Below are positions 1-64,000 of a stretch of 64,000 nucleotides of DNA, in pieces. Source of the stretch: Tilletia caries. Taxonomy: Eukaryota > Basidiomycota > Exobasidiomycetes > Tilletiales > Tilletiaceae. Numbering within the stretch: position 1 is the stretch's first letter; every line of letters starts with the position of its first letter. Location: NCBI GenBank assembly GCA_032718865.1, contig JALUTQ010000041.1, positions 992,001 to 1,056,000 on the forward strand, written 5' to 3'. The position numbers and the translations under genes were made by a program. The notes beneath the pieces were generated by a model that saw nothing but the letters and a program-made list of their open reading frames with translations, was not told the origin of the DNA and searched no databases.

Positions 1-1671
1 GGCGCGGGTGGGAGTTGGCGCTGATTGGGTGTTTGGCCAAGGTGAGTGTCCTCGTGATGAACGAGTGTTTGTGCTAATGGGTGGACTGATTCTTGTTTTG
101 TTTTGCATCTGGGCATCCGTGAAGCGCGCCACGGTTGCGTCCTGTCCCCGATTGTGGAGCATCCTCTCCCAGCTCACGGGAACCGACCATATCGACGGCC
201 GGACGGGACCGGGACGGAGCTTTATAGCAGACACCTACGCGGACGAGGAGAGCCGGTACCCACTGCTACCGATCGAGGATAAAGTGGCCGCGCTCCAGTT
301 TGTGTGCGAGTTGAGCATGATGACGAAGTATGTGCGTTCGTACTTTGAGGAGTGCGAGACCACGTTGACGGAGTTGAGGAAGGAGCGGGCGGAGATTTCG
401 AGGGCGAGGAAGCAAGTGTGAGTGCTTTTTTTTCCTTGTTCCATTTCTGTAAATGTGCGCCTGGGACGAAGCTGACTGACGTTTCTGCTTCGGCTGGGGG
501 TCGATATTATCAGAGACGAGGAGCGCAGAGATTATGCAGTCCGAGAACTGACGCGGGGGAATGACGGTGAGGAAATTGAAGGAGATGCGGTCAAGACGGA
601 GGCGATCCTCGGTGCGCCGGAGACAGCTCAAGAGGATCCCGCCGCGTCGAGCGGCCAACCTACGCGGGCCAAGTCCGGAACGCCAGCGTCGGAGGAGGAG
701 AACGAGGACAACGATATGCTCAGCGAAGACGAGCTGAGCTCGGACGATGATGCGGCGTCGACGACCTCGGGCCGACCGTCGTCCGCGAAGCGACCCCGTC
801 TGGCGTCGAGACAGGAGACGCTGCGGAAGCAAGCGATGGAACGCGAAGCTGCCGAGGCTGCGAAAGAAGCGGAGCGTGCGCGTGCTGCGCAGGCGAAGAA
901 GGACAAGAATGCGGAAGCGCGGCAACTGGCGGGCGAGAAGAAGCGGTTGGAGGAGGAGCATCTGCGGGTGACGAAGCGGGAAGAAGCGTGGGAGCGCGAG
1001 TTCCGCAAGTTCCAATTCGGACCTCGGCTGAAGCCGTTGGGGTACGACCGCTTCTACCAGCGCTACTGGTGGTTCGATGGCCTGGGCACGGCGCCGCTTG
1101 TGAATCAGGCGGGGAATATGGTATATTCGACGGGGCGGATTTTTGTGCAGGGGCCGAGCGAGAACGAGTGGGCGTACCTGCTGGCGGAGATTCCGGAGGG
1201 GGAGGTGAAGGCTCGGTTGGCGGATGAGCTGGAGCTGGAGGCGGAGGAGGAGCAGATGGCGGGTGCGGATGCGGAGGCGGAGGAGAAGCCTCGGCGGTCA
1301 TTGCTGCTGGGGGAGAATGAGTGGGGCTATTACGATGAGCCGGAGCGGGTTGAAGAGCTCTTTGCGTGGTTGAGGGTTCGTGGGGTCCGGGAGGACAAGT
1401 TCAAAAAGGAGTTTGCGAAGTGGCGGTCGTACATCATGGGTGGGATGGCCCGTCGGAATGAGGTGAGTTTTTCGCCATTTCACGTGGGCACACGAGCGCG
1501 GGTGCTATTTGATTGGACCCTTCCTTTGGCTGACTTGTTTTCTCCCCCTCTAAGAACCTGTCCTCGAACACTCGCTCGGAGCCGGTCGAAGGGCGGCGGT
1601 CGGTTCGGTCCAAGACGGAGGCGTCAAGACAGTCGCATATGGTCTGGACGAACAAGGCGGCTATCAAGTAG
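1..1671 (+). CDS. ITC1: ISWI chromatin-remodelling complex subunit, ITC1/ACF1-like (3' part)
   Basis: Partial gene entering from the left edge. Exons read as <3-41, 173-417, 514-1462 and 1555-1671, with GTGAGT donors and all junctions in frame (449 visible residues). The first residues (RGWELALIGCLAK) and the following segment resemble the end of a DDT domain. Then come a long acidic stretch and a Lys/Arg/Glu/Ala-rich coiled coil. Next is a WHIM-type block with GYDRFYQRYWWFDG, an EWAY/EWGYY pair and a closing LRVRGVREDKFKKEF segment. WHIM domains of Itc1/WSTF/ACF1 proteins contact the ISWI ATPase and linker DNA, so a nuclear nucleosome-spacing role is likely. The family call rests on DDT plus WHIM order. 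The WAC domain expected at the N-terminus lies outside the window, so an ACF1/BAZ-type relative is not excluded. Confidence 0.75.
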
Positions 1672-2177
1672 TGGAGGAGGGAGAGGGGGAAGGGGGAAGG
1701 AGGTCCGGATGCGACTGGAGAGCTTTAGCTGCCTTAGACGTTGCAATTTCTGTCCTGCCGCCTGGTCGACGTACCAGCGCAATCACACGGGCATTTCCAT
1801 ACTCTGCATGCTCAGCTATGTCTTCCTCAAGACCGTCAGGGCAATTCTCGGGCTGAAATTCGTTTTCCGAACGGGAAGACGAGCAAAAGATCTTCTCAGT
1901 GACCGACGCGAGTGAGTGAGTCAGGTCGAATTTTTTTGGGAAGAAGCGACGAAGATCCGCGCGCACTTTCCTTTCCTTCCTGACTTCCAACTTCGAACAT
2001 CTTCACTCTCTTTCCGCATTCCTTGTCGAAAGGGAAGAGCTGCCTATCATTCTAGCACAGGCTCGTCTGTCCACCCGTCTCTGCATCGCCGGCCGCCAGG
2101 TTCTTTCGCCTCTCTTGCGCTCCGGCCGCGTGCACCAAGAACAACACCTCCGACAACAACAACAAGAACAACACAGA
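1672..2177. other. Intergenic: 3' UTR of ITC1-like gene and promoter/leader of RARS gene
   Basis: No convincing coding exon. The last 80 bases before the synthetase start are CAA/AAC-rich (ACAACAACAAGAACAACACAG), as expected of an unstructured 5' leader. I see no clear TATA box. Confidence 0.5.
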
Positions 2178-4385
2178 ATGGCATCAGCTTCAACCTCAGC
2201 TGCTGGAGGAACCGCGCCTAGCCAGGGCTCTTTCCTCAACCTCGGCGCCCTCCTCGACTCCCTGCCCAAGCTGCCCGAGCTCCCCAAGACGCTCAAGGCC
2301 GAGGCCAAGCCCGCCAAGGGCAAAGAAGCGGCCATCAACCCCGACTCGACGGCGATCGTGATTCCAGGCCCGGACCCGGCTCGGAACCCACTCGACGTCT
2401 TCCGGCTCGCCATCGCCTCCCATATCCTGAGCCACCTCGCCCCGCACGGCGTCTCTCTCAAGGACGCGTACGATGCCCCGCTCAACACGGGTAAAGCGCC
2501 GGACTTCAACGTCGCGCTGCAGCGCTTCCGGATCAAAGCTGTGAAGGCGGACGATCTGGCGAAGGAGATTGCTGCCTCGTTCAAGCCGGACGCGTATCTG
2601 CTTCAGGCGGAGGCGAAGGGCGCCTTTGTGCACTACACGATCGACCACAAGACCCTTGCCCGACTCACGCTGAGCACGATCTCGGAGCTGACGTACTCGT
2701 CTGCGTTGCCGAAGGACGCCGGCACGGGCAAGCCCAAGGCTTCGTATGGGACGAACGAGGCGGGCAAGGGACATAAGTTGCTCGTCGAGTTCTCGTCGCC
2801 GAACATTGCGAAGCCGTTCCATGCGGGCCATCTGAGGAGTACAATCATCGGTGCTTTCTTGGGCAACCTGTACGAGGCTAACGGCTGGACTGTCGAGCGG
2901 TGGAATTACCTCGGAGATTGGGGAAAGCAGTTTGGTGAGTGCATCCCTTTTTTTACGATTTGCTCACGCTGGCATGTACCTGGGTTGACGCGTCTTTCTT
3001 TCCATTACTGGACCCTCCTTCGCGACAATCGAAACAGGTCTTCTCGCCGTCGGCTGGAGGCTGTTCGGAAGCGATGAAAAGCTTAAGGAGGACGCGGTCA
3101 CCCACCTGTACTCGGTGTATGTGCAAGTGAACAAGCTCTTAAATGAGCAAGGCGATGAAGGCGAGGTCAACACCCAAGCCCGGGCCTTCTTCAAACGCAT
3201 GGAAGATGGCGACGAGGAGGCTGTGGCCCTCTGGAAGAAGTTCCGAGACCTGAGCATTGTCAAGTACACGGAGACCTATGACCGGCTCAATATCCGGTTC
3301 GACCATTACTCAGGCGAGTCCCAAGTCCAGAAGGAGCAGATTGCGGCCATCCTGGACAAGCTCCGTGGGGCCGAGTATGTGACGCAGGACAAGGGGGCCT
3401 TGCTCGCCGATCTGACCAAGTACAAGCTCGAGAAGGCGATTATTGAGCGCAAGGACGGGACGCCGTTGTACATCACCCGCGACTTGGCCGAGGCGGTTCA
3501 GCGGTGGACCAAGGACACGGACGCAAAGAGCGGACATGGGTTCGACCGGATGATCTACGTCGTCGCGTCGCAACAAGATCTCCACCTGGCGCAATTCTTC
3601 AAAGTCCTCGAGCTGATGGGCTTCGACTTTGCGCAGCCGTCGGAACAGCGACTGATGCACATCAACTTTGGCATGGTGCTCGGGATGTCAACGCGGAAGG
3701 GCACGGCTGTGTTCCTGGACCAGATTCTGGAGGAGAGCAAGGAGAACATGCACGATGTGATGAAGAAGACGGAAGAGAAGTACGCGCAGGTGGAGGATCC
3801 GGAGCGGACTGCGGACGTCGTCGGCATGACGGCTGTGAAGATCCAGGACATGCAGGGCAAGCGGATCAACAACTACGAGTTCGATTGGAGCCGGATGCTC
3901 AGTTTCCTCGGCGACACGGGCCCGTACCTGCAGTACAACCACGTCCGTCTGTGTTCGGTCGAGCGGAAAGTGGCAGCCGACGGAATCGCGCTGCCGGATC
4001 CGTATTCGGAGCCGATCCCGCAGGGTCTGGACGCTGCGGACCTCGTGGAGCACCCGAAGGCGAAGGAGCTGATCATGCTGCTGGCGAGTTACCCGGATGT
4101 GGTCCGGAATGCGTACCGGGACCACCAGCCGTCGACGGTGGTGAGCTTCTGCTTCCGGCTGTGCCATGCGGTTGCGAGTGCGTGGGAGGTCTTGCTGGTG
4201 AAGGGACAGGAGCGGGAGGTTGCGCTTGTGCGGCTGTGGCTATACCGGTGTGCGAAGGACGTGCTGGGCAGTGCGCTCCGGCTACTGACTGTGACTCGTG
4301 AGTTGTCAATGGACTCCGTTTTCTACCAACAGCTGGACACTGACTCCTTTCTTATGGTTGCTTTGCAGCCCTGGAGCGGATGTAA
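2178..4385 (+). CDS. RARS1: Arginyl-tRNA synthetase, cytosolic
   Basis: Exons 2178-2934, 3038-4297 and 4369-4385 give 677 residues. The last 17-nt exon supplies the C-terminus ...PLERM, typical of class I ArgRS. The enzyme charges tRNA-Arg with arginine. The HIGH signature appears as HAGHLRST near residue 215 after SPNIAKPF, and the KMSKS loop as MSTRKGT near residue 469. The anticodon-binding DALR-type domain follows (YLQYNHVRL...). The first ~110 residues form the additive N-terminal domain of fungal ArgRS that recognises the tRNA D-loop. The ATG at 2178 is the first Met in frame and has a CAA-rich leader. No mitochondrial presequence is evident, although fungi often use a single gene for both compartments. 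Complete and apparently intact. Confidence 0.95.
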
Positions 4386-4678
4386 GAACCAAGTTTTGCT
4401 GCCGTCTACCGTCAGGCCTCAGACATTATATACAGCAACAGATTCCCCAGGGCGAACGACGAATGCTGTTGCTTATTCGCAACTGCTGACTTGGCGACCT
4501 GCTCAGCAACCAGCAATCAATCATCTTGTTACGATCTTGAGGAACTTGGACAGCGTTATATAATCTAATCTACACCGCCGTAATATCTTGAGGCTCAACC
4601 GAGTATCAACTCTTGAGTTCACATGAGCCTCAAGCAATTCAAAAAGTTGAGAGTCAATTGAGAACAGGCAACCTCATA

Positions 4679-5153
4679 CGAGGCCGTTGTCAAAAGTATC
4701 CGGACACTAAATTTTTAACCATACGTTTACTAAGTAATCGCCTGTTTTGGGCTCTCGATGCAACTCAAAGACATGGATATGGAAGACGCTCAATGACGGG
4801 CCATTTGGAAAGCCTCTATACTGGAGAACAACTTCTCTCTTTGGAGATTTCCCAGCTCTGACTTGGAAGACAGGTTGCTCTAAGTGGAAAGAGGAAGAAA
4901 CGATTTCAATTAGTAATTTACTAGGTGATTTCAAACCCCTTCACACCCACCTTACTCAACCCAGCTCCTCAATTTTTCTCAATTTTTTGAGTCACATATT
5001 CCGATGCTCCTGCGCTCTCGCTAGAAGGTCAGCTAAGAGGTGTATTTTTACAGATTTTACTGACCAAGTTTGACTTAAGGTGAAATAGAGGCGAACACTT
5101 AGTAAACGTATGGTTAAAAATTTGGTGTCCGGATACTTTTGACAACGGCCTCG
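4679..5153. mobile_element. Tc1/mariner-type MITE, 475 bp, TA target-site duplication
   Basis: The left end begins CGAGGCCGTTGTCAAAAGTA. The right end is its inverse, ...TACTTTTGACAACGGCCTCG. The inverted repeats extend about 60 bp (through ATCCGGACAC and ACCATACGTTTACTAAGT) with roughly one mismatch. TA dinucleotides flank both ends (4677-4678 and 5154-5155). The motif AAAAGTATCCGGACA is common in Tc1-like terminal repeats. There is no transposase ORF inside, so the element is non-autonomous and would depend on a Tc1-type transposase elsewhere. Confidence 0.88.
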
Positions 5154-5236
5154 TACGTGTTGATCATTTGAGAGTCAAGTTGAGGTTCATGTGATTCTCA
5201 ACTTGAGGCTCAAGTGTTTCTCAACCGCATTAGGCC

Positions 5237-5330
5237 AAAAAAAAAAAAAAAAACGTTTATCCGACGGTGGACTCGAACTCACGACGTCCGAACCCCAGAC
5301 GGGCACGCTACCACTGTGACGCACGCATCA
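5237..5330 (-). other. tRNA-like / SINE-like Pol III promoter block with T-run terminator
   Basis: Read on the minus strand, the block has an A-box-like CACAGTGGTAGCG and a B-box-like GTTCGAGTCC at tRNA-like spacing, with an anticodon-arm-like hairpin (CGTCT...GGACG) between. It ends in a run of 17 T, the normal Pol III terminator. The T-arm stem and acceptor stem do not pair properly, so a functional tRNA is unlikely. A decayed tRNA gene or a tRNA-derived SINE head fits better. Confidence 0.4.
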
Positions 5331-5756
5331 CAATGATGAAAGAACTGAAAAACTGTGTTATATATACCATTGTGTAAACTTTCAAAACACGAGTGACGGG
5401 CTGTCATAGCTTCCTACCCTGTAGACGACGTCGCTATATGGTGTCTGCAACTGTTTGCGAGGGACGTAGCCCCCCTTCTCGTCCCTCAGGCTGCTGTTTC
5501 TAAATTGAATCTCATGTGAAGTTCAGTCTGTTGCTCACTTGATTCTCAAGTTGAGGTTCACTTGAGCGACAACCTGTCCTTCATGTGAGTCTCACGGCTT
5601 TGTTTCTCATGTGACCCACAATTCGGACAAACAAGTGACGTTCAATTTTGTGGGAAACACTCGACCCTCAATGTACGACGGCGGTGTATTCGAGGTTGGT
5701 TGAGTGCTCATGATGCTATGCATACGGACGAACATTTCGATTTCGATGGGAGTCCA

Positions 5757-7242
5757 CTACTCTCCCGACAGCCGTGCCTTCTCTGCCATGATCTCGCGTC
5801 GCTGGAAGTACTGTGCCCCTGTAAAGCCAGGCCCGAGGACGAGAGTAGAGGGCAGTCCGACGATCGCCTTTCGAAAGAAAAGCAGGGAATATAATCAGTA
5901 CATAAACCCCAAGCAGAAGAATGTAGACATCATTGAGGAGGCTAAACTCACATCTTCGAGCAGATGGCGCTCCTCGTGCGGCCGCTTGTACCCCGAGACC
6001 TTGCTGGAGAAGAGCCTGTATGCCCAGTCGTCCGCGACGAGGTCGATCCATGCAACCGAGAAGAGCGCGATCAGGGCGCCGATGCAGTCCCAGATGAGGA
6101 GCCATTCGCCATTGGAGAGCGGGAAGGCAACATTGATGGCGGACCTGATGCCCTCCTGCTGGATGAATTGGATTGCCTTGAGGGATCCGATGTCGTTGAT
6201 GACGTTAGACAGATGCCTGACCTTATCGCAGAGAGGGGTTGCCGTCAGGTAGAGAACGAGCCACCAAAGGGGCACGGCGATCAGGGACGTATTCCGGTAG
6301 AGCCGTGCCGAATGCAGCCGTGGGGTCACGATCGTTCCCGATTTAGGCACCGGTGCGAGTTCGGCGGCGGCGGCGGCGGACAGACCGGGAAGCAGGAGCG
6401 GGAGAAAGAAGACGGGGTAAAACTGGAAGACGAGGTTGGACGCGATCCACTCTTGGGAATACTTGGTAGGCGAGACGTGAATGGTGAGAGCTGTGGTGAC
6501 GATGGCCAGGGCAGCCAGAAAGCTCGCGACGTTTGTCTTCCAATAGCCAGCGCTTGGTAATGGGTGTACGGCACCACGGTTGAGGGTCGACTGGGAGATG
6601 GCCTGGTCGCGGTCCTTCTTGCTCGCATTCAGCGCATCGTTGGCTCGTACAATCTGGGCGTATCGCACGTAGGCGTGGCTAGGCACAGAGATGAGGTTCA
6701 CTGCGCAACCCAGGCAGACCAATTGGCCAATCGAGGCCATGATGAAGATGTTGAGCGGGCTCAGGAGAGGGTGTCGGCCGGCCTTGGTCGATTCGAGAAG
6801 AAAGTGAAGCATGAGCGGCATGGAAGCGACGGCGAGGAGCCAGAGTAAACCCCTGGCGAACTGGGTAGAGAGCATATCTCGGAAGAAGCTGTGACCGAAA
6901 GCTCGAACAGTAATAGTGAGTACCAGCTTGCCTACTTAGGCACGCACATCCATGGACTCACACAATGATAATCAGTAATGTCTGCGTCGCGCTCTTCACG
7001 TCGGGACCGGAGCGAGCGCGCAAGAAGGCCGGCCAGGCATCGGACATTTGGATCTCGGCAGCAAGTCGGGATATGTCCATTTTCTCAGAGTTGTCAGGCT
7101 CAGGCCCATTCTTGGGAGCGAGATAAAATACGAGAATATGGACCAGCACGCCGGCTAGGATGGTGAGGGTCGGAATGGCGATCAGGAGTTTGGGTGAGGA
7201 GGGCCGGGACGTGGACTGCCCACGGCCTTGGACCTTAGACAT
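5757..7242 (-). CDS. Multi-pass membrane protein, function unknown
   Basis: Exons 7242-6962, 6888-5952 and 5867-5757 (73- and 84-bp introns, all phases consistent) give 442 residues. I do not recognise the family. The N-terminal exon has a hydrophobic segment (LLIAIPTLTILAGVLVHILVFYLA). Further spans follow: GLLWLLAVASMPLMLHFLL, IFIMASIGQLVCLGCAVNLI, VASFLAALAIVTTALTI, FQFYPVFFLPLLLPGL, LIAVPLWWLVLYLTA and LIWDCIGALIALFSVAWI. That is about seven in total. The C-terminus is short, charged and probably cytosolic (AQYFQRREIMAEKARLSGE). There is no catalytic motif. It could be a fungal-specific transporter-like or scaffold protein. Confidence 0.7.
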
Positions 7243-7620
7243 GGCTTTGACTTGGGGAGGAGGTGAGAGTTAGCTCAGAGAGATCAGAGATGAGAGGGGT
7301 GAGCAAGAAGGAAAGCCCGGCGGTGGGGATGAAGAGGTTAGCTTAAGTACTATCGGCGACAGCATGCGCCTACAGCAGTATAGAGGACTTGGAAGCAGCA
7401 TACATGTTGATGAACGAACGGCGAGCAGCTGGAATTGCAAGCGCGGACACATCTGACATCCTCAACGCCTCAACCAGTGCATCTCTCCGCGACGATGTGG
7501 ACGCACTTCTCCGTCACGAGAAAGTCTCCGCAAAAAGAAAAGGGCGTCTTGCAATTGAATTGGCAGACGGCGGACGAGTGACTGCAACTGGCAGGACTCA
7601 GAAGAGGATTACATTGAGCG
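7243..7620. other. Divergent intergenic region (bidirectional promoter space)
   Basis: 378 bp between the minus-strand membrane-protein gene and the plus-strand gene starting at 7621. I see no repeat or clear core promoter element. Confidence 0.4.
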
Positions 7621-9570
7621 ATGGCCACAGTCTCGACAGCGACGGCGACAGCGACGGCGACGGCGGCGAGGAACGGCAGTGCGGCCCGGTCCAGTGAGCA
7701 GCAGCGTGTACGTACTGCGTCGGACACCAGCCAGCCGCCGAGCTTCGAGCTCGAGCAGCATCTCCGCGAGATCGGCCACTCCCTCGCCGCCGTCCTCCAG
7801 CTTCGCCGCCAGCTGTATGCCGGGCAGGGCGAGCGCGCGGCGGCCATGATTCCGCTACCGCTGCCCTTGCCGCTGCCCCAGTCGCAGGTACAGTCACAAT
7901 CACAATTACAATCACTGTCACTGTCCCAGCCGGGGGGGATGCATCATCAAGCTGGCGCCGGCGCGGGTGTCGGCGGACAGCGGCTTCCTCCTGGCCATGG
8001 TCCCTCGGGTGGTCCTGGGTCGAGAGCTGGCTTCAGCACGGAGGCTGTCGATCTGATTATGGCCGCTCGCGTGCACAAGCTCGCGGCCCACTGCCAGGTC
8101 TACCTCGACAAGACGCATCAGCTCAGGGACTGGCTGGTGAGTCTCGTCTTTCTTTACTGAGCGGTTCCCTGCAAGGTTCTGAACGAAAATACATGGTTGT
8201 ATGGCTTACAGGTACAGGCTGTCACTGTTGTGGATGCGGAGCTCGATCGGCAGCTCAAGCGCACGCCTCCATCGCCTCCTTCGGCTGTCTCTGCGGCAGC
8301 GACTTCACAGGCTGTTGGATCATCCATATCGGCTCCGAGCTCGACTGCCACAGCGCCATCAGCTATTCAAAGTAGTGCCTCCCTCCCAGCCGCCGTCGTG
8401 TCATCAGCCCCGGCGAGTGCCAACACAGCCGCTGTCGAAGTGATCGATCTCGCTGGCGATGATGACGAGGACGAGGACGAGCTGCCGCTCGGTCAGCTCC
8501 GAGATCGAACCAAGCCGAGCCCCTCCGAGCCCTCCGCGAGCAAGACGAAGGGTATCTCCAATCCAGCAGCTCCCATACTGCAGGCCGCGCCCCCGCCCCC
8601 GCCGCAATCGGGAAGTACAGGCACAGGCACAGGAGCTGGCACGGCAAGTCGGAAGCGGAAACGCACAACTTCCAGTGCGACGACGAGCAAAAGTGTCGTC
8701 GTCGATCTTACGGGCGATACGCCTTCTCCACAATCTGCTGCGCCCCGTGCGTCGTCCTCTAAGACAGCCAAAGCGAATCATGCGGGAGCGGGAGCGGGAA
8801 CCGGTGCAGGCTCGAACAAAAGTACCGATCTTGCCTCTTCTACTGCCGCTGCCACCTCAACATCCCCGCAACAAGGTTCCGTTTCAGGTGCAACTGCAAC
8901 TGCTACTTCCACGGCGGCAGCGACAGCGCCAGTGGCTCCTCAGGGCGATCTCTTCTCTATGACACAGCCCGGCCTGGATTTCTCAGCTCTCCACTACGAC
9001 TACTCGTCCACCGGCAGCGGCGGCGGATCGGGCAACAAAGCCAATAAGAATACTGCGGTGACGGCTACGACGACTGGTGATGCAAACATTCCGGCAGCAG
9101 GGACAAGCTCGCGTACGAATGCGAATGCAAATACAAACACGAACACGAATACGACTGGTACATCACCGACAACGGGCCTGGCTCCTGCGACGACAACGAC
9201 AACGACAGCGACCACCACGATGACAGCTGCCCCTGTTGTTGATCCGCTTTCTGGCTTTGGGGACATGGGCTCCTTCGACGCCTCCAACCTCGGTCTCGGT
9301 CTCGACTCCGAGGCGATGGCCGTGCTCAGCAGCATGGACTTCTCCAACATCAATCTTGGCAGTCTCAGTGGTGGCGGCGGCGATGGTAATGGTGGGGGTG
9401 GGGGTGATGGATCTGGCGTCGACTTTGGCGGGTTCGGTGGGATGGGGTCGGACATTGACTTTGGTGGGTTGTTTTCTTTTGATGCGGGCGATGCGGATGG
9501 ATTTGGCATGGGCTCTGGAGGAGGGGCGGGGAATAACCAGGGCGACTTCGGGATGGGGTCAGGCCAGTAG
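7621..9570 (+). CDS. Low-complexity Ala/Ser/Thr/Gly-rich protein, function unknown
   Basis: Exons 7621-8136 and 8212-9570 give 624 residues. I do not recognise a family. The N-terminal part (residues ~35-70) is a plausible amphipathic helix (FELEQHLREIGHSLAAVLQL). A second helical segment ends at the intron (VDLIMAARVHKLAAHCQVYL). The rest is disordered: PLPLPLP and SQ/Q stretches, acidic DDDEDEDE, basic patches (SRKRKR), NANANTNTNTN repeats, then a Gly/Asp/Phe-rich tail built of MGSFDASNLGLG, MDFSNINLG and FGGMGSDIDFGG-like units. Twin helical blocks followed by a long disordered tail suggest a nuclear co-regulator or Mediator-like protein. That is inference only. The tail DNA has a partial copy near 13,947. 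Confidence 0.6.
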
Positions 9571-10283
9571 TGTAGGAGTAGATGCCCCTTCTGTTACGAC
9601 AGCCCCGAAGGTTTTAATTCGGTCTTCGCCCTCGTTAGCTTCATCTCATATGGACACATCACGCGTTACGCACTGATAACTGCACAGTGCACGCATCCCC
9701 CTCGCTCACGCCTCTATCCACAGACCTCCTCTCCTCCTCTTCGTGTGTTACTCCCGCAGAGTAGGAATCACCAAGCAGAAATATGGGACCTCAATGATTA
9801 CCACATGTAAGAGGCCTTCAGCAGACCTCTGTAACTTACTGCCATCTGTGTTCTTCCCAGCGTATATCGAGCACGCCAGAGGGCCATACAAGTTCTCATC
9901 TACGAGGTTCTCAGATATCATCTCCGTCAAGTTCAGCCTGGACCTTGCCCGGGCCAGGGCGTCGTCAGCTTCACCTCACATCCCCAATTTTGCGACCTTG
10001 CGACAAAACGAACCGTAAGACTTCATCTGGTCCAAGGGCTGAGGTCCAAACGAACCGTAGGCTTCGTCTCGCGGAGGCCAAAGGCCATAAGAAGAGGCCT
10101 CTCAACAGCTCCCTTCCCCCTTTTCAACCTGACACTCTCTATTCTCTCCCGTTCCGACCTGTCCCTTCCATTTCCTTTGAATTCCCATTGGGGAACTTTT
10201 GACCCCCTCTCCCTCTTCTCTTCTACTTTTGACCTTACAGATCCAGCGTACCCCTCCCCAAGAGCGCTTCCCGGCCTCCTCGA
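9571..10283. other. Intergenic spacer
   Basis: About 700 bp with no supported gene. The 3' half is CT-rich (CTCCCTTCTCTTCTAC near 10,210), as in fungal 5' leaders. Confidence 0.4.
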
Positions 10284-13200
10284 ATGCTTTCGATTTCTGC
10301 CTCCCGCTCGGCGCGACCGTCGAACGGCGGTTCCGGCAGGTCGATGCTTCAGGCATCTTACGTTCTGTTTGCCTTTCTCTTCCTCGCCCTGGCTGCCGAC
10401 GCATCCTCGCTCAGGTCAACCAAAAGCCCGGTATTCACCAAGATCGCGGATCTGACTCGTCCAGCCGAGCTCCGGGAAGCCGGGTCGTCCACTGGCATCC
10501 AGCCCTTCAGTACCGCAGATGGACATGACAGCGCGTCCTTCGGAATGGCCTGGAAGACAGTGGATACGCCTGTCGTCAGGCTTTACGATGGCTCCGTCAA
10601 CCAGCCCGGATTTGGCATCGTGCCAACCGGCGCCGATGCCAAAGCTAAACAGCTTTCCTTTAACGCATCCGGCATTTTCCCCATTGTGCAAGGCAACACC
10701 CGACGTGGACGCAGAGCCTCGAGCGACCCATCGAAGTCGGAGCCGAAGACCAAGTACCCAGGCACAAGCACTTTCTCTCCCTTGAAACCTCCCAGCATTC
10801 CCCTCATAGTGAAAGGACCATGTAAGTCCCGTCTTTTCCGAAGGTGTTTCATGCCACCGGCCACCCTGCTGACGATTCACATTTGTGTCGCCTAGACCTT
10901 AGCGCATGGCTGCCTTCTGGCTCCGACCTCGATTCGACCCCACCGAACAAGGAAGGAAACGGCGGGTATCTGGCAGGTCAGTACCCGGCTTTCTGGACTT
11001 CAGGTCGTGGAGCAGATGGCGAATTCCGACTCGGTTTGCACGGATACATTCGGTATGTCCCAAATGCTCCCTTGTGTGTCCCCGATGAGAAGCTCACTTG
11101 CATAATTTTCTTTCCCTTCTCTTGCAATAGAATCGATGGGACCACTTATCAATTCATGGGCAATGGTTTCGGCAACCTCGTTCGAGCTGGCGAGAATGCC
11201 AATCAGCTCAGCTTCGAATACACGGCCACCCGCTCCATCTTCAGGTTTGAGGCCAGCGGGATTCTTTTCAACGTCACCTTCTTCACACCGATCACCCCTG
11301 ACGACTACTTGAGACAGAGTAAGTCATTCGCTCTCTTATCCTTCACTGTCAGTCAAAAAGGAACGACAGAAGTGCTCACTGAAGTTCTTCTCATACAGGC
11401 ATCCCTGCCAGCTACATTCACTTCGAACTCGATCAGCTTAGCGCCAAGAATCATCAGGTGCAGCTCTTCATGGACACTGACGAGCGATGGGTGACTGGAC
11501 ACGATTATGATTGGGAATTCTATCACACCAAACTCGACTATTCGGACCACAACGGCACCCAGCAGTACTTTCTCACTCTCCAGCGTGAGCAGGAATTCAC
11601 CGAGTTCCGGCAACGCGCAGAGTGGGGCAGCTCCTCCTTTGCAATTCGCAGCCGACCGGGCGTTACCAGTATCAATCAGAACAATATCTTCGCTCACCAG
11701 CTGTTCATCAAGGACGGAATTCTCACCAACGAGCATAACCCAGTTTCGGGACCGGACAACTCCTTCGCGTTCGCGGTGGATTTCAATGTCGAAAATTCAC
11801 CCGCCGACGCCGTCTTTTCGATCGGACACTTCCGCACCCCGTGAGTTTCCAGCTGACTTTTTGCATGGCTGAGCTTCCTGAGTCTGACCCTGTATCACGG
11901 TGTTGTATCGGTTCTTACAGGTACGTCAATCTCGTCCAGGCCAAAAATCCTGGGGAATCCTACCAAGAGCGTCAGTATGGCTACTGGCAGTCCGGGTTCT
12001 CCTCTCTTTACGATGCGGTGGCGTTTTTCCTTCATGATTTCGACTCCGCGCTCCAGAACGCCATCAAGTTTGATCAGAAGATCCTGGATGACAGCAAAGC
12101 TGCGGTTGGAGGCGGCGACGTCGGGGAGTGAGTTTTCCAGCATCGCTCAAGCTCTACACACATCCGTTGGACTGATATTGTCTGTCTGCAGTCAATACGC
12201 TGCCATCACCACCCTTTCCGCGCGGCAATCGTTGGCGACAATCGAGATCACCTTGTCCAAGGACAAGGACACTGGCAAATTTTCGAAGGAGCCTTACATC
12301 TTCCTCAAGGAGATCTCGTCCAACGGTGATATGCAGACCGTCGACGTCATCTTCCCGCAGTTCCCGCTGCTCACCTACCTCAACCCGGATCTGCTTCGCC
12401 GATTGCTGGACCCCATCTTCGACCACGTGGCGTCCGGACTGTACCCGAACAAATGGTGCATTCACGATCTCGGCACCTATCCGAACGGGGTGGGCCATCC
12501 CGATGGACGTGATGAGCCTATGCCTTTGGAGGAGAGCGGGAACATGATCATCATGGTCTTGCACTGGGCGCAGCTGGTTGGCAAGGATGTGGCGGTTCCT
12601 TACCTGAAGAAGCGCTACTCGACCTTGGCCCAATGGGCGAGCTTCCTCATCAGCGAGTCCCTCATACCTGCGGCTGCACTGAGCACCGATGACTTCGCAG
12701 GTGAGTTCGATCAGGCGATAGTGGACGTCTTCATATCCCGTCTTCCCCCGCTCACTTGACTGTCTCTTTCTGCTCTGATAGGAACGGCTTCCAACCAGAC
12801 CAATTTGGCCATCAAGGGCATCACCGGCCTCGCTGCCATGGCCAACATCGCAGATCTCATCGGATCGAGCGAGGATGCTGCCATATACCGCAACATCAGT
12901 CAGGAATACGTCTCTGCCTGGCACTTCCTTTCCGTCGACAAGGAGAAGACGCACACCAAGCTTCTCTACCAACAGGACGACTCTTGGGGAACGCTGTACA
13001 ACCTCTTTGCCGATCGCCTGCTTAACCTCAACCTTGTTCCCAAGTCGGTCTATGACATGCAGGATGCGTGGTACCCTCAGGTGGTTGAAAAATATGGTAT
13101 CCCACTCGACAGCCGACACAAGTGGGCGAAGACCGACTGGGCTATTTTCACGGCGGCAGCGTCGGAATCATCTTCGACGCGCGATTCGTTTATCAGCCAT

Positions 13201-13709
13201 GTCTATAGTAAGTACATGTTCAAGAACTAGTAGTGCTTCATGGCCTTGTACTGACCCTTCTGTCTACTCTTCTCTCCCTTGAAGAATTCGTCTCGAACGG
13301 ACTCACCGATGTACCTTTCACGGACCTTTACGAGACTACAACGGGCGACTTGCCGAAGTATCCTTGTGAGTACATAGCTGCGACAAGCTTGGCATTGCAG
13401 TCTGTTTACCCACAATCCGTCACCACCCCTCTCTCCTCCCTTCGCCCGAACCTGCGTTCCACAGACGACCCTACTATCAGCTTCTTCGCTCGACCCGTCG
13501 TAGGAGGCCACTTCGCCCAGCTCGCCAAGCTAGCCGCTGACAAGACGAATACGGTGACCCAATACAAGTTTGGCGCTGAGCCTGCCAAGACGTCGTACAC
13601 GGACAAGGAGCTCGACCAGCTAATCAAGAACTCGATTGCGATGGAGACGAAGTTGTCGACGGCCAGTACGACGGCGAGTCATCCAGGGCTTCGAAAGGCT
13701 CACATCTGA
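10284..13709 (+). CDS. Secreted glutaminase-family protein (GtaA-like)
   Basis: Nine exons: 10284-10821, 10896-11052, 11131-11318, 11399-11840, 11921-12127, 12190/12192-12700, 12782-13207, 13285-13365, 13465-13709. With 12192 as the start of exon 6 every junction is in frame (930 residues). An N-terminal hydrophobic stretch (YVLFAFLFLALAA) serves as signal peptide or anchor. After a long linker the family start PLIVKGPYLSAWLP appears, then WTSGRGADGEFRLGLHGYIRIDG, QSGFSSLYDAVAFFLHD and a six-hairpin C-terminal domain (HDLGTYPNG, MPLEESGNMIIM, DWAIFTAA). This layout (DUF5127, DUF4965, DUF1793) is that of fungal extracellular glutaminases that release ammonia from glutamine. The ~170-residue N-terminal extension is longer than in Aspergillus GtaA. 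The substrate is inferred from family only. Confidence 0.85.
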
Positions 13710-15729
13710 TTTGTAGCTTGGCTTATCGTCGACCACAGCACGGCTTCCTCCCTGTTCTCCTCGCGGGTTGGGGCAGAGACTGCGAATCTTTTTCGGCCCA
13801 CCTGCCACCTGTTTCCCTTTCGCCCCTCTTCGTCGTCTTACCATCTTCTTCATCTGGCTTCCGATCGGAGCTATCATTCTTCGAATTTCATACATCCATT
13901 TCTCAAACCAAAGTCTTGCTTGAGCGGGAAGTACATATCGATGCCTGATGTTTTCCTTTGATACGGGCGATGCGGGTGGATTTGGGATGTGTACTTACAC
14001 TGTCCAAATCAGATCTGGTCTCGTCCAAAACGAGCTCCTTCCTCTCGCTCCTTCCTCTCATTATTTTTTGTTTGTCGGCCTCATCAACACTACTTGGGTG
14101 TGCTCGATCTCCTTCAGTCCTTGGCCTTTCGTCCAGGGACCAAGGACAAGACGGACCTGCGCAGTAGTGACCTTACCGATCGAGCTCTCCCTCTCTCGCC
14201 CGCCGGCCGCGGCAAGCAGAACATTTTCGATGGCCTCAGGCCTGACAGCCTGACAAGTGGAGATCGTCCGTTGGAACTTGGAGACTTGGAGCTTTGGAGG
14301 CTGCAGTCGCTTCCTTTCACTTGTATCATCTGTAACGGAAAGTTTTTAGTTACGACAGTCTCAGTATTGAGACTGAAGTCTGATAGAGAGTGCAAAAGTA
14401 TGCACTCGAACGCCTGCGAAGATCTGCAACACGAGCGGGACGGCACAGGGCAGCTTCACGGCGCTGGGGAGGCCACTACCGGGGAGGCGGGTGGGAAACA
14501 AAAAGCGAACATCTGACACTGCGCACAGAGGCAGCAGCGCGTGTCAAGCTGGAAACGTCGGCCTGTATGGGCGGAAAGACGCGAAAGGGTGAGGATCGTG
14601 GTCGAGATGGTAAGCGGTCATACGCGATCGCGTTGACGCGACACATGACCCGATCCACACGCTAAATAAATACGGCCGAGAGACCAGCGTGACACGCGCT
14701 TCAGTCCTCCTGCAGCAGCACTTTCTGCACGCAAGGGCAGAACTATGTAACACGGCGCACTCGATCGAGCCCAGGAAAACTGCGGGTCGCTCTCGCACGC
14801 GGGCACGCCGTCCCGCGTCCCGACTCCCGCCTGGGCTTGTGCGCAGCGTGAGGTGAGCGGTGGCCGGTGAGCGGTGAGCCTCGCTTAAGGGTTACCGAGG
14901 AGGTTATATATATAAGACCTGCGTCGTCCGGAATCGCCTGCCTGCCCCGAGGAAATCCGGCCGCAGCCAATAAAGGCCTTTTACCACGCTACGGCCTCTC
15001 GCTACATACCGCGACACTTCTCTTGCCAGCAGATTGCTCACGGAGTCGATCCGGCGGTCGGCTGTGGTCGCTTCATCGTCATCTGCGCTTTTGTTTCCTG
15101 CTTCCTTCTGAGAAAGATTGACCACTGACAACAACTGACACACCTCGCATCCAGCTCATCTTCGGGGCTTCGGGGGACGGGGAACCACCATCACCGTCTG
15201 GTTCTCGCACGCACCGCCTGCGCTGCTTCCCGTGCTCCTTTTGGGCTTGCAGCTGCTTGCTTCGGCAACAACTAACCACACCAAAGCTCGTTCGCGTCTC
15301 TCTAAACAACACTTATACATAACTCTCTCGTCCACAGCTCGGTTCGGCTCAAGGCTTAGGTCAAGGCACTGGCAGAAAGACATTTTTCCGCATTTCCCAC
15401 TTGCATCCTCTTACCGTGCTCAGAGTGCTGACCTCCTCCTTTTCATTCCCTTGACCTGATCGAGCTTCTCTCTTGCTTACACAGTCCACCACCACAGGCT
15501 TCCCACTTCCCTGCGTCTTTGCTGAAAATTCAGTCCTCGACATTATCGATTGGAACGAACGGACGAACGAACGCGCGGGCGACGCATCAGCTGCGGTTCA
15601 GCCTCCATCAAGGGAGAACGAACCCCCCCCCGCGGGATCCATAGAAGTCGACCAACCTCGATCTCTCTTTTATCGAAGCCACCTCGTTCGCCGGCTCAGC
15701 GAGGAAGGTGCGCCTAGGCGAAGCCGACC
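13710..15729. other. Long intergenic region with partial gene-tail duplicate
   Basis: About 2 kb without a supported gene. It contains a ~42-bp degenerate copy of the tail of the 7.6-9.6 kb gene (13,947-13,988), a GTGAGCGGTGAGC-type repeat (14,850-14,880), a TATA-like element at 14,904, and a long pyrimidine-rich leader before the next gene. Confidence 0.45.
14904..14916 (+). promoter_or_regulatory. TATA-like element TTATATATATAAG
   Basis: A perfect TATATATA core lies about 820 bp upstream of the 7-TM gene start. If used, it implies a long 5' UTR or an unseen 5' intron. Position and function are inferred. Confidence 0.3.
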
Positions 15730-18573
15730 ATGATTGCTGGCAGTCTCCCGCAGTACTCGGCGGGAGCCATTTCGCCTGTACCCGCCCAATCGCTCAGCAG
15801 TCTGGCGGATGATGGGCATATGGATATGGTATCCACCGACCTTGTGCGGACGGGCGTCACCTTCCTGTTGGTGTACAATTACCTCGGTGAGTACTCCCTC
15901 CAACCAGCTGCCCCTGCCTCAGCAAAACGAGATCTGAACCATGCTAAATTCGTCCTCGCTCGGTCCTACGATCATTAACGCGCGCCTCCCTTCTGCTGCT
16001 GCGGAAATAAGCCATGTTCCTTTTCTGTTTGATCGCCTTCGTTCTCATGAAGAATGGCCTCAGAGTCTTCTCGGCCAAGCGCTTCAAGCCGGTGTTCACC
16101 GTATTGGGCATCGCCATTCTCATGAGCCTGATCAGCTCCATCATGAACTCGGTACGTTCCCCGCCTCTCTACATTTAGCTGCCTGGCATGGGAGGCAAGA
16201 GGTCTCATCTTTCCTTATTACATCCATTGGCAACATAAACAGGTCTTCTGGGCCTCGCGGCTCCTGCACCGCTCCGATCGAAATTCGCTCGACGCCTTTT
16301 GGCTCGCATCGATCACCCTCGTCTTCCTTGTGCCCCTCGTGACGCAAAGTGCCCTCACCATCCGAATCTACGCCCTCTTACCGCCCATGCTGGCCTCGAC
16401 GCGCAAACGGATCATGATCCTTGCATGCCCAGTCCTGCTCAAGGTGGTCCGACTGATCGTGCTCTCGGTCGCTATGGCGCACACCTATCGGAACATTCGG
16501 AACCACGCCGGGATGCCCGCCAACGCTCTGTACACCAGCTCGAATTGGGGTTTCCTCATGGCCGAGCTCTGGTTCGCCTTTTTCGATTCGCTGTACGCGT
16601 CCTGCTTCCTGCTCGCCGTCTTCCTCCGTTCCGGTCGACGTAACGACAGCTCCTTACTCGTTCCCAGCCATGGGTGGCTCTCCGGCTGGCTCCGTCTCAG
16701 TCTGTACGCCTGCATGTTCAGCTTCGTCGTCCCGACGTGCTTCACCTTTGCACTGGCCATGGCCATCACCCTCAAAGTGGACGAGGTCGTCTTCGGGTAT
16801 CTGTTGATCGTCAATGTGATTCTCCAGAACGTCGGAGGCCTGTTGGCCACGCTTTCGAGTCAACACAGATGGCGTAATTCGAGATTCGCAACGTCCGGCA
16901 TGGCGCACACGCCCGTGACACCCAACTTTGCCAGATCGATCGGCGGCAGTGGGAGCGCCGCTGGCGACATGGAAGGTGGAGGCGGCGCGAAGGCCTCCAT
17001 GGCGGGATGGCGCTCTCCCGCTTGGACCGACGGCATGCAGCTCGCCACCGACTCGCCGCGCGTCTCTCTCTGGGCGATGCAAGGCGGCGTTCCTGTCAAC
17101 CCGGCATTTCCGGCCCAAAGCGCACACCGCCATTGGACTCAGCGAGGGCACACCCGGCGACCCAGCTTCTTGCGGGGCCCAACTTCGATGGATGTATTTA
17201 CAGCGACGATCGGCAATCTGTCGCGCGCATCTGGCGTCGACGACGAAGGCGCGGTGGAGCGGGACACTGGAGATGATGATGGTGATAGCAGCGAGCGGAG
17301 GGCTTATCAGCGACGCAGCTCGGAACCGCAACCGGAGAAGCGGAAGGTTCATGCGAATGTAGGATGGCCGCCGTCGCGAACAGAGAGTTTCGGCAAGACG
17401 AGCACGGGAACGCAAGAGGACCAATGCCCGGACTGGTCAGACGGCTTGAGTCGTACTCTTTCGTCACCGGCTGTCATGAGACAGCCATACGGCGATGGAC
17501 AATACCCACGACTCGTTGGTGTGGAACCGGGGCGTTCTGCCGTCGCAGAGGAAGGACCCATTGCATGGAAAGCGGGTCAGAGCACAGCTGCGGCGCTGGC
17601 GACATACGGCCGATGGATCACTGCTGGTTTATCACGGCGATTTGATGGCGGCAGCTACACCGGAGAAAGCGAGGCTCCTCGATCGGTCATTCAGCGCTCT
17701 GCGAGCGCGCGAGTGGCCCAGACGAGAGGCAGTTCACGTGGAGTCAAGAATGAAGTCCGTCCCGTCTTCTCTTTGACCTCCTTTACCGACTCATACGCGG
17801 AAGGACGTCGGCAGCTGGGTCATCGGACGTCCAAAGAACAACAACAGGACGTGCGACTATGCCGCGCGGGCAGTCCATCGGCTAGCGGAGCGCAGACTCA
17901 GCGCTGTGCGTGCGGACGGTCGATACGCGGCAGAGATGATTCTGGTCGTCGCAGCTCCTCACGGGCCAGTGTCTCACCGCGTGGCAGAACAGTAGCCGTC
18001 GACTTTGACTTGCCGAACTCAAAACCTTCCTCGACGGCAGTGATACCACAGCTGAAGTCTCGGGTAGCACCAGAGCGACGGCCACCCTCGATCACGGCGG
18101 ACGGTTCCGGAGGCGAGGATGAGGATAGCCGGCGTTCATTCGATATGCGGGGCTGGGCCGACAGGGACAGACGCTCTTCGACATCTGCCATCGATTCAGG
18201 TGTTCGCACGCCGACGCCGAAGGATCGTACGGATGGGATGGAGATGGAGATAGAATTGCAGACAAGCGCAGACATGCACGACGATCGCCATCTCGGCATT
18301 TCGCCCTGCACACAGTCCGCTGACAATCCATGGCTTCCCACCAATAAGCCCAGCCATCGTCCCTCGAGACGCGACGGAGCTCGTCGCACCTCGGCTTCTG
18401 CCGGCAGGTTACGGAAGGGACGCGGGGAGGAGGAGGAAGAGGAAGAGGCGGGGACAGAATGTAGGGGAAATGGGGAGGAAAGGAAGCTAAGTATGGATTT
18501 CGGTTTGGGGGAACCGTTGGGATCGCCGGGCAGCGAGAGACGGCGGAGCTCTGATGCCACGCTGTGCTCGTAG
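15730..18573 (+). CDS. 7-TM receptor-like protein with long cytosolic tail
   Basis: Exons 15730-15886, 16012-16151 and 16243-18573 give 875 residues. Seven hydrophobic spans can be counted: GVTFLLVYNYLAMFLFCLIAF, FTVLGIAILMSLISSIM, AFWLASITLVFLVPLV, IMILACPVLLKVVRLIVLSV, FAFFDSLYASCFLLAVFL, LSLYACMFSFVVPTCFTFAL and VVFGYLLIVNVILQNVGGLL. A ~580-residue Ser/Arg/Gly-rich tail follows, with several RRSS-type sites that look like phosphorylation targets. The layout matches fungal GPCR-like proteins, but I see no family-specific motif and do not assign a ligand or class. The intron positions fall in or next to TM segments. The leader is long and CT-rich. Confidence 0.7.
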
Positions 18574-18762
18574 CGATGGGACGCACAGCCGCCGCCACGC
18601 CCGCATACCCTCCCCTCCCAACTTCCCCTTGCCTCTTCTCGCAAGAAGACATTCTTTATTATTTGCAGGACGTCGTTTCGCATTATATTCATTCTGCCGT
18701 TGCAATTGCATAAACTCGTAATATATACACGCTTACGAATATGTTTTGTCTGTGATACGCTC

Positions 18763-18830
<68 letters not shown>

Positions 18831-20935
18831 AGTAGGAGAAATCGATTCCGCTGACCGTGCTAAAAGCGTATGGCAAACACGGCACGCGTCAAAACGCGAC
18901 GTGTACACCCAAGGGGTGCCCTGAGTACATCGAGCCGACGATACAGCAAAGCTGCAAAGTTCTGGTGTACGATCGTGGGAGCGAGAGGCTGTCATACGTG
19001 CTCGCAAGTCGCAAATCGCAGCCCACAAGAAAGTTGCGAGCGAGTGAGTGCTATCTCGGCCGTATGTCAAAGGCGTAAAAAACCTCGTTTCCGCCCAGGA
19101 GGTTGGAACGTTGGTACGTTGGTACGGTTACAACCGTTCTTACCCCATCTAGTTTGTTTACTGAATAATTTCCCATAAATCGCTTCGCTTCCCTCTAAGA
19201 ATTTCCACCTTGCACACACAGCACCAACTCATCTCCCCGAGGGCACCCAAGTCGTTCGCCACTCGCCAGCGTACATACAGAGCCGAGCTTTCGCCGCTCT
19301 GGAAGCTGGAAGCACGTTGCAGGCTGCTGCCACTACCTTTGCAAATCCTCGGCTCACCCGCTCACCCAACATCCGTCATCCAGCCTGCCGCCTGCCATTT
19401 GACCTCTGAATTCCATGAAATCCCTACTGCTCCGTGGGCCCGTGGCCACTTCATCCACACCACTGGATACATTTGTGGCTTGTGCGTGGTCATATTGATG
19501 TATTGATGGATCATTTATTACACTTTATCGCGTGACAGCATGCTGTGTGACACAAATAGGAAGAAGGTCTGCCGCTACTTCATCTGAGCGCTATATATGT
19601 AGTCCATATATATGCAATGATTAATGATTAATAACGAAGGAAGTAGGAAATAAGCGTTGTGCATAATAATCCCAGCACATCACACATGCCACATATGTCA
19701 TGAATATCAGACAGCATGCAGAACGTATTGACACCTTGCGTCGCCAGTTCTTGAATAGATTTACTTGGAAGGACGGGCGGCGGGGGCGGCTCTGGTCTCT
19801 CAAGCGTAAGGATGGGTATTGAGTTGGGGTCTCGACCGTCGCATGCTGGGCCTGGCGTCCAGCGAGCGCCGAGCGGTGAGCGGTGAGCGAGTAAGCACAG
19901 GCAGGGCAATAAGCAGTAGCATCATGCGCATTCCCACTGAAACTTAATGATCTACTTTGCAGATCTTGAAGCTTGAAGCTTGAAGCAAGGACTACATACA
20001 TAAATAAATGGTCCCGGCTCTTCTGCTAGCGGACAGACAGGTTGACGCGTTGACGCCCTCTCGTTGGAGTGAAGCGGAGTTTGAATTTTTTCCAACTCCG
20101 CGGCTGGTTTTATCCGCTGTGGACATCTGACACGGTGAGACAAAGGCCAAAAAGCCCATGCCCGCCTGCCCCTCCAGAAGATCATCGATCATCATATCCT
20201 CTCCGCCTCCCCTTCTCTTTCCCCAATATTGTGCGCAAACTGACAACTCCCCATACATAGCGCTGCTAGTCCCGGACCAGACGCACAGCCTTCGAGGCTC
20301 AACGCTCAAGCTCTGTGCTCTTCCCCCTCCCAAATCACGACTCGCCATGGGTAGTGTCTCTTCTCATTAACACTACGTCTGCGCATTGCTCAACGCTCAA
20401 CCCTCAGAACTCAAAGAGGCCAATCTAGCATAGACGACCTGCTTATCTTCCTTCCAGCATTCAGGACTTGGCTGCTCACATGCTGGATGGAGTGCAGCGG
20501 TGCCGACTGCCCTCGACTGTGTGCATATGTGACATCTGATCCTTGTCGTCTGGCCTCTTCGGGGGGCTGGAAGTATGTCAAGCATAGCGCTACCCTCGCA
20601 GCTCTTCTCTTCTGGCTGACTTTTCTGCTCGCCCGTGCCCGCTCATAGCTCATCAACAGCACTTCTTCTCCGATCTCCGTCCCGACCACATCCTCACCTC
20701 CATCACCTCGGTTGTCGTCGTCCTTGCCCAGTTCTGTCAATAATCCCCTGCCCCCCTTCCCCGACGCTCCTTTCTCCTCAGACTCCTATTCAAGCCACCA
20801 CCCACAGTCATCCTATTCCTGTACCTCTCTCGGCTTCATCTCTGTTCTCTCTCGCTCTTTCTCACACACACGTACACACTCTTTTATTCCCCACTCCTTT
20901 CATTCTTCTAGATTTACCCCGGTCGCTGCGAAGGT
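18574..20935. other. Long intergenic region with GA microsatellite
   Basis: About 2.3 kb. It holds the GA tract at 18,765-18,831, AT-rich sequence around 19,590-19,640, another GAGCGGTGAGCGGTGAGCGA repeat (19,868-19,890) and a very pyrimidine-rich 5' leader (20,690-20,930). No gene is supported. Confidence 0.45.
18765..18831. repeat. (AG)n microsatellite, ~67 bp
   Basis: An almost pure AG dinucleotide run with a single GG interruption near 18,812. It is likely length-polymorphic. Confidence 0.95.
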
Positions 20936-23900
20936 ATGTCCACTCATGCTCCATCCACCGCCGCCTATCCAAGCTCTTCGTTGAGAGTCAGGAAAATTGA
21001 TCTCATCGCATCCTCCACCCACCGAACCCCCTCAACCAGGGTTCTCTACTACACCGGCTCATTCACCTATCTCAGCACACACTACACCACCGTTACCGCA
21101 ACCGGCACCCCCACCAACCCGTCACCATCCTCGGGCGGCCAGACTGATAACGACGGCCAACCCGCATCTACCATGGTCTCCCTCAGCAACATCAAGACGC
21201 TCAACACGAGTCCTCCCCTCCCAACTGACACCATCCACAATCGGGACTTGCAGGTCCTTCCACCTATCATCCCGACTGCCTCTTCAATGTTTAAGGTCGG
21301 GACCACGACGTCCACTCCATCTTTGACAGCCTCGGCCTCCGTCACAGCCATCTCCCTGACAGTTACAAGCCCAGGTGCTTCCATACCTTCGGTTCAGCTC
21401 GACACTATCGCAGTCTGCGTTGAAGACACCGCGACGCCTGCTGCTACCTTGGATCCACATGGCTATCCCTGCACTTCCTCAAAGTCCCCCGACTCGGTAC
21501 TGCCTATTGCGCTCCTTGTGACATCCATCTCCATCGCACTCATTGCTCTCATCGGCTTCTTACTTCATCGAAAATGTGGAGCTGCTGGTGCCCGCCGCCG
21601 AAATGGCAACGACGGGGACGATTCCAATCCTCGACATCCTCGCAGGGACCAGAAAATATGGGCCTCTCTCAGGTCGGGCAACCGCACAGCCCTCGATAAC
21701 ATCTTCAGAGTGGCTCAACGCGGCGAAGTTCGACAGTCGCAGGACAACGACTACGACGATAATCACCGCTCCTCTCCACACCCTGACTTGGCGAGCGGAA
21801 GCAGTGGTCAGATGGATTCTGATCAGCACAGATCTCGCTCTCATCAAGCACAAAGCAACGACGTTGAGATCGTCATGAGTGAGATTGCAGAGAAATCTCG
21901 TCAGAGTCATCCAGCAGTCGGCCCAGAACATCCGAACGTAGACCACAACATGACAGCTCCCGTCGACCGATTCGGCCTCCTCAACGTCGCCTTCTCAACC
22001 CAGGGACACAGCGATACCGATCCGAGCTTCTCCTCCGTCGGCTTCTCCAGTATGCAGCTTTCTGTCTCCACCAACCACAAGCGGCTCTCTTTGATCTTCG
22101 CCCCAAAGTCTGAAGATGCGTCCGTGCATGACGATGGCGCCTCGGCGGTCTCGGATCTGGTGGAGACTTCGAATGCGCCTGCCATGTCCTCCACGGGCTT
22201 CACTGCGGATTCTTCCGATGCGTACCATGCGAATACCCTTCAGCACGGGTCTAGAATTGTCCTGCCTTCAAACGATGTCCTTGAGGAGGCGGAGGAGGAG
22301 GAGGAAGAAGCACGAACTCTTGGGCATGAGAACACCACAGCCACGACGGACAAGGAAGATCGACAGCATCGGTCTGGTTCCGAACCGGCACAAACTGGAA
22401 CGTCCTCCAGCTGCCCAGAAGAGCGAACCCCTACGCTCCGCTCGGATGCATCTCAGCGAAGCATCTTCGGCCTTTCGTCCACGCAAGATAGCTCAGCCTC
22501 TTACCAGAGCGGCACCACTCTCAATGGCGAATCAAACCCAGTAGCGCTAACTAGTAGCTCTATCAGTGCCAGCTCGGGCTATGGCCTGACGACAATGCCC
22601 TTCACCTCCGAAGGGTGCCAATTGGAGCAGTCCTTCAGTCCATTACCCGCTCACGAAGAAGTGGTGACGAAGCCTGCACGAGCCTGGTCCGGGTATCAAC
22701 CAACTCAACGGTCAGCATATCCTACGATCGTCCTTTCGCAGCTTGGCCACGATACCGGACGCTCGACAACTCCTGATTCGGAGGCTCCCAGCGGCGACCG
22801 CTCTTTTGACACGCTCTTCTCCTACAATCGTCCTGACCCTATCTCTCTGGATCCCACGCCCGGCTACACGTACTCTCGCACAGCGACACCTGTGTGGGAC
22901 CAAGACAGCACCAAAGCTTCTTCTAAGCTCCGACGCTCGGTCTTGTCAAGGCCGCCATCTGCAGTACTGATGGAACCCATACCGCCAATTCCGTCGCCGG
23001 GCGTGTCTTCGCCTCACGCATGGGGCCGGGCTAGGTCGGGAAGTGGGAGGAGTGCGTTGTCGCGGCCGTCGTTACACGCGGTGCGTCCAGGTTCCTCGGG
23101 CTCAATGCGCCCAGATTCGTCCGGCAGCTCGCGCCGCTCGTTGTCGCGTCTCGGGGTGATGACACCACTTGGGGAAGATGGGCTGCCTTTCTCGCTTTAT
23201 GACCGGCTCGACTTGCCTGCTGCGCCGCATCGTGATCGGTACCAGCACGACAATACCATGTCGTATCTCGGCGTGGAAGAGGCTACCATGGAGGAAATGG
23301 AGAGTCTGTCTCGGACTGGATCAAGACCGATGTCTCCCGTACGCCGTTCGGTCCGCCTTGCGCCGACGAATCCCCACGGATCGGCCAGGCGCTGGTTCCG
23401 CTCCTCGGGGGTAGTGACACCACCGCCGTCCCTCGCAGCCATTTTCCAGCCCCTCTGGGACTCCAACACATCACCCTACCGTCCTCGCTCTTCCACCGCC
23501 TCCTCGAGTCTAGTGGCTGCCCATGGTGCTTTGGCCGTGTCGGAAGAGGCTTTAGCGATCGAGCGATCGCAGAGTCTCAACACTCCGCCGGCGCAGGACG
23601 TTGTGGCGGCGGCGGCGGAAGAGGTCGCACACAAGTCGAGTCCTGACAACAACAAGTTTGCCAAATCGCGTTACATTCCCGCAAATGCGACAAAGGTCGA
23701 CAACGACGCCAGCGCAGCTCGAGACGGGATTGAAAGCGATGGAGATGATTCCATTGCCTTTGAGGAGCTGGCGGACGAAGAGGATGCTACGATGACAGCG
23801 TTCAAGATGGACCTCCGTCGGCGCAGCAGCTATCCACTTGTGCTCAACACGGTTTCCAGCCCACACTTCCCTCCTTCTGCTTCCGGTTCTGCGGCCAGGT

Positions 23901-24328
23901 TTGCTCAGCCTCATCCTCGAACCCAGCCGGCACAAACGAGGCCTCTGCCCATTTCCAATAACCGTCTGTCTTGGTCCAGCGCGCAGACGAGTTGGAGTGA
24001 CCGCTTCAGCAGCCTTCCCGTCTCCCCCGCGGCAAGCCAGCGCAACTCACTTGCTTTGGAGAGCAGCGCGCGTTCCGGCGCTGAAACACCATATTCGCTC
24101 GCCTACTTCTCTGCCGTGGACTTATCCACCACCTTATTCCAAGACCAAACAACACCAATCAGATATGTCCCGACTCCTGACCCGGGCGAGGATGAGGAGG
24201 CCCAAGACGAAGTCCGCAGCCTGGGCCATTCGAACAGCGTCGACACCGCAGGATTATCGCAGCCTTTCGGGTACGATGCCGAGAGTGATGACGGAAGCCA
24301 TATGTCCCATGTCGGCGAGCTGTTGTGA
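20936..24328 (+). CDS. Single-span Ser/Thr-rich membrane protein, function unknown
   Basis: One long exon of 1130 residues. Residues 1-185 are Ser/Thr/Pro-rich, like a glycosylated ectodomain. One strong TM follows at about 189-211 (LPIALLVTSISIALIALIGFLL) with a positive stop HRKCGAAGARRR. The remaining ~900 residues are a disordered, Ser/Arg/Asp-rich cytosolic domain with acidic EEAEEEEEEA and RRSL/RRSS sites. The architecture resembles fungal Skg6/Mid2/Axl2-like surface sensors. No signal peptide is visible at this ATG. Because GAAG|GTATGT overlaps the ATG as a possible splice donor, a further 5' exon encoding a signal peptide is plausible. The function is not assigned. Confidence 0.65.
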   Translation: MSTHAPSTAAYPSSSLRVRKIDLIASSTHRTPSTRVLYYTGSFTYLSTHYTTVTATGTPTNPSPSSGGQTDNDGQPASTMVSLSNIKTLNTSPPLPTDTIHNRDLQVLPPIIPTASSMFKVGTTTSTPSLTASASVTAISLTVTSPGASIPSVQLDTIAVCVEDTATPAATLDPHGYPCTSSKSPDSVLPIALLVTSISIALIALIGFLLHRKCGAAGARRRNGNDGDDSNPRHPRRDQKIWASLRSGNRTALDNIFRVAQRGEVRQSQDNDYDDNHRSSPHPDLASGSSGQMDSDQHRSRSHQAQSNDVEIVMSEIAEKSRQSHPAVGPEHPNVDHNMTAPVDRFGLLNVAFSTQGHSDTDPSFSSVGFSSMQLSVSTNHKRLSLIFAPKSEDASVHDDGASAVSDLVETSNAPAMSSTGFTADSSDAYHANTLQHGSRIVLPSNDVLEEAEEEEEEARTLGHENTTATTDKEDRQHRSGSEPAQTGTSSSCPEERTPTLRSDASQRSIFGLSSTQDSSASYQSGTTLNGESNPVALTSSSISASSGYGLTTMPFTSEGCQLEQSFSPLPAHEEVVTKPARAWSGYQPTQRSAYPTIVLSQLGHDTGRSTTPDSEAPSGDRSFDTLFSYNRPDPISLDPTPGYTYSRTATPVWDQDSTKASSKLRRSVLSRPPSAVLMEPIPPIPSPGVSSPHAWGRARSGSGRSALSRPSLHAVRPGSSGSMRPDSSGSSRRSLSRLGVMTPLGEDGLPFSLYDRLDLPAAPHRDRYQHDNTMSYLGVEEATMEEMESLSRTGSRPMSPVRRSVRLAPTNPHGSARRWFRSSGVVTPPPSLAAIFQPLWDSNTSPYRPRSSTASSSLVAAHGALAVSEEALAIERSQSLNTPPAQDVVAAAAEEVAHKSSPDNNKFAKSRYIPANATKVDNDASAARDGIESDGDDSIAFEELADEEDATMTAFKMDLRRRSSYPLVLNTVSSPHFPPSASGSAARFAQPHPRTQPAQTRPLPISNNRLSWSSAQTSWSDRFSSLPVSPAASQRNSLALESSARSGAETPYSLAYFSAVDLSTTLFQDQTTPIRYVPTPDPGEDEEAQDEVRSLGHSNSVDTAGLSQPFGYDAESDDGSHMSHVGELL

Positions 24329-25281
24329 AAGCAGACGATGGGCGCCCTGGCGAGTGGCCTTACCTCGCCGGGTAGGGTATCTGTGATACGCCATGACCGT
24401 CGTCTGCCCGGGGTCCGGGCATCGGGTCCCCAGCAAAGAAGTCGCAAATCGTCTCGTCTCTCCTCCCGAAGACTCTCTCCCCTCCCTAATCTCTCACCCT
24501 CTCTCCCTGCTGCGCTTGCGTCTCCCGACTTAATTTGCTATACTATCATCAAAACAGTGTAGATCACCCCCCTAATATCCATCAGTAATCTTGACCTACT
24601 ACTATAGAGTGATAAGATCCATCACCCCCATCCTGCTGGGCTTGCATTTGCATTAACAAGGCCGGTTGCCTGGTTCATTGCAGAGATTATACACCACATG
24701 ACGGGGAAAGCTAAGTGATAAGGGGCGAATGAGCTAGTGTGTAGAGAGAATGTGTCTTCTTCTTGTCGGCCTGGCGAGCAAGCGGAATGTTGGTTGAATT
24801 CGGAAAGGGGGTTCAAAATGATTGTCTATTGTGATGTATGTACCGTACCGGCTCGCTCTTGGTCAGGGCCGAGGAGGGCGAAGACTTGGGAATGGTAAAA
24901 TGAGCGAGGTCGATAAGAATAGTAGGTGACGAATGGTTGGTGTTGATGGGACAAACGAGAGTGCAGGGCGGAACCCTTCCTTGCTGAGGGTGATGATTAT
25001 CGACGTGATTTCGGGAAGGTTTGGGCCGGGTGGTATCGTGCCCTACAGAGGGCCGACGGAAAAGAATTGTGATGGAGGTTTCGATCTGCCAGCTGCCAAT
25101 TGTTCGCGAACGTAGATGGTGTGGAGGCCGTAGAGTTTGATGCAGAAGGGGAAAGGTGCCGGCACGTAAGCGAACGCGTCCGAAGCCCAAGAACGCGTCG
25201 AGAAAGTGGGAAGGTCGGAATCCGTGTCGTCGTTGTCGAGGATTGCCCGGGGGACCGACCCGCGACCACCCCACGAGCGTA
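24329..25281. other. Convergent 3' region
   Basis: About 950 bp between two converging genes. An alternative acidic reading frame on the minus strand (around 25,360-25,050) might extend the hydrolase gene if another intron exists, but no splice pair was convincing. Confidence 0.35.
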
Positions 25282-27139
25282 TCAGATGGGCTTCATCTTC
25301 TTCGTCTCCGTCTCCCATTCGGTTCCTTCCCAATTTCTCGAATTGGCGGGGAAGAGACACGGAAGCAGGGCAAAGGCCAGGAGGATGAAACCAACGGATC
25401 CCCCGAGAAGAGCGATGGCCTGAGATTGGTTGGGGGGGAAGGTTGGAGAGAAGAGAAGGGATTGCATTGTCAGAATCTTGTCTTTTAAGTCTTTAGGCAA
25501 GGGTAGAGATCCTCATCTGAGACCAGAGGCTACGTACCATAAGTTTGTGCTTCGGGGTCGCAAAGGACTTGGTGCCGGGCGGCTTCTTGGCGACGTCGCC
25601 CGGGTTACTGAGGTTGGTGAGGTCCGGATAGCGGACATCAAAGTCCTCCTGGAAGATGTGCCAGAGACTCTGATTGGCGGTGAACATGTTGAAATCGGAG
25701 TGCGACGTGTTGGCCATGTAGCTGAGAGTGAATTTCTCTGGCCAGACACCGTTGGTGACGTCGGCGATCTCCTGGATGAACTGGGAACCGCGACCCAAGT
25801 GCGTGGCACCTTGACGCTGAGCTTCGCAGTGGGTGTCGCCGAACCCGTTGTCAAGGAGGCCGAGGGCGATGTGGACGCGACGTGAGAAGAAGCGGTTGAC
25901 GACGGCCTCCTTGGAAGCTTCGACCTGCTTGCGACCGTATCTGGTCATCTTGGTCAGATTGCCTGCGAGACCATATCCCCATTGGTCATAGGTGGGGTCG
26001 CACGTTGCATTATTGTTGACCGGGCGGTCTGGGCTGAGCCATGCCCAGGAACCAGGATTTCCGATCCAGTATCGGATGTTATCGTCGTACGGCTTGGCTT
26101 TCTTGAGAAGGGCATACCGCTGAGTGGCCTGAGCGCCCATGGAATGGCCGATGATCGAGACGGACTTGAGGTTGGGGAAGTTTTGTTTGTCGAACAGCCA
26201 ATCGGTGAAGTTGTCCAGGATGTCGTAGGATGTGATGGTGCCATTCATCGGCTGTGGATGAACGGCCTGGTAGCCGGATTGCCAGCGAGACCCGTGGAAG
26301 GCGAGCCAGTTGCTCTCGACTGCGCCTGCATTGAGGTCGTCCTCGTTCAAGAACGCGGGGGAGATGATGATGACGGAGTCATTCGACGGTATATTTTCTG
26401 CGGGCACGTTCTCATTCGTCGCGTTCTGGCCCGCAGCGTAGAGGCCGGACATGGTGTATGCACCGTACTTCCAGCAGTCGCGAGGTTTACCTGGCCAGGT
26501 GATCACGGCCCGCTTGACGGTTTCCGGGTTGTAGCCCGAGGTAATGTAGTACGGCATGACTGCATTCTCCACGATGGTCCAGTTGACGAGTTCGAATCCC
26601 AGTTGTTGGGGCAGGCCCATCCAGCCTCCGACGGCGTCTTGAGCGGCGTTGCCTATGGGAATGAAGGTTAAGTTGGTCCAAGGAGGACGCTGCTGAGTCT
26701 CGTCATTATTGATAGCATATTGGTTTGCCGTGAGAGTTGAGTTGAGAACCATCGCGTTGTTCATGAGAACGGCCTTTGAGGCTGCGATTGGGTCGGTGTA
26801 TGCCAGTTCGACCCAGGTGTACTGGTCTGCTTCGGTGGGGAAGTCCGGGACGGCAGGCGTATTGTCAGCCGAGAAGTCCTGCTTCTGTCGTCTTTCCGGT
26901 GCGTGAGAATCGACATTAGTTGCGGTTCTGCGCTGGAAGGCAGGCTGTTCCTGAGCTCGAGCGAGGGCAGCATGTCTGTTGTTGTTATGATGGCTGCCGC
27001 TGAAGGGTGAGGATAAGGAGGGTGACGCGTGGTGGATGAGGGCATCTTGCTGTACTTGTTGGACTGGCACGCTCGCTTGGGATGTCGAGGCGAGTGATGC
27101 TGTGGCACCCAGTGCGAGCAGTGATCTTGTGAATCGCAT
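25282..27139 (-). CDS. Secreted/membrane-anchored alpha/beta-hydrolase
   Basis: Exons 27139-25538 and 25419-25282 (118-bp intron, donor GTACGT) give 579 residues. The start is taken at the ATG giving MRFTRSLLALGATASLAS, a good signal peptide, rather than the upstream non-ATG codons. The nucleophile elbow is GHSMGAQ (Ser near residue 333). A C-terminal His is likely in the TSHSDFNMF segment. N-glycosylation sequons are frequent (e.g. NLT, NAT, NDS), as in exported proteins. The second exon adds ALLGGSVGFILLAFALLPC, a single TM, and a short tail, making this a type I membrane protein. The family is a fungal secreted hydrolase of unknown substrate (esterase/lipase fold). Confidence 0.75.
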
Positions 27140-27626
27140 CGCAAGCTTCTTCACAGACGCGCAGCTGTACTTGGTCGTCGATGATCGCTGGGAAGGGGGG
27201 GAGGGAGGGAGGCAAACGGAGGGAGGAGGGGATAGTGAGAGAGAGAGTGAGCAACAAGAAGGCGTCAGCGCGTCAGCTCGGAGAGGAGGTCGAGAGGCGG
27301 CCTGAACCGCATCATTGTCACATTTGTGTGTCTGCTATAACACACACGGGCCCCTCCCCGTCTCACAACGGCCTCCCCCTCGCCACCAAGCAAGTCAGCC
27401 TAAGTTCCTTGAACCGCTCCACCTCCGTCGACTTTTCTGCGCTACCGAGACTGACATACTGACACCTCTGCCCGCAGTATGTGATAGCACAAGCAGCAGC
27501 CATGACCCAAAATCGATTGGCCCAGCTGAATGAGTCGAGGTCTTGAACGAGGAGCCCCGTCGACTCGTCGGTGGTGGTGACTGGTGAGCGAGACCAAACG
27601 AATGAATGAATCCAGGTTCCAACTGA
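27140..27626. other. Promoter region of hydrolase gene and left flank of the DUF6589 transposon
   Basis: About 490 bp. The GAGAGAGAGTGAG run near 27,236 is on the hydrolase promoter side. Otherwise I see nothing supported. Confidence 0.4.
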
Positions 27627-27636
27627 CTTGTGGTGA
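27627..27636 (+). repeat. Target-site duplication, left copy (CTTGTGGTGA)
   Basis: Identical 10 bp at 34,496-34,505, directly abutting the terminal inverted repeats of the 6.9-kb element. Confidence 0.85.
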
Positions 27637-27692
27637 TAGTCTGGTCACACCAGACCACTCCAGTCAGCTGTACGTGGTCTGGGGACACTCGA
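27637..27692 (+). repeat. Left terminal inverted repeat block (20-mer plus 17-mer)
   Basis: The outer 20-mer at 27637-27656, a 19-bp spacer, then the inner 17-mer at 27676-27692. Both match the right end perfectly in inverse orientation. Confidence 0.92.
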
Positions 27693-27784
27693 CCCGATTT
27701 TATTAGTATCTGGACAACCCCAAATGTACTACTATCACCATATCCCCATGCTTCACACCTGAACCAACACGCATCCTCACAAAC

Positions 27785-30700
27785 ATGACGCCCCAAGCAG
27801 AGCACCCTCGGTGAGTATAATGCACACACGTTCAGACAGACATGTTGCGACGGTGCAGCGGCTTGCTACTGTGCTGGAAGCGAGGAAGGTGACAACCGCA
27901 GTTTCGTCCATTGGCGGGTCTATACTCTATAGAATTACTGACAGCCATTGCTCCTTCCTTGTTGCACAGAATTACGCGGCTCGAGAAGACAGAAGCTGTT
28001 CATGCGGCTATGGTGGAGGTCGGTCTATCCTTCTCCGACTTTTTGGAGGAGTTCCTCACCACCAAGGCCAGTAGCTTGCAGCGCATTCGGTCAATCTGGC
28101 TTTCCTACCGCTCCGATCGTCAATACGGACCTCTACGCCTCGTTCAGCTGCTTAGCGAGGCCGTGCGCAGTGCTGGAGACGATGGAGCACTCGCGTACGA
28201 CAAAGGGGTTGCATCTATCCTCTCCGACACCATCGCTGACGAAAAGGACCAGGCCTCCCACGTACCCGGATTTCGATCTTCCGACTTTCTGAAAGATTCG
28301 TCGGCACCTGAAACGAATCAACTTCGATACCTGAGCACGTTGATGGAAGAGCATCTTCCCGTGACGTTATGCGTCGCAGATTGTCTATGCGGAACCATCA
28401 ACCAAGAAGGCCCTGTCTCTGACGGTCAAAAGGAAATTGACGGCCACATAACCGAGGACCCCCCGGAACTGTCAGAATCTCGGCAGGTGAGCAAGCTGAT
28501 TCACGTATCATACAGTCACCACTCACCAGCTTCCTGACTAAACAGATGTCTTTTTGATTCACAGGCTGCCGTTGTCTGCCTCTCACTTGCTCTGAACCTG
28601 CGCAGCGAACGAATGAACAGACTGCAGACGGTCCTTGGTCTGTTTCTCAGGTTCAAACACACGCCCAAACCAATCCACACGATGCTCCATCGACTCGGAC
28701 TAGCGACTTGCCCGAAAACCAGCTCTCGTCACCTGGTCGAATTCAACAAGATCTCTCTTACCAAAGCCAAGACCATGATGCAGAATCCAGAACGAGTCCA
28801 CACCCTCGTTTACGACAACTTCGACATTTATGTTCAAGAGTTGTCCAATCGGGTCACATCAGCAACTCGAGTCGTCAACCTTACCTGTCGAATGGTGGTC
28901 GAGCTTCCAGAGTCATTTTCCTCCGCAGATATATCCACGTCCATCCTATCCACCGTCAACGCTCCGCGAGATTTGAAGGAATCCGAAGTTCTGGGTGATG
29001 ATGCGTTTTTGACACGCGCTGCGCATCTGTTCTTGGCCCAAGAGCTGCTCCAATCGAAGCGCGCAGCGAGCGATCCTCAAAGCAAACGTGTGCGGGACAC
29101 CATTCGACTCCTGCGGGACTACATACGAGACCTCCGTGACGCTCACCGCGTAGACGAGCTTTCAGCAGCGCGATGGCAGGTAGCTCCGCTTCCATTGATA
29201 GAGGCGAACGAAGGGAGCCTTGACGGAACTCTGGCTGTGATGGAGGATACTTCAATCATTCTGGGCGTTTACGATGAGGTTGAGATTGCCGACCCTACGG
29301 CTGCATCTCAAACGTCTTCCTCCTCACCAAACCAAACCAGTTGGGACATTCGGCGCTCCAGCGTTTTGCCAAAGGACGGCGTCTTGCTGGTCGTTGGAGA
29401 TTTAAAGACGCACAGGAATGCCGAGGCAGCATTGAAGGGACGTAGCCGGCATACTAAAGCTGAAGACAGGTATGAATTTATACATTCAATGTCTGCTCCC
29501 TGGCATTTGCACCTTAACTGGGTGTGGGCGATATTCAAAACACACTTCTCGACATCCAAGTTTGGGTATCAAGCGAGCTTAGAGCGTCTTCGTGACGCGC
29601 TCCGTCGAGGCAAGACAGCGCTGCGAGAGGATGAACCGCTGTACAACGAAGCCTGGGCTTTGATCCAGCATACGTTTAGCGGGTGGATCCGATGCCTGTT
29701 TGTTGCACAGCTAGGCAAGCAAAGAAAAGATTTGGCGACATGGACGCCGTCCAACGCTGATGCGGTTCGCGAGCTCGTAGACTCTTTTCGTAATGCAGCG
29801 TTAACGGAACCATCGATATATGCTGCCGAGCTACTTCAAGACGAGGTCGGGGCGAACGCGCGTCGATTCCTACGCGATGCACTTCTGGCGATAGAGTGGA
29901 GCGACGCTTGTCGGACGGGAGACGTTGGGAGGATGCTGATGGCCCAAAGGTTCCTGGCTGTTGCGTTTGCCGGCGTCGGCAAGCACCAGTACTCGCAGAC
30001 GTGCCTGGACGAGATCTGGGCCCATAAGGTACTACCGGTCAAAACATGGCGAACCCTGGCCGCCGCCCGCCTCATCAATCGCTTTGGGGTCCAGAACGGC
30101 TTCATCGGCGCCGATCTGTACCAAGAACACTTGAACAAAGAGCTACAGGTCAGTGGGAGGTTAACGACAGAAGAGACCTTTGAGGATGCGGTCGCTCACC
30201 TTTCCTTGTATCTCCAATTTCCATTCAGCGGGTAAATACCAAGCACGGAGCAGCAACGGCGGTTTCGAGACTGCGGGATTGCTTCTCGGCTGTTGCGGAG
30301 ATTTCGAGGTCCCTGAACGATGCCCATCCGGAGCTCTTTGACAAGAACGGACGAAGGCTGAAGGATGACGATGGTCATGTCAAGGATGTTGAGCGGGTTA
30401 GCAATCTGGCTCAGTAAGACGGACTCTTCGACGTACATTCGAGTAGATTGTCAAACGAGACATTGGCCGCACGCGTCAGTCGTAAGCCAAAACCAAACGC
30501 GGCAGGGGTTCCGACTGGGATGGATTTAATCGCCGATCTGCTGCCAACGCAGTGCGGTACCGATGTGCTCGAGAAAGGGTTGAACTACTTGAGAGCGAAG
30601 GGACTTCAACAGTGGAAGAACGCAAGATCAGCATGGTGTCGATACGAGGCCTTGCTGCGAGAAGGGGGGGTCACAGAGAACCTAGAAACAGATCAGGACG

Positions 30701-30924
30701 AGGGTCTCGTAGTCGCGACTGAGGAGGACGCGGTTAACGTACCTAGACTTCTGGATTCCGAGCCCGACATTCTCAGCGATGACGCCAGACGAGCCCTAGA
30801 AGAGGAACAGATGCATCGGAACTGGTTGCGCAGGGAGGAAGAAGCTGAAGCTGAATTAGCGCTGGTGGACGAAGATATCACAGGGGATGGTGGTGAAGAA
30901 GGATCGATGGTGAGACAGGAGTAA
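27785..30924 (+). CDS. DUF6589 protein, candidate transposase
   Basis: Exons 27785-27810 (26 nt), 27970-28486, 28565-30148, then 30229-30417 if translation stops at TAA (771 aa). Alternatively a 33-nt intron at 30414-30446 is removed and the frame continues to 30924 (929 aa). The N-terminal region is helical (ITRLEKTEAVHAAMVEVG). The DUF6589 signature starts at NRLQTVLGLFLRFKHTPK (~residue 197). Two conserved-looking acidic motifs follow: VHTLVYDNFDIY (Asp ~265) and LLVVGDLKTH (Asp ~460), then a WHLHLNWVWAIFKTHF segment. The VYDN...GDxxT pair separated by ~195 residues resembles strands of an RNase H-fold DDE nuclease, which would suit a transposase. The gene sits alone with a helicase between perfect TIRs. 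The domain name is recalled from family pattern; catalysis is inference. Confidence 0.75.
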
Positions 30925-30989
30925 TCGTAACTCACCTCTGCGTTTGTGTTGATGTGTAGGTCCGCACAAGGCTGCTGAATGAACGAAGC

Positions 30990-33900
30990 TCATGCCTTAG
31001 ATACCCATCCGTTTCGGGTTAGTCGTGCGGCAATGGGAAGGGTGAGACTGAGCGTAGCCCACTCCAACAGGGCAGGCAGCAACGCAATGGTATGTTCCTC
31101 TGACATGCCGGAAGAATGGCCAAGCAGAGATCGTATGTAAGAGTCGTCGATGCCCTCCTTGAACACGGCACGTGCGAGTAAGCGGGGTGCTCTGTCGATC
31201 AAGCCGCCCATCGTTTCGTCTGGCATCACAGATCGCTCCGTCTGCCACTCACGCACGCCGGAGCGGCTTTTGTATACGTTCCTCCTCCAAACAAACAAAG
31301 CTCTTCCCAAGCTGCGACAAAGCTCGACAGTATCGGAATGGGCAGGTGGAGCAGTCAGACGGCCCACGGCAGTAGAAACGCCGACATCGATTGGCAATCG
31401 TTCGACAGTGTTGCTGTCGTGGCACTGGAAGCAGCAAGTGGGATTAGTGCCCTCCATTGTGCCTAGATCCGTGGTATAGCCAGCGCTCGGAGTTCTCCTC
31501 CAGTAGAAGGACGACAGTGTGTCTTCGATTGGCCCATCACCGATAGATTCGGTACTGACTGATGGAGGTGTCGGATTGTGCGGCTCGACGGTCTGAATCA
31601 CAGGTTTGAAATCCAGCCGAAGAAGATCCGTGATTGCGACCCGCAAACATCCCGGAGTAGAAAGCCATGTCGTGAGTTGGGTGTCGAGGTTGCTCCACTG
31701 CTGCTGCAGATGAGGAGTCAGACTGGATGCCGGTGGCGCAGACTCCGGCGACGCTTCGTGCGCTCGCCGAGCTTTGTAAAAATTCCGACATCGTTCGACC
31801 CAGTCAGGACACAGCAGGAGCGCCGCTGCGCGCGATCCTGGGCCGCGAGCTCCACGTCCGAAGTGCTGGACCAGTCCTCGAAAGTCCTTCGGCAGCTCCC
31901 ACTGGATGATCATATCTACGTCGGGTAAATCGATACCCATTCCGAGAGCCTCTGTGGCAAAGACGACTCGTATCGATCCTGAACGTAGGCCGGCCATCGT
32001 TTTTCGCTTCTCGTATGCGGAGTCCATAGCCGTGAACGAAGCAACCTGGTCCCTCAGCGATTCCGGGAGATGTTGTCGAAGTAGCTCCGCAGCCATCGTA
32101 GCCTTACTCCGTGAATTGACGTATATGATCGTCTTTGGTAGCACGTTGGAACCATCCCTCGGTTGGAGTATCGTAAGCAGATCGTGGAACGATGAAGCCG
32201 CATGCCGAAAAGGCTGAATGTCGTACGTGCACCCGTCTCGTTCTTTACCGACATCCAGCGCAAAGAAGGGCAACCGACCGAACTGTAGTGCTGAGCAAAT
32301 CGAAGGCAGGGATGGTCCACTCAGCGTAGCTGACATGGCGAGTAGAGGAACGTTGGCGTTGAGCTTGGCCCGCAATAAACCGAGCTTGCCGAATTCCGGC
32401 CTGAAGGCCGCCCTTCCGGAGCCTGAGGCGATTCCCCAGTCGTACACGAGGTGTGCTTCATCCACGACAACGGCACGCAAGTCTCTGGCCCACATGCTCT
32501 CGCTGACGGCTTTGCCAACCCTGGTATTGTGGAACAGAACTTCGGGCGACAGAAAGACAACTTGCGCGGTGTTGTTCTCGATCTCTCGTATGGGATTGAA
32601 TGCGCGCTCCTTTGACCCTCGGCCATGTATTAGCCTGCGCCGGGGACACTGCAAATGGTAAAAGATCACATCGGTCAACACGTCTGGCCTTAGCCCTACG
32701 CCCCAACGCGCTGATTTATCCCGTTCAATGGACTGACCTCTGCACCGAGAGTGTCGGCGTTGAGCGCGACTGCCGATATACCCAGCTCATGCAAAATGTT
32801 GGTCTGGTGAATCATAAGTGTGAAGGTCTTCAGAACATATGTATGCAAGACAGAATGAATCGCGTTTATGTATCCTACCTGCTCCAACTGGATCTCTCTG
32901 AGTCCAGTGATAACCAAAAAATTGGCCTTGGGAAGACGAAGAAGAAGGGAGGCGAAGACCCAGATCATACTCTTGCCTGATCCCGTCCCCGCAGCAACGA
33001 CTCCATCCATGCCGCCGAGCAAACGATAGACCGCCTCAACCTGCCATGGCTTCGGCTCGAATGGAAAATCACGCGTGCCCATGGCAGCGCGCACCCTCTC
33101 AATCAATATGTGTCTGGGAGGTAGCACATCTCGCTCCTTCCCAGACAGGCGAGGTCGCACTCGAGTTGTATTGGGTCCTGTGTTGTGGAAGGGAAAAGAA
33201 AGGTAACCAGAAAAAATCTGTAAATGAGTAGCCGGCAACAGTCCACATAATCACACATCGAAAGCAACTCACTTTTGCGTTTGCTGGCGCGTGTCTCAAT
33301 GCCATGTGAGGCAGACGCGGCGGAAACTGGTTCATTGTGACGGCTGTTGAATGCGGTTGGCGTGGGGGTGTTCAAGGAGAGGGATGCGGCCGTTTGGTCG
33401 GTCGGCGACGGCTGCGCATTGCGCGAACCAAAAGAACCGTGCCAGAGCGCGCACAAAGCCTCTGCGCCAATCCTTTCTTCATTCGAGATGTGAAGATCAC
33501 TGTATAAGTGTGATCAAAGTAGCAAGCATATGTAAATTGTCAGCATTTATGCCCTGAAGTCTGCTCAACTCGAGTCTCAGTCATAAGATGCATCATGCTC
33601 ACATTTCCATGTCCTCCACTTGATCTGATCCCTGCCGAGCATTGATTGGCCCAACACCGGGCTCCGGCGAAGAAATCCGACGTCTCTGGGCGATGAGAAT
33701 AAGGTAAAAGATCACAGTCAGATATTAGCCGCGTGCGATTCAAGCTCTGGCCTCTGACGCTATTTACGGTGCGCACCTTTGAACCACAAGGAGATGGTTC
33801 ATATCCGATGTCGACGCAGGCAGGCGCGACGATTTCGGCAGCGGGAGATGGGCGCTGAGGATTGGCTGATGCTGGATGAGGTCCGTTGTCCAAGACCGCG

Positions 33901-34461
33901 AACGGAACGCGACTCGGTCTTGAGCATGGTACAGCATGGCCTGGCATGTCTGAGGGAGAAGTAAAGTGGCGCATCATGCACGTATCAGTTCCGTATGTAG
34001 GCCAATGCAATAGCGCGGGGACGGGAAGCTCACTGGTACTCCAGGGGATGGTGAAAGAATATTGAATCGTACCGGGTAGTCGAGTGGTCGTGCTGGCGTG
34101 CAATAGGCGTGCGGGCTAGAGTATGAAGAGATGATAGGGAATGGGGAGGCATGAGCACACGACCGCAGAACAATCAGCTTGATATACCGTACAGCAGAAG
34201 ACGGATGATGGAGGAACTCACAGCTGCGCACAAGGTCGTGATCCAGTGAACAGCAAGCCGTAAGCTGTGGAAGCGCGTTTGCAGCGGGCGCGCCGCGCGA
34301 ATGAGCTGCTTGCATGACGTGCAGGGGATCCGTGCGTCTTGTGGTGTATGGGAATCGAAATGAGACGTTGGAGGGGACAAGTTGGGCCCCCCATTAGTGG
34401 GAGATCCAGCCAAAACTGCCTCGAGTGTCCCCAGACCGTCTCCACGGGATCTGTCCCTCAT
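30990..34461 (-). CDS. RecQ-like DEAH DNA helicase of the transposon
   Basis: Seven exons: 34461-34222, 34115-34073, 33949-33777, 33685-33603, 33499-33273, 33177-32738, 32648-30990. Every phase matches, giving 954 residues. The N-terminal exon carries a zinc-type CTSCKQLIRAARPLQTRFH motif. The helicase core has Q-motif-like FPFEPKPWQVEAV, Walker A AGTGSGKS, DEAH in VVVDEAHLVYDWG, motif III AMSATL, motif IV TIIYVNSRSK, motif V ATEALGMGIDLPDVDMII and motif VI QHFGRGARG. This is superfamily 2, RecQ-like, as in basidiomycete telomere-linked and repeat-associated helicases. It probably unwinds DNA during excision or repair of the element. Oddly, the first ATG lies 35 bp inside the element end, and the inner 17-bp repeat is coding. 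The next in-frame Met is in exon 3. Confidence 0.87.
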
Positions 34462-34495
34462 CACGTGCGAGCGACGGTCTGGTGTGACCAGACTA
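34421..34495 (-). repeat. Right terminal inverted repeat block (17-mer plus 20-mer)
   Basis: The inner 17-mer at 34421-34437, a 38-bp spacer (twice the left spacer), and the outer 20-mer at 34476-34495. Confidence 0.92.
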
Positions 34496-34505
34496 CTTGT
34501 GGTGA
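34496..34505 (+). repeat. Target-site duplication, right copy
   Basis: CTTGTGGTGA, 10/10 identical to the left copy at 27627-27636. An 11th base (A) could belong to either the duplication or the TIR. Confidence 0.85.
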
Positions 34506-35232
34506 CTGGGTGAGGAAGTCAACAAACAAAGGCGCGGAGTTTCTCGGCCGAGTCTGTCCTCACGTGAGTGAGATCTGGCCGGCTTTGCTCTCGAGCCGGC
34601 AGCCGGAAATTCCTTCTCCTCGCACCCACCCTTTTCGCTGAGCGGCGAGCGCGCTGAGCGAAGAGGCGGCGTGTCCCCGTCGCAAATGGGGAGACGGTCG
34701 ATGGAGAACTGGGCTGGAGGCAGGTGACGATACATAGATCTGACACGAAGACGCTCTGTGCGTCAGACGGTGGGGGCACTAGGGCATGAGGAGCAGCTGA
34801 GAAAGGAACAGGAATCGAGAGCCGAGGCCTCGGGAGCTGCGAGGCAGCAGTGAGAGTGGGGAGCATCCCGCAGACACTGGATGGCGAGCACGGAGCACGG
34901 AGCATTCTGAGGGTGAGCGGCGAGCGGTCTTGCCGTTCGCTCTTGTTGAGAGCATCGGTTGAGGAGAAGGCGGTGGGGACTATAATACATGCTGAGGATG
35001 ACCGGCACCGGCTCACAACAAGGTGTGCACTCTGCATTCTGCATGCGCATGATTCGGAAGGCGGCCTCATCGAGATCCCTGCCCCGCAATCTGCCCTTCC
35101 CAGCTCATCGTTCATCTGTTGTATGTAAGACGGTCGCGGTCGAGCATCAGCACCACCACCATCCCTTCCTCCTCCTCATCCTTTCCTTCTTTCTCTATTG
35201 TCCCACAAGTAGAGCAAGCGATTCACAACACC
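34506..35232. other. Promoter region of FOX2
   Basis: About 730 bp. It contains GAGCGGCGAGCG/GTGAGCGGCGAGCGG words at 34,639-34,665 and 34,912-34,930, a TATAAT-like stretch near 34,980, and a pyrimidine-rich leader (35,160-35,205). No gene is seen. Confidence 0.4.
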
Positions 35233-38200
35233 ATGTCTGACGAATTCCCTTCCCTCGTTAACGGCAAGGTACGTGTCTGCTAGATACCAGCCGCACTTCG
35301 TCGCAGCGTCTCCTGATCACTTTCTCCTTCTCCCTGTCTTTTCCATTCGGTACTTCACGAGCAGATCAGGTAAGAAGCCTATCACCCGTGCCTTCGTTCT
35401 CACAGACATTCACCTTTGACAAACATCGTGCTTTCAAATCCACAGCCTGAAGGGCCGAGTTGCCGTCATCACCGGTGCTGGTAACGGTGAGCATGGCAAC
35501 CCAAACCTGGTCCGCAGACATTCAAACGCGTACTCAATCAATGTTCTTCAACATGTGCAGGTATCGGTCGCGCCTACGCAAATGCATTCGCTGCGCTCGG
35601 GGCCAAGGTCGTCATCAACGACCTCGGTCCGTCCGTTGAGGACAAGAGCCGCAACGCTGCCGATGTCGCCGTCGAGGCCATCAAGAAGGCCGGCGGTGAG
35701 GCCATCGCCAACAAAGACTCCAACGTCGACGGCCACAAGATCATCAAGCAGGCTATCGACACCTACGGCCGCGTCGACGTACGTTCCTGTCTGTCCCTTC
35801 TATCATTCTTACCTGTGAAAAGTGCTTACATGCGGTTTTGCGTGCCTTCTCCACCATACAGATCCTCATCAACAACGCCGGTATCCTTCGCGACAAGTCG
35901 TAAGTACTTTTTCTTCAGCGAAACGCCGCCTTCACTCATAGAGACTGACTACATGCGCCTTCTCGCCTTCATCCCCTTAATTAGCATGAAGTCCATGACT
36001 GACAAGGAGTGGGACGCCATAACAGCAGTCCACATCACCGGTTCATACGTCTGCTCCAAGGCTGCATGGCCTCACATGCGCAAGCAAAAGGTCTGCATTT
36101 ATACGGACCCTATATGTCGCGTTTCCTTCGATGTCGTTTGCTGACATTCCTTTTCTTTTCTGCAGTATGGTCGCATCATCAACATTGCCTCCGCTGCTGG
36201 TATCTACGGCAACTTCGGCCAGGCCAACGTGAGTGTTCAAAATACTGCTCCTGGCCCTCTTGCAATCTTCTCACATCCGCGGTATTTCCAATGACTTTTA
36301 CACAGTACTCCGCCGCCAAGCTCGGCATGAACTCCTTCACCCGCACATTGGCTATCGAGGGTGCCAAGTACAACATTCTCGTCAACGCCATCGCTCCCGT
36401 CGCTGCTTCCCAGATGCTCGCTTCCGTCATGCCCCCGGAGGTCCTCGAGAACCTCAAGCCTGAGTTCATCTCTCCTCTCGTCACCTACCTTGTCTCCGGA
36501 GAGAACACTGGTGAGTTGGAATCATACCCACCAACCAATATCCCTGATTCTGGCTCACGCGCTCGCGTTCTCTTTCTACAGAGTACAACGGTCAGCTCAT
36601 CGAGTGTGGTGCCGGTTTCATGGCTGCCCTCCGTCGTCAACGCAGTCACGGTGTCGTCTTCCGTGCCGACGACACCTTCACTCCCTCCGCCGTCCGTGCA
36701 CGCATCGACGACATCCTCAACTTCGACGAGAAGCCGGAGTACCCCGAGAAGATCACCGACGCCAACCACCTCGAGTTCCTCGAGCGTGCCAAGGAGGCCA
36801 AGCCCAACGACCAGGGTGACAAGGAGATCCGCTTCGACGGCCAGACTGTCCTCATCACCGGTGCTGGTGCTGGTCTCGGCAAGGCGTACGCGCTTCTCTT
36901 CGCCAAGCTCGGCGCCAACGTCGTCGTCAACGACTTCTCCGAGAAGGCCGCCAACGCCGTCATTGACGAGATCAAGAAGGCCGGCGGCAAGGCTGCCGCT
37001 GCCATTGGCTCCGTCGAGGACGGCGAGAAGATCGTCCAGGCTGCCGTTGACGCGTTCGGCGGTCTCCACGTCATCGTCAACAACGCTGGTATCCTCCGCG
37101 ACAAGTCCTTTGCCAGTGTTACCGACGAGGAGTGGCACGCCGTCATCAACGTCCACCTCCGCGGTACTTACAAGGTCTGCAAGGCCGCCTGGCCCATCTT
37201 CCAGCAGCAGAAGTTCGGTCGCATCATCAACACCACCTCCGCTGTCGGTCTCTACGGTAACTTTGGTCAGGCCAACTACTCGACTGCCAAGGGTGCCGTC
37301 ATCGGTCTTACTCAAACCTTGGCCATCGAGGGGCAGAAGTACAACATCTTGGCCAACGTGATTGCGCCCAACGCTGGTACGGCCATGACTGCCACCATCT
37401 GGCCCCAGGAGATGGTTGACGCCTTTAAGCCGGCCTACGTCGCGCCTGCCGTTGCTTTCCTCGGCTCCAAGGAGTGCGAGGTCACGAAGGGTATCTTTGA
37501 GGTTTCTGGTGGCTGGGTCGCTGCCGTCCGCTGGCAACGCGCCGGTGGCCACTCGTTCAGCCACGCCAAGACGCTCCAGCCCGAGCACGTCAAGAACCGC
37601 ATTGCGAAGATCTTTGACTTTGACGAGGAGCGGGCCATCTACCCTGCCGACAACCAGGAGTCGCTGAACGACATCATGTCGAACATCGGCAACGACGCTG
37701 AAGAGGAGGAGGAGGAGGGCGGATCGTCTGCTGGCGGTGATGCGGGAGACTACTCGGACTCGGAGGACCCGGAGCTTGTGAAGGAGGCTAAGAAGCAGAA
37801 GGTCGAGTCTGGCGAGTTCTCGTACTCGGAGCGCGACGTGATCCTGTACAATCTCGGCGTGGGCGCTCAAGCGAAGGAGCTCCAGTACACGTTTGAGCAG
37901 GACGATGACTTCCAGGCTGTGCCCTCGTTCGGTGTGGTTCCTCAGTTCATCACCTCGAGCTCGCTGCCCCTTGGTGAGTACGCACGACTTTTTTTTCTTC
38001 CCTTTTTGGCGCTGAAAGGGAGGGAACTTCGTTGGGATGACCGTTGGCTGACTGACTTTTTCGTATTTTTTTTCCTCCCGACGCGTCTTTTTCGCTTTAT
38101 TTACAGACTTCCTGCCCAACTTCTCGGTTCGTTGAGCTACGAGACGCTTCTGGACTTTGATTTCTTGGTCGCGAGGTTTTCTGACATGCTCTCCTTTGTT

Positions 38201-39377
38201 TGTTCTGTACACAGCCTATGATGCTCCTCCACGGCGAGCAATATCTCAAGTGAGTGGCTATTTGTTCACATCCTGAAGACGCGTAAAGGGTTCTTGTACT
38301 GACTTGGCTGTGCACCCTCTCTCAGGATCCACAAGGACATCCCTACCTCGGGCACGCTGACCAACTACCCCGCACTGGCTGAGGTTCTTGACAAGGGCAA
38401 GGTGCGTGTGAAACGCGATTGCTCTATCGATTTTGAGAAAAAGAATGAGCGCGTAGCTGATCCTCTTCTGTCCACGCTTGCTTGGACGTGGTTAGGCCGC
38501 TGCCGTCCGCAGCATCACCCTGACCAAGGACTCGTCTGGTGACGTCGTATTCGAGAACCACTCCGTTGTTTTCATCCGAGGAAGCGGTGGCGTGAGTATT
38601 GTTTTTCGCCAGCAAGCTGCTCGGCTGGCGCGCGTGCGCGTCGGCGTTCAGCTAGAGAAGCGAGGGCCGGGTTCCTGATGCCGTTTGTTTCCCTCTGTTA
38701 TTTACAGTTCGAAGGCAAGAAGACCGGCAAGGACTGGGGAGAGGCGACCGCTGCTAACAAGCCCCCGTCACGGAAGCCTGACTGGGTTGGTACCTACAAG
38801 ACGAGCGTGGACCAGGCTGCGCTGTACCGGTACGTCTGACACGTTTCTAACCCTCGGCACCAGGTAATGCCACCTAGTGCAGTTCGCTGACCTTTGTTTG
38901 CCTGAATTTTCTCGTTTAATAGACTGTCGGGTGACTACAACCCCCTGCACAGTGAGTAGAGCTGATATTCTCCAGGGCAGTGGTCAGACTCGGCACTCAC
39001 ATTTTTGGCTCCTTGCCCTGCTCTCTCTTTCCAGTCGACCCCAGCTTCGCATCTGTCGGTGGCTTTGAGGCACCCATTCTGCACGGTCTCTGCAGTTACG
39101 GTATCTCGACTTACCTGTTGCACAAGGAGTTCGGCAAGATCTCCAGCATCAAGGCACGCTTCCAGGGTGGTGAGTCTTGCCCCAACCTTCCCGCACCTGC
39201 GCCTTGTTCTGTTCTTTATCTCACCGCAAGCGATGTCCTCTTCCGTTTGCAGTCGTCATGCCCGGCCAGACTATCGAGGTCCGTGCATGGAAGGAGGACA
39301 AGAAGGTCATCTTCGAGTCCTGGGTCAAGGACACGAACAAGATTGCCCTTGGTGCCGCTGCCATCACCCTCGCTTGA
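35233..39377 (+). CDS. FOX2: Multifunctional beta-oxidation enzyme type 2 (hydratase/3-hydroxyacyl-CoA dehydrogenase)
   Basis: Seventeen exons with consistent phases: 35233-35268, 35365-35369 (5 nt), 35446-35486, 35561-35778, 35862-35899, 35985-36090, 36166-36228, 36306-36510, 36582-37973, 38107-38126 (20 nt), 38215-38249, 38326-38401, 38496-38591, 38708-38829, 38923-38951, 39035-39169, 39253-39377. The product has 913 residues. Two tandem SDR domains are present: ITGAGNGIG with catalytic YSAAK (Tyr ~170) and ITGAGAGLG with YSTAK (Tyr ~469). A C-terminal MaoC-type hydratase-2 hot-dog domain carries the signature SGDYNPLHIDP. It converts trans-2-enoyl-CoA via the D-3-hydroxy intermediate to 3-ketoacyl-CoA in fatty-acid degradation. 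The C-terminus ...ITLA lacks the SKL-type peroxisomal signal usual for this enzyme. Confidence 0.96.
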
Positions 39378-39912
39378 GCAAGGGGCGTCTGTCACCCATT
39401 TTCTCTTTTACGTCCTCCACGCCAATCACAAAATGAACGAACGCGGTCGGACGGGGGGGTTCCTTCATCGACTGTTATGGCCGTCCGCCTCTGTAACTCG
39501 TCATAACGCGCGTTTCGAAACTCTCTCTGTTTCTTCCTTCCTGTTTCTATCCATGGTCCGCATCCTTCTTGGACTGGTACTATCTTCACTCTTCAGAACG
39601 AATTTAAACCACACAACTTCTCTCTTTTCATCGCGTCCCGTTGGCGTTCACGGACGTCTGCGTGGCGTGCGCATCTTGAGTTACGGTCCTGAGTCGGTAC
39701 TGAGCTCGACGGTTGCCACTGCGCAGGCTGGCTGTGCATCAGTGCATGGGCCAATTATTGTCCCTGACCAGCAGGACGTCTCTCCCTGTCGAACAGCTCC
39801 CCTTGCACCTTGCTGAAGTCTCTGTCGTTGCTGCCGTAGCAACTGCAATCGCTGAGTCGAGTCGCATTGTGTCTGTATAGTATTCGAAAGGACGCCAGCT
39901 CCCACGAAGAAG
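39378..39912. other. Intergenic spacer
   Basis: 535 bp with the 3' UTR of FOX2 and the leader of the next gene. No feature is supported. Confidence 0.4.
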
Positions 39913-42112
39913 ATGTCTGGCGACGGCAATCCCAACAAGGGGAGTCGATTCAATTTCCGCGACGCTGTTCGTTCCGTCCAGACCGCGCTTGGGAAGCCAA
40001 GTGGTAGTAGTGGTGCGGAGGAGGCGAGCGGCTACGAACCCTTCCCATCCGGTCTTCATCTCGACACCGACGAGCCCGAAAACGTGGCCGAGGAGGAGGA
40101 CGTCCGGGTCGTCCCCCATCATTTCCCGCACGTCACAGATGCTCAGCTCGAAAAGCTCTTCCCGTTGCCGGGCTCGATGAGCGGAAGCAGTGCGACTGGG
40201 CCAAGTAAGCATGAGAATGCTGCTTTGCGTCGGCGTCAGGTCGCTCGCGCCGCGCTCGACGAGATGGAACGTGAGTCCCGCCCTGTGAAATGCTCAATGA
40301 TGTGTAAAAGTTGCTCACCTTCCACGAACATTTCTGGCCTTCCTTCCCTCTTGGGATTTCTGTAGTCAACTGGAAGCTCGACCCCGTTACGCTCGGAGAG
40401 AAGTCCGATTTCAATCAAGGCTGTGCGGTCCTTATGGCTCTCCTCGCTCGCGTCCGCGTCGGTGGCAAAGATGACTCCGGCCTGCTGGACTACTCGCCCG
40501 CTGGCCTTCAGTCCGCCGAGGCCCAACGCCAAAAGCGAGAAGGCTCAACTCAGGAGTCTGGCGGACCAGGTGGGAAGAAGAAAGGAGCGAGCAGTGCCGC
40601 CTTTGCACGTCGGTGGGAGGCGCACGACCTTCTGAAAGCGATCGATCAGCAAGACCATGAGACGATCCTTTACATCCGAGATCAGGCGATGGACTTGCTT
40701 CTGGACCTTTCGTCGTCAGCCACTGGCACGAGGAGCGGAGGAAGTGGCTCTGGTGCCTTGAAAACGCCGCTTGGATAGTGAGTCTCAGTTGTTGCACCTT
40801 AGGCGTTAGGTCGGATTGTAGAACTGACAAGATCGTTGCTTCTGTTGTCCTCCACAGCTCCATCTCAGTAAGTACTGCCACCTTCTTCCACATTGAGTTG
40901 CGCACCTCTATGATTCTGACATTCTTCTCACCCTCAGCTCGGTCCAAAGTGGGACTCGACTTCCATCGTCATCTGCGGAGCCTTGAGCAAGTTTGTAAAC
41001 TCGCTTCCGGATGGCGAAGAGGATGCCACCAGCGCCACTGCCGACCAGACGAAATCTGGTACGCCAGCCCGCAAACGCGGTCACAAGATGCAGCTTGACC
41101 CACGAACGATGCAGCGTTTACGCAAGCTCAAGACGAATCTGAAATTGGTACGATCGAGGATTGCCGCTGCCCGTCTCGCGAAAAAAGTCACACATCAGGT
41201 GTAGCTGACAACCTCCTTCTTTGCATCGAACTATGACAGGCCATTGACAACTCTCTCTTCAAAGATCAAAACAATCTGCTGGCATCGTACATGCAAGTGC
41301 TGATCATGTCCGAGGGTGTCGGATGGGTCAGAGACTCGACAGATTCCGTGCAGCGCGCACTCGAAACGCACATTCGAGGCGTCGGCGAAGGACAAGGCGG
41401 TACGCCAGCGAACCCGGCCTCTGTTGCCACCGATTGTGTGCTCCAGTTTATTACCGTCAACCTGAGGGCGAAGAAGGAGAAGGCCTCCTCGGTCAATGAC
41501 TAGTAAGCTTGAAAATGGCTCATGCGTGATGGGTGGTAAGCGCAACAACATCTGAAGCTTCTTGTTATTGTTCCCAGTATCTCCAACGCCGTTGGCGACC
41601 TCCTGCTGTGCGCACTTTGGCAGATGGTCCTCCTCCGCCCGAGCGAGGTCCTTCCCGGCGCAAACGAGACCCTGAACCCAGACCTGGTCAGATGCATCCC
41701 TGCCTACATCTTCGCTCGAGACGAACGCGTCGCCCAGCAGTTCATCGACCGGATCCACGGCCTCTGTCGGGTCATTGACGAAGCACGCCTGCAGGGAGAC
41801 GAGGCCGAGGGAAGGCGTTGGTCGAGGGCGCGTGCACTGAGTACGACTTCTAGGAAATCAGCCAAGGTGGGCAATGAAGGCGGCGGATCGGACGACGACG
41901 GCGACAAGGAGGGAGACGAAGATGAAGATGCTGGTCAGAGTCGGTGGTCAACCACGGCTTCGACAGCTTCTCAGCGCACGATCCAGCTGGCGCACAATCG
42001 CAATATGCGGTACCTTAAGGTCGCCGAGCAGATGGCCGACGCACTCGGGGAAGCATTCCGCACGAAATCCGAGCAGCGCCTCGAGATCATCAAGCAGGTC
42101 CTCAAGCTGTAA
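39913..42112 (+). CDS. Conserved-looking helical protein, function unknown
   Basis: Exons 39913-40270, 40366-40777, 40858-40867 (10 nt), 40938-41147, 41240-41502 and 41578-42112 give 595 residues with all phases matching. I do not recognise the family. The N-terminus is disordered (NPNKGSRFNFRDAVRS...). The middle and C-terminus are predicted all-helical, with solvent-pattern segments such as FNQGCAVLMALLARV, HETILYIRDQAMDLLLDL, STSIVICGALSKFVNSL, LLASYMQVLIMSEGVGWV and ISNAVGDLLLCALWQMVLL, like an armadillo/HEAT-type solenoid. An acidic insert (DDDGDKEGDEDED) precedes a final coiled coil (KVAEQMADALGEAFRTK). It has no TM or signal peptide and is probably a cytosolic or nuclear scaffold. Confidence 0.75.
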
Positions 42113-42753
42113 AGCCCCCCATTCCGCCTTTCCCCATTATCCCATCGAGGAATGTGAATGAAATTCAAGGCTATGTCCGGAAGGCAAAGCCACATGTTAA
42201 TGCATTTTGAGGGCTGTGGATGGTCTCAAGGACCGCTATGATAAGACTACATACAAGAGGAGAACGGTTCTTGGAAATTTCTGGTTTACGACCCGCACGG
42301 GGCAAAGGGGGGAGAGAGATGTGCGATGAGATGAGAAGGTGGTCGTACAAGAAGACTTTTGCTGGTCCAGAAGGGGCAGGAGGCTTAGATCGGCGGTTGG
42401 GAGGAAGGAATGCGGTTTGGTCCGGGTGCGGCCTCAGGCACTGTGCTGCTAAGTCGGGGAGGATGGGGACAGGAGGATGGACTGGAGGAGGTAGGTGTTT
42501 CAAGATTTTGGGGAACAGTGATGACTGTATGCGAGTATGCTGTGTTGAGTTTGAGTTGAGCGTCCGTAAGAGCGTCCGAAAGATGAGGAAGAAGTCAAGG
42601 GGGTAAAAAGGCATGGGTCAGGCGCCCCAGATCCATGGGATTAGGGTCAGGCAAACTTTGAGGAGGGGGGTTGGGGCAAGGTACGAGGCAGGGGGGTTTG
42701 TGTGGAGTGCGGACGACAGTAGGCTGTGTTGATTTTTTGATTTTTTTTTTTTT
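42113..42753. other. Convergent 3' region
   Basis: 640 bp between convergent genes, G-rich on the plus strand with a T13-type run near 42,740. No gene is supported. Confidence 0.4.
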
Positions 42754-45118
42754 TCATCGAGAGCGCTTAGAGGGGGCACTACTGCGCTTCTGCGCAATGA
42801 GAACCTCGAGCTGCTCGCAAACCTCGGTCATGGTCGGTCGCTCCCGGGGCGAGTGGTGCCACATGCGGTCGAGAAGCTCCACGATGTCGTCTCCGTACTG
42901 TCTCCGGATCGAGCCAGTATAAGGACTGTTTCGTATCGCAAAAACGGAGGAGGAGGAGGAAGGGAGACTCGGGGTCAGCCTTCTGTGCGCATGGGGGCTT
43001 ATTCGTTTCAAACTACGCCAGCAACCAGAAAAGGCACTCACCGTTGTCGTTTCTGACCGACGTCGAGATAGATCTGGTGCTCGTTCATGTCTTGGAAAGG
43101 GTACTTCTTCTCTGTCTGGTGCCACTGTAGCGCCTCCCAGAATGTCATGGCCGCAGACCACACGTCAACCTTTTCGTTGTAGTGGGGCTTCGGAACCCAA
43201 AGCTCCGCAGCCTGCCAATTGACTGTGCCGACGATGGAACGGACGACGGAGCGCGTCGAATTCTTGACCCTTGCCAAACCCTGGTGCACAAAGGAAGATA
43301 GCGGTCAGCAAATCTTCCCCCCTTTGTTTCCACTTTCTTTTTTAACTGGGGAACACTTACAAAGTCGTTGATCTTGGCCGTTCGATTTCGTGTGATGAGT
43401 ACATTTGTCGATTTGACGTCCCGATGAATAATAGCAGGCTTGCGTGTGTGTAGGTATGCTAAGCCCCGTGCGGTTTCCAGCATGATTCGGTACTGTATGC
43501 AGCGGCGAAGCGACAAGGATTCCAGTGAGTAAGAGCTGGTATGGTGAATCCACACCCCGGAAGCAAAGACAAAACTCACGATCTCTTCGTCCGCCGGTGC
43601 CGAGGTGTTGCGAATATAGTCGAAGAGATCGCCATTAGAGCAGAGCTCGGTGACTATCATCACAGGCACGGCACTGGGCTCCTCGGGAATGCTGACACCG
43701 ATGAAGCGAACAATATTCTCATGCTTGAGATCGCGCAGCAAGCTCAGCTCCTTGATGTCCATCTCCGTCAGCTGGTCGCGGATATCGGCGATGGCAACCT
43801 TGTTGATGCGCGCCTTGGAGATTTGATATTTGCCCACGTAGACATCCTTAAATCCGCCCGATCCGATCTTCTCGAGCTTCTCGAGCTTGCTCGGGTGGAT
43901 CTCTTTGTCTATGAGATTGAGGCCTTCTAGATCAAGCCCATTGAGTTCGTCAAAGGCCTCGGCAGGTCGAGCCTCTGCATCGCCTGCAGGCAGCTGTGGA
44001 GTGGGCGGCTTGTACGAGTGTATTATGCTACTGTTACTCCTCGAGAGAAGGGTGGTATCGGCGTCGTCATAGGAAGACGAAGCCTGTCGCTTCGGCCGCC
44101 GATACTGGCGCGATGCTCGTGTGTGAGACGAGCTTGAGGCACGAGGTGTAGTTGCGCCTTCTTGATCGCTCTCGTCGGCGTCTTCCGCGCTGTGGTCGCT
44201 CTTCGTCTTGCTCCTGGTCCTAGCCGGGCTGCTTGCCCTCCGGCTGGTGTCAAGGTGTTCTCGCTGCATTGGCAGAGAGCATGGGCAACCGATGTGAGCA
44301 GGTTCACGTGCTACTGTCCCATGATGTAAAGGATGGAATGGCTCACCCAGTGCATAATACCGCCAATTAAGTCATCCTTTGTGTACAGATCCGGATCGAT
44401 GCTCTGTTCGTCGTCCCAGATGCCCGTCCTGAGATGGACTCGAATGAGGTCCACCTTGAGCAATCGGTGGAGCTGCTTGTCTGATGCTTCTCTGAGCAGG
44501 TAGTCATCTGTAGGCCCTGACAAAGTCGAACAGGACGGGGCCGGGTAGAGCGATCAGCGCTGCTTATCGCGGCAGCGGCATTCACATCTGATGTGAACTC
44601 ACCAGCATTCCTTGTGTCTTCCTCCTGAGCCTCCTTTGCAGGTTGCGCGACTTGCTGCGAGCCGAGCGCTTCCATCTCGACATCGCTCAATGCCGACTCC
44701 TCCTCTTCATCATAGCTTTCCAGCGTCTCCTCGTCTTCTTCACTTTCCTCTAGCTTCTGCTTCTCTTTCCCCTTGCCATTCAGTGGATTTCTGACCGGCG
44801 CGGCGCGTAAGCGTGTCCTCCTGGTAGGATACTGGCGCGGCATTCGTCGTACGGGGGATCCATTTGGCGAAGGCGCGAAGGAAGAGGTGGAGCCGGACTC
44901 GGAGCCTGTAGACCACTCTGCGGAGGAAGGCGGTGCTGGATGATCGAGCTTGCGGGCCTTGGGCGAAGGCTTGAGGATGTCGCCGCGAGAGCGCCTTGCT
45001 AGGATGGGCGAGGAGTGCTGGTAGTGGTGATGGTGGTGGTTGTGGTGCACATGATGCGCGAGGGCCGAGGCGCGCGTGCGGATGGGCGAGAAGACGAGCG
45101 CGCTGGCCGCGGCGGTGA

Positions 45119-45152
<34 letters not shown>

Positions 45153-45326
45153 CCTGCGCGTTGCTGCTGTTGTTGTTGTTGCTGCTGCTGCTGCCAATGC
45201 TGTCGATGCTGCTGTTGATGGTCCGACCTTCTTGCGGTGGATGAGGCGCTTCCGCTTCGCCCGTGTCCCGTTCAGACCAGACGCGGCCGGGCTGCTTGCA
45301 GAGGATGCAGACGCGCGTCCCACCAT
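42754..45326 (-). CDS. TKL-like protein kinase lacking the canonical VAIK lysine
   Basis: Six exons: 45326-44603, 44516-44347, 44263-43580, 43492-43361, 43280-43042 and 42982-42754, all in phase, giving 725 residues. The N-terminal ~300 residues are disordered and basic, with an SNSNSNSNS tract and poly-Ala/Thr runs encoded by CTG/TTG repeats, followed by an acidic EESEEDEETLES stretch. The kinase domain starts near residue 425: glycine loop GSGGF, hinge MIVTELCSNGDLFDYI, catalytic loop HRDVKSTN (Asp ~551) and DFG split by an intron (ND F|GLA). Then come APE-like AAELW, DVWSAAMTFWEAL and a C-lobe ending RPTMTEVCEQLEVL. Beta-3 reads KVAIADI instead of VAIK, so the usual ATP-anchoring lysine is absent or shifted. 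The substrate is unknown. Confidence 0.85.
45121..45205. repeat. CTG/TTG trinucleotide tracts inside kinase exon 1
   Basis: Imperfect CTGTTG and TTG/CTG runs encode SNSNSN and Ala/Thr runs on the minus strand. They are likely prone to length change, and both tracts remain in frame here. Confidence 0.8.
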
Positions 45327-45404
45327 GTCGCCGAGATGCTCGCTGCTGCTGTTGTGGGCGACAAGAAGGGCGCCATCAACGAAAGGTGTTGGTTGGATCG
45401 AAGC

Positions 45405-45660
45405 ACAACAATATGGAACGCCGTTTCGGCCACCTCATCAACAACCACGATCAACGACCAACGACCATCGACCATGAGCGCAAGCGAGAAGAAACAGCAG
45501 GGATCAGTCTCGATGACAAGCAGTGAGTATGAGCTCTTGCTCCTCCCTCTCCGCTGCACCAGCGACGCCCCAAGCTCGAGCATGGAACGCCGAAGTTCTC
45601 GCCTTTCTGACTTGATTTCTGACCTTGATTCTTGACCACCACACCCACCAGTCACCACAC
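45405..45660 (+). repeat. Inverted duplication, left arm (carries MERRFGHLINNHDQ exon)
   Basis: This arm matches 47,040-47,290 in inverse orientation. Two well-conserved blocks are shared: the exon-like ATG at 45413 through GACCATCGACCATGAGC, and CTTGATTTCTGACCTTGATT around 45,611-45,655. The exon-like block ends in CA|GTGAGT at 45,522. The middle of the arms is more diverged. Confidence 0.7.
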
Positions 45661-47039
45661 CACACACCCACACACACACACAAAGACACCTTTCTCTTCA
45701 TCACGTCCCGCGCGCGCTCCTCTTCCGGCTCCGCTGACCCGTCTTCCTTCCGCGCCGCTGTCCAGCTGAGTGCTGCTGCTGTCTGACCACTTCTTCTCTC
45801 ATCAGTTACCTCAGCCTTTCTCAATCCTCATTTTTGCAGCTTCTTGAAGACCAGATTCTCAGCAGCAACATCGTGCTACGCGCGCGCGTCTCGTATTTGT
45901 GGCAGCTCCCAATGACGCCTGTTATAGGTAGCTCGACGGGGTCGCTGCTGACACTGCTCTGCGTATGCTGACGCTTTCCTCCCTATCCCTTCTGATTCCA
46001 CTCCTTGTCTCGCCGCCTGCCTGCCCGTCGCCCACTGGACCTGCGCACCGCCCACTGCCCACCTCACTGGCTTCCTGCCCGCCCATCGCCGCGTGCCCAT
46101 CGCTTTCTCGGGGACCGGTCGACTTTGCCTCCGTAGCTGTCTTATGTGCCATCCGGGAACTGAGATTCGTGTCAGTACCTTCACGACAATTGCAACCGCG
46201 GACGTCAATGAGGATGCTGCAAAGTGAATTGAGTGAAGTGTATAAGTAGTGTACAGCACAGAAGGAGGCGTTCATGGAAAGAGAGAAAAGGTGATGAAGT
46301 GAGGAAATGAGCGAACCACGTGGAGAGATAAGATAAGATACAGAGAACGGGAAAGGGAGTGGAACAGGACTGGAGAGAGAACGGTGTTAATCAGAAGGCG
46401 GAGCTTCATAGACCACCGGCACGGCCGTGATGCTGAAGAGCAAAGAGGACGAGGGATAAGAATGTTCTGTTAGCTGTGCAACGCGTGCGTGGCGCGTCGT
46501 TCTTACGCGGCGAGCTCGGACATCGCTGCGTCGCGGTACGAGAGTGGGCGCCGGGACGTGGCGCGGCGCGGCGCGAGGGGAGGGCGTGACAGCTGATGCG
46601 GAGAGCGGGCGGGGCACGCGCAGCGCGAATGTAGATGCAAGAGACTGGCAAAAGCGGAAGTTGTGCGTCAGCGCGCTGGTTCCCAAGCAGCATGATGAGA
46701 GATCCATCGATCACTCACTCACGGAGCAGCGGGCTCACTGTGAAGCAGCAACGAGTGACAGCCAGGCAAGCAACGAGTGGAAGCAGGCAGCGAGTGGATG
46801 GCGGAAGCAGAGCCAGCGAGTGGATGGCGGAAGCGGGTGAAAGGCAGCGGCGACCGGCGGCAGCGGCAGCGAGTGATGGCAGATTGCGGGAGTGGATGCA
46901 GAAGGGATGGAGATGATCAGAAAGCGTCAGCAGAAGAAGAACCAAGGGTAACACGAGCAGCGGGATCATTCGAATACCTGCAGCAGGCGTTCCTTGTAGT
47001 GCGCACTGTGAATAAGAGTCAGTACTATGTATCGTGTCT
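45661..47039. other. Sequence between the inverted arms
   Basis: About 1.4 kb of low-coding sequence. The right part (46,700-46,930) is a degenerate GCAGCGAGTGGATGGCGGAAG-like tandem repeat. No gene is supported. Confidence 0.4.
46745..46900. repeat. Degenerate ~30-bp tandem repeat (GCGAGTGGATGGCGGAAGC units)
   Basis: Units such as AGCGAGTGGATGGCGGAAGC recur at least three times, with decayed versions (GCAGCGAGTGATGGCAGA) on the right. Confidence 0.6.
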
Positions 47040-47290
47040 GTGTGGTGTGGTTGGTGTGGTGGTCAAGAATCAAGATCAGAAATCAAGGCAAAAAGGTGAT
47101 CACTTCGAATTCATTCGGCGCTCCATAAAGAAAGAGAGAGGGGGAGGTACTGGGAGAGAAGAAGGGCACTCACCTGTATGTATTTGTCGCTCAATGCTTG
47201 ACTATGGCAGCGGTTCTGCTCATGGTCGATGGTCGTTGGTTGTTGATCGTGGTTGTTGATGAGGTGGCCGAAACGGCGTTCCATACAACA
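47040..47290 (-). repeat. Inverted duplication, right arm (carries MERRFGHLINNHDQ exon)
   Basis: Minus-strand ATG at 47,284. The exon-like block runs to ATACAG|GTGAGT at 47,174. The first ~60 bp are about 95% identical to the left arm. A (CAA)n run sits just outside at 47,287-47,309. Confidence 0.7.
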
Positions 47291-47499
47291 ACAACAACAA
47301 CAACAACACCAACACCGAGAACTCGAATCTCCTTCACTCCAACGTCGTCCACTTCCCTTGCCGCTATCACAGGCACGTGTAATCATTCTGAATCTCCTCT
47401 CGTTCATATGCGATTGCAGGAGGGAGCAGACTGGGTATACGGATACATGATGCTGGTGCAAACCGGGCGCGCTTCTTCAAAAGCCCGGATCAAAGCCGA

Positions 47500-49400
47500 C
47501 GGCAAGATACTCGGTGGTCCTGGCAGTGTGAACGTCTGTGAGGGCAGAGATCATTCCTTCAGCATCATTACGAGCGGTCAAGTTGCACACGCGGGCTGGC
47601 ACTCGGTGAGGATGCAGTCGGACGTGCTGTGAAATTTGCAGCTTGCTGCTCCTTCTGGACGCGTCGTACCGCGTACGCAAGACACTTTCTGGTTTGATTG
47701 GCGGGCGGCGGAAGGCGGGCAGCGGGCAGCGGGCAGCGGGTGGTGGGGCTCACGAAAGTGTCGGACATAGGACCGAATGAGGAAGCCATGCATGGGAGGA
47801 CGTCTGGTAGGTCGTCCTCGGCCCATCGGAATCGCGTCACAGTCCCGCTGCGTGACGCGCCGCCGCCCGAAGGAGCTAGGTGAAGTACTCGATCGGTTCG
47901 TAGCCGGTCAATGTGTACGCGTCGGTCAGGCGGGAGGGCAGATTTCCTCAAGGCGGCGCGTCTGTTCAAAAGAGGGAGGAAGAGGATGGGGTCCAGCGGA
48001 AGTCAGTCAAATAGTTATCAGTATTCTGTTTTCGGCTCGGCCCATGCTGGGCGAGTCCCAGATTCACCGGTCGAAGTACAATCTTGTTGCTGAGAGCGAC
48101 CTGGTCGTAGATGTTGATCCAGATCGAAAAGAACCTGTCGACGTGGGAGCGTGGGAGGAGGGATGCGTGAGAAATTCGGAGCGTGAGCTTAATAAAGCAG
48201 ATGTCAGAGCACACAGTGAGTAGGGAGAAGGCCTACACTTGCTGCTCTGTTCAACCTGCGCGGCGAGCTTGTGCTTGCACTTGGCTTGCACGGCACGAAG
48301 GCCAAAGGCCTGGCAGAGCTCGTAGATGATCAGGTGCGTATCATGCTGAGTGTTTTGACCGCATTAATCGTGTAAGCACCGCAGACGAGGACCATCCTGT
48401 TCACCGACCGATTGCCAATCTCGCCCGACTGCGTATGGAACGACACCGCCGAAGCGAAGTGGACGTGCTCGGCCTGGGGCCGCAGCCGTGCCAATCAATG
48501 ATAGTCAGCGGAAGTTGAACGACGGATTCGATGCGGCCAGCCTCACCACCAAGCCACCGTTCATCGAAGGTTGGATGAGATTAGTCCGATCTGGCACTGC
48601 GAGAGCCGCTTGTTCTCTCCCAGCGCGTTCGCAGATGGATATCGCGGGGAGGTCGTCGCTGCGGTCCTGTCGAGCCTCAACGCGGATGGTCTCCGCAGCG
48701 ACCATAGCGTTCTCGACCTGAGACCCGAGGAATTGTGCAGTGGTGCCGAGCGGGTAACGATTCCATACCGGACGGTGCCCTCGGTTTCTTCGCCCAGCAG
48801 GACGTGCGTCTCCTCGACTGCCTCCGAACGCCAGACGGAAACGTTCCAGCAGGACGAGCATATTCGATGCGATCTTGACCTGTCCTGTAGCTGAAGGGCA
48901 TGGAGAAGGCGTCAGTTCCCAGCAAGGCCTTTTAAGAGCCATGACTGTCGTGAACTGGATGAGGACGGCCAGCTTCTGGGCTTTGTGCATGGAAAGGAAC
49001 GCGACTCTTGCCGGAAAGGCCGGACCGTTTCAACATGTAGAGCTGTATAGCTTTCCATCCTGAGTGTTCACCATACCCGCTGGGGAGGAAGGGAGGGAGG
49101 GAAGTAGGATTAGCGGACAACCAAGGGAAGGGAGAATGAAGGACGTGAGAGAAACCAAATTGCGACGAACAGCAAAAGACATTGTTGACGCACCTGTAGT
49201 CGTCGAGGCAACAGCTGCCGATACGCGTCTGAAGACCGTTGCCCTCTTCACTCTCGAGATCTCAGCTTTCCGTCCAAGGAGCTCGGTAGCTTGGTGACGA
49301 GGTACATGTGCACGTCTGTGTACGCTCATCGTCCATGCTGGAGGCTCTTGTGACCTGGTAGCGAATGAGGGAACGATCATCTTCCATCCGGCGCATCCAC
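47500..49400 (-). pseudogene. Probable decayed or unrecognised multi-exon gene
   Basis: Several minus-strand stretches have coding-like codon use but do not form one frame. They include LIIYELCQAFGLRAVQ (near 48,330-48,280), FFSIWINIYDQVALSNKIV (near 48,150), EHVHFASAVSFHTQSGEIGN (near 48,470) and, in two different frames, EETHVLLGEETEGTVRYG and AQFLGSQVENAMVAAETI (48,660-48,830). A stop/frameshift pair occurs near 49,270. Some breaks have splice-like signals, others do not. I cannot name a family. A pseudogene with frameshifts is my preferred reading, but an intron-rich functional gene is possible. Confidence 0.35.
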
Positions 49401-49820
49401 TTCAGGCTTGAGCCATAGTACATAAAAAGGAAAGGTATGTGAGCTTGTGTAAAAGAGTAGAAGATGGGGGAACATGAGAAAGAATGAATGGCAACGCAGG
49501 TATATCACTCCTACGACCCTTCAGGACGGGAATGCTGACGCAATTCCGGGACAACTCACCTGAGAAGGTAGAGGTAGTTGTTGTCACTGGCCGTTTGTGT
49601 CAGACTCAGAGAGCAGAAGGTAACAGAAGACGTGGTTGTTTTGCGTGTGGGGGAACGTTGGAAGAGCGGAAGAACGAAGAACTTGCTTTGTATACGTGAA
49701 GATTTAGAGAAAAAGAAGAGAAAGAAAGCGGAACAGCGTAACGTGGAAAATGACGACGGAAACCCTCGGACGTGCCTGGCAGGTGAGCGTAACGGTCAAG
49801 CCACTTCGTCTTCAACGTGT

Positions 49821-50357
49821 TCAACGAATGTGTCGATGTTGAAATCCGTCGATCTTCTCCTTGAATTCCTGAATTGCCGCTTTGTAGTCCACGATCTGAT
49901 CCTCGAAACGAGTGATTTTGGCCTGGTTGCGGTTGGAACTCGCCCTCAACTTGCTCAATTGCTCTTCAGCTTTCTCCAGCTTTCCCTGCTCGGTTTCTGC
50001 TCCGCACACACAGCAGAAAAAGTGACTTGCTGTCAGATGCACCTGGTGTGAGGTAAGGGTCGGCCGCTGACATATGAACACTCACCTATTGCATCCCGCC
50101 ACGTGCTGATTTGTGGGTGCTCTACGACCTTTGCTGCTTTTGAGAACCACCCAAGCTGCACGCACAAGGGAAGAGATGTCAAATGTCAGGTCCAAGGAAA
50201 CTATAATCCGAGACGGAACGCTCGTTGCACTCACAGTACGCGGCAGGTTCGGGCAAGAAGTGCAGCCTTTCGCGTCCAGCACGGGCGCGGAGTTGGCAGC
50301 TGCGGCGAGCAGCACAAGAAGGTAGGGAAGGAGGAAGAGGAGACGAGGGTAAAACAT
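49821..50357 (-). CDS. Small secreted coiled-coil protein
   Basis: Exons 50357-50235, 50155-50086 and 49996-49821 (introns 79 and 89 bp, GTGAGT donors, phases correct) give 122 residues. The signal peptide is clear: MFYPRLLFLLPYLLVLLAAA followed by NSAPVL. A CxxC pair (GCTSCPN) follows, then a Trp-containing segment (WFSKAAKVVEHPQISTWRDAI). The C-terminal ~55 residues form a Lys/Glu-rich coiled coil (EKAEEQLSKLRASSNRNQAKITRFEDQ) and end FQHRHIR. No family is recognised. Size, signal peptide and location beside a transposon cluster are effector-like, but nothing shows a host target. The ATG is the first in frame and is preceded by a CT-rich leader on the minus strand. Confidence 0.7.
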
Positions 50358-50617
50358 CGTTGTTGATGTAGATCTGTGGTGTTTGTGGCAGGGAAGAAGA
50401 TGGGAGCTCTGGAAGAAGAGGGATTGAAGTTCTGATGATGATGGAAGGGAAAGTTCGAGTCAGAGTAGGCAGCTCGTCCGTATTTATACCTATCATCAAC
50501 CGTCCAACGTTCTGTTGTCGACTGTCAGTATGTCAGTGCTGCATGAAGCATGAATACTTTGGCTGTGTGCAGTACCAGGTGGCCAAAGGTTGGGACGATG
50601 AGGTGAAATATGAAGGT
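50358..50617. other. Spacer between secreted-protein gene and repeat copy 1
   Basis: 260 bp promoter space of the secreted-protein gene. The boundary with the 863-bp repeat is at 50,617/50,618. Confidence 0.4.
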
Positions 50618-50656
50618 GTCAGCCGGGCCAGCGTCACATTAAGCCCCGAACGGAGG

Positions 50657-50664
50657 TCCACTGG
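50657..50664 (+). repeat. MULE target-site duplication, left (TCCACTGG)
   Basis: The empty site in copy 2 reads TCCATTGG and the right duplication TCTATTGG (55260-55267). Each filled copy differs from the empty site by one base. Confidence 0.7.
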
Positions 50665-53600
50665 GAAGACCCTTATCGCCTTCCTCCCCAATTCCACGTG
50701 GCCGAAGGTCACGTGGAATGGGGACCGTCAGCACGTGTCTTTCGTCGCTTTGCGACGACAAGACGCGTCGACTCTCTTTACGCGTCTTCTGTATGTAGTA
50801 CTATCACCACCATCTTATCAGCGGCTCAAACGACATGGCAAGTGCAAATCTGAACGTCAATAGCGGCCCTAATGTCTTCAAGAACCTTGGACAGCGACTG
50901 TTCGATAATCACCCAGAAGTTTTCACCATGCTCGAGTCCGAGGTCGACGCGTTCCTCGAGCAGGAGAGACAGTACGCAGTCTTCTTGCGACCCTCACACA
51001 ACAACAAGGAGCGAAAGACGCGTAAAAAAGAGGGTAAGTGAACTGTAGGCAACAAGAATCAGGATGGATGGTGTCCTCCCGTTTTTCCCTACCTGGTTAT
51101 CAATCCATCTCCCTCCTCAGTCCTCACTCTAATTCCCTTTCGACTTTCCTTCTCCTTTACCGTGGACGCGAACTGTTGCCCCGCTGGAAGAGACCATGAC
51201 CATTGTGGTCCGTGGAGGTCTAAATGTCCACCCTGGCCGATGCGCATCTTTCCACACTCATTTGCTGACGTTCTATAACTTCTCTTCCTCTCGTTGTGCT
51301 TCCCTCTCTTTTGGGGCAATGCAGATGCACGCCGTTACTCTCATAAGGCGGCCACGCACTTCGAGGCTAAGTTTGTCAGCGCCTGTAGCTGCTCCGGGCA
51401 GTACCGAGATCGTCGCGACGAGGATGAGGAGTTGTCCCCCAAGAAGCGTCGGATTACGGGCCAGGGTTCATCTTCCTACAAAGTGAGCACACCCTTCCTG
51501 TTCTTTGGCGGCCATGCTGCTGCAGAAGTTGGCTTGCTGTTTTTTTGAGCATCAATCTAACGTCTTGCAATCTCATCCCTATCTCATATTCGCGTTGTCT
51601 TCCCCAGGTCGGGTGTAAGGCAAAGATCTGCATCAAGGTCAACGCGCCGTTGTCCACAGCAGCCATTAGCAGCAGCAGCACAGATTCCGCATCTTTGCCT
51701 TCCACTGGACCTTCCATCGCGGTCGGTATCGATTCGAGTGCGGGCGGCAGCACGTCGCATGCGCGCTCTACCACTGGCGTGAGTATCCGCGAGAGATGTT
51801 GCTCGAGCCCTCGAGGCCCGCGAATTGAACACCATTGACCTTCTCATTGTTCTCTATGGTTTTATTTGAGTGGCTGCAGGATTCTACCTTCTCTCTCCCT
51901 GGCCCCCTCGAGAAGATAGCATCGTCACGATCAGCTACTACTGGAAGCACACGAACCATGATCCCGGTTCGTGGATTGACGCTGCCCAGCAACGTACCTG
52001 TCGAGAGGTGCGAGAGTGGATTGAGAGGCAGGTATCTGAAGGTCGCAGCATGAAGGAGATCATGCGCTCGGTGCGTCTTAGTCTGGATGATCTGCAGAAG
52101 GTGAGCTTTGGCTTCACTCCTGAGATGCTTGCATTGTGCCTGTGGAGTATGGTCGATGGCAATTGGCATTCATGATTGGCGGCGTGGTTCTTATCAAAGC
52201 ATGCTTCTTTCATTCTTTCCTAGGTTCGAACTTCCACAACAGCCATTGATGCGAGCATACGAGTCCGTTATCAAGACGTCTACAACGTGATCCGACGATT
52301 GAAGGTCGAGCAGGCGCGAAAAGCTGCTGACGGGTGGGAGTCCTGTCGTCTGTGGGCAGCGGAGTTGGCTGCGGAGGGGTGGAGCAGCTTGTTCTGCGAC
52401 TCCACAGTGCTCAGCGCGACCGCGGAGTCAGTATGGGCCCTGTTCTTACTTCCACCAGTCGGCAAAGAGGTGAGCCTTACCCAATACCCGCTAGCTGCTG
52501 TGCTGCTGTGCATTGTGCACACTGTCGCAGCCTGGTAGGGGACTTAGGTTGCTCACAGTCAACCATCTTCTGATCCTCCCTTTCCAGATTTTTGGCGGAG
52601 CAATCTTCTCGAGTTTGGTGTCTTGATTCGACTCACAACACTGGCTTCGGCATGATCAAGAGTCAAAAGATCTTTCTTTCCACCATCATCGTGCGCAGCC
52701 TCGCAACTGGCACCGGATTTCCTGCTGCGCTACTGATCACACCCTCAGAAACACAGTGAGTACAGGTGTCCGTCGTCCGTCGTCCCCTCCCTGCCTCCCT
52801 TCTCCTCCCTCTGCTTCGGGCCTCCGGCTTCCGATCCGCCTTGCTTTGCGCTCCGCAGTTCTCCCTGCTGCCCCCGTCAACTGTCGGCGTCGTACAGGTA
52901 CGGACGCCATAGCCCAGGGGCACATCCATCACACAGGCGATGGGATCCCTGGCACAGACGCGCAAATCGCGAAGCGCAAGCTCATGGTCTGGGTCAGTCT
53001 GGGTTATGTTGTTTCTGTGGAGGGCAGGCCGTCGGGAAGCTGTACTGGGTGATGAAGACGGTTGCGACTTTGCGAGCTGCTGAATTTGATTTTCTGACAA
53101 GCAATCTCTCATTGGTGCTGCACAGAATACCCTTGACGCACTTTCTTGTTTGGCTCGGCAACCAGGTTCCACCACCGAGCGACATCGTGGTCGATTGCTC
53201 CACGACAGAGCAGGCAGCAATCAATAGAGCCTTCAACCATCTTCCCACTCCACCCCGCATCCTCTTGTGTCAATGGCACGTCTTACGAGCCTGGGAGGAT
53301 AACATCAAGGACAAGATCCGCGTTCTCAGTGAGTACTTTTTGGTCATTACCCCCTTCTCCTTTCTCGTCTCCTCCTCCTGCCCATCCACCTCTCTTCTCC
53401 TCCACTCCGCTGCCGCTGCACTCCCTACGTGTCTAGGGGCTGCTGGTACTCGCATGGACTCGCGCGCGCACACGCTGGCGAGAGCTGCCTGAGTCCAGAC
53501 AATGTCAGCACTACTTGCGTTGACGCGTGGGACATTGTCGTTGGATGATGCGTGCATTGACCTTTCCCTGCTCTGCCCCATACTACGTTCTCCATGACCT

Positions 53601-55259
53601 TCGCTCCCCCAGTCTCTCTGCTGCTGATCCCTGCAGTGCGCACTGCAGCAGCTGGAACTGTAGTCCTCAGTTACTGCAGCCTGCATCTGGATTCTGGTCA
53701 TCTGTTGCCGACTGCCGTTCAGTGTTGGGCTGTTTCGAATTCTAACATTGACAGGGATGTTTCCTTTTCTTTTGAAACTACAGGCTTGGAGGATGACGCG
53801 CGGGTAAAATCACAACATCTGCAGTCGCGATGCCGTGCGGACCTACGACTTCTGGTCTATGCGGAGACGCCCGCGCGATTCGACGAGCTGATGACGGCAT
53901 TTGAAGCGGAATGGAGCCCTGCATTTTCGGTCTTCGTCGCATATTTCAAGCGCGAATGGGTTACGAAGCGACCACCATCACTGTGGTCGATGGCATTCAG
54001 ACAGGTGAGAGCGTCTTCCACCTACCCGCTTGCCGCTGCACCCGATTCCTCACTGCTATTGATGCTTATACCTCACCTCACCTTGCCTTCATACACAGCA
54101 CGCTCACTACGGAATTGATACCAACAATTATATCGAGAGTTGGAATGGTTCTCTAAAGGTGAAGTTGTGGCGATCATTGTGGTTGAAAGCTTGGAGCATT
54201 TACTCTGAAGCCATACTCAGCCTTCTCACGATTAACCTTTTTTTGTGTGTACGAAACCTGGGAATTAACAGGTCAACTACCTGGGCCTTCTGCGGAAACA
54301 GCGAGTGGACCATGTGGTCTTCGTTCTTGCGCGAGAGGTCATACCTGACTATGCACGACGATTATTGCAATGTCAACTTGGTGAGTCAAGTATGACCCAC
54401 GCTGTGACTCTGTATATCGATTTGACACCTTTGCCTTCGGGGTTGCGCTTCTCAGGTGTTCAGAAAAAAAAGAATTTGTGCTCCCAGGAGAAGTCTGCGC
54501 GAAAGCGCGCTTTTGGATTGAGCTGGACGGAGCTGTTTGAAAGAGTTGATGGAGATGTGGAAGGTTCAGTGAGTAGAATCTGAATCACTCAGTGCCTAGC
54601 ACGGTCTATCGTTCTTCATTATTATTGATCAATGCTAGTCACTGAATTCTACTTCGCTTCGCATTGTTCTGACACAGCTGGCAATCCGAGGCAGCGATGG
54701 TGTCGCAGGCAATGCGTACAGGGTCAGCTTTGACCTGTCGCATTGCTCCTGTCCTGCATTCAAGGCCACCAGTCTCGCATGTAAGCACCTTTTTATGGGC
54801 AGTCGCTTCTTGGGTCTGCCTGTCTTGCGCTGGAAGCCGTCCACTATCCCTCTCTCATCGACAGCAGACGGAACAGCATCGACCCTGCCTACTCTGCCCG
54901 CCAATTCCACTCATGGAAACGCGGAGATCGAGCAGAGACAGCATCAGCACAAGGAGGACCTACTGAGTCAAGCGTTGGACGAGGTTCGTCGCCTGGCCGA
55001 GTCTCTGGGTCGCAATCAACGATCTACGACCACGCTTCGAAACACTGCGAGGAGCAAGCTGGAGGAGATACTGGCAGATATTGTATCGGCACGTCGAGCA
55101 TCTGAGTCTCTGTCTTCCTCCAACAATCGTGCTTGATGGAATTCTATCTATACATACATAGCATATTTGATTCATTTGCGACGGGCTTTGAGAATGAGTG
55201 AGTGAGACAACGTGGCCGAAGGCCACGTGGAATTGGGGAGGAAGGCGATAAGGGCGTCC
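50665..55259 (+). mobile_element. MULE (Mutator-like) DNA transposon, 4,595 bp
   Basis: The left end GAAGACCCTTATCGCCTTCC... and the inverted right end GGACGCCCTTATCGCC... share a 34-bp perfect core (CCCTTATCG through CCACGTGGCC) plus a mismatched tip. Just inside, both ends form a CGTGGCCGAAGG(T/C)CACG hairpin. 8-bp imperfect duplications flank it, and an empty site exists at about 60,223-60,230. It encodes a SWIM-type MULE transposase on the plus strand. Confidence 0.9.
50835..55136 (+). CDS. MULE transposase with SWIM zinc finger
   Basis: A multi-exon gene. The first exons are 50835-51033, 51121-51225, 51325-51482 and 51608-51778; later exons run to the TGA at 55134-55136. Order: a FAR1/FLYWCH-like region (YSHKAATHFEAKFVSACSCS, VGCKAKICIKV), then IVTISYYWKHTNHDPGSW. 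The MULE catalytic core follows with first Asp in VSWFDSTHNTGFGMI, second Asp in IVVDCSTTEQAAINRAF followed by LLCQWHVLRAW (CxxH), and Glu in NNYIESWNGSLK. A SWIM finger CSCPAFKATSLACKH lies near the C-terminus, then a coiled coil. The join of exon 4 (GGC|GTGAGT) to the exon at 51,880 does not keep frame with canonical sites, so a frameshift or unusual splice is possible and activity is uncertain. Confidence 0.82.
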
Positions 55260-56083
55260 TCTATTGGCCGTGAGAGCAACTTTGTCCGGAACACACTGTG
55301 CGACTTGCGTGACCTGTTTCTGTTCAACGTCTCATTCCGGCCAATGCCACAGCGATTTAAGTACGCTCCGGTCGTGCAGCTTTGCCCCGGTACTGAATTG
55401 CACGTTCCGTTCCTCTTCAGTAGCTTCGGAAGATCGAAACTCTAGCGATCTCGGGAGAATAAAAAGATGGTTCGTATCAAGGATGAGTGCGTCAGTCCGG
55501 AGCGATCTAAATACGTACGCCCCGTCAGGAAATCCATTGGCCGGCAGTTCGGCTTTTGCTTCGACACACCGGTACTGTGAAGTGCGATGCATCGTTTGTT
55601 CTTCGTGATTCGTGGTACAGTACTGATGCAGGATCTTGAGGAATGTAGCGGGAAGAAATGATTAGTAAGCCCTCAGATGCTCCAACAGAGTGCCAGAACA
55701 CTTAGCACTTAGTACTTACTGTGGGTGATGGCCTTCGGATGGATCATGTGTTCAGGAACGACAGGACGTCGTCCGGAGGATACTCTGGGAGAGTTGAGTT
55801 TACGAGCATGAGGCTGTGGACTGTGAAGTGAGATGTCATATATGAGAACGATGTGCATTATTACATGTTACATCCGTGCACAGATGGATGTCCACGTGTT
55901 TCGATCTCAGAGGTACGTACAAACGATCCGTCGTTTGTACTTGGTGGCCACAAGATATCGTGCCCGCATGAGATAAAGTACGACTCAGAAGGTGCGCACG
56001 TCAATCCATATCATCAAGGGGTTTTGTCAGAGGTGTGCACGATTCTGTTGGCCAAAAGTTGCGTTGCGTCAAGTACGCAAGGA

Positions 56084-57060
56084 CGTTGCACCAAGGCCCG
56101 GCGACTGTATAACTGTGCCCACTGTAACTGTAGGTAAGTTGACTTAATAAGTCATAACTGTAACTGTACTGTAGGCGGCGGAGCCGGAAAAAAAATTAAG
56201 TTGACTGTAACTGTAGGGCCCGGGTACAGTCAACTTAACAGTTGATTAAGTTGGAATTTTTTTCGGGCCCCAAACTGTTCAAACTTACTATGACTATACA
56301 TCACTGTTTAAGTTGAACAAAACTACTGGCAGCCACTTTCAGTTTGAGAAAGCACTTACAGCCACTGACAGCCGCGTACAGTTACTTACAGTTACTTCAC
56401 ACAATCACACCTACTTAAGTCAAATCTCATTTCCTTGGCGAAAACATTTACCCGGAAATCGAGTTACAGTTGCAGTTACTTTCGAGGACTGTTAGGTGAC
56501 AATTTTGAAGGGCAAAACTGTGACTTAAAACACTTTTTAAGTTCCGTTATGTGACTTAAAAAGTTTTTAAGTTACAGTGACTTTGAGACTTTGTCTACAG
56601 TAACTGTTAGTTACTGCTACAGTGACTTAAGCAGTGACTTAAACTGAGGTTGGAGGTCCGTGCGCGGCGAAAAAAATTCAGTAACTGTAGTAACTTAAAG
56701 TAACTTAATTGTAACTGTAACTGTACTGTAGGCGCTGGCGGTAAGTTATAACTGTAACTGTACTGTACTGTATACCCAAAATGGACAACTGTAAGTAACT
56801 GTCCGAGCCTTGCGTTGCACGTTGCAGCCAAAATAATTACCGCAACAAACAAACGAACAAACAAACAAAGCAACTGACATATTGACATTGTGACATGGCA
56901 AGCCATAGGGTTCCCCGAACTCTACCAACTTTTTCGGGTCGAGGGTCTGACACTGACTTTTGAGGGTCTGAAAGCTGACTGGCTGACATCTGTTAAAGCG
57001 TCAAAGCGTCAAAGCGTTAAAGTGAAGCTGTTAGATACGAGAGCCTCGAATGCACAATAG
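56084..57060. repeat. AT-rich block of ACTGTAACTGTA / GTTACTTAAG motifs
   Basis: About 700 bp (56,120-56,830) is built of degenerate words AACTGTAACTGTACTGTAGGCG (near 56,156 and 56,715), AGTTACTTAAGTCA and their inverses. Two poly-A-containing junctions GGCGGCGGAG...AAAAAAAATT and GCGCGGCGAAAAAAATT recur. No ORF. It looks like a satellite or fold-back element core. Confidence 0.6.
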
Positions 57061-57687
57061 TTTCACACACTTTACCTATCTTCTAAGCGTACAAGTGATG
57101 GGACAGAGGAACAGAGAAAAGAAAGTACGCCTGAGAGGAGGACTAGAGAGGAAGCTGCTATGGCGGGTGGGCCTATCGAGGCCGAGGAAGGAGAGGCACA
57201 GAGCTCTGAGGCAGGTGACGTCGAGGGCAAAGTGAGCGTCGACAGATTGAGGTGATTCATGATTACTGACTAGGGGTGTTTCCTAACCCCCCACCCTGTT
57301 TCCCTTCTTTCTATATACATCTCCATGCTTACTCGATGGCATCGAATTGACATTCTAGACAGTGCAAATTACAACTACAGCGACCAAAGCACGGGCAGGT
57401 GTGGGACAGAGGGCAGAAGAGAACGCCGAAGGCCGGTACAGTAAGATGGAGGACATGTCGGCGAGGATGCGTTTGTAGTCGAGGAAGCCGAGAGTGCAGC
57501 TGTGTTATCATAAGAGGGAAAAAAGTCAGCATGGGTCAGGGAGAGAAGGGACGGCGTCCTCATCCTCGCAGACAGGCGCGTGGTAGATCCCGATGTTCAT
57601 TGACCAACTGAGCATCGGTACGGTATCGTGGCTTTTCCATACGTCGCCAAGGTCGCAGACATATGTGGCCACCTGTTGGGCATGTGA
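57061..57687. other. Exon-like fragments of unidentified genes
   Basis: There is a plus-strand acidic tail (EEAAMAGGPIEAEEGEAQSS... to a TGA near 57,255). Two minus-strand coding-like stretches are VATYVCDLGDVWKSHDTVPM (near 57,660-57,540) and LGFLDYKRILADMSSILL (near 57,490-57,430). None is attached to a complete gene. They may be further captured fragments. Confidence 0.35.
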
Positions 57688-59637
57688 ATCAAATACGGGT
57701 GAGTTCCCCAAGTTGGAGCCAGCTGGGGAAGGCGATGTTGGTCGAGCCGCGCTCGAGGGCTTGGGTCGCTACCCTGCTCAGCAGCGTTCGGTCGCCCGCC
57801 GAGATTCCGAGGAGGAGGAGCGTGTTTAGATCCTTAGCCTTCTCGAAGCATTCTTGTGCGAGCGACAGGTTCCATCGCCCGATGGCCTTGTCGCCTATCG
57901 TCCGCCAGCGCGGCTCGGACCCAGTTTGTGGGCCGGTCTGAGCAATCTCGAGCGCAGTGTCAAAGTCGTCCAGAGAAACGGCAAGGTCGAATTTGTGATC
58001 AGGATCTTGTGTCACTTGCAAAGCGAGCTCCTTGTGGTCTGTGAATTGTCCACCACGATCAGACATGAGTAAGCTTTCATCGCAACAATGTCGACAGCAT
58101 CAAACGATAGACGTACCTTGTGTCTCAAGGAAACGAGCGAGCTTGTTGCGCTGATCGAGAGGCACGTTCTCCAGTATTGTAGAGGCCGCCTCCAGGTCTC
58201 CCCGCAAGATCGCCGTTTGGTACTCCACCACCGACAGGGACAGCGTAAAGCTGTAGATTCCCATATCCTGGTCCGCCATGTAGATGCGACCATGTTGTGG
58301 CAGATATCCGAGCAAGTACAACTCGCGATCGGAGTGGTGCACCGTGTTCGTCTGCTCACCGATGAGATATTGCAGTCGGTTCGAAGCCGTTGTGTACATG
58401 AAGCACTCGCCCGTCCATCGTGCTGTCCGAGCTCTGTGGGTTTGCGGTCGAGAAGCCGGCGAGATCAGTACCACCGCAGCGCTTCGAAGATTCCATGCAT
58501 CCTTGTATGAGCCTACTTACGTATCAGAGATATCGGTCATCACCTCGAATGCGTCCTCCACACCCTCGTCCTCGATCGCCTCGCCTGCGTCCAGCGCTGT
58601 GGCGTATGCATCCGCATTGTAAGCCAGGATATAGAAGGAATCTTCGCCGACGATGGCCGCCAACTCTCCCGTTGTTGACCAGTAGATCTGTAAGAGGTGT
58701 AAGAGGGGCGAGGAGGGTCAATACGCCGTTCGTTTTCGAAATGAACAATCAAACTCACGTTGCGAGCGTCAACGTCAATCCGACGGACCAGCGCTCCCGA
58801 CTCCCAGTCGTAGAAGCAGACGAATCCCGTACCGATAACCCCGAGCAAGTTGCCTCCCTTGACATCGACAATCTTGTATCCGATCGGGATGAGATTCGGA
58901 CGCTCCTTGAAGTTCTTGAAGATCTTGATTTTCGAATCGCTCTCCTTGACGACGTAAGTGTTACTGTCACTGGCCCATGCGAAGCCGAAACCGGGTCCGA
59001 AGGCCTTGTTGTGCCAGACGAGAACGGTGTAGATGATGTATTCTCCATCTCCGACAACGGCGACGAAGCGGCCGTTGGGCGAGTGCACGAGGTTGGTCGC
59101 ATAGACCTCGCTGCCGCCAATCTCTCGCACGCCCACATTGATGCGTTGACCATCCGCTGGAAGCTCGGCAGGGACGAGTCCGCCGAGGTTGGTGCCGAGG
59201 ACCTCGGCATTTTTGGCCCAGACGAGCTTGCCGGAGTCCATGCTGACACTTGGCTCCTCCTTGCCAATCTTGATCACGACGGCACCTTCGTCGAAGCCGA
59301 GGGCGAGATCGTTCCCCGTCTTCTTGTAGGCGATGGACCAGGCGCGCTCGAGGCCGTAGTCGAGGGTGTTCTCGAGGCGGTATGTGTTGGAGTGCCAGAG
59401 CTTGATTGTGCCGTCCTCGGAGCCGGAGATGATGAGGGGCAGGGACGTGTGAAAGACGGCGTAGGAGACGTTGGAGGTGTGACCCTCGAGGGTCTGGACA
59501 CATGATTTCGAGAGGTAGTCCCAGATCTTGATGGTGCGGTCGTCGCCGGTGGTGATGAGGTATGGCTTGTCGGAGCCATGGTAGTATTCAACGTAGTTTA
59601 CGCCCTTGTCGTGTGCCTCGAAGGTGTAGTCACGGTC
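57688..59637 (-). pseudogene. SEC27: SEC27/COPB2 (coatomer beta-prime) gene fragment, truncated at both ends
   Basis: Exons ~59637-58759, 58687-58521, 58433-58117 and 58038-57688 keep frame and normal introns. The translated part starts within the fourth WD repeat (YTFEAHDKGVNYVEYYHG) and continues through KIWDYLSKSCVQTLEGH, SGSEDGTIKLWHS and GLERAWSIAYKK. The COPI helical region follows (LARFLETQ, WRTIGDKAIGRWNLSLAQEC), ending at AFPSWLQLGELTRI-stop. The first ~170 and last ~200 residues of a normal coatomer beta-prime (COPI vesicle coat, Golgi-ER transport) are missing. The N-terminal cut is a direct junction to Copia RNase H sequence at about 59,637. A full functional copy must exist elsewhere because SEC27 is normally essential. 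Confidence 0.9.
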
Positions 59638-60033
59638 GGAGGAGGAGCGGTGGCTTGGGGCTCGCGCAAGCAGGGCGCGGTGGCTTTGTCTACGGCAGAG
59701 GCCGAGTACATTGCGGCGGGGGTTGCTGGTCGGGAAGCGGTCATGCTCAAGGGAGCGTTGACGGCGTGCGGTCAGCTGGTCGGAACGATTACGGTACACT
59801 GCGACAATCAGGCGGCAATCCAGTTGGTCAAGAACCCTGGATCTCACCACGATCGCAGCAAGCACATCGACATCGTCCACCATTGGGTTCGGGATCAAAC
59901 CCAGTTGGGAGCCTTCGCATTCGAATACATCCCGACCGACCTCAACCCTGTCGACGCGTTCACCAAGTCACTCGGCGCCATCAAGCACAACCAGCACGCG
60001 GAGCGTATCGTATTGGAATTGCGCAGGGAGTGA
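59637..60033 (+). pseudogene. Ty1/Copia-type RNase H fragment
   Basis: The frame GGGAVAWGSRKQGAVALSTA... carries the Copia RNase H blocks STAEAEY (catalytic Glu), VHCDNQAAIQL (Asp) and HIDIVHHWVRDQ, then YIPTDLNPVDAFTKSL and a stop after ELRRE. The beginning of the domain with the first catalytic Asp is missing, cut at the SEC27 junction. A purine-rich tract (GCAGAGAGGGAGTG, 60,070-60,084) follows the stop where a Copia polypurine tract would be. Confidence 0.88.
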
Positions 60034-60183
60034 AGGACTGGAGGACAAGACAGGAGGGATCAGGAGACTACGCAGAGAGGGAGTGTGAAGTGGAGGTCCG
60101 GGCCGGACTGCCGTGGGTGCTGCGTGTCCCTTCTTCCATGTAAAACTTCTTCCTGTCAATGAGAACCACCATCAGTTTCCACA

Positions 60184-61046
60184 GTCAGCCGGGCCAGCGT
60201 CACATTAAGCCCCGAACGGAGGTCCATTGGCCGTGAGAGCAACTTTGTCCGGAACACACTGTGCGACTTGCGTGACCTGTTTCTGTTCAACGTCTCATTC
60301 CGGCCAATGCCACAGCGATTTAAGTACGCTCCGGTCGTGCAGCTTTGCCCCGGTACTGAATTGCACGTTCCGTTCCTCTTCAGTAGCTTCGGAAGATCGA
60401 AACTCTAGCGATCTCGGGAGAATAAAAAGATGGTTCGTATCAAGGATGAGTGCGTCAGTCCGGAGCGATCTAAATACGTACGCCCCGTCAGGAAATCCAT
60501 TGGCCGGCAGTTCGGCTTTTGCTTCGACACACCGGTACTGTGAAGTGCGATGCATCGTTTGTTCTTCGTGATTCGTGGTACAGTACTGATGCAGGATCTT
60601 GAGGAATGTAGCGGGAAGAAATGATTAGTAAGCCCTCAGATGCTCCAACAGAGTGCCAGAACACTTAGCACTTAGTACTTACTGTGGGTGATGGCCTTCG
60701 GATGGATCATGTGTTCAGGAACGACAGGACGTCGTCCGGAGGATACTCTGGGAGAGTTGAGTTTACGAGCATGAGGCTGTGGACTGTGAAGTGAGATGTC
60801 ATATATGAGAACGATGTGCATTATTACATGTTACATCCGTGCACAGATGGATGTCCACGTGTTTCGATCTCAGAGGTACGTACAAACGATCCGTCGTTTG
60901 TACTTGGTGGCCACAAGATATCGTGCCCGCATGAGATAAAGTACGACTCAGAAGGTGCGCACGTCAATCCATATCATCAAGGGGTTTTGTCAGAGGTGTG
61001 CACGATTCTGTTGGCCAAAAGTTGCGTTGCGTCAAGTACGCAAGGA
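60184..61046 (+). repeat. 863-bp dispersed repeat, copy 2 (uninterrupted)
   Basis: Copy 1 without the MULE. It preserves the empty MULE target site (GGTCCATTGGCC, ~60,222-60,232). The gag-RT element follows immediately, so the repeat may be its 5' terminal region. Confidence 0.85.
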
Positions 61047-61322
61047 TGTGCCGGTTGCGGAGATACGACGTTCCGTCGGCTGCACCCAAGTCGGGCGTCG
61101 AGCAGCCGAAGGCAGTGTGATCTCGGAGCGTTCCAACTCGTTGGAAAATTCTCTGCACCTCCCCCTCTCCTCTCAGCAGAAGAGGAAACGCAGATCCATC
61201 ACCACCTCGTCCTCCTCGCTCTCTTCCACTGCCTCTCGAGTCCTCGACACTTCCTGAGCGTGTAAAGGTCTTCGTGGAGTCGACTCCGTCTCGTTGCGTT
61301 TTGTTTTCTCTCTCACTGCTCA

Positions 61323-63381
61323 ATGCCTCATAACGCCAGCGACAACTCCAACGGAGAAGACGAAGACGCTCCAGTTCAAATCTTTGGGGAGCCGACATGG
61401 ACGCCTCAAGGATGGTCATTGTCTCCCACTCGCATGCTCGAGGCTGCGGAGCTGTCCATTCGGCTATACAGCGAAGGCCAGCCCGACGTCACTGCAAGAA
61501 TCCACGCGGTCTGGCAAACCCATCTGAACGAGGACGACAACCCTCAAGCTGCTCATTACAGAGCCCTGGAGGTCAGCACCGACCGCCTTTCCGACGACCT
61601 CAAGGACGAGTTGGTGCTGGTGCACAACCTCTTGGTCACGTGGAACAACACCCACGAGCGTCTCGGCCGAGTCCCATGGCCGGCGGGCGAGCAAGACGCC
61701 GGATCCCCAGATCCCCGTCCCCCACCAACAGCAGCTTCTTCCTCCTCACGTCGGGCGGAGAAACGTCGCATCGACGTGTCCCCTCCGCTGCAGGGCCAGC
61801 CGGCAGGAAAGCGCGGTCGGACAGCAGAGGAACCCAGCGCCTCAGATCCGGAAGCACCGGCTTCGCGGCCCGACGGCAAACGCAAGACGGTGCTGATTCA
61901 CAGGGGGGTCAGCAGCTCGGAGGGAGCAGGATCGCTGCGACCGCCCAAGAAGACCATCAAGAAGCTCGTCGAACTCGACTTCGTTCATCTCTGGCTTCTC
62001 AGCAAAGAGGCGTGTCGGCGCGCGGCGGAGAAGGAGACAGGCTTCAAGAAGCCAATGATGCAGAACACCGACGGAAGCTTCGTGGAGGTGGACGAGGCAT
62101 GCCCCGAAGGGTACGTCTCAGAGGGAGAACTCGATTGGATTCTGTGGAACGAATGCACAAAGATGCGTGAGTAGTAGATCTCCCCTTCCCCTTCCCCGCT
62201 TTCCCTTTCGCAGCAGCTGCCGACGTGCGCCAATGCAGCCTCACTTCCGTTGAAGAGGAGGTCGGCCGACGTGCCGTAAGGGGCTAAGGGCCTGGCCTTC
62301 GTGCTGTCGTGCCAGTAGAGCAGGACCACACCTGACACCGCACAGAAACATCAGCTGCGTAGTCAGGAGGGGAGATGCGCCGACGAGCGTAGCGCCGACG
62401 AGCGGAGCGCCGACGAGCGTAGCTTTGATGAGCATGGTTGCCGACGAGCATAGCGCCGACGAGCTTGCCTGTGTCGACGAACACTGCGTGCCATTCGCAA
62501 TGTGCGCTGGCCCTCGAGCATATGTGCAGTGTGCATTGAAATGGCCGGTGCAGATGAATCCGGGGTGGAGCGTTCATACTGCGAAGGCACGAATCTGACA
62601 CCTTTTAACTCTATTTCCTCTCATTTGTGATGTAACAGAAGAGACCCTCATGGCAGAACACGACGTAGACGACGACGTTCAGGAAATGTTCAAGGCGGCG
62701 CATCGCACCGTCTTCAACCACAACCTCGCCGAGTCTCAGCGCGCCGCGCTGCAGAAATACTACGCTTGGAACCGGAGCACATGGTGCAGACGGTATCAGT
62801 TAATCGTGAACTCCGGGTCAACAGACCCTATATTCGACCTCGCGGTGGTCGATTCGGCCGATCTCGACGTCTACGTCAGAGAGAAGGAGACTCGCGCTCG
62901 CCAGGAGCAGAAGGCGAAGCTTGCGGCCATGCAGGCCAAGATGGATCAGATCCTGGCCGCCTCCTCAGCTCGAAGTTCCGACGTGTACGCCCCCCCTACC
63001 CGCAATACAAACCCGCCGTCCTCGTCGTCGAGGTATCCCAAGGCGAAGCGGCACGGGGAGCGTGGTTCGTTTCGGACCGAAATTGCCGGTGTCGCCGGCA
63101 CGGCGAGGCTGTACGCCTGCGCACGATGCGGAGGAAGGGCAAGGCACGACGTCGGACGGTGCGACAAGACCCACTTCGTCAAGGCCAGCTGCGCGACCTA
63201 CGAGACTATCACACACCGCGACAAGGCCGAAGGACCCCTCGTCTTCAAGGACAGCGGGACCCCCGTCTGCCTCAACTTCAACGGCGGGCGAGCCTGCAAT
63301 CACAAAGGCTGCCCCGGTCATCGGTGCTCTCTCTGCGGCGTGCCAACGCATGGCGCTCAGGCTTGCGGGCGCTCAGAATGA
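61323..63381 (+). CDS. gag-like protein of DIRS-type retroelement
   Basis: Exons 61323-62166 and 62639-63381 (GTGAGT donor, AACAG acceptor, phase kept) give 528 residues. The first part is a helical gag-like region (MLEAAELSIRLYSEGQPDV...). The middle is disordered, Pro/Ser/Arg-rich and basic (RRAEKRRIDVS, GKRGRTAEE). The second exon is helical (LAESQRAALQKYYAWNRSTW), then a coiled coil (RARQEQKAKLAAMQAKMDQI). The C-terminus is Cys/His-rich: CARCGGRARHDVGRC and CLNFNGGRACNHKGC followed by HRCSLCGVPTHGAQAC, the finger seen in gag proteins of basidiomycete DIRS-like elements. It is expected to bind element RNA. The 472-bp intron is long for this locus and may hold a small insertion. Confidence 0.65.
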
Positions 63382-64000
63382 GCTCCCTCCCCGGCCCTCT
63401 CCTCTCACGCTCAAGGCGGACGCCTGGGCCCGCGTCCTGGACGGTCTTGGGCTCGGTGATCGATATGCGGATGTGGTTCGTGGTTTGCGCGAAGGATTCG
63501 ATCTTGAAATTCCTCGCATCATCACCACGGCGGTCGCAAGTAACGCTCCGTCCGCGACAATCCACCGCCTCGCCCTCGGCGAGATCATCCTCAAAGAACG
63601 GCAAAGGGGGGCGTACATTGGCCCGTTCCAAGATCCTGCCGATGTACAAGACATCCTCCACAACCCCTTCCAATCCATGCCCCTTTCTCTTATTCCCAAG
63701 CCCCCAGACAAATTCAGACTCATACAGAACTTCTCTGCCAACGTCGGCGGCTCTCAGGCGACCAACGATCTTATTCCTCGTTCTTGGGCTACCACATGGT
63801 CAACCTTCCGACAGATCATCGGCAACATTCTCTCCCTGCCACCCGAGTCCGAAGCGTGCACTCGCGACGTTGATTCTGCCTACCGACTACTCCCCATACA
63901 TCCTTCTCAGTGGCCGGCCTTCGTCCTTCGCACGGAAGAAGGCTTCTTCATCGACACCCGCGTCTCGTTTGGCGTCGGCCCGGGAACAGGCGTGTTTGGG
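63350..64000 (+). CDS. Reverse transcriptase of DIRS-type retroelement (5' part)
   Basis: The ORF starts at ATG 63350, overlaps the gag 3' end by 32 bp in another frame, and is open to the window edge (217 codons). The N-terminal linker leads into RT motifs: LSLIPKPPDKFRLIQNFS (fingers, motif 1-2), ACTRDVDSAYRLLPIHPSQW (motif A; Asp of DVDSAYR is the first catalytic Asp) and VSFGVGPGTGVFG (motif B). The DD-containing motif C lies beyond the window. The overlap suggests reinitiation or -1/+1 recoding for expression. Intact as far as seen. Confidence 0.75.
   Translation, partial: MALRLAGAQNELPPRPSPLTLKADAWARVLDGLGLGDRYADVVRGLREGFDLEIPRIITTAVASNAPSATIHRLALGEIILKERQRGAYIGPFQDPADVQDILHNPFQSMPLSLIPKPPDKFRLIQNFSANVGGSQATNDLIPRSWATTWSTFRQIIGNILSLPPESEACTRDVDSAYRLLPIHPSQWPAFVLRTEEGFFIDTRVSFGVGPGTGVFG

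What the first reader, a model, noticed from the sequence alone, without database searches (positions are those of the whole stretch)
27637..34495. Candidate new transposon family: perfect-TIR element carrying only a DUF6589 protein and a RecQ-like helicase
Seen: perfect 20-bp and 17-bp inverted repeat pairs at both ends, an exact 10-bp flanking duplication, and two convergent genes with nothing else inside. Known: DUF6589 is a domain of unknown function frequent in Basidiomycota, and RecQ-like helicases are often repeat-associated in fungi. Inference: the pair forms an autonomous cut-and-paste or related element, with DUF6589 as transposase and the helicase assisting. I know of no described superfamily with this gene pair.
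Basis: partly seen in the sequence, partly recalled or inferred. Interest (0 to 1): 0.93.

Follow-up and report, generated by a model that had tools for sequence, protein, structure and literature searches.

The report
AcademH-type transposon in a bunt fungus
This is a real jumping gene, most likely of an already described type (AcademH), in a Tilletia fungus; it carries a protein known in databases only as DUF6589, probably its transposase, and a RecQ-like helicase, so the details are useful but the kind is probably not new.

Summary
It has moved: three near-identical, full-ended copies elsewhere in the genome carry their own 9- or 10-bp duplications, a sister family and short derivatives do the same, and exact empty target sites exist for three of 24 insertions tested. 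42 of 48 DUF6589 loci lie convergent with such a helicase. 'New superfamily' is not supported: a fungal DNA transposon with a RecQ-type helicase and 9-10-bp duplications fits AcademH (Kojima 2020, not held; its criteria were seen second-hand in passages of PMC10045372, PMC10799480 and PMC6416283). The gap: no reference Academ transposase could be compared with DUF6589. What is added: DUF6589 is most likely the AcademH transposase (invariant D, D, E; weak P-element/Hermes-like model), with a strong genomic link to the helicase. Ordinary in kind, well documented in detail.

The parts
27637..34495 (.). whole element, 6859 bp
   Evidence: both ends and duplication; near-identical copies of the same extent on C28 and C6 and, with a 355-bp insert, on C27
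27627..27636 (+). left copy of 10-bp target-site duplication CTTGTGGTGA
34496..34505 (+). right copy of 10-bp target-site duplication CTTGTGGTGA
27637..27656 (+). left terminal inverted repeat, 20 bp, itself partly palindromic
34476..34495 (-). right terminal inverted repeat, 20 bp
27676..27692 (+). left subterminal repeat, 17 bp; a related block sits at a similar distance from the ends in the sister family (by eye)
34421..34437 (-). right subterminal repeat, 17 bp
27785..30924 (+). DUF6589 gene (candidate DDD/E transposase), with introns; extent taken by eye from the annotated T. controversa protein P0001; in-frame TAA at 30415-30417 in this copy
28613..30235 (+). main DUF6589 reading frame (540 aa) with the candidate catalytic residues
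28814..28816 (+). candidate catalytic D (YDN motif), D in 19 of the 19 aligned rows that have a letter there (21 rows in all)
   Evidence: catalytic role inferred
29399..29401 (+). candidate catalytic D (GDLK motif), D in 19 of the 19 rows with a letter (21 rows)
   Evidence: catalytic role inferred
30125..30127 (+). candidate catalytic E (QEH motif), E in 17 of the 17 rows with a letter (21 rows)
   Evidence: catalytic role inferred
30990..33456 (-). RecQ-like SF2 helicase gene; core frames 32681-30990 and 33238-32696, introns and N-terminal end approximate
   Evidence: exon joints read by eye

Best explanation
The element is a recently active AcademH-type DNA transposon of a Tilletia species. 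The DUF6589 protein is a DDD/E (RNase H-like) transposase that binds the partly palindromic ends (20-bp terminal plus 17-bp subterminal repeats), frees them and joins them to target DNA with a 9-10-bp stagger; host repair of the gaps gives the 9-10-bp duplications. The RecQ-like helicase, encoded convergently, is a regular partner and probably unwinds or remodels ends or strand-transfer intermediates. Shown: element boundaries, duplications, insertion into formerly intact sites, gene pairing. Supported but rough: purifying selection on both genes. Inferred: catalysis by DUF6589, the helicase's role, and cut-and-paste rather than a replicative route. Filing DUF6589 as the Academ transposase rests on matching anatomy, not on a direct sequence comparison.
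Confidence: 0.86

Rival explanations
1. A distinct, undescribed superfamily that converged on AcademH's gene set and duplication length, with DUF6589 unrelated to the Academ transposase.
For: No paper in the held library names DUF6589, and the one paper with the string PF20231 is unrelated; no direct comparison with an Academ transposase was possible.
Against: Host group, RecQ-type helicase and 9-10-bp duplication all match AcademH as described; convergence in all of them is unlikely.
Confidence: 0.1
2. KolobokH: fungal transposon with a RecQ helicase and a DDD/E transposase.
For: RecQ helicase partner; KolobokH is fungal (PMC9587614 passages).
Against: Kolobok duplicates TTAA (PMC9587614 passage); here the duplications found are 9-10 bp and of varied sequence.
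Confidence: 0.01
3. A Helitron-like or tyrosine-recombinase (Crypton/Starship-like) element with incidental inverted ends.
For: Large helicase; fungal host.
Against: Target duplications and terminal inverted repeats in many copies; no Rep/HUH or tyrosine-recombinase domain among the Pfam matches of the five frames scanned. That these groups lack such duplications is recalled.
Confidence: 0.01
4. The helicase is a passenger or defence-type gene rather than part of the transposition machinery.
For: No biochemical evidence for a role. One sister-family copy (C13b) that lacks the helicase core has a duplication, so it either moved with helicase supplied in trans or lost the helicase after insertion. 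The best NCBIfam hit by E-value is DpdF, a phage-defence helicase model (name recalled), far under its cut-off.
Against: 42 of 48 loci keep the pair, and the main helicase frame gives pN/pS 0.36 over 553 codons.
Confidence: 0.15

Closest known systems
AcademH (Academ superfamily; Kojima 2020, Mob DNA 11:15; not read, seen only as cited in PMC10045372, PMC10799480, PMC8290104 and PMC12210899)
   Same: Helicase-bearing DNA transposon of fungi with 9 or 10 bp target duplication; putative nonautonomous Academ copies are widespread in Marasmius oreades (PMC8290104 passage)
   Different: No difference found, but the transposase sequences were not compared. No held paper names DUF6589
AcademX
   Same: Same superfamily by description
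   Different: 3 or 4 bp duplications and a nuclease instead of a helicase (PMC10045372 passage); neither seen here
KolobokH
   Same: Fungal, DDD/E transposase plus RecQ helicase (PMC9587614 passages)
   Different: TTAA 4-bp duplication against 9-10 bp here
P element and hAT (Hermes) transposases
   Same: Nearest folds of the weak model: RNase H-like core with helical insertion (description of the folds recalled)

Membership tests
AcademH | 9 or 10 bp target-site duplication | tested here: met
   9 of 12 loci of the two families, 13 of 20 short loci, 2 of 8 loci of other families; in the rest none was detected
AcademH | Helicase encoded with the transposase (RecQ family in fungal Academ, PMC6416283) | tested here: met
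   recQ_fam E 1.7e-24, below that model's curated cut-off; Bloom helicase best in PDB; pairing 42 of 48
AcademH | DDD/E transposase | tested here: inconclusive
AcademH | Transposase homologous to Academ reference proteins | not testable with these tools
   No Repbase sequence and no copy of Kojima 2020 held
AcademH | Found in fungi including Basidiomycota | tested here: met
   DUF6589 frame is 100% identical to a Tilletia controversa protein over 53% of its length; distribution stated in PMC10799480
AcademX | 3 or 4 bp duplication and nuclease | tested here: not met
   9-10 bp duplications; no nuclease domain in the Pfam scan of five frames
KolobokH | TTAA duplication | tested here: not met
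   criterion from a PMC9587614 passage
MULE (MuDR) | MULE transposase domain PF10551 | tested here: not met
   not among Pfam matches up to E = 1 of the five frames scanned
Helitron | no target duplication, Rep/helicase fusion (recalled) | tested here: not met
   duplications present; no Rep domain

The most novel reading that the evidence does not exclude
DUF6589 is a DDD/E transposase lineage of its own, not the Academ transposase, so that transposase-plus-RecQ partnerships arose more than once (AcademH, this one, and KolobokH with TTAA), implying that RecQ helicases do a specific, repeatedly recruited job in eukaryotic transposition.
Probability: 0.1. Interest if true: 0.7.

Novelty: new member of a known kind. 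Interest (0 to 1): 0.33.

Why it matters
It suggests a function (AcademH transposase) for a Pfam family of unknown function, in a group whose domains are often annotated as host genes (PMC6416283 passage). It also gives a clean system: near-identical copies, exact empty sites, short derivatives and 48 DUF6589 loci in one 38-Mb genome, in which one can ask what a RecQ helicase does for a DNA transposon. It is probably not a new kind of element.

Tried and rejected
New superfamily: rejected as the best reading because the published AcademH criteria, as quoted in other papers, fit. KolobokH, AcademX, MULE and Helitron: rejected on duplication or missing domains. Gene capture in the 4066-bp TIR-bounded element on C12 (L036): one end matches the 531-bp derivative over 444 bp, and an inner frame looks by eye like a nested transposon, so capture was dropped without a domain scan. 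Hairpin-forming end: the single-strand fold of the left 64 nt is only mildly better than shuffles (z -1.89, 8 of 200 as good); not pursued.

Led nowhere: a profile search with 15 DUF6589 proteins gave 5 hits, all Tilletia; a search with a divergent DUF6589 gave one relative; both scored only 8000 candidates. DUF6589 is in no held paper, and the one paper with PF20231 is unrelated. No held paper holds both 'Academ' as a whole word and Tilletia, nor AcademH and Tilletia. The PDB sequence search with the DUF6589 profile found nothing. The C5/C39 and C25/C1 pairs of other DUF6589 families gave no duplications; for C25/C1 the shared block may not reach the true ends. My first intention, to fetch 20 kb around 30 or so other DUF6589 loci, was replaced by coordinates alone plus four small pairs.

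Full report
What was checked. The 20-bp terminal pair is perfect, the second pair has an exact 17-bp core within a 26-nt, 85% pair, and the flanks carry CTTGTGGTGA on both sides (equality asserted). Of the five reading frames scanned against Pfam, the main + frame is DUF6589 (PF20231, E 3.5e-48), and the two - frames match DEAD and Helicase_C. The main - frame matches recQ_fam (TIGR00614, E 1.7e-24, 86 bits against a curated cut-off of 220) and, in the PDB, Bloom, RecQ and WRN helicases first. The best NCBIfam hit by E-value is DpdF (1.1e-26), also far under its cut-off; I read both as a general SF2/RecQ relationship.

Host. A Tilletia controversa protein is 100% identical over 53% of the DUF6589 frame. 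Of 18 hits, 17 are Tilletia and one is Lentinula; only 8000 candidates were scored. The species of the window was not established.

It moves. The genome (38.1 Mb, 40 contigs) holds near-identical copies on C28 (99.6%), C6 (98.0%) and C27 (99.6 and 99.3% on either side of a 355-bp insert), a deleted copy on C33, and a sister family of seven loci at about 67-69% DNA identity. I examined 12 loci of the two families, the window included: 9 have exact target duplications, eight of 10 bp and one of 9 bp (C6); C4 and C33 show none, and in C10 the ends were not found. The 20-bp end, with one free position and up to one mismatch, occurs 195 times, reversed control 0; only the first hundred places are listed, and I did not pair them all. 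Of 20 fetched loci chosen for paired or nearby ends, 13 have exact 10-bp duplications, 6 have a pair without duplication and 1 has no proper pair. The short copies include two sets of about 520-534 bp, one of which resembles the autonomous elements at its ends at 90-93%.

Empty sites. For 24 insertions with duplications I joined the flanks keeping one duplication copy (80 letters each, the last one 70) and searched the genome. Three junctions (C28 copy of the window family, C13b copy of the sister family, short copy L024) match uninterrupted sites elsewhere over their full length at 100%. One (C27 sister-family copy) matches at 98-99% at its best sites, one (C35 copy) at 88-90%, and one (L040) over 58-61 bp spanning the junction at 98-100%. 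The other 18, including the window's own, gave none; only 40 of 150 candidates were scored, so this is a lower bound. These are paralogous repeats into which the element jumped, not sister alleles, but they show precise insertion with a 10-bp duplication.

Gene pair. Clustering the Pfam matches and helicase matches gives 48 DUF6589 loci and 59 helicase loci. 42 of the 48 have a helicase convergent to them within 6 kb, against about 0.005 expected per locus under uniform placement. Many loci are copies of one another, so they are not 42 independent events; the number of families was not determined. The exceptions are C1:1389758, C13:496601 (sister-family copy with the helicase core deleted), C3:1466037, C40:1373302, C40:1395899 and C40:1731921. 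17 of 59 helicase loci are unpaired, most of them weak matches that may be host helicases.

Selection. Between the two families, 28 open-frame pairs were compared. The 7 pairs lying in the two genes' own frames give pN/pS 0.24-0.37 (DUF6589: 0.31 over 384 codons and 0.24 over 153; helicase: 0.36 over 553). Of the 21 other pairs, 15 give 0.66-3.44, but 6 give 0.35-0.47, one of them over 146 codons antisense to the helicase; this is what one sees where the wobble positions of the two strands line up. dS is near saturation for the long blocks (1.6 or more). I take this as a rough signature of purifying selection on both genes, not a precise measure.

Other families. Four further pairs of DUF6589+helicase loci were read. 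One copy on C7 has TAGTCTCG ends (8 bp exact) and a 9-bp duplication; one on C23 has a 19-bp inverted repeat beginning TAGGCTCG and a 9-bp duplication. The other 6 of 8 loci show none. The C5/C39 pair is 99.5% identical over 6.7 kb and starts with (G)TAGTCTC, yet has no duplication; this I cannot explain.

What is known. I could not read Kojima 2020 (AcademH); it is not held. I saw passages only: PMC10045372 says AcademH makes 9 or 10 bp TSDs and AcademX 3 or 4 bp, tied to helicase and nuclease; PMC10799480 says AcademH is a low-copy element in Basidiomycota, Ascomycota and Mucoromycota; PMC6416283 says most fungal Academ copies carry domains such as DEAD/DEAH and recQ_fam and are often annotated as host genes; PMC8290104 reports widespread putative nonautonomous Academ elements in Marasmius oreades; PMC9587614 describes KolobokH with RecQ, and TTAA duplications for Kolobok. 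The main text of the bunt-fungus genome paper PMC9172201 has no occurrence of 'academ'. No held paper names DUF6589, and none holds Academ or AcademH together with Tilletia.

Judgement. Anatomy, partner gene, duplication length and host group agree with AcademH, and no AcademH criterion that I could test failed. I file it as a new member of a known kind, with the explicit gap that DUF6589 was not compared with an Academ transposase. The proposed DUF6589-to-AcademH link and the 42-of-48 pairing are the useful additions.

State of the window copy. The main DUF6589 frame with the candidate catalytic residues and the main helicase frame are open, but the DUF6589 tail has an in-frame TAA at 30415-30417, so whether this copy itself is autonomous is uncertain.

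Noticed in passing
window 60083-60157 (G000:C36:1052083-1052157): A repeat matching, at 89%, the uninterrupted target site of the sister-family copy on C27 (junction 9); the repeat itself was not identified.
   Followed up: no
L044 1380-8093 and L045 1319-8031: DUF6589+helicase elements 99.5% identical over 6.7 kb, starting (G)TAGTCTC, but with no target duplication; unexplained.
   Followed up: partly
L011, element coordinates about 5721-6076 (C27 copy): 355-bp insert with repeated ends and, by eye, a tRNA-like stretch, perhaps a SINE.
   Followed up: no
L036 105-4170: Copy of the 531-bp nonautonomous type with a 10-bp duplication, enlarged by what looks by eye like a nested Harbinger-type transposon (ORFs; not scanned).
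   Followed up: partly
L014, element coordinates about 6849-7297 (C13a copy): About 450-bp GC-rich insert with inverted ends (by eye) nested in the sister-family element.
   Followed up: no
21 10-bp duplications, the window's at 27627-27636 included: First and last bases of the duplications lean to G/C (18 of 21 and 17 of 21); a possible weak target preference, not tested statistically.
   Followed up: no
window 25493-27154, strand -: Open 553-aa frame next to the element's left end, by eye a secreted alpha/beta hydrolase-like protein; not scanned.
   Followed up: no
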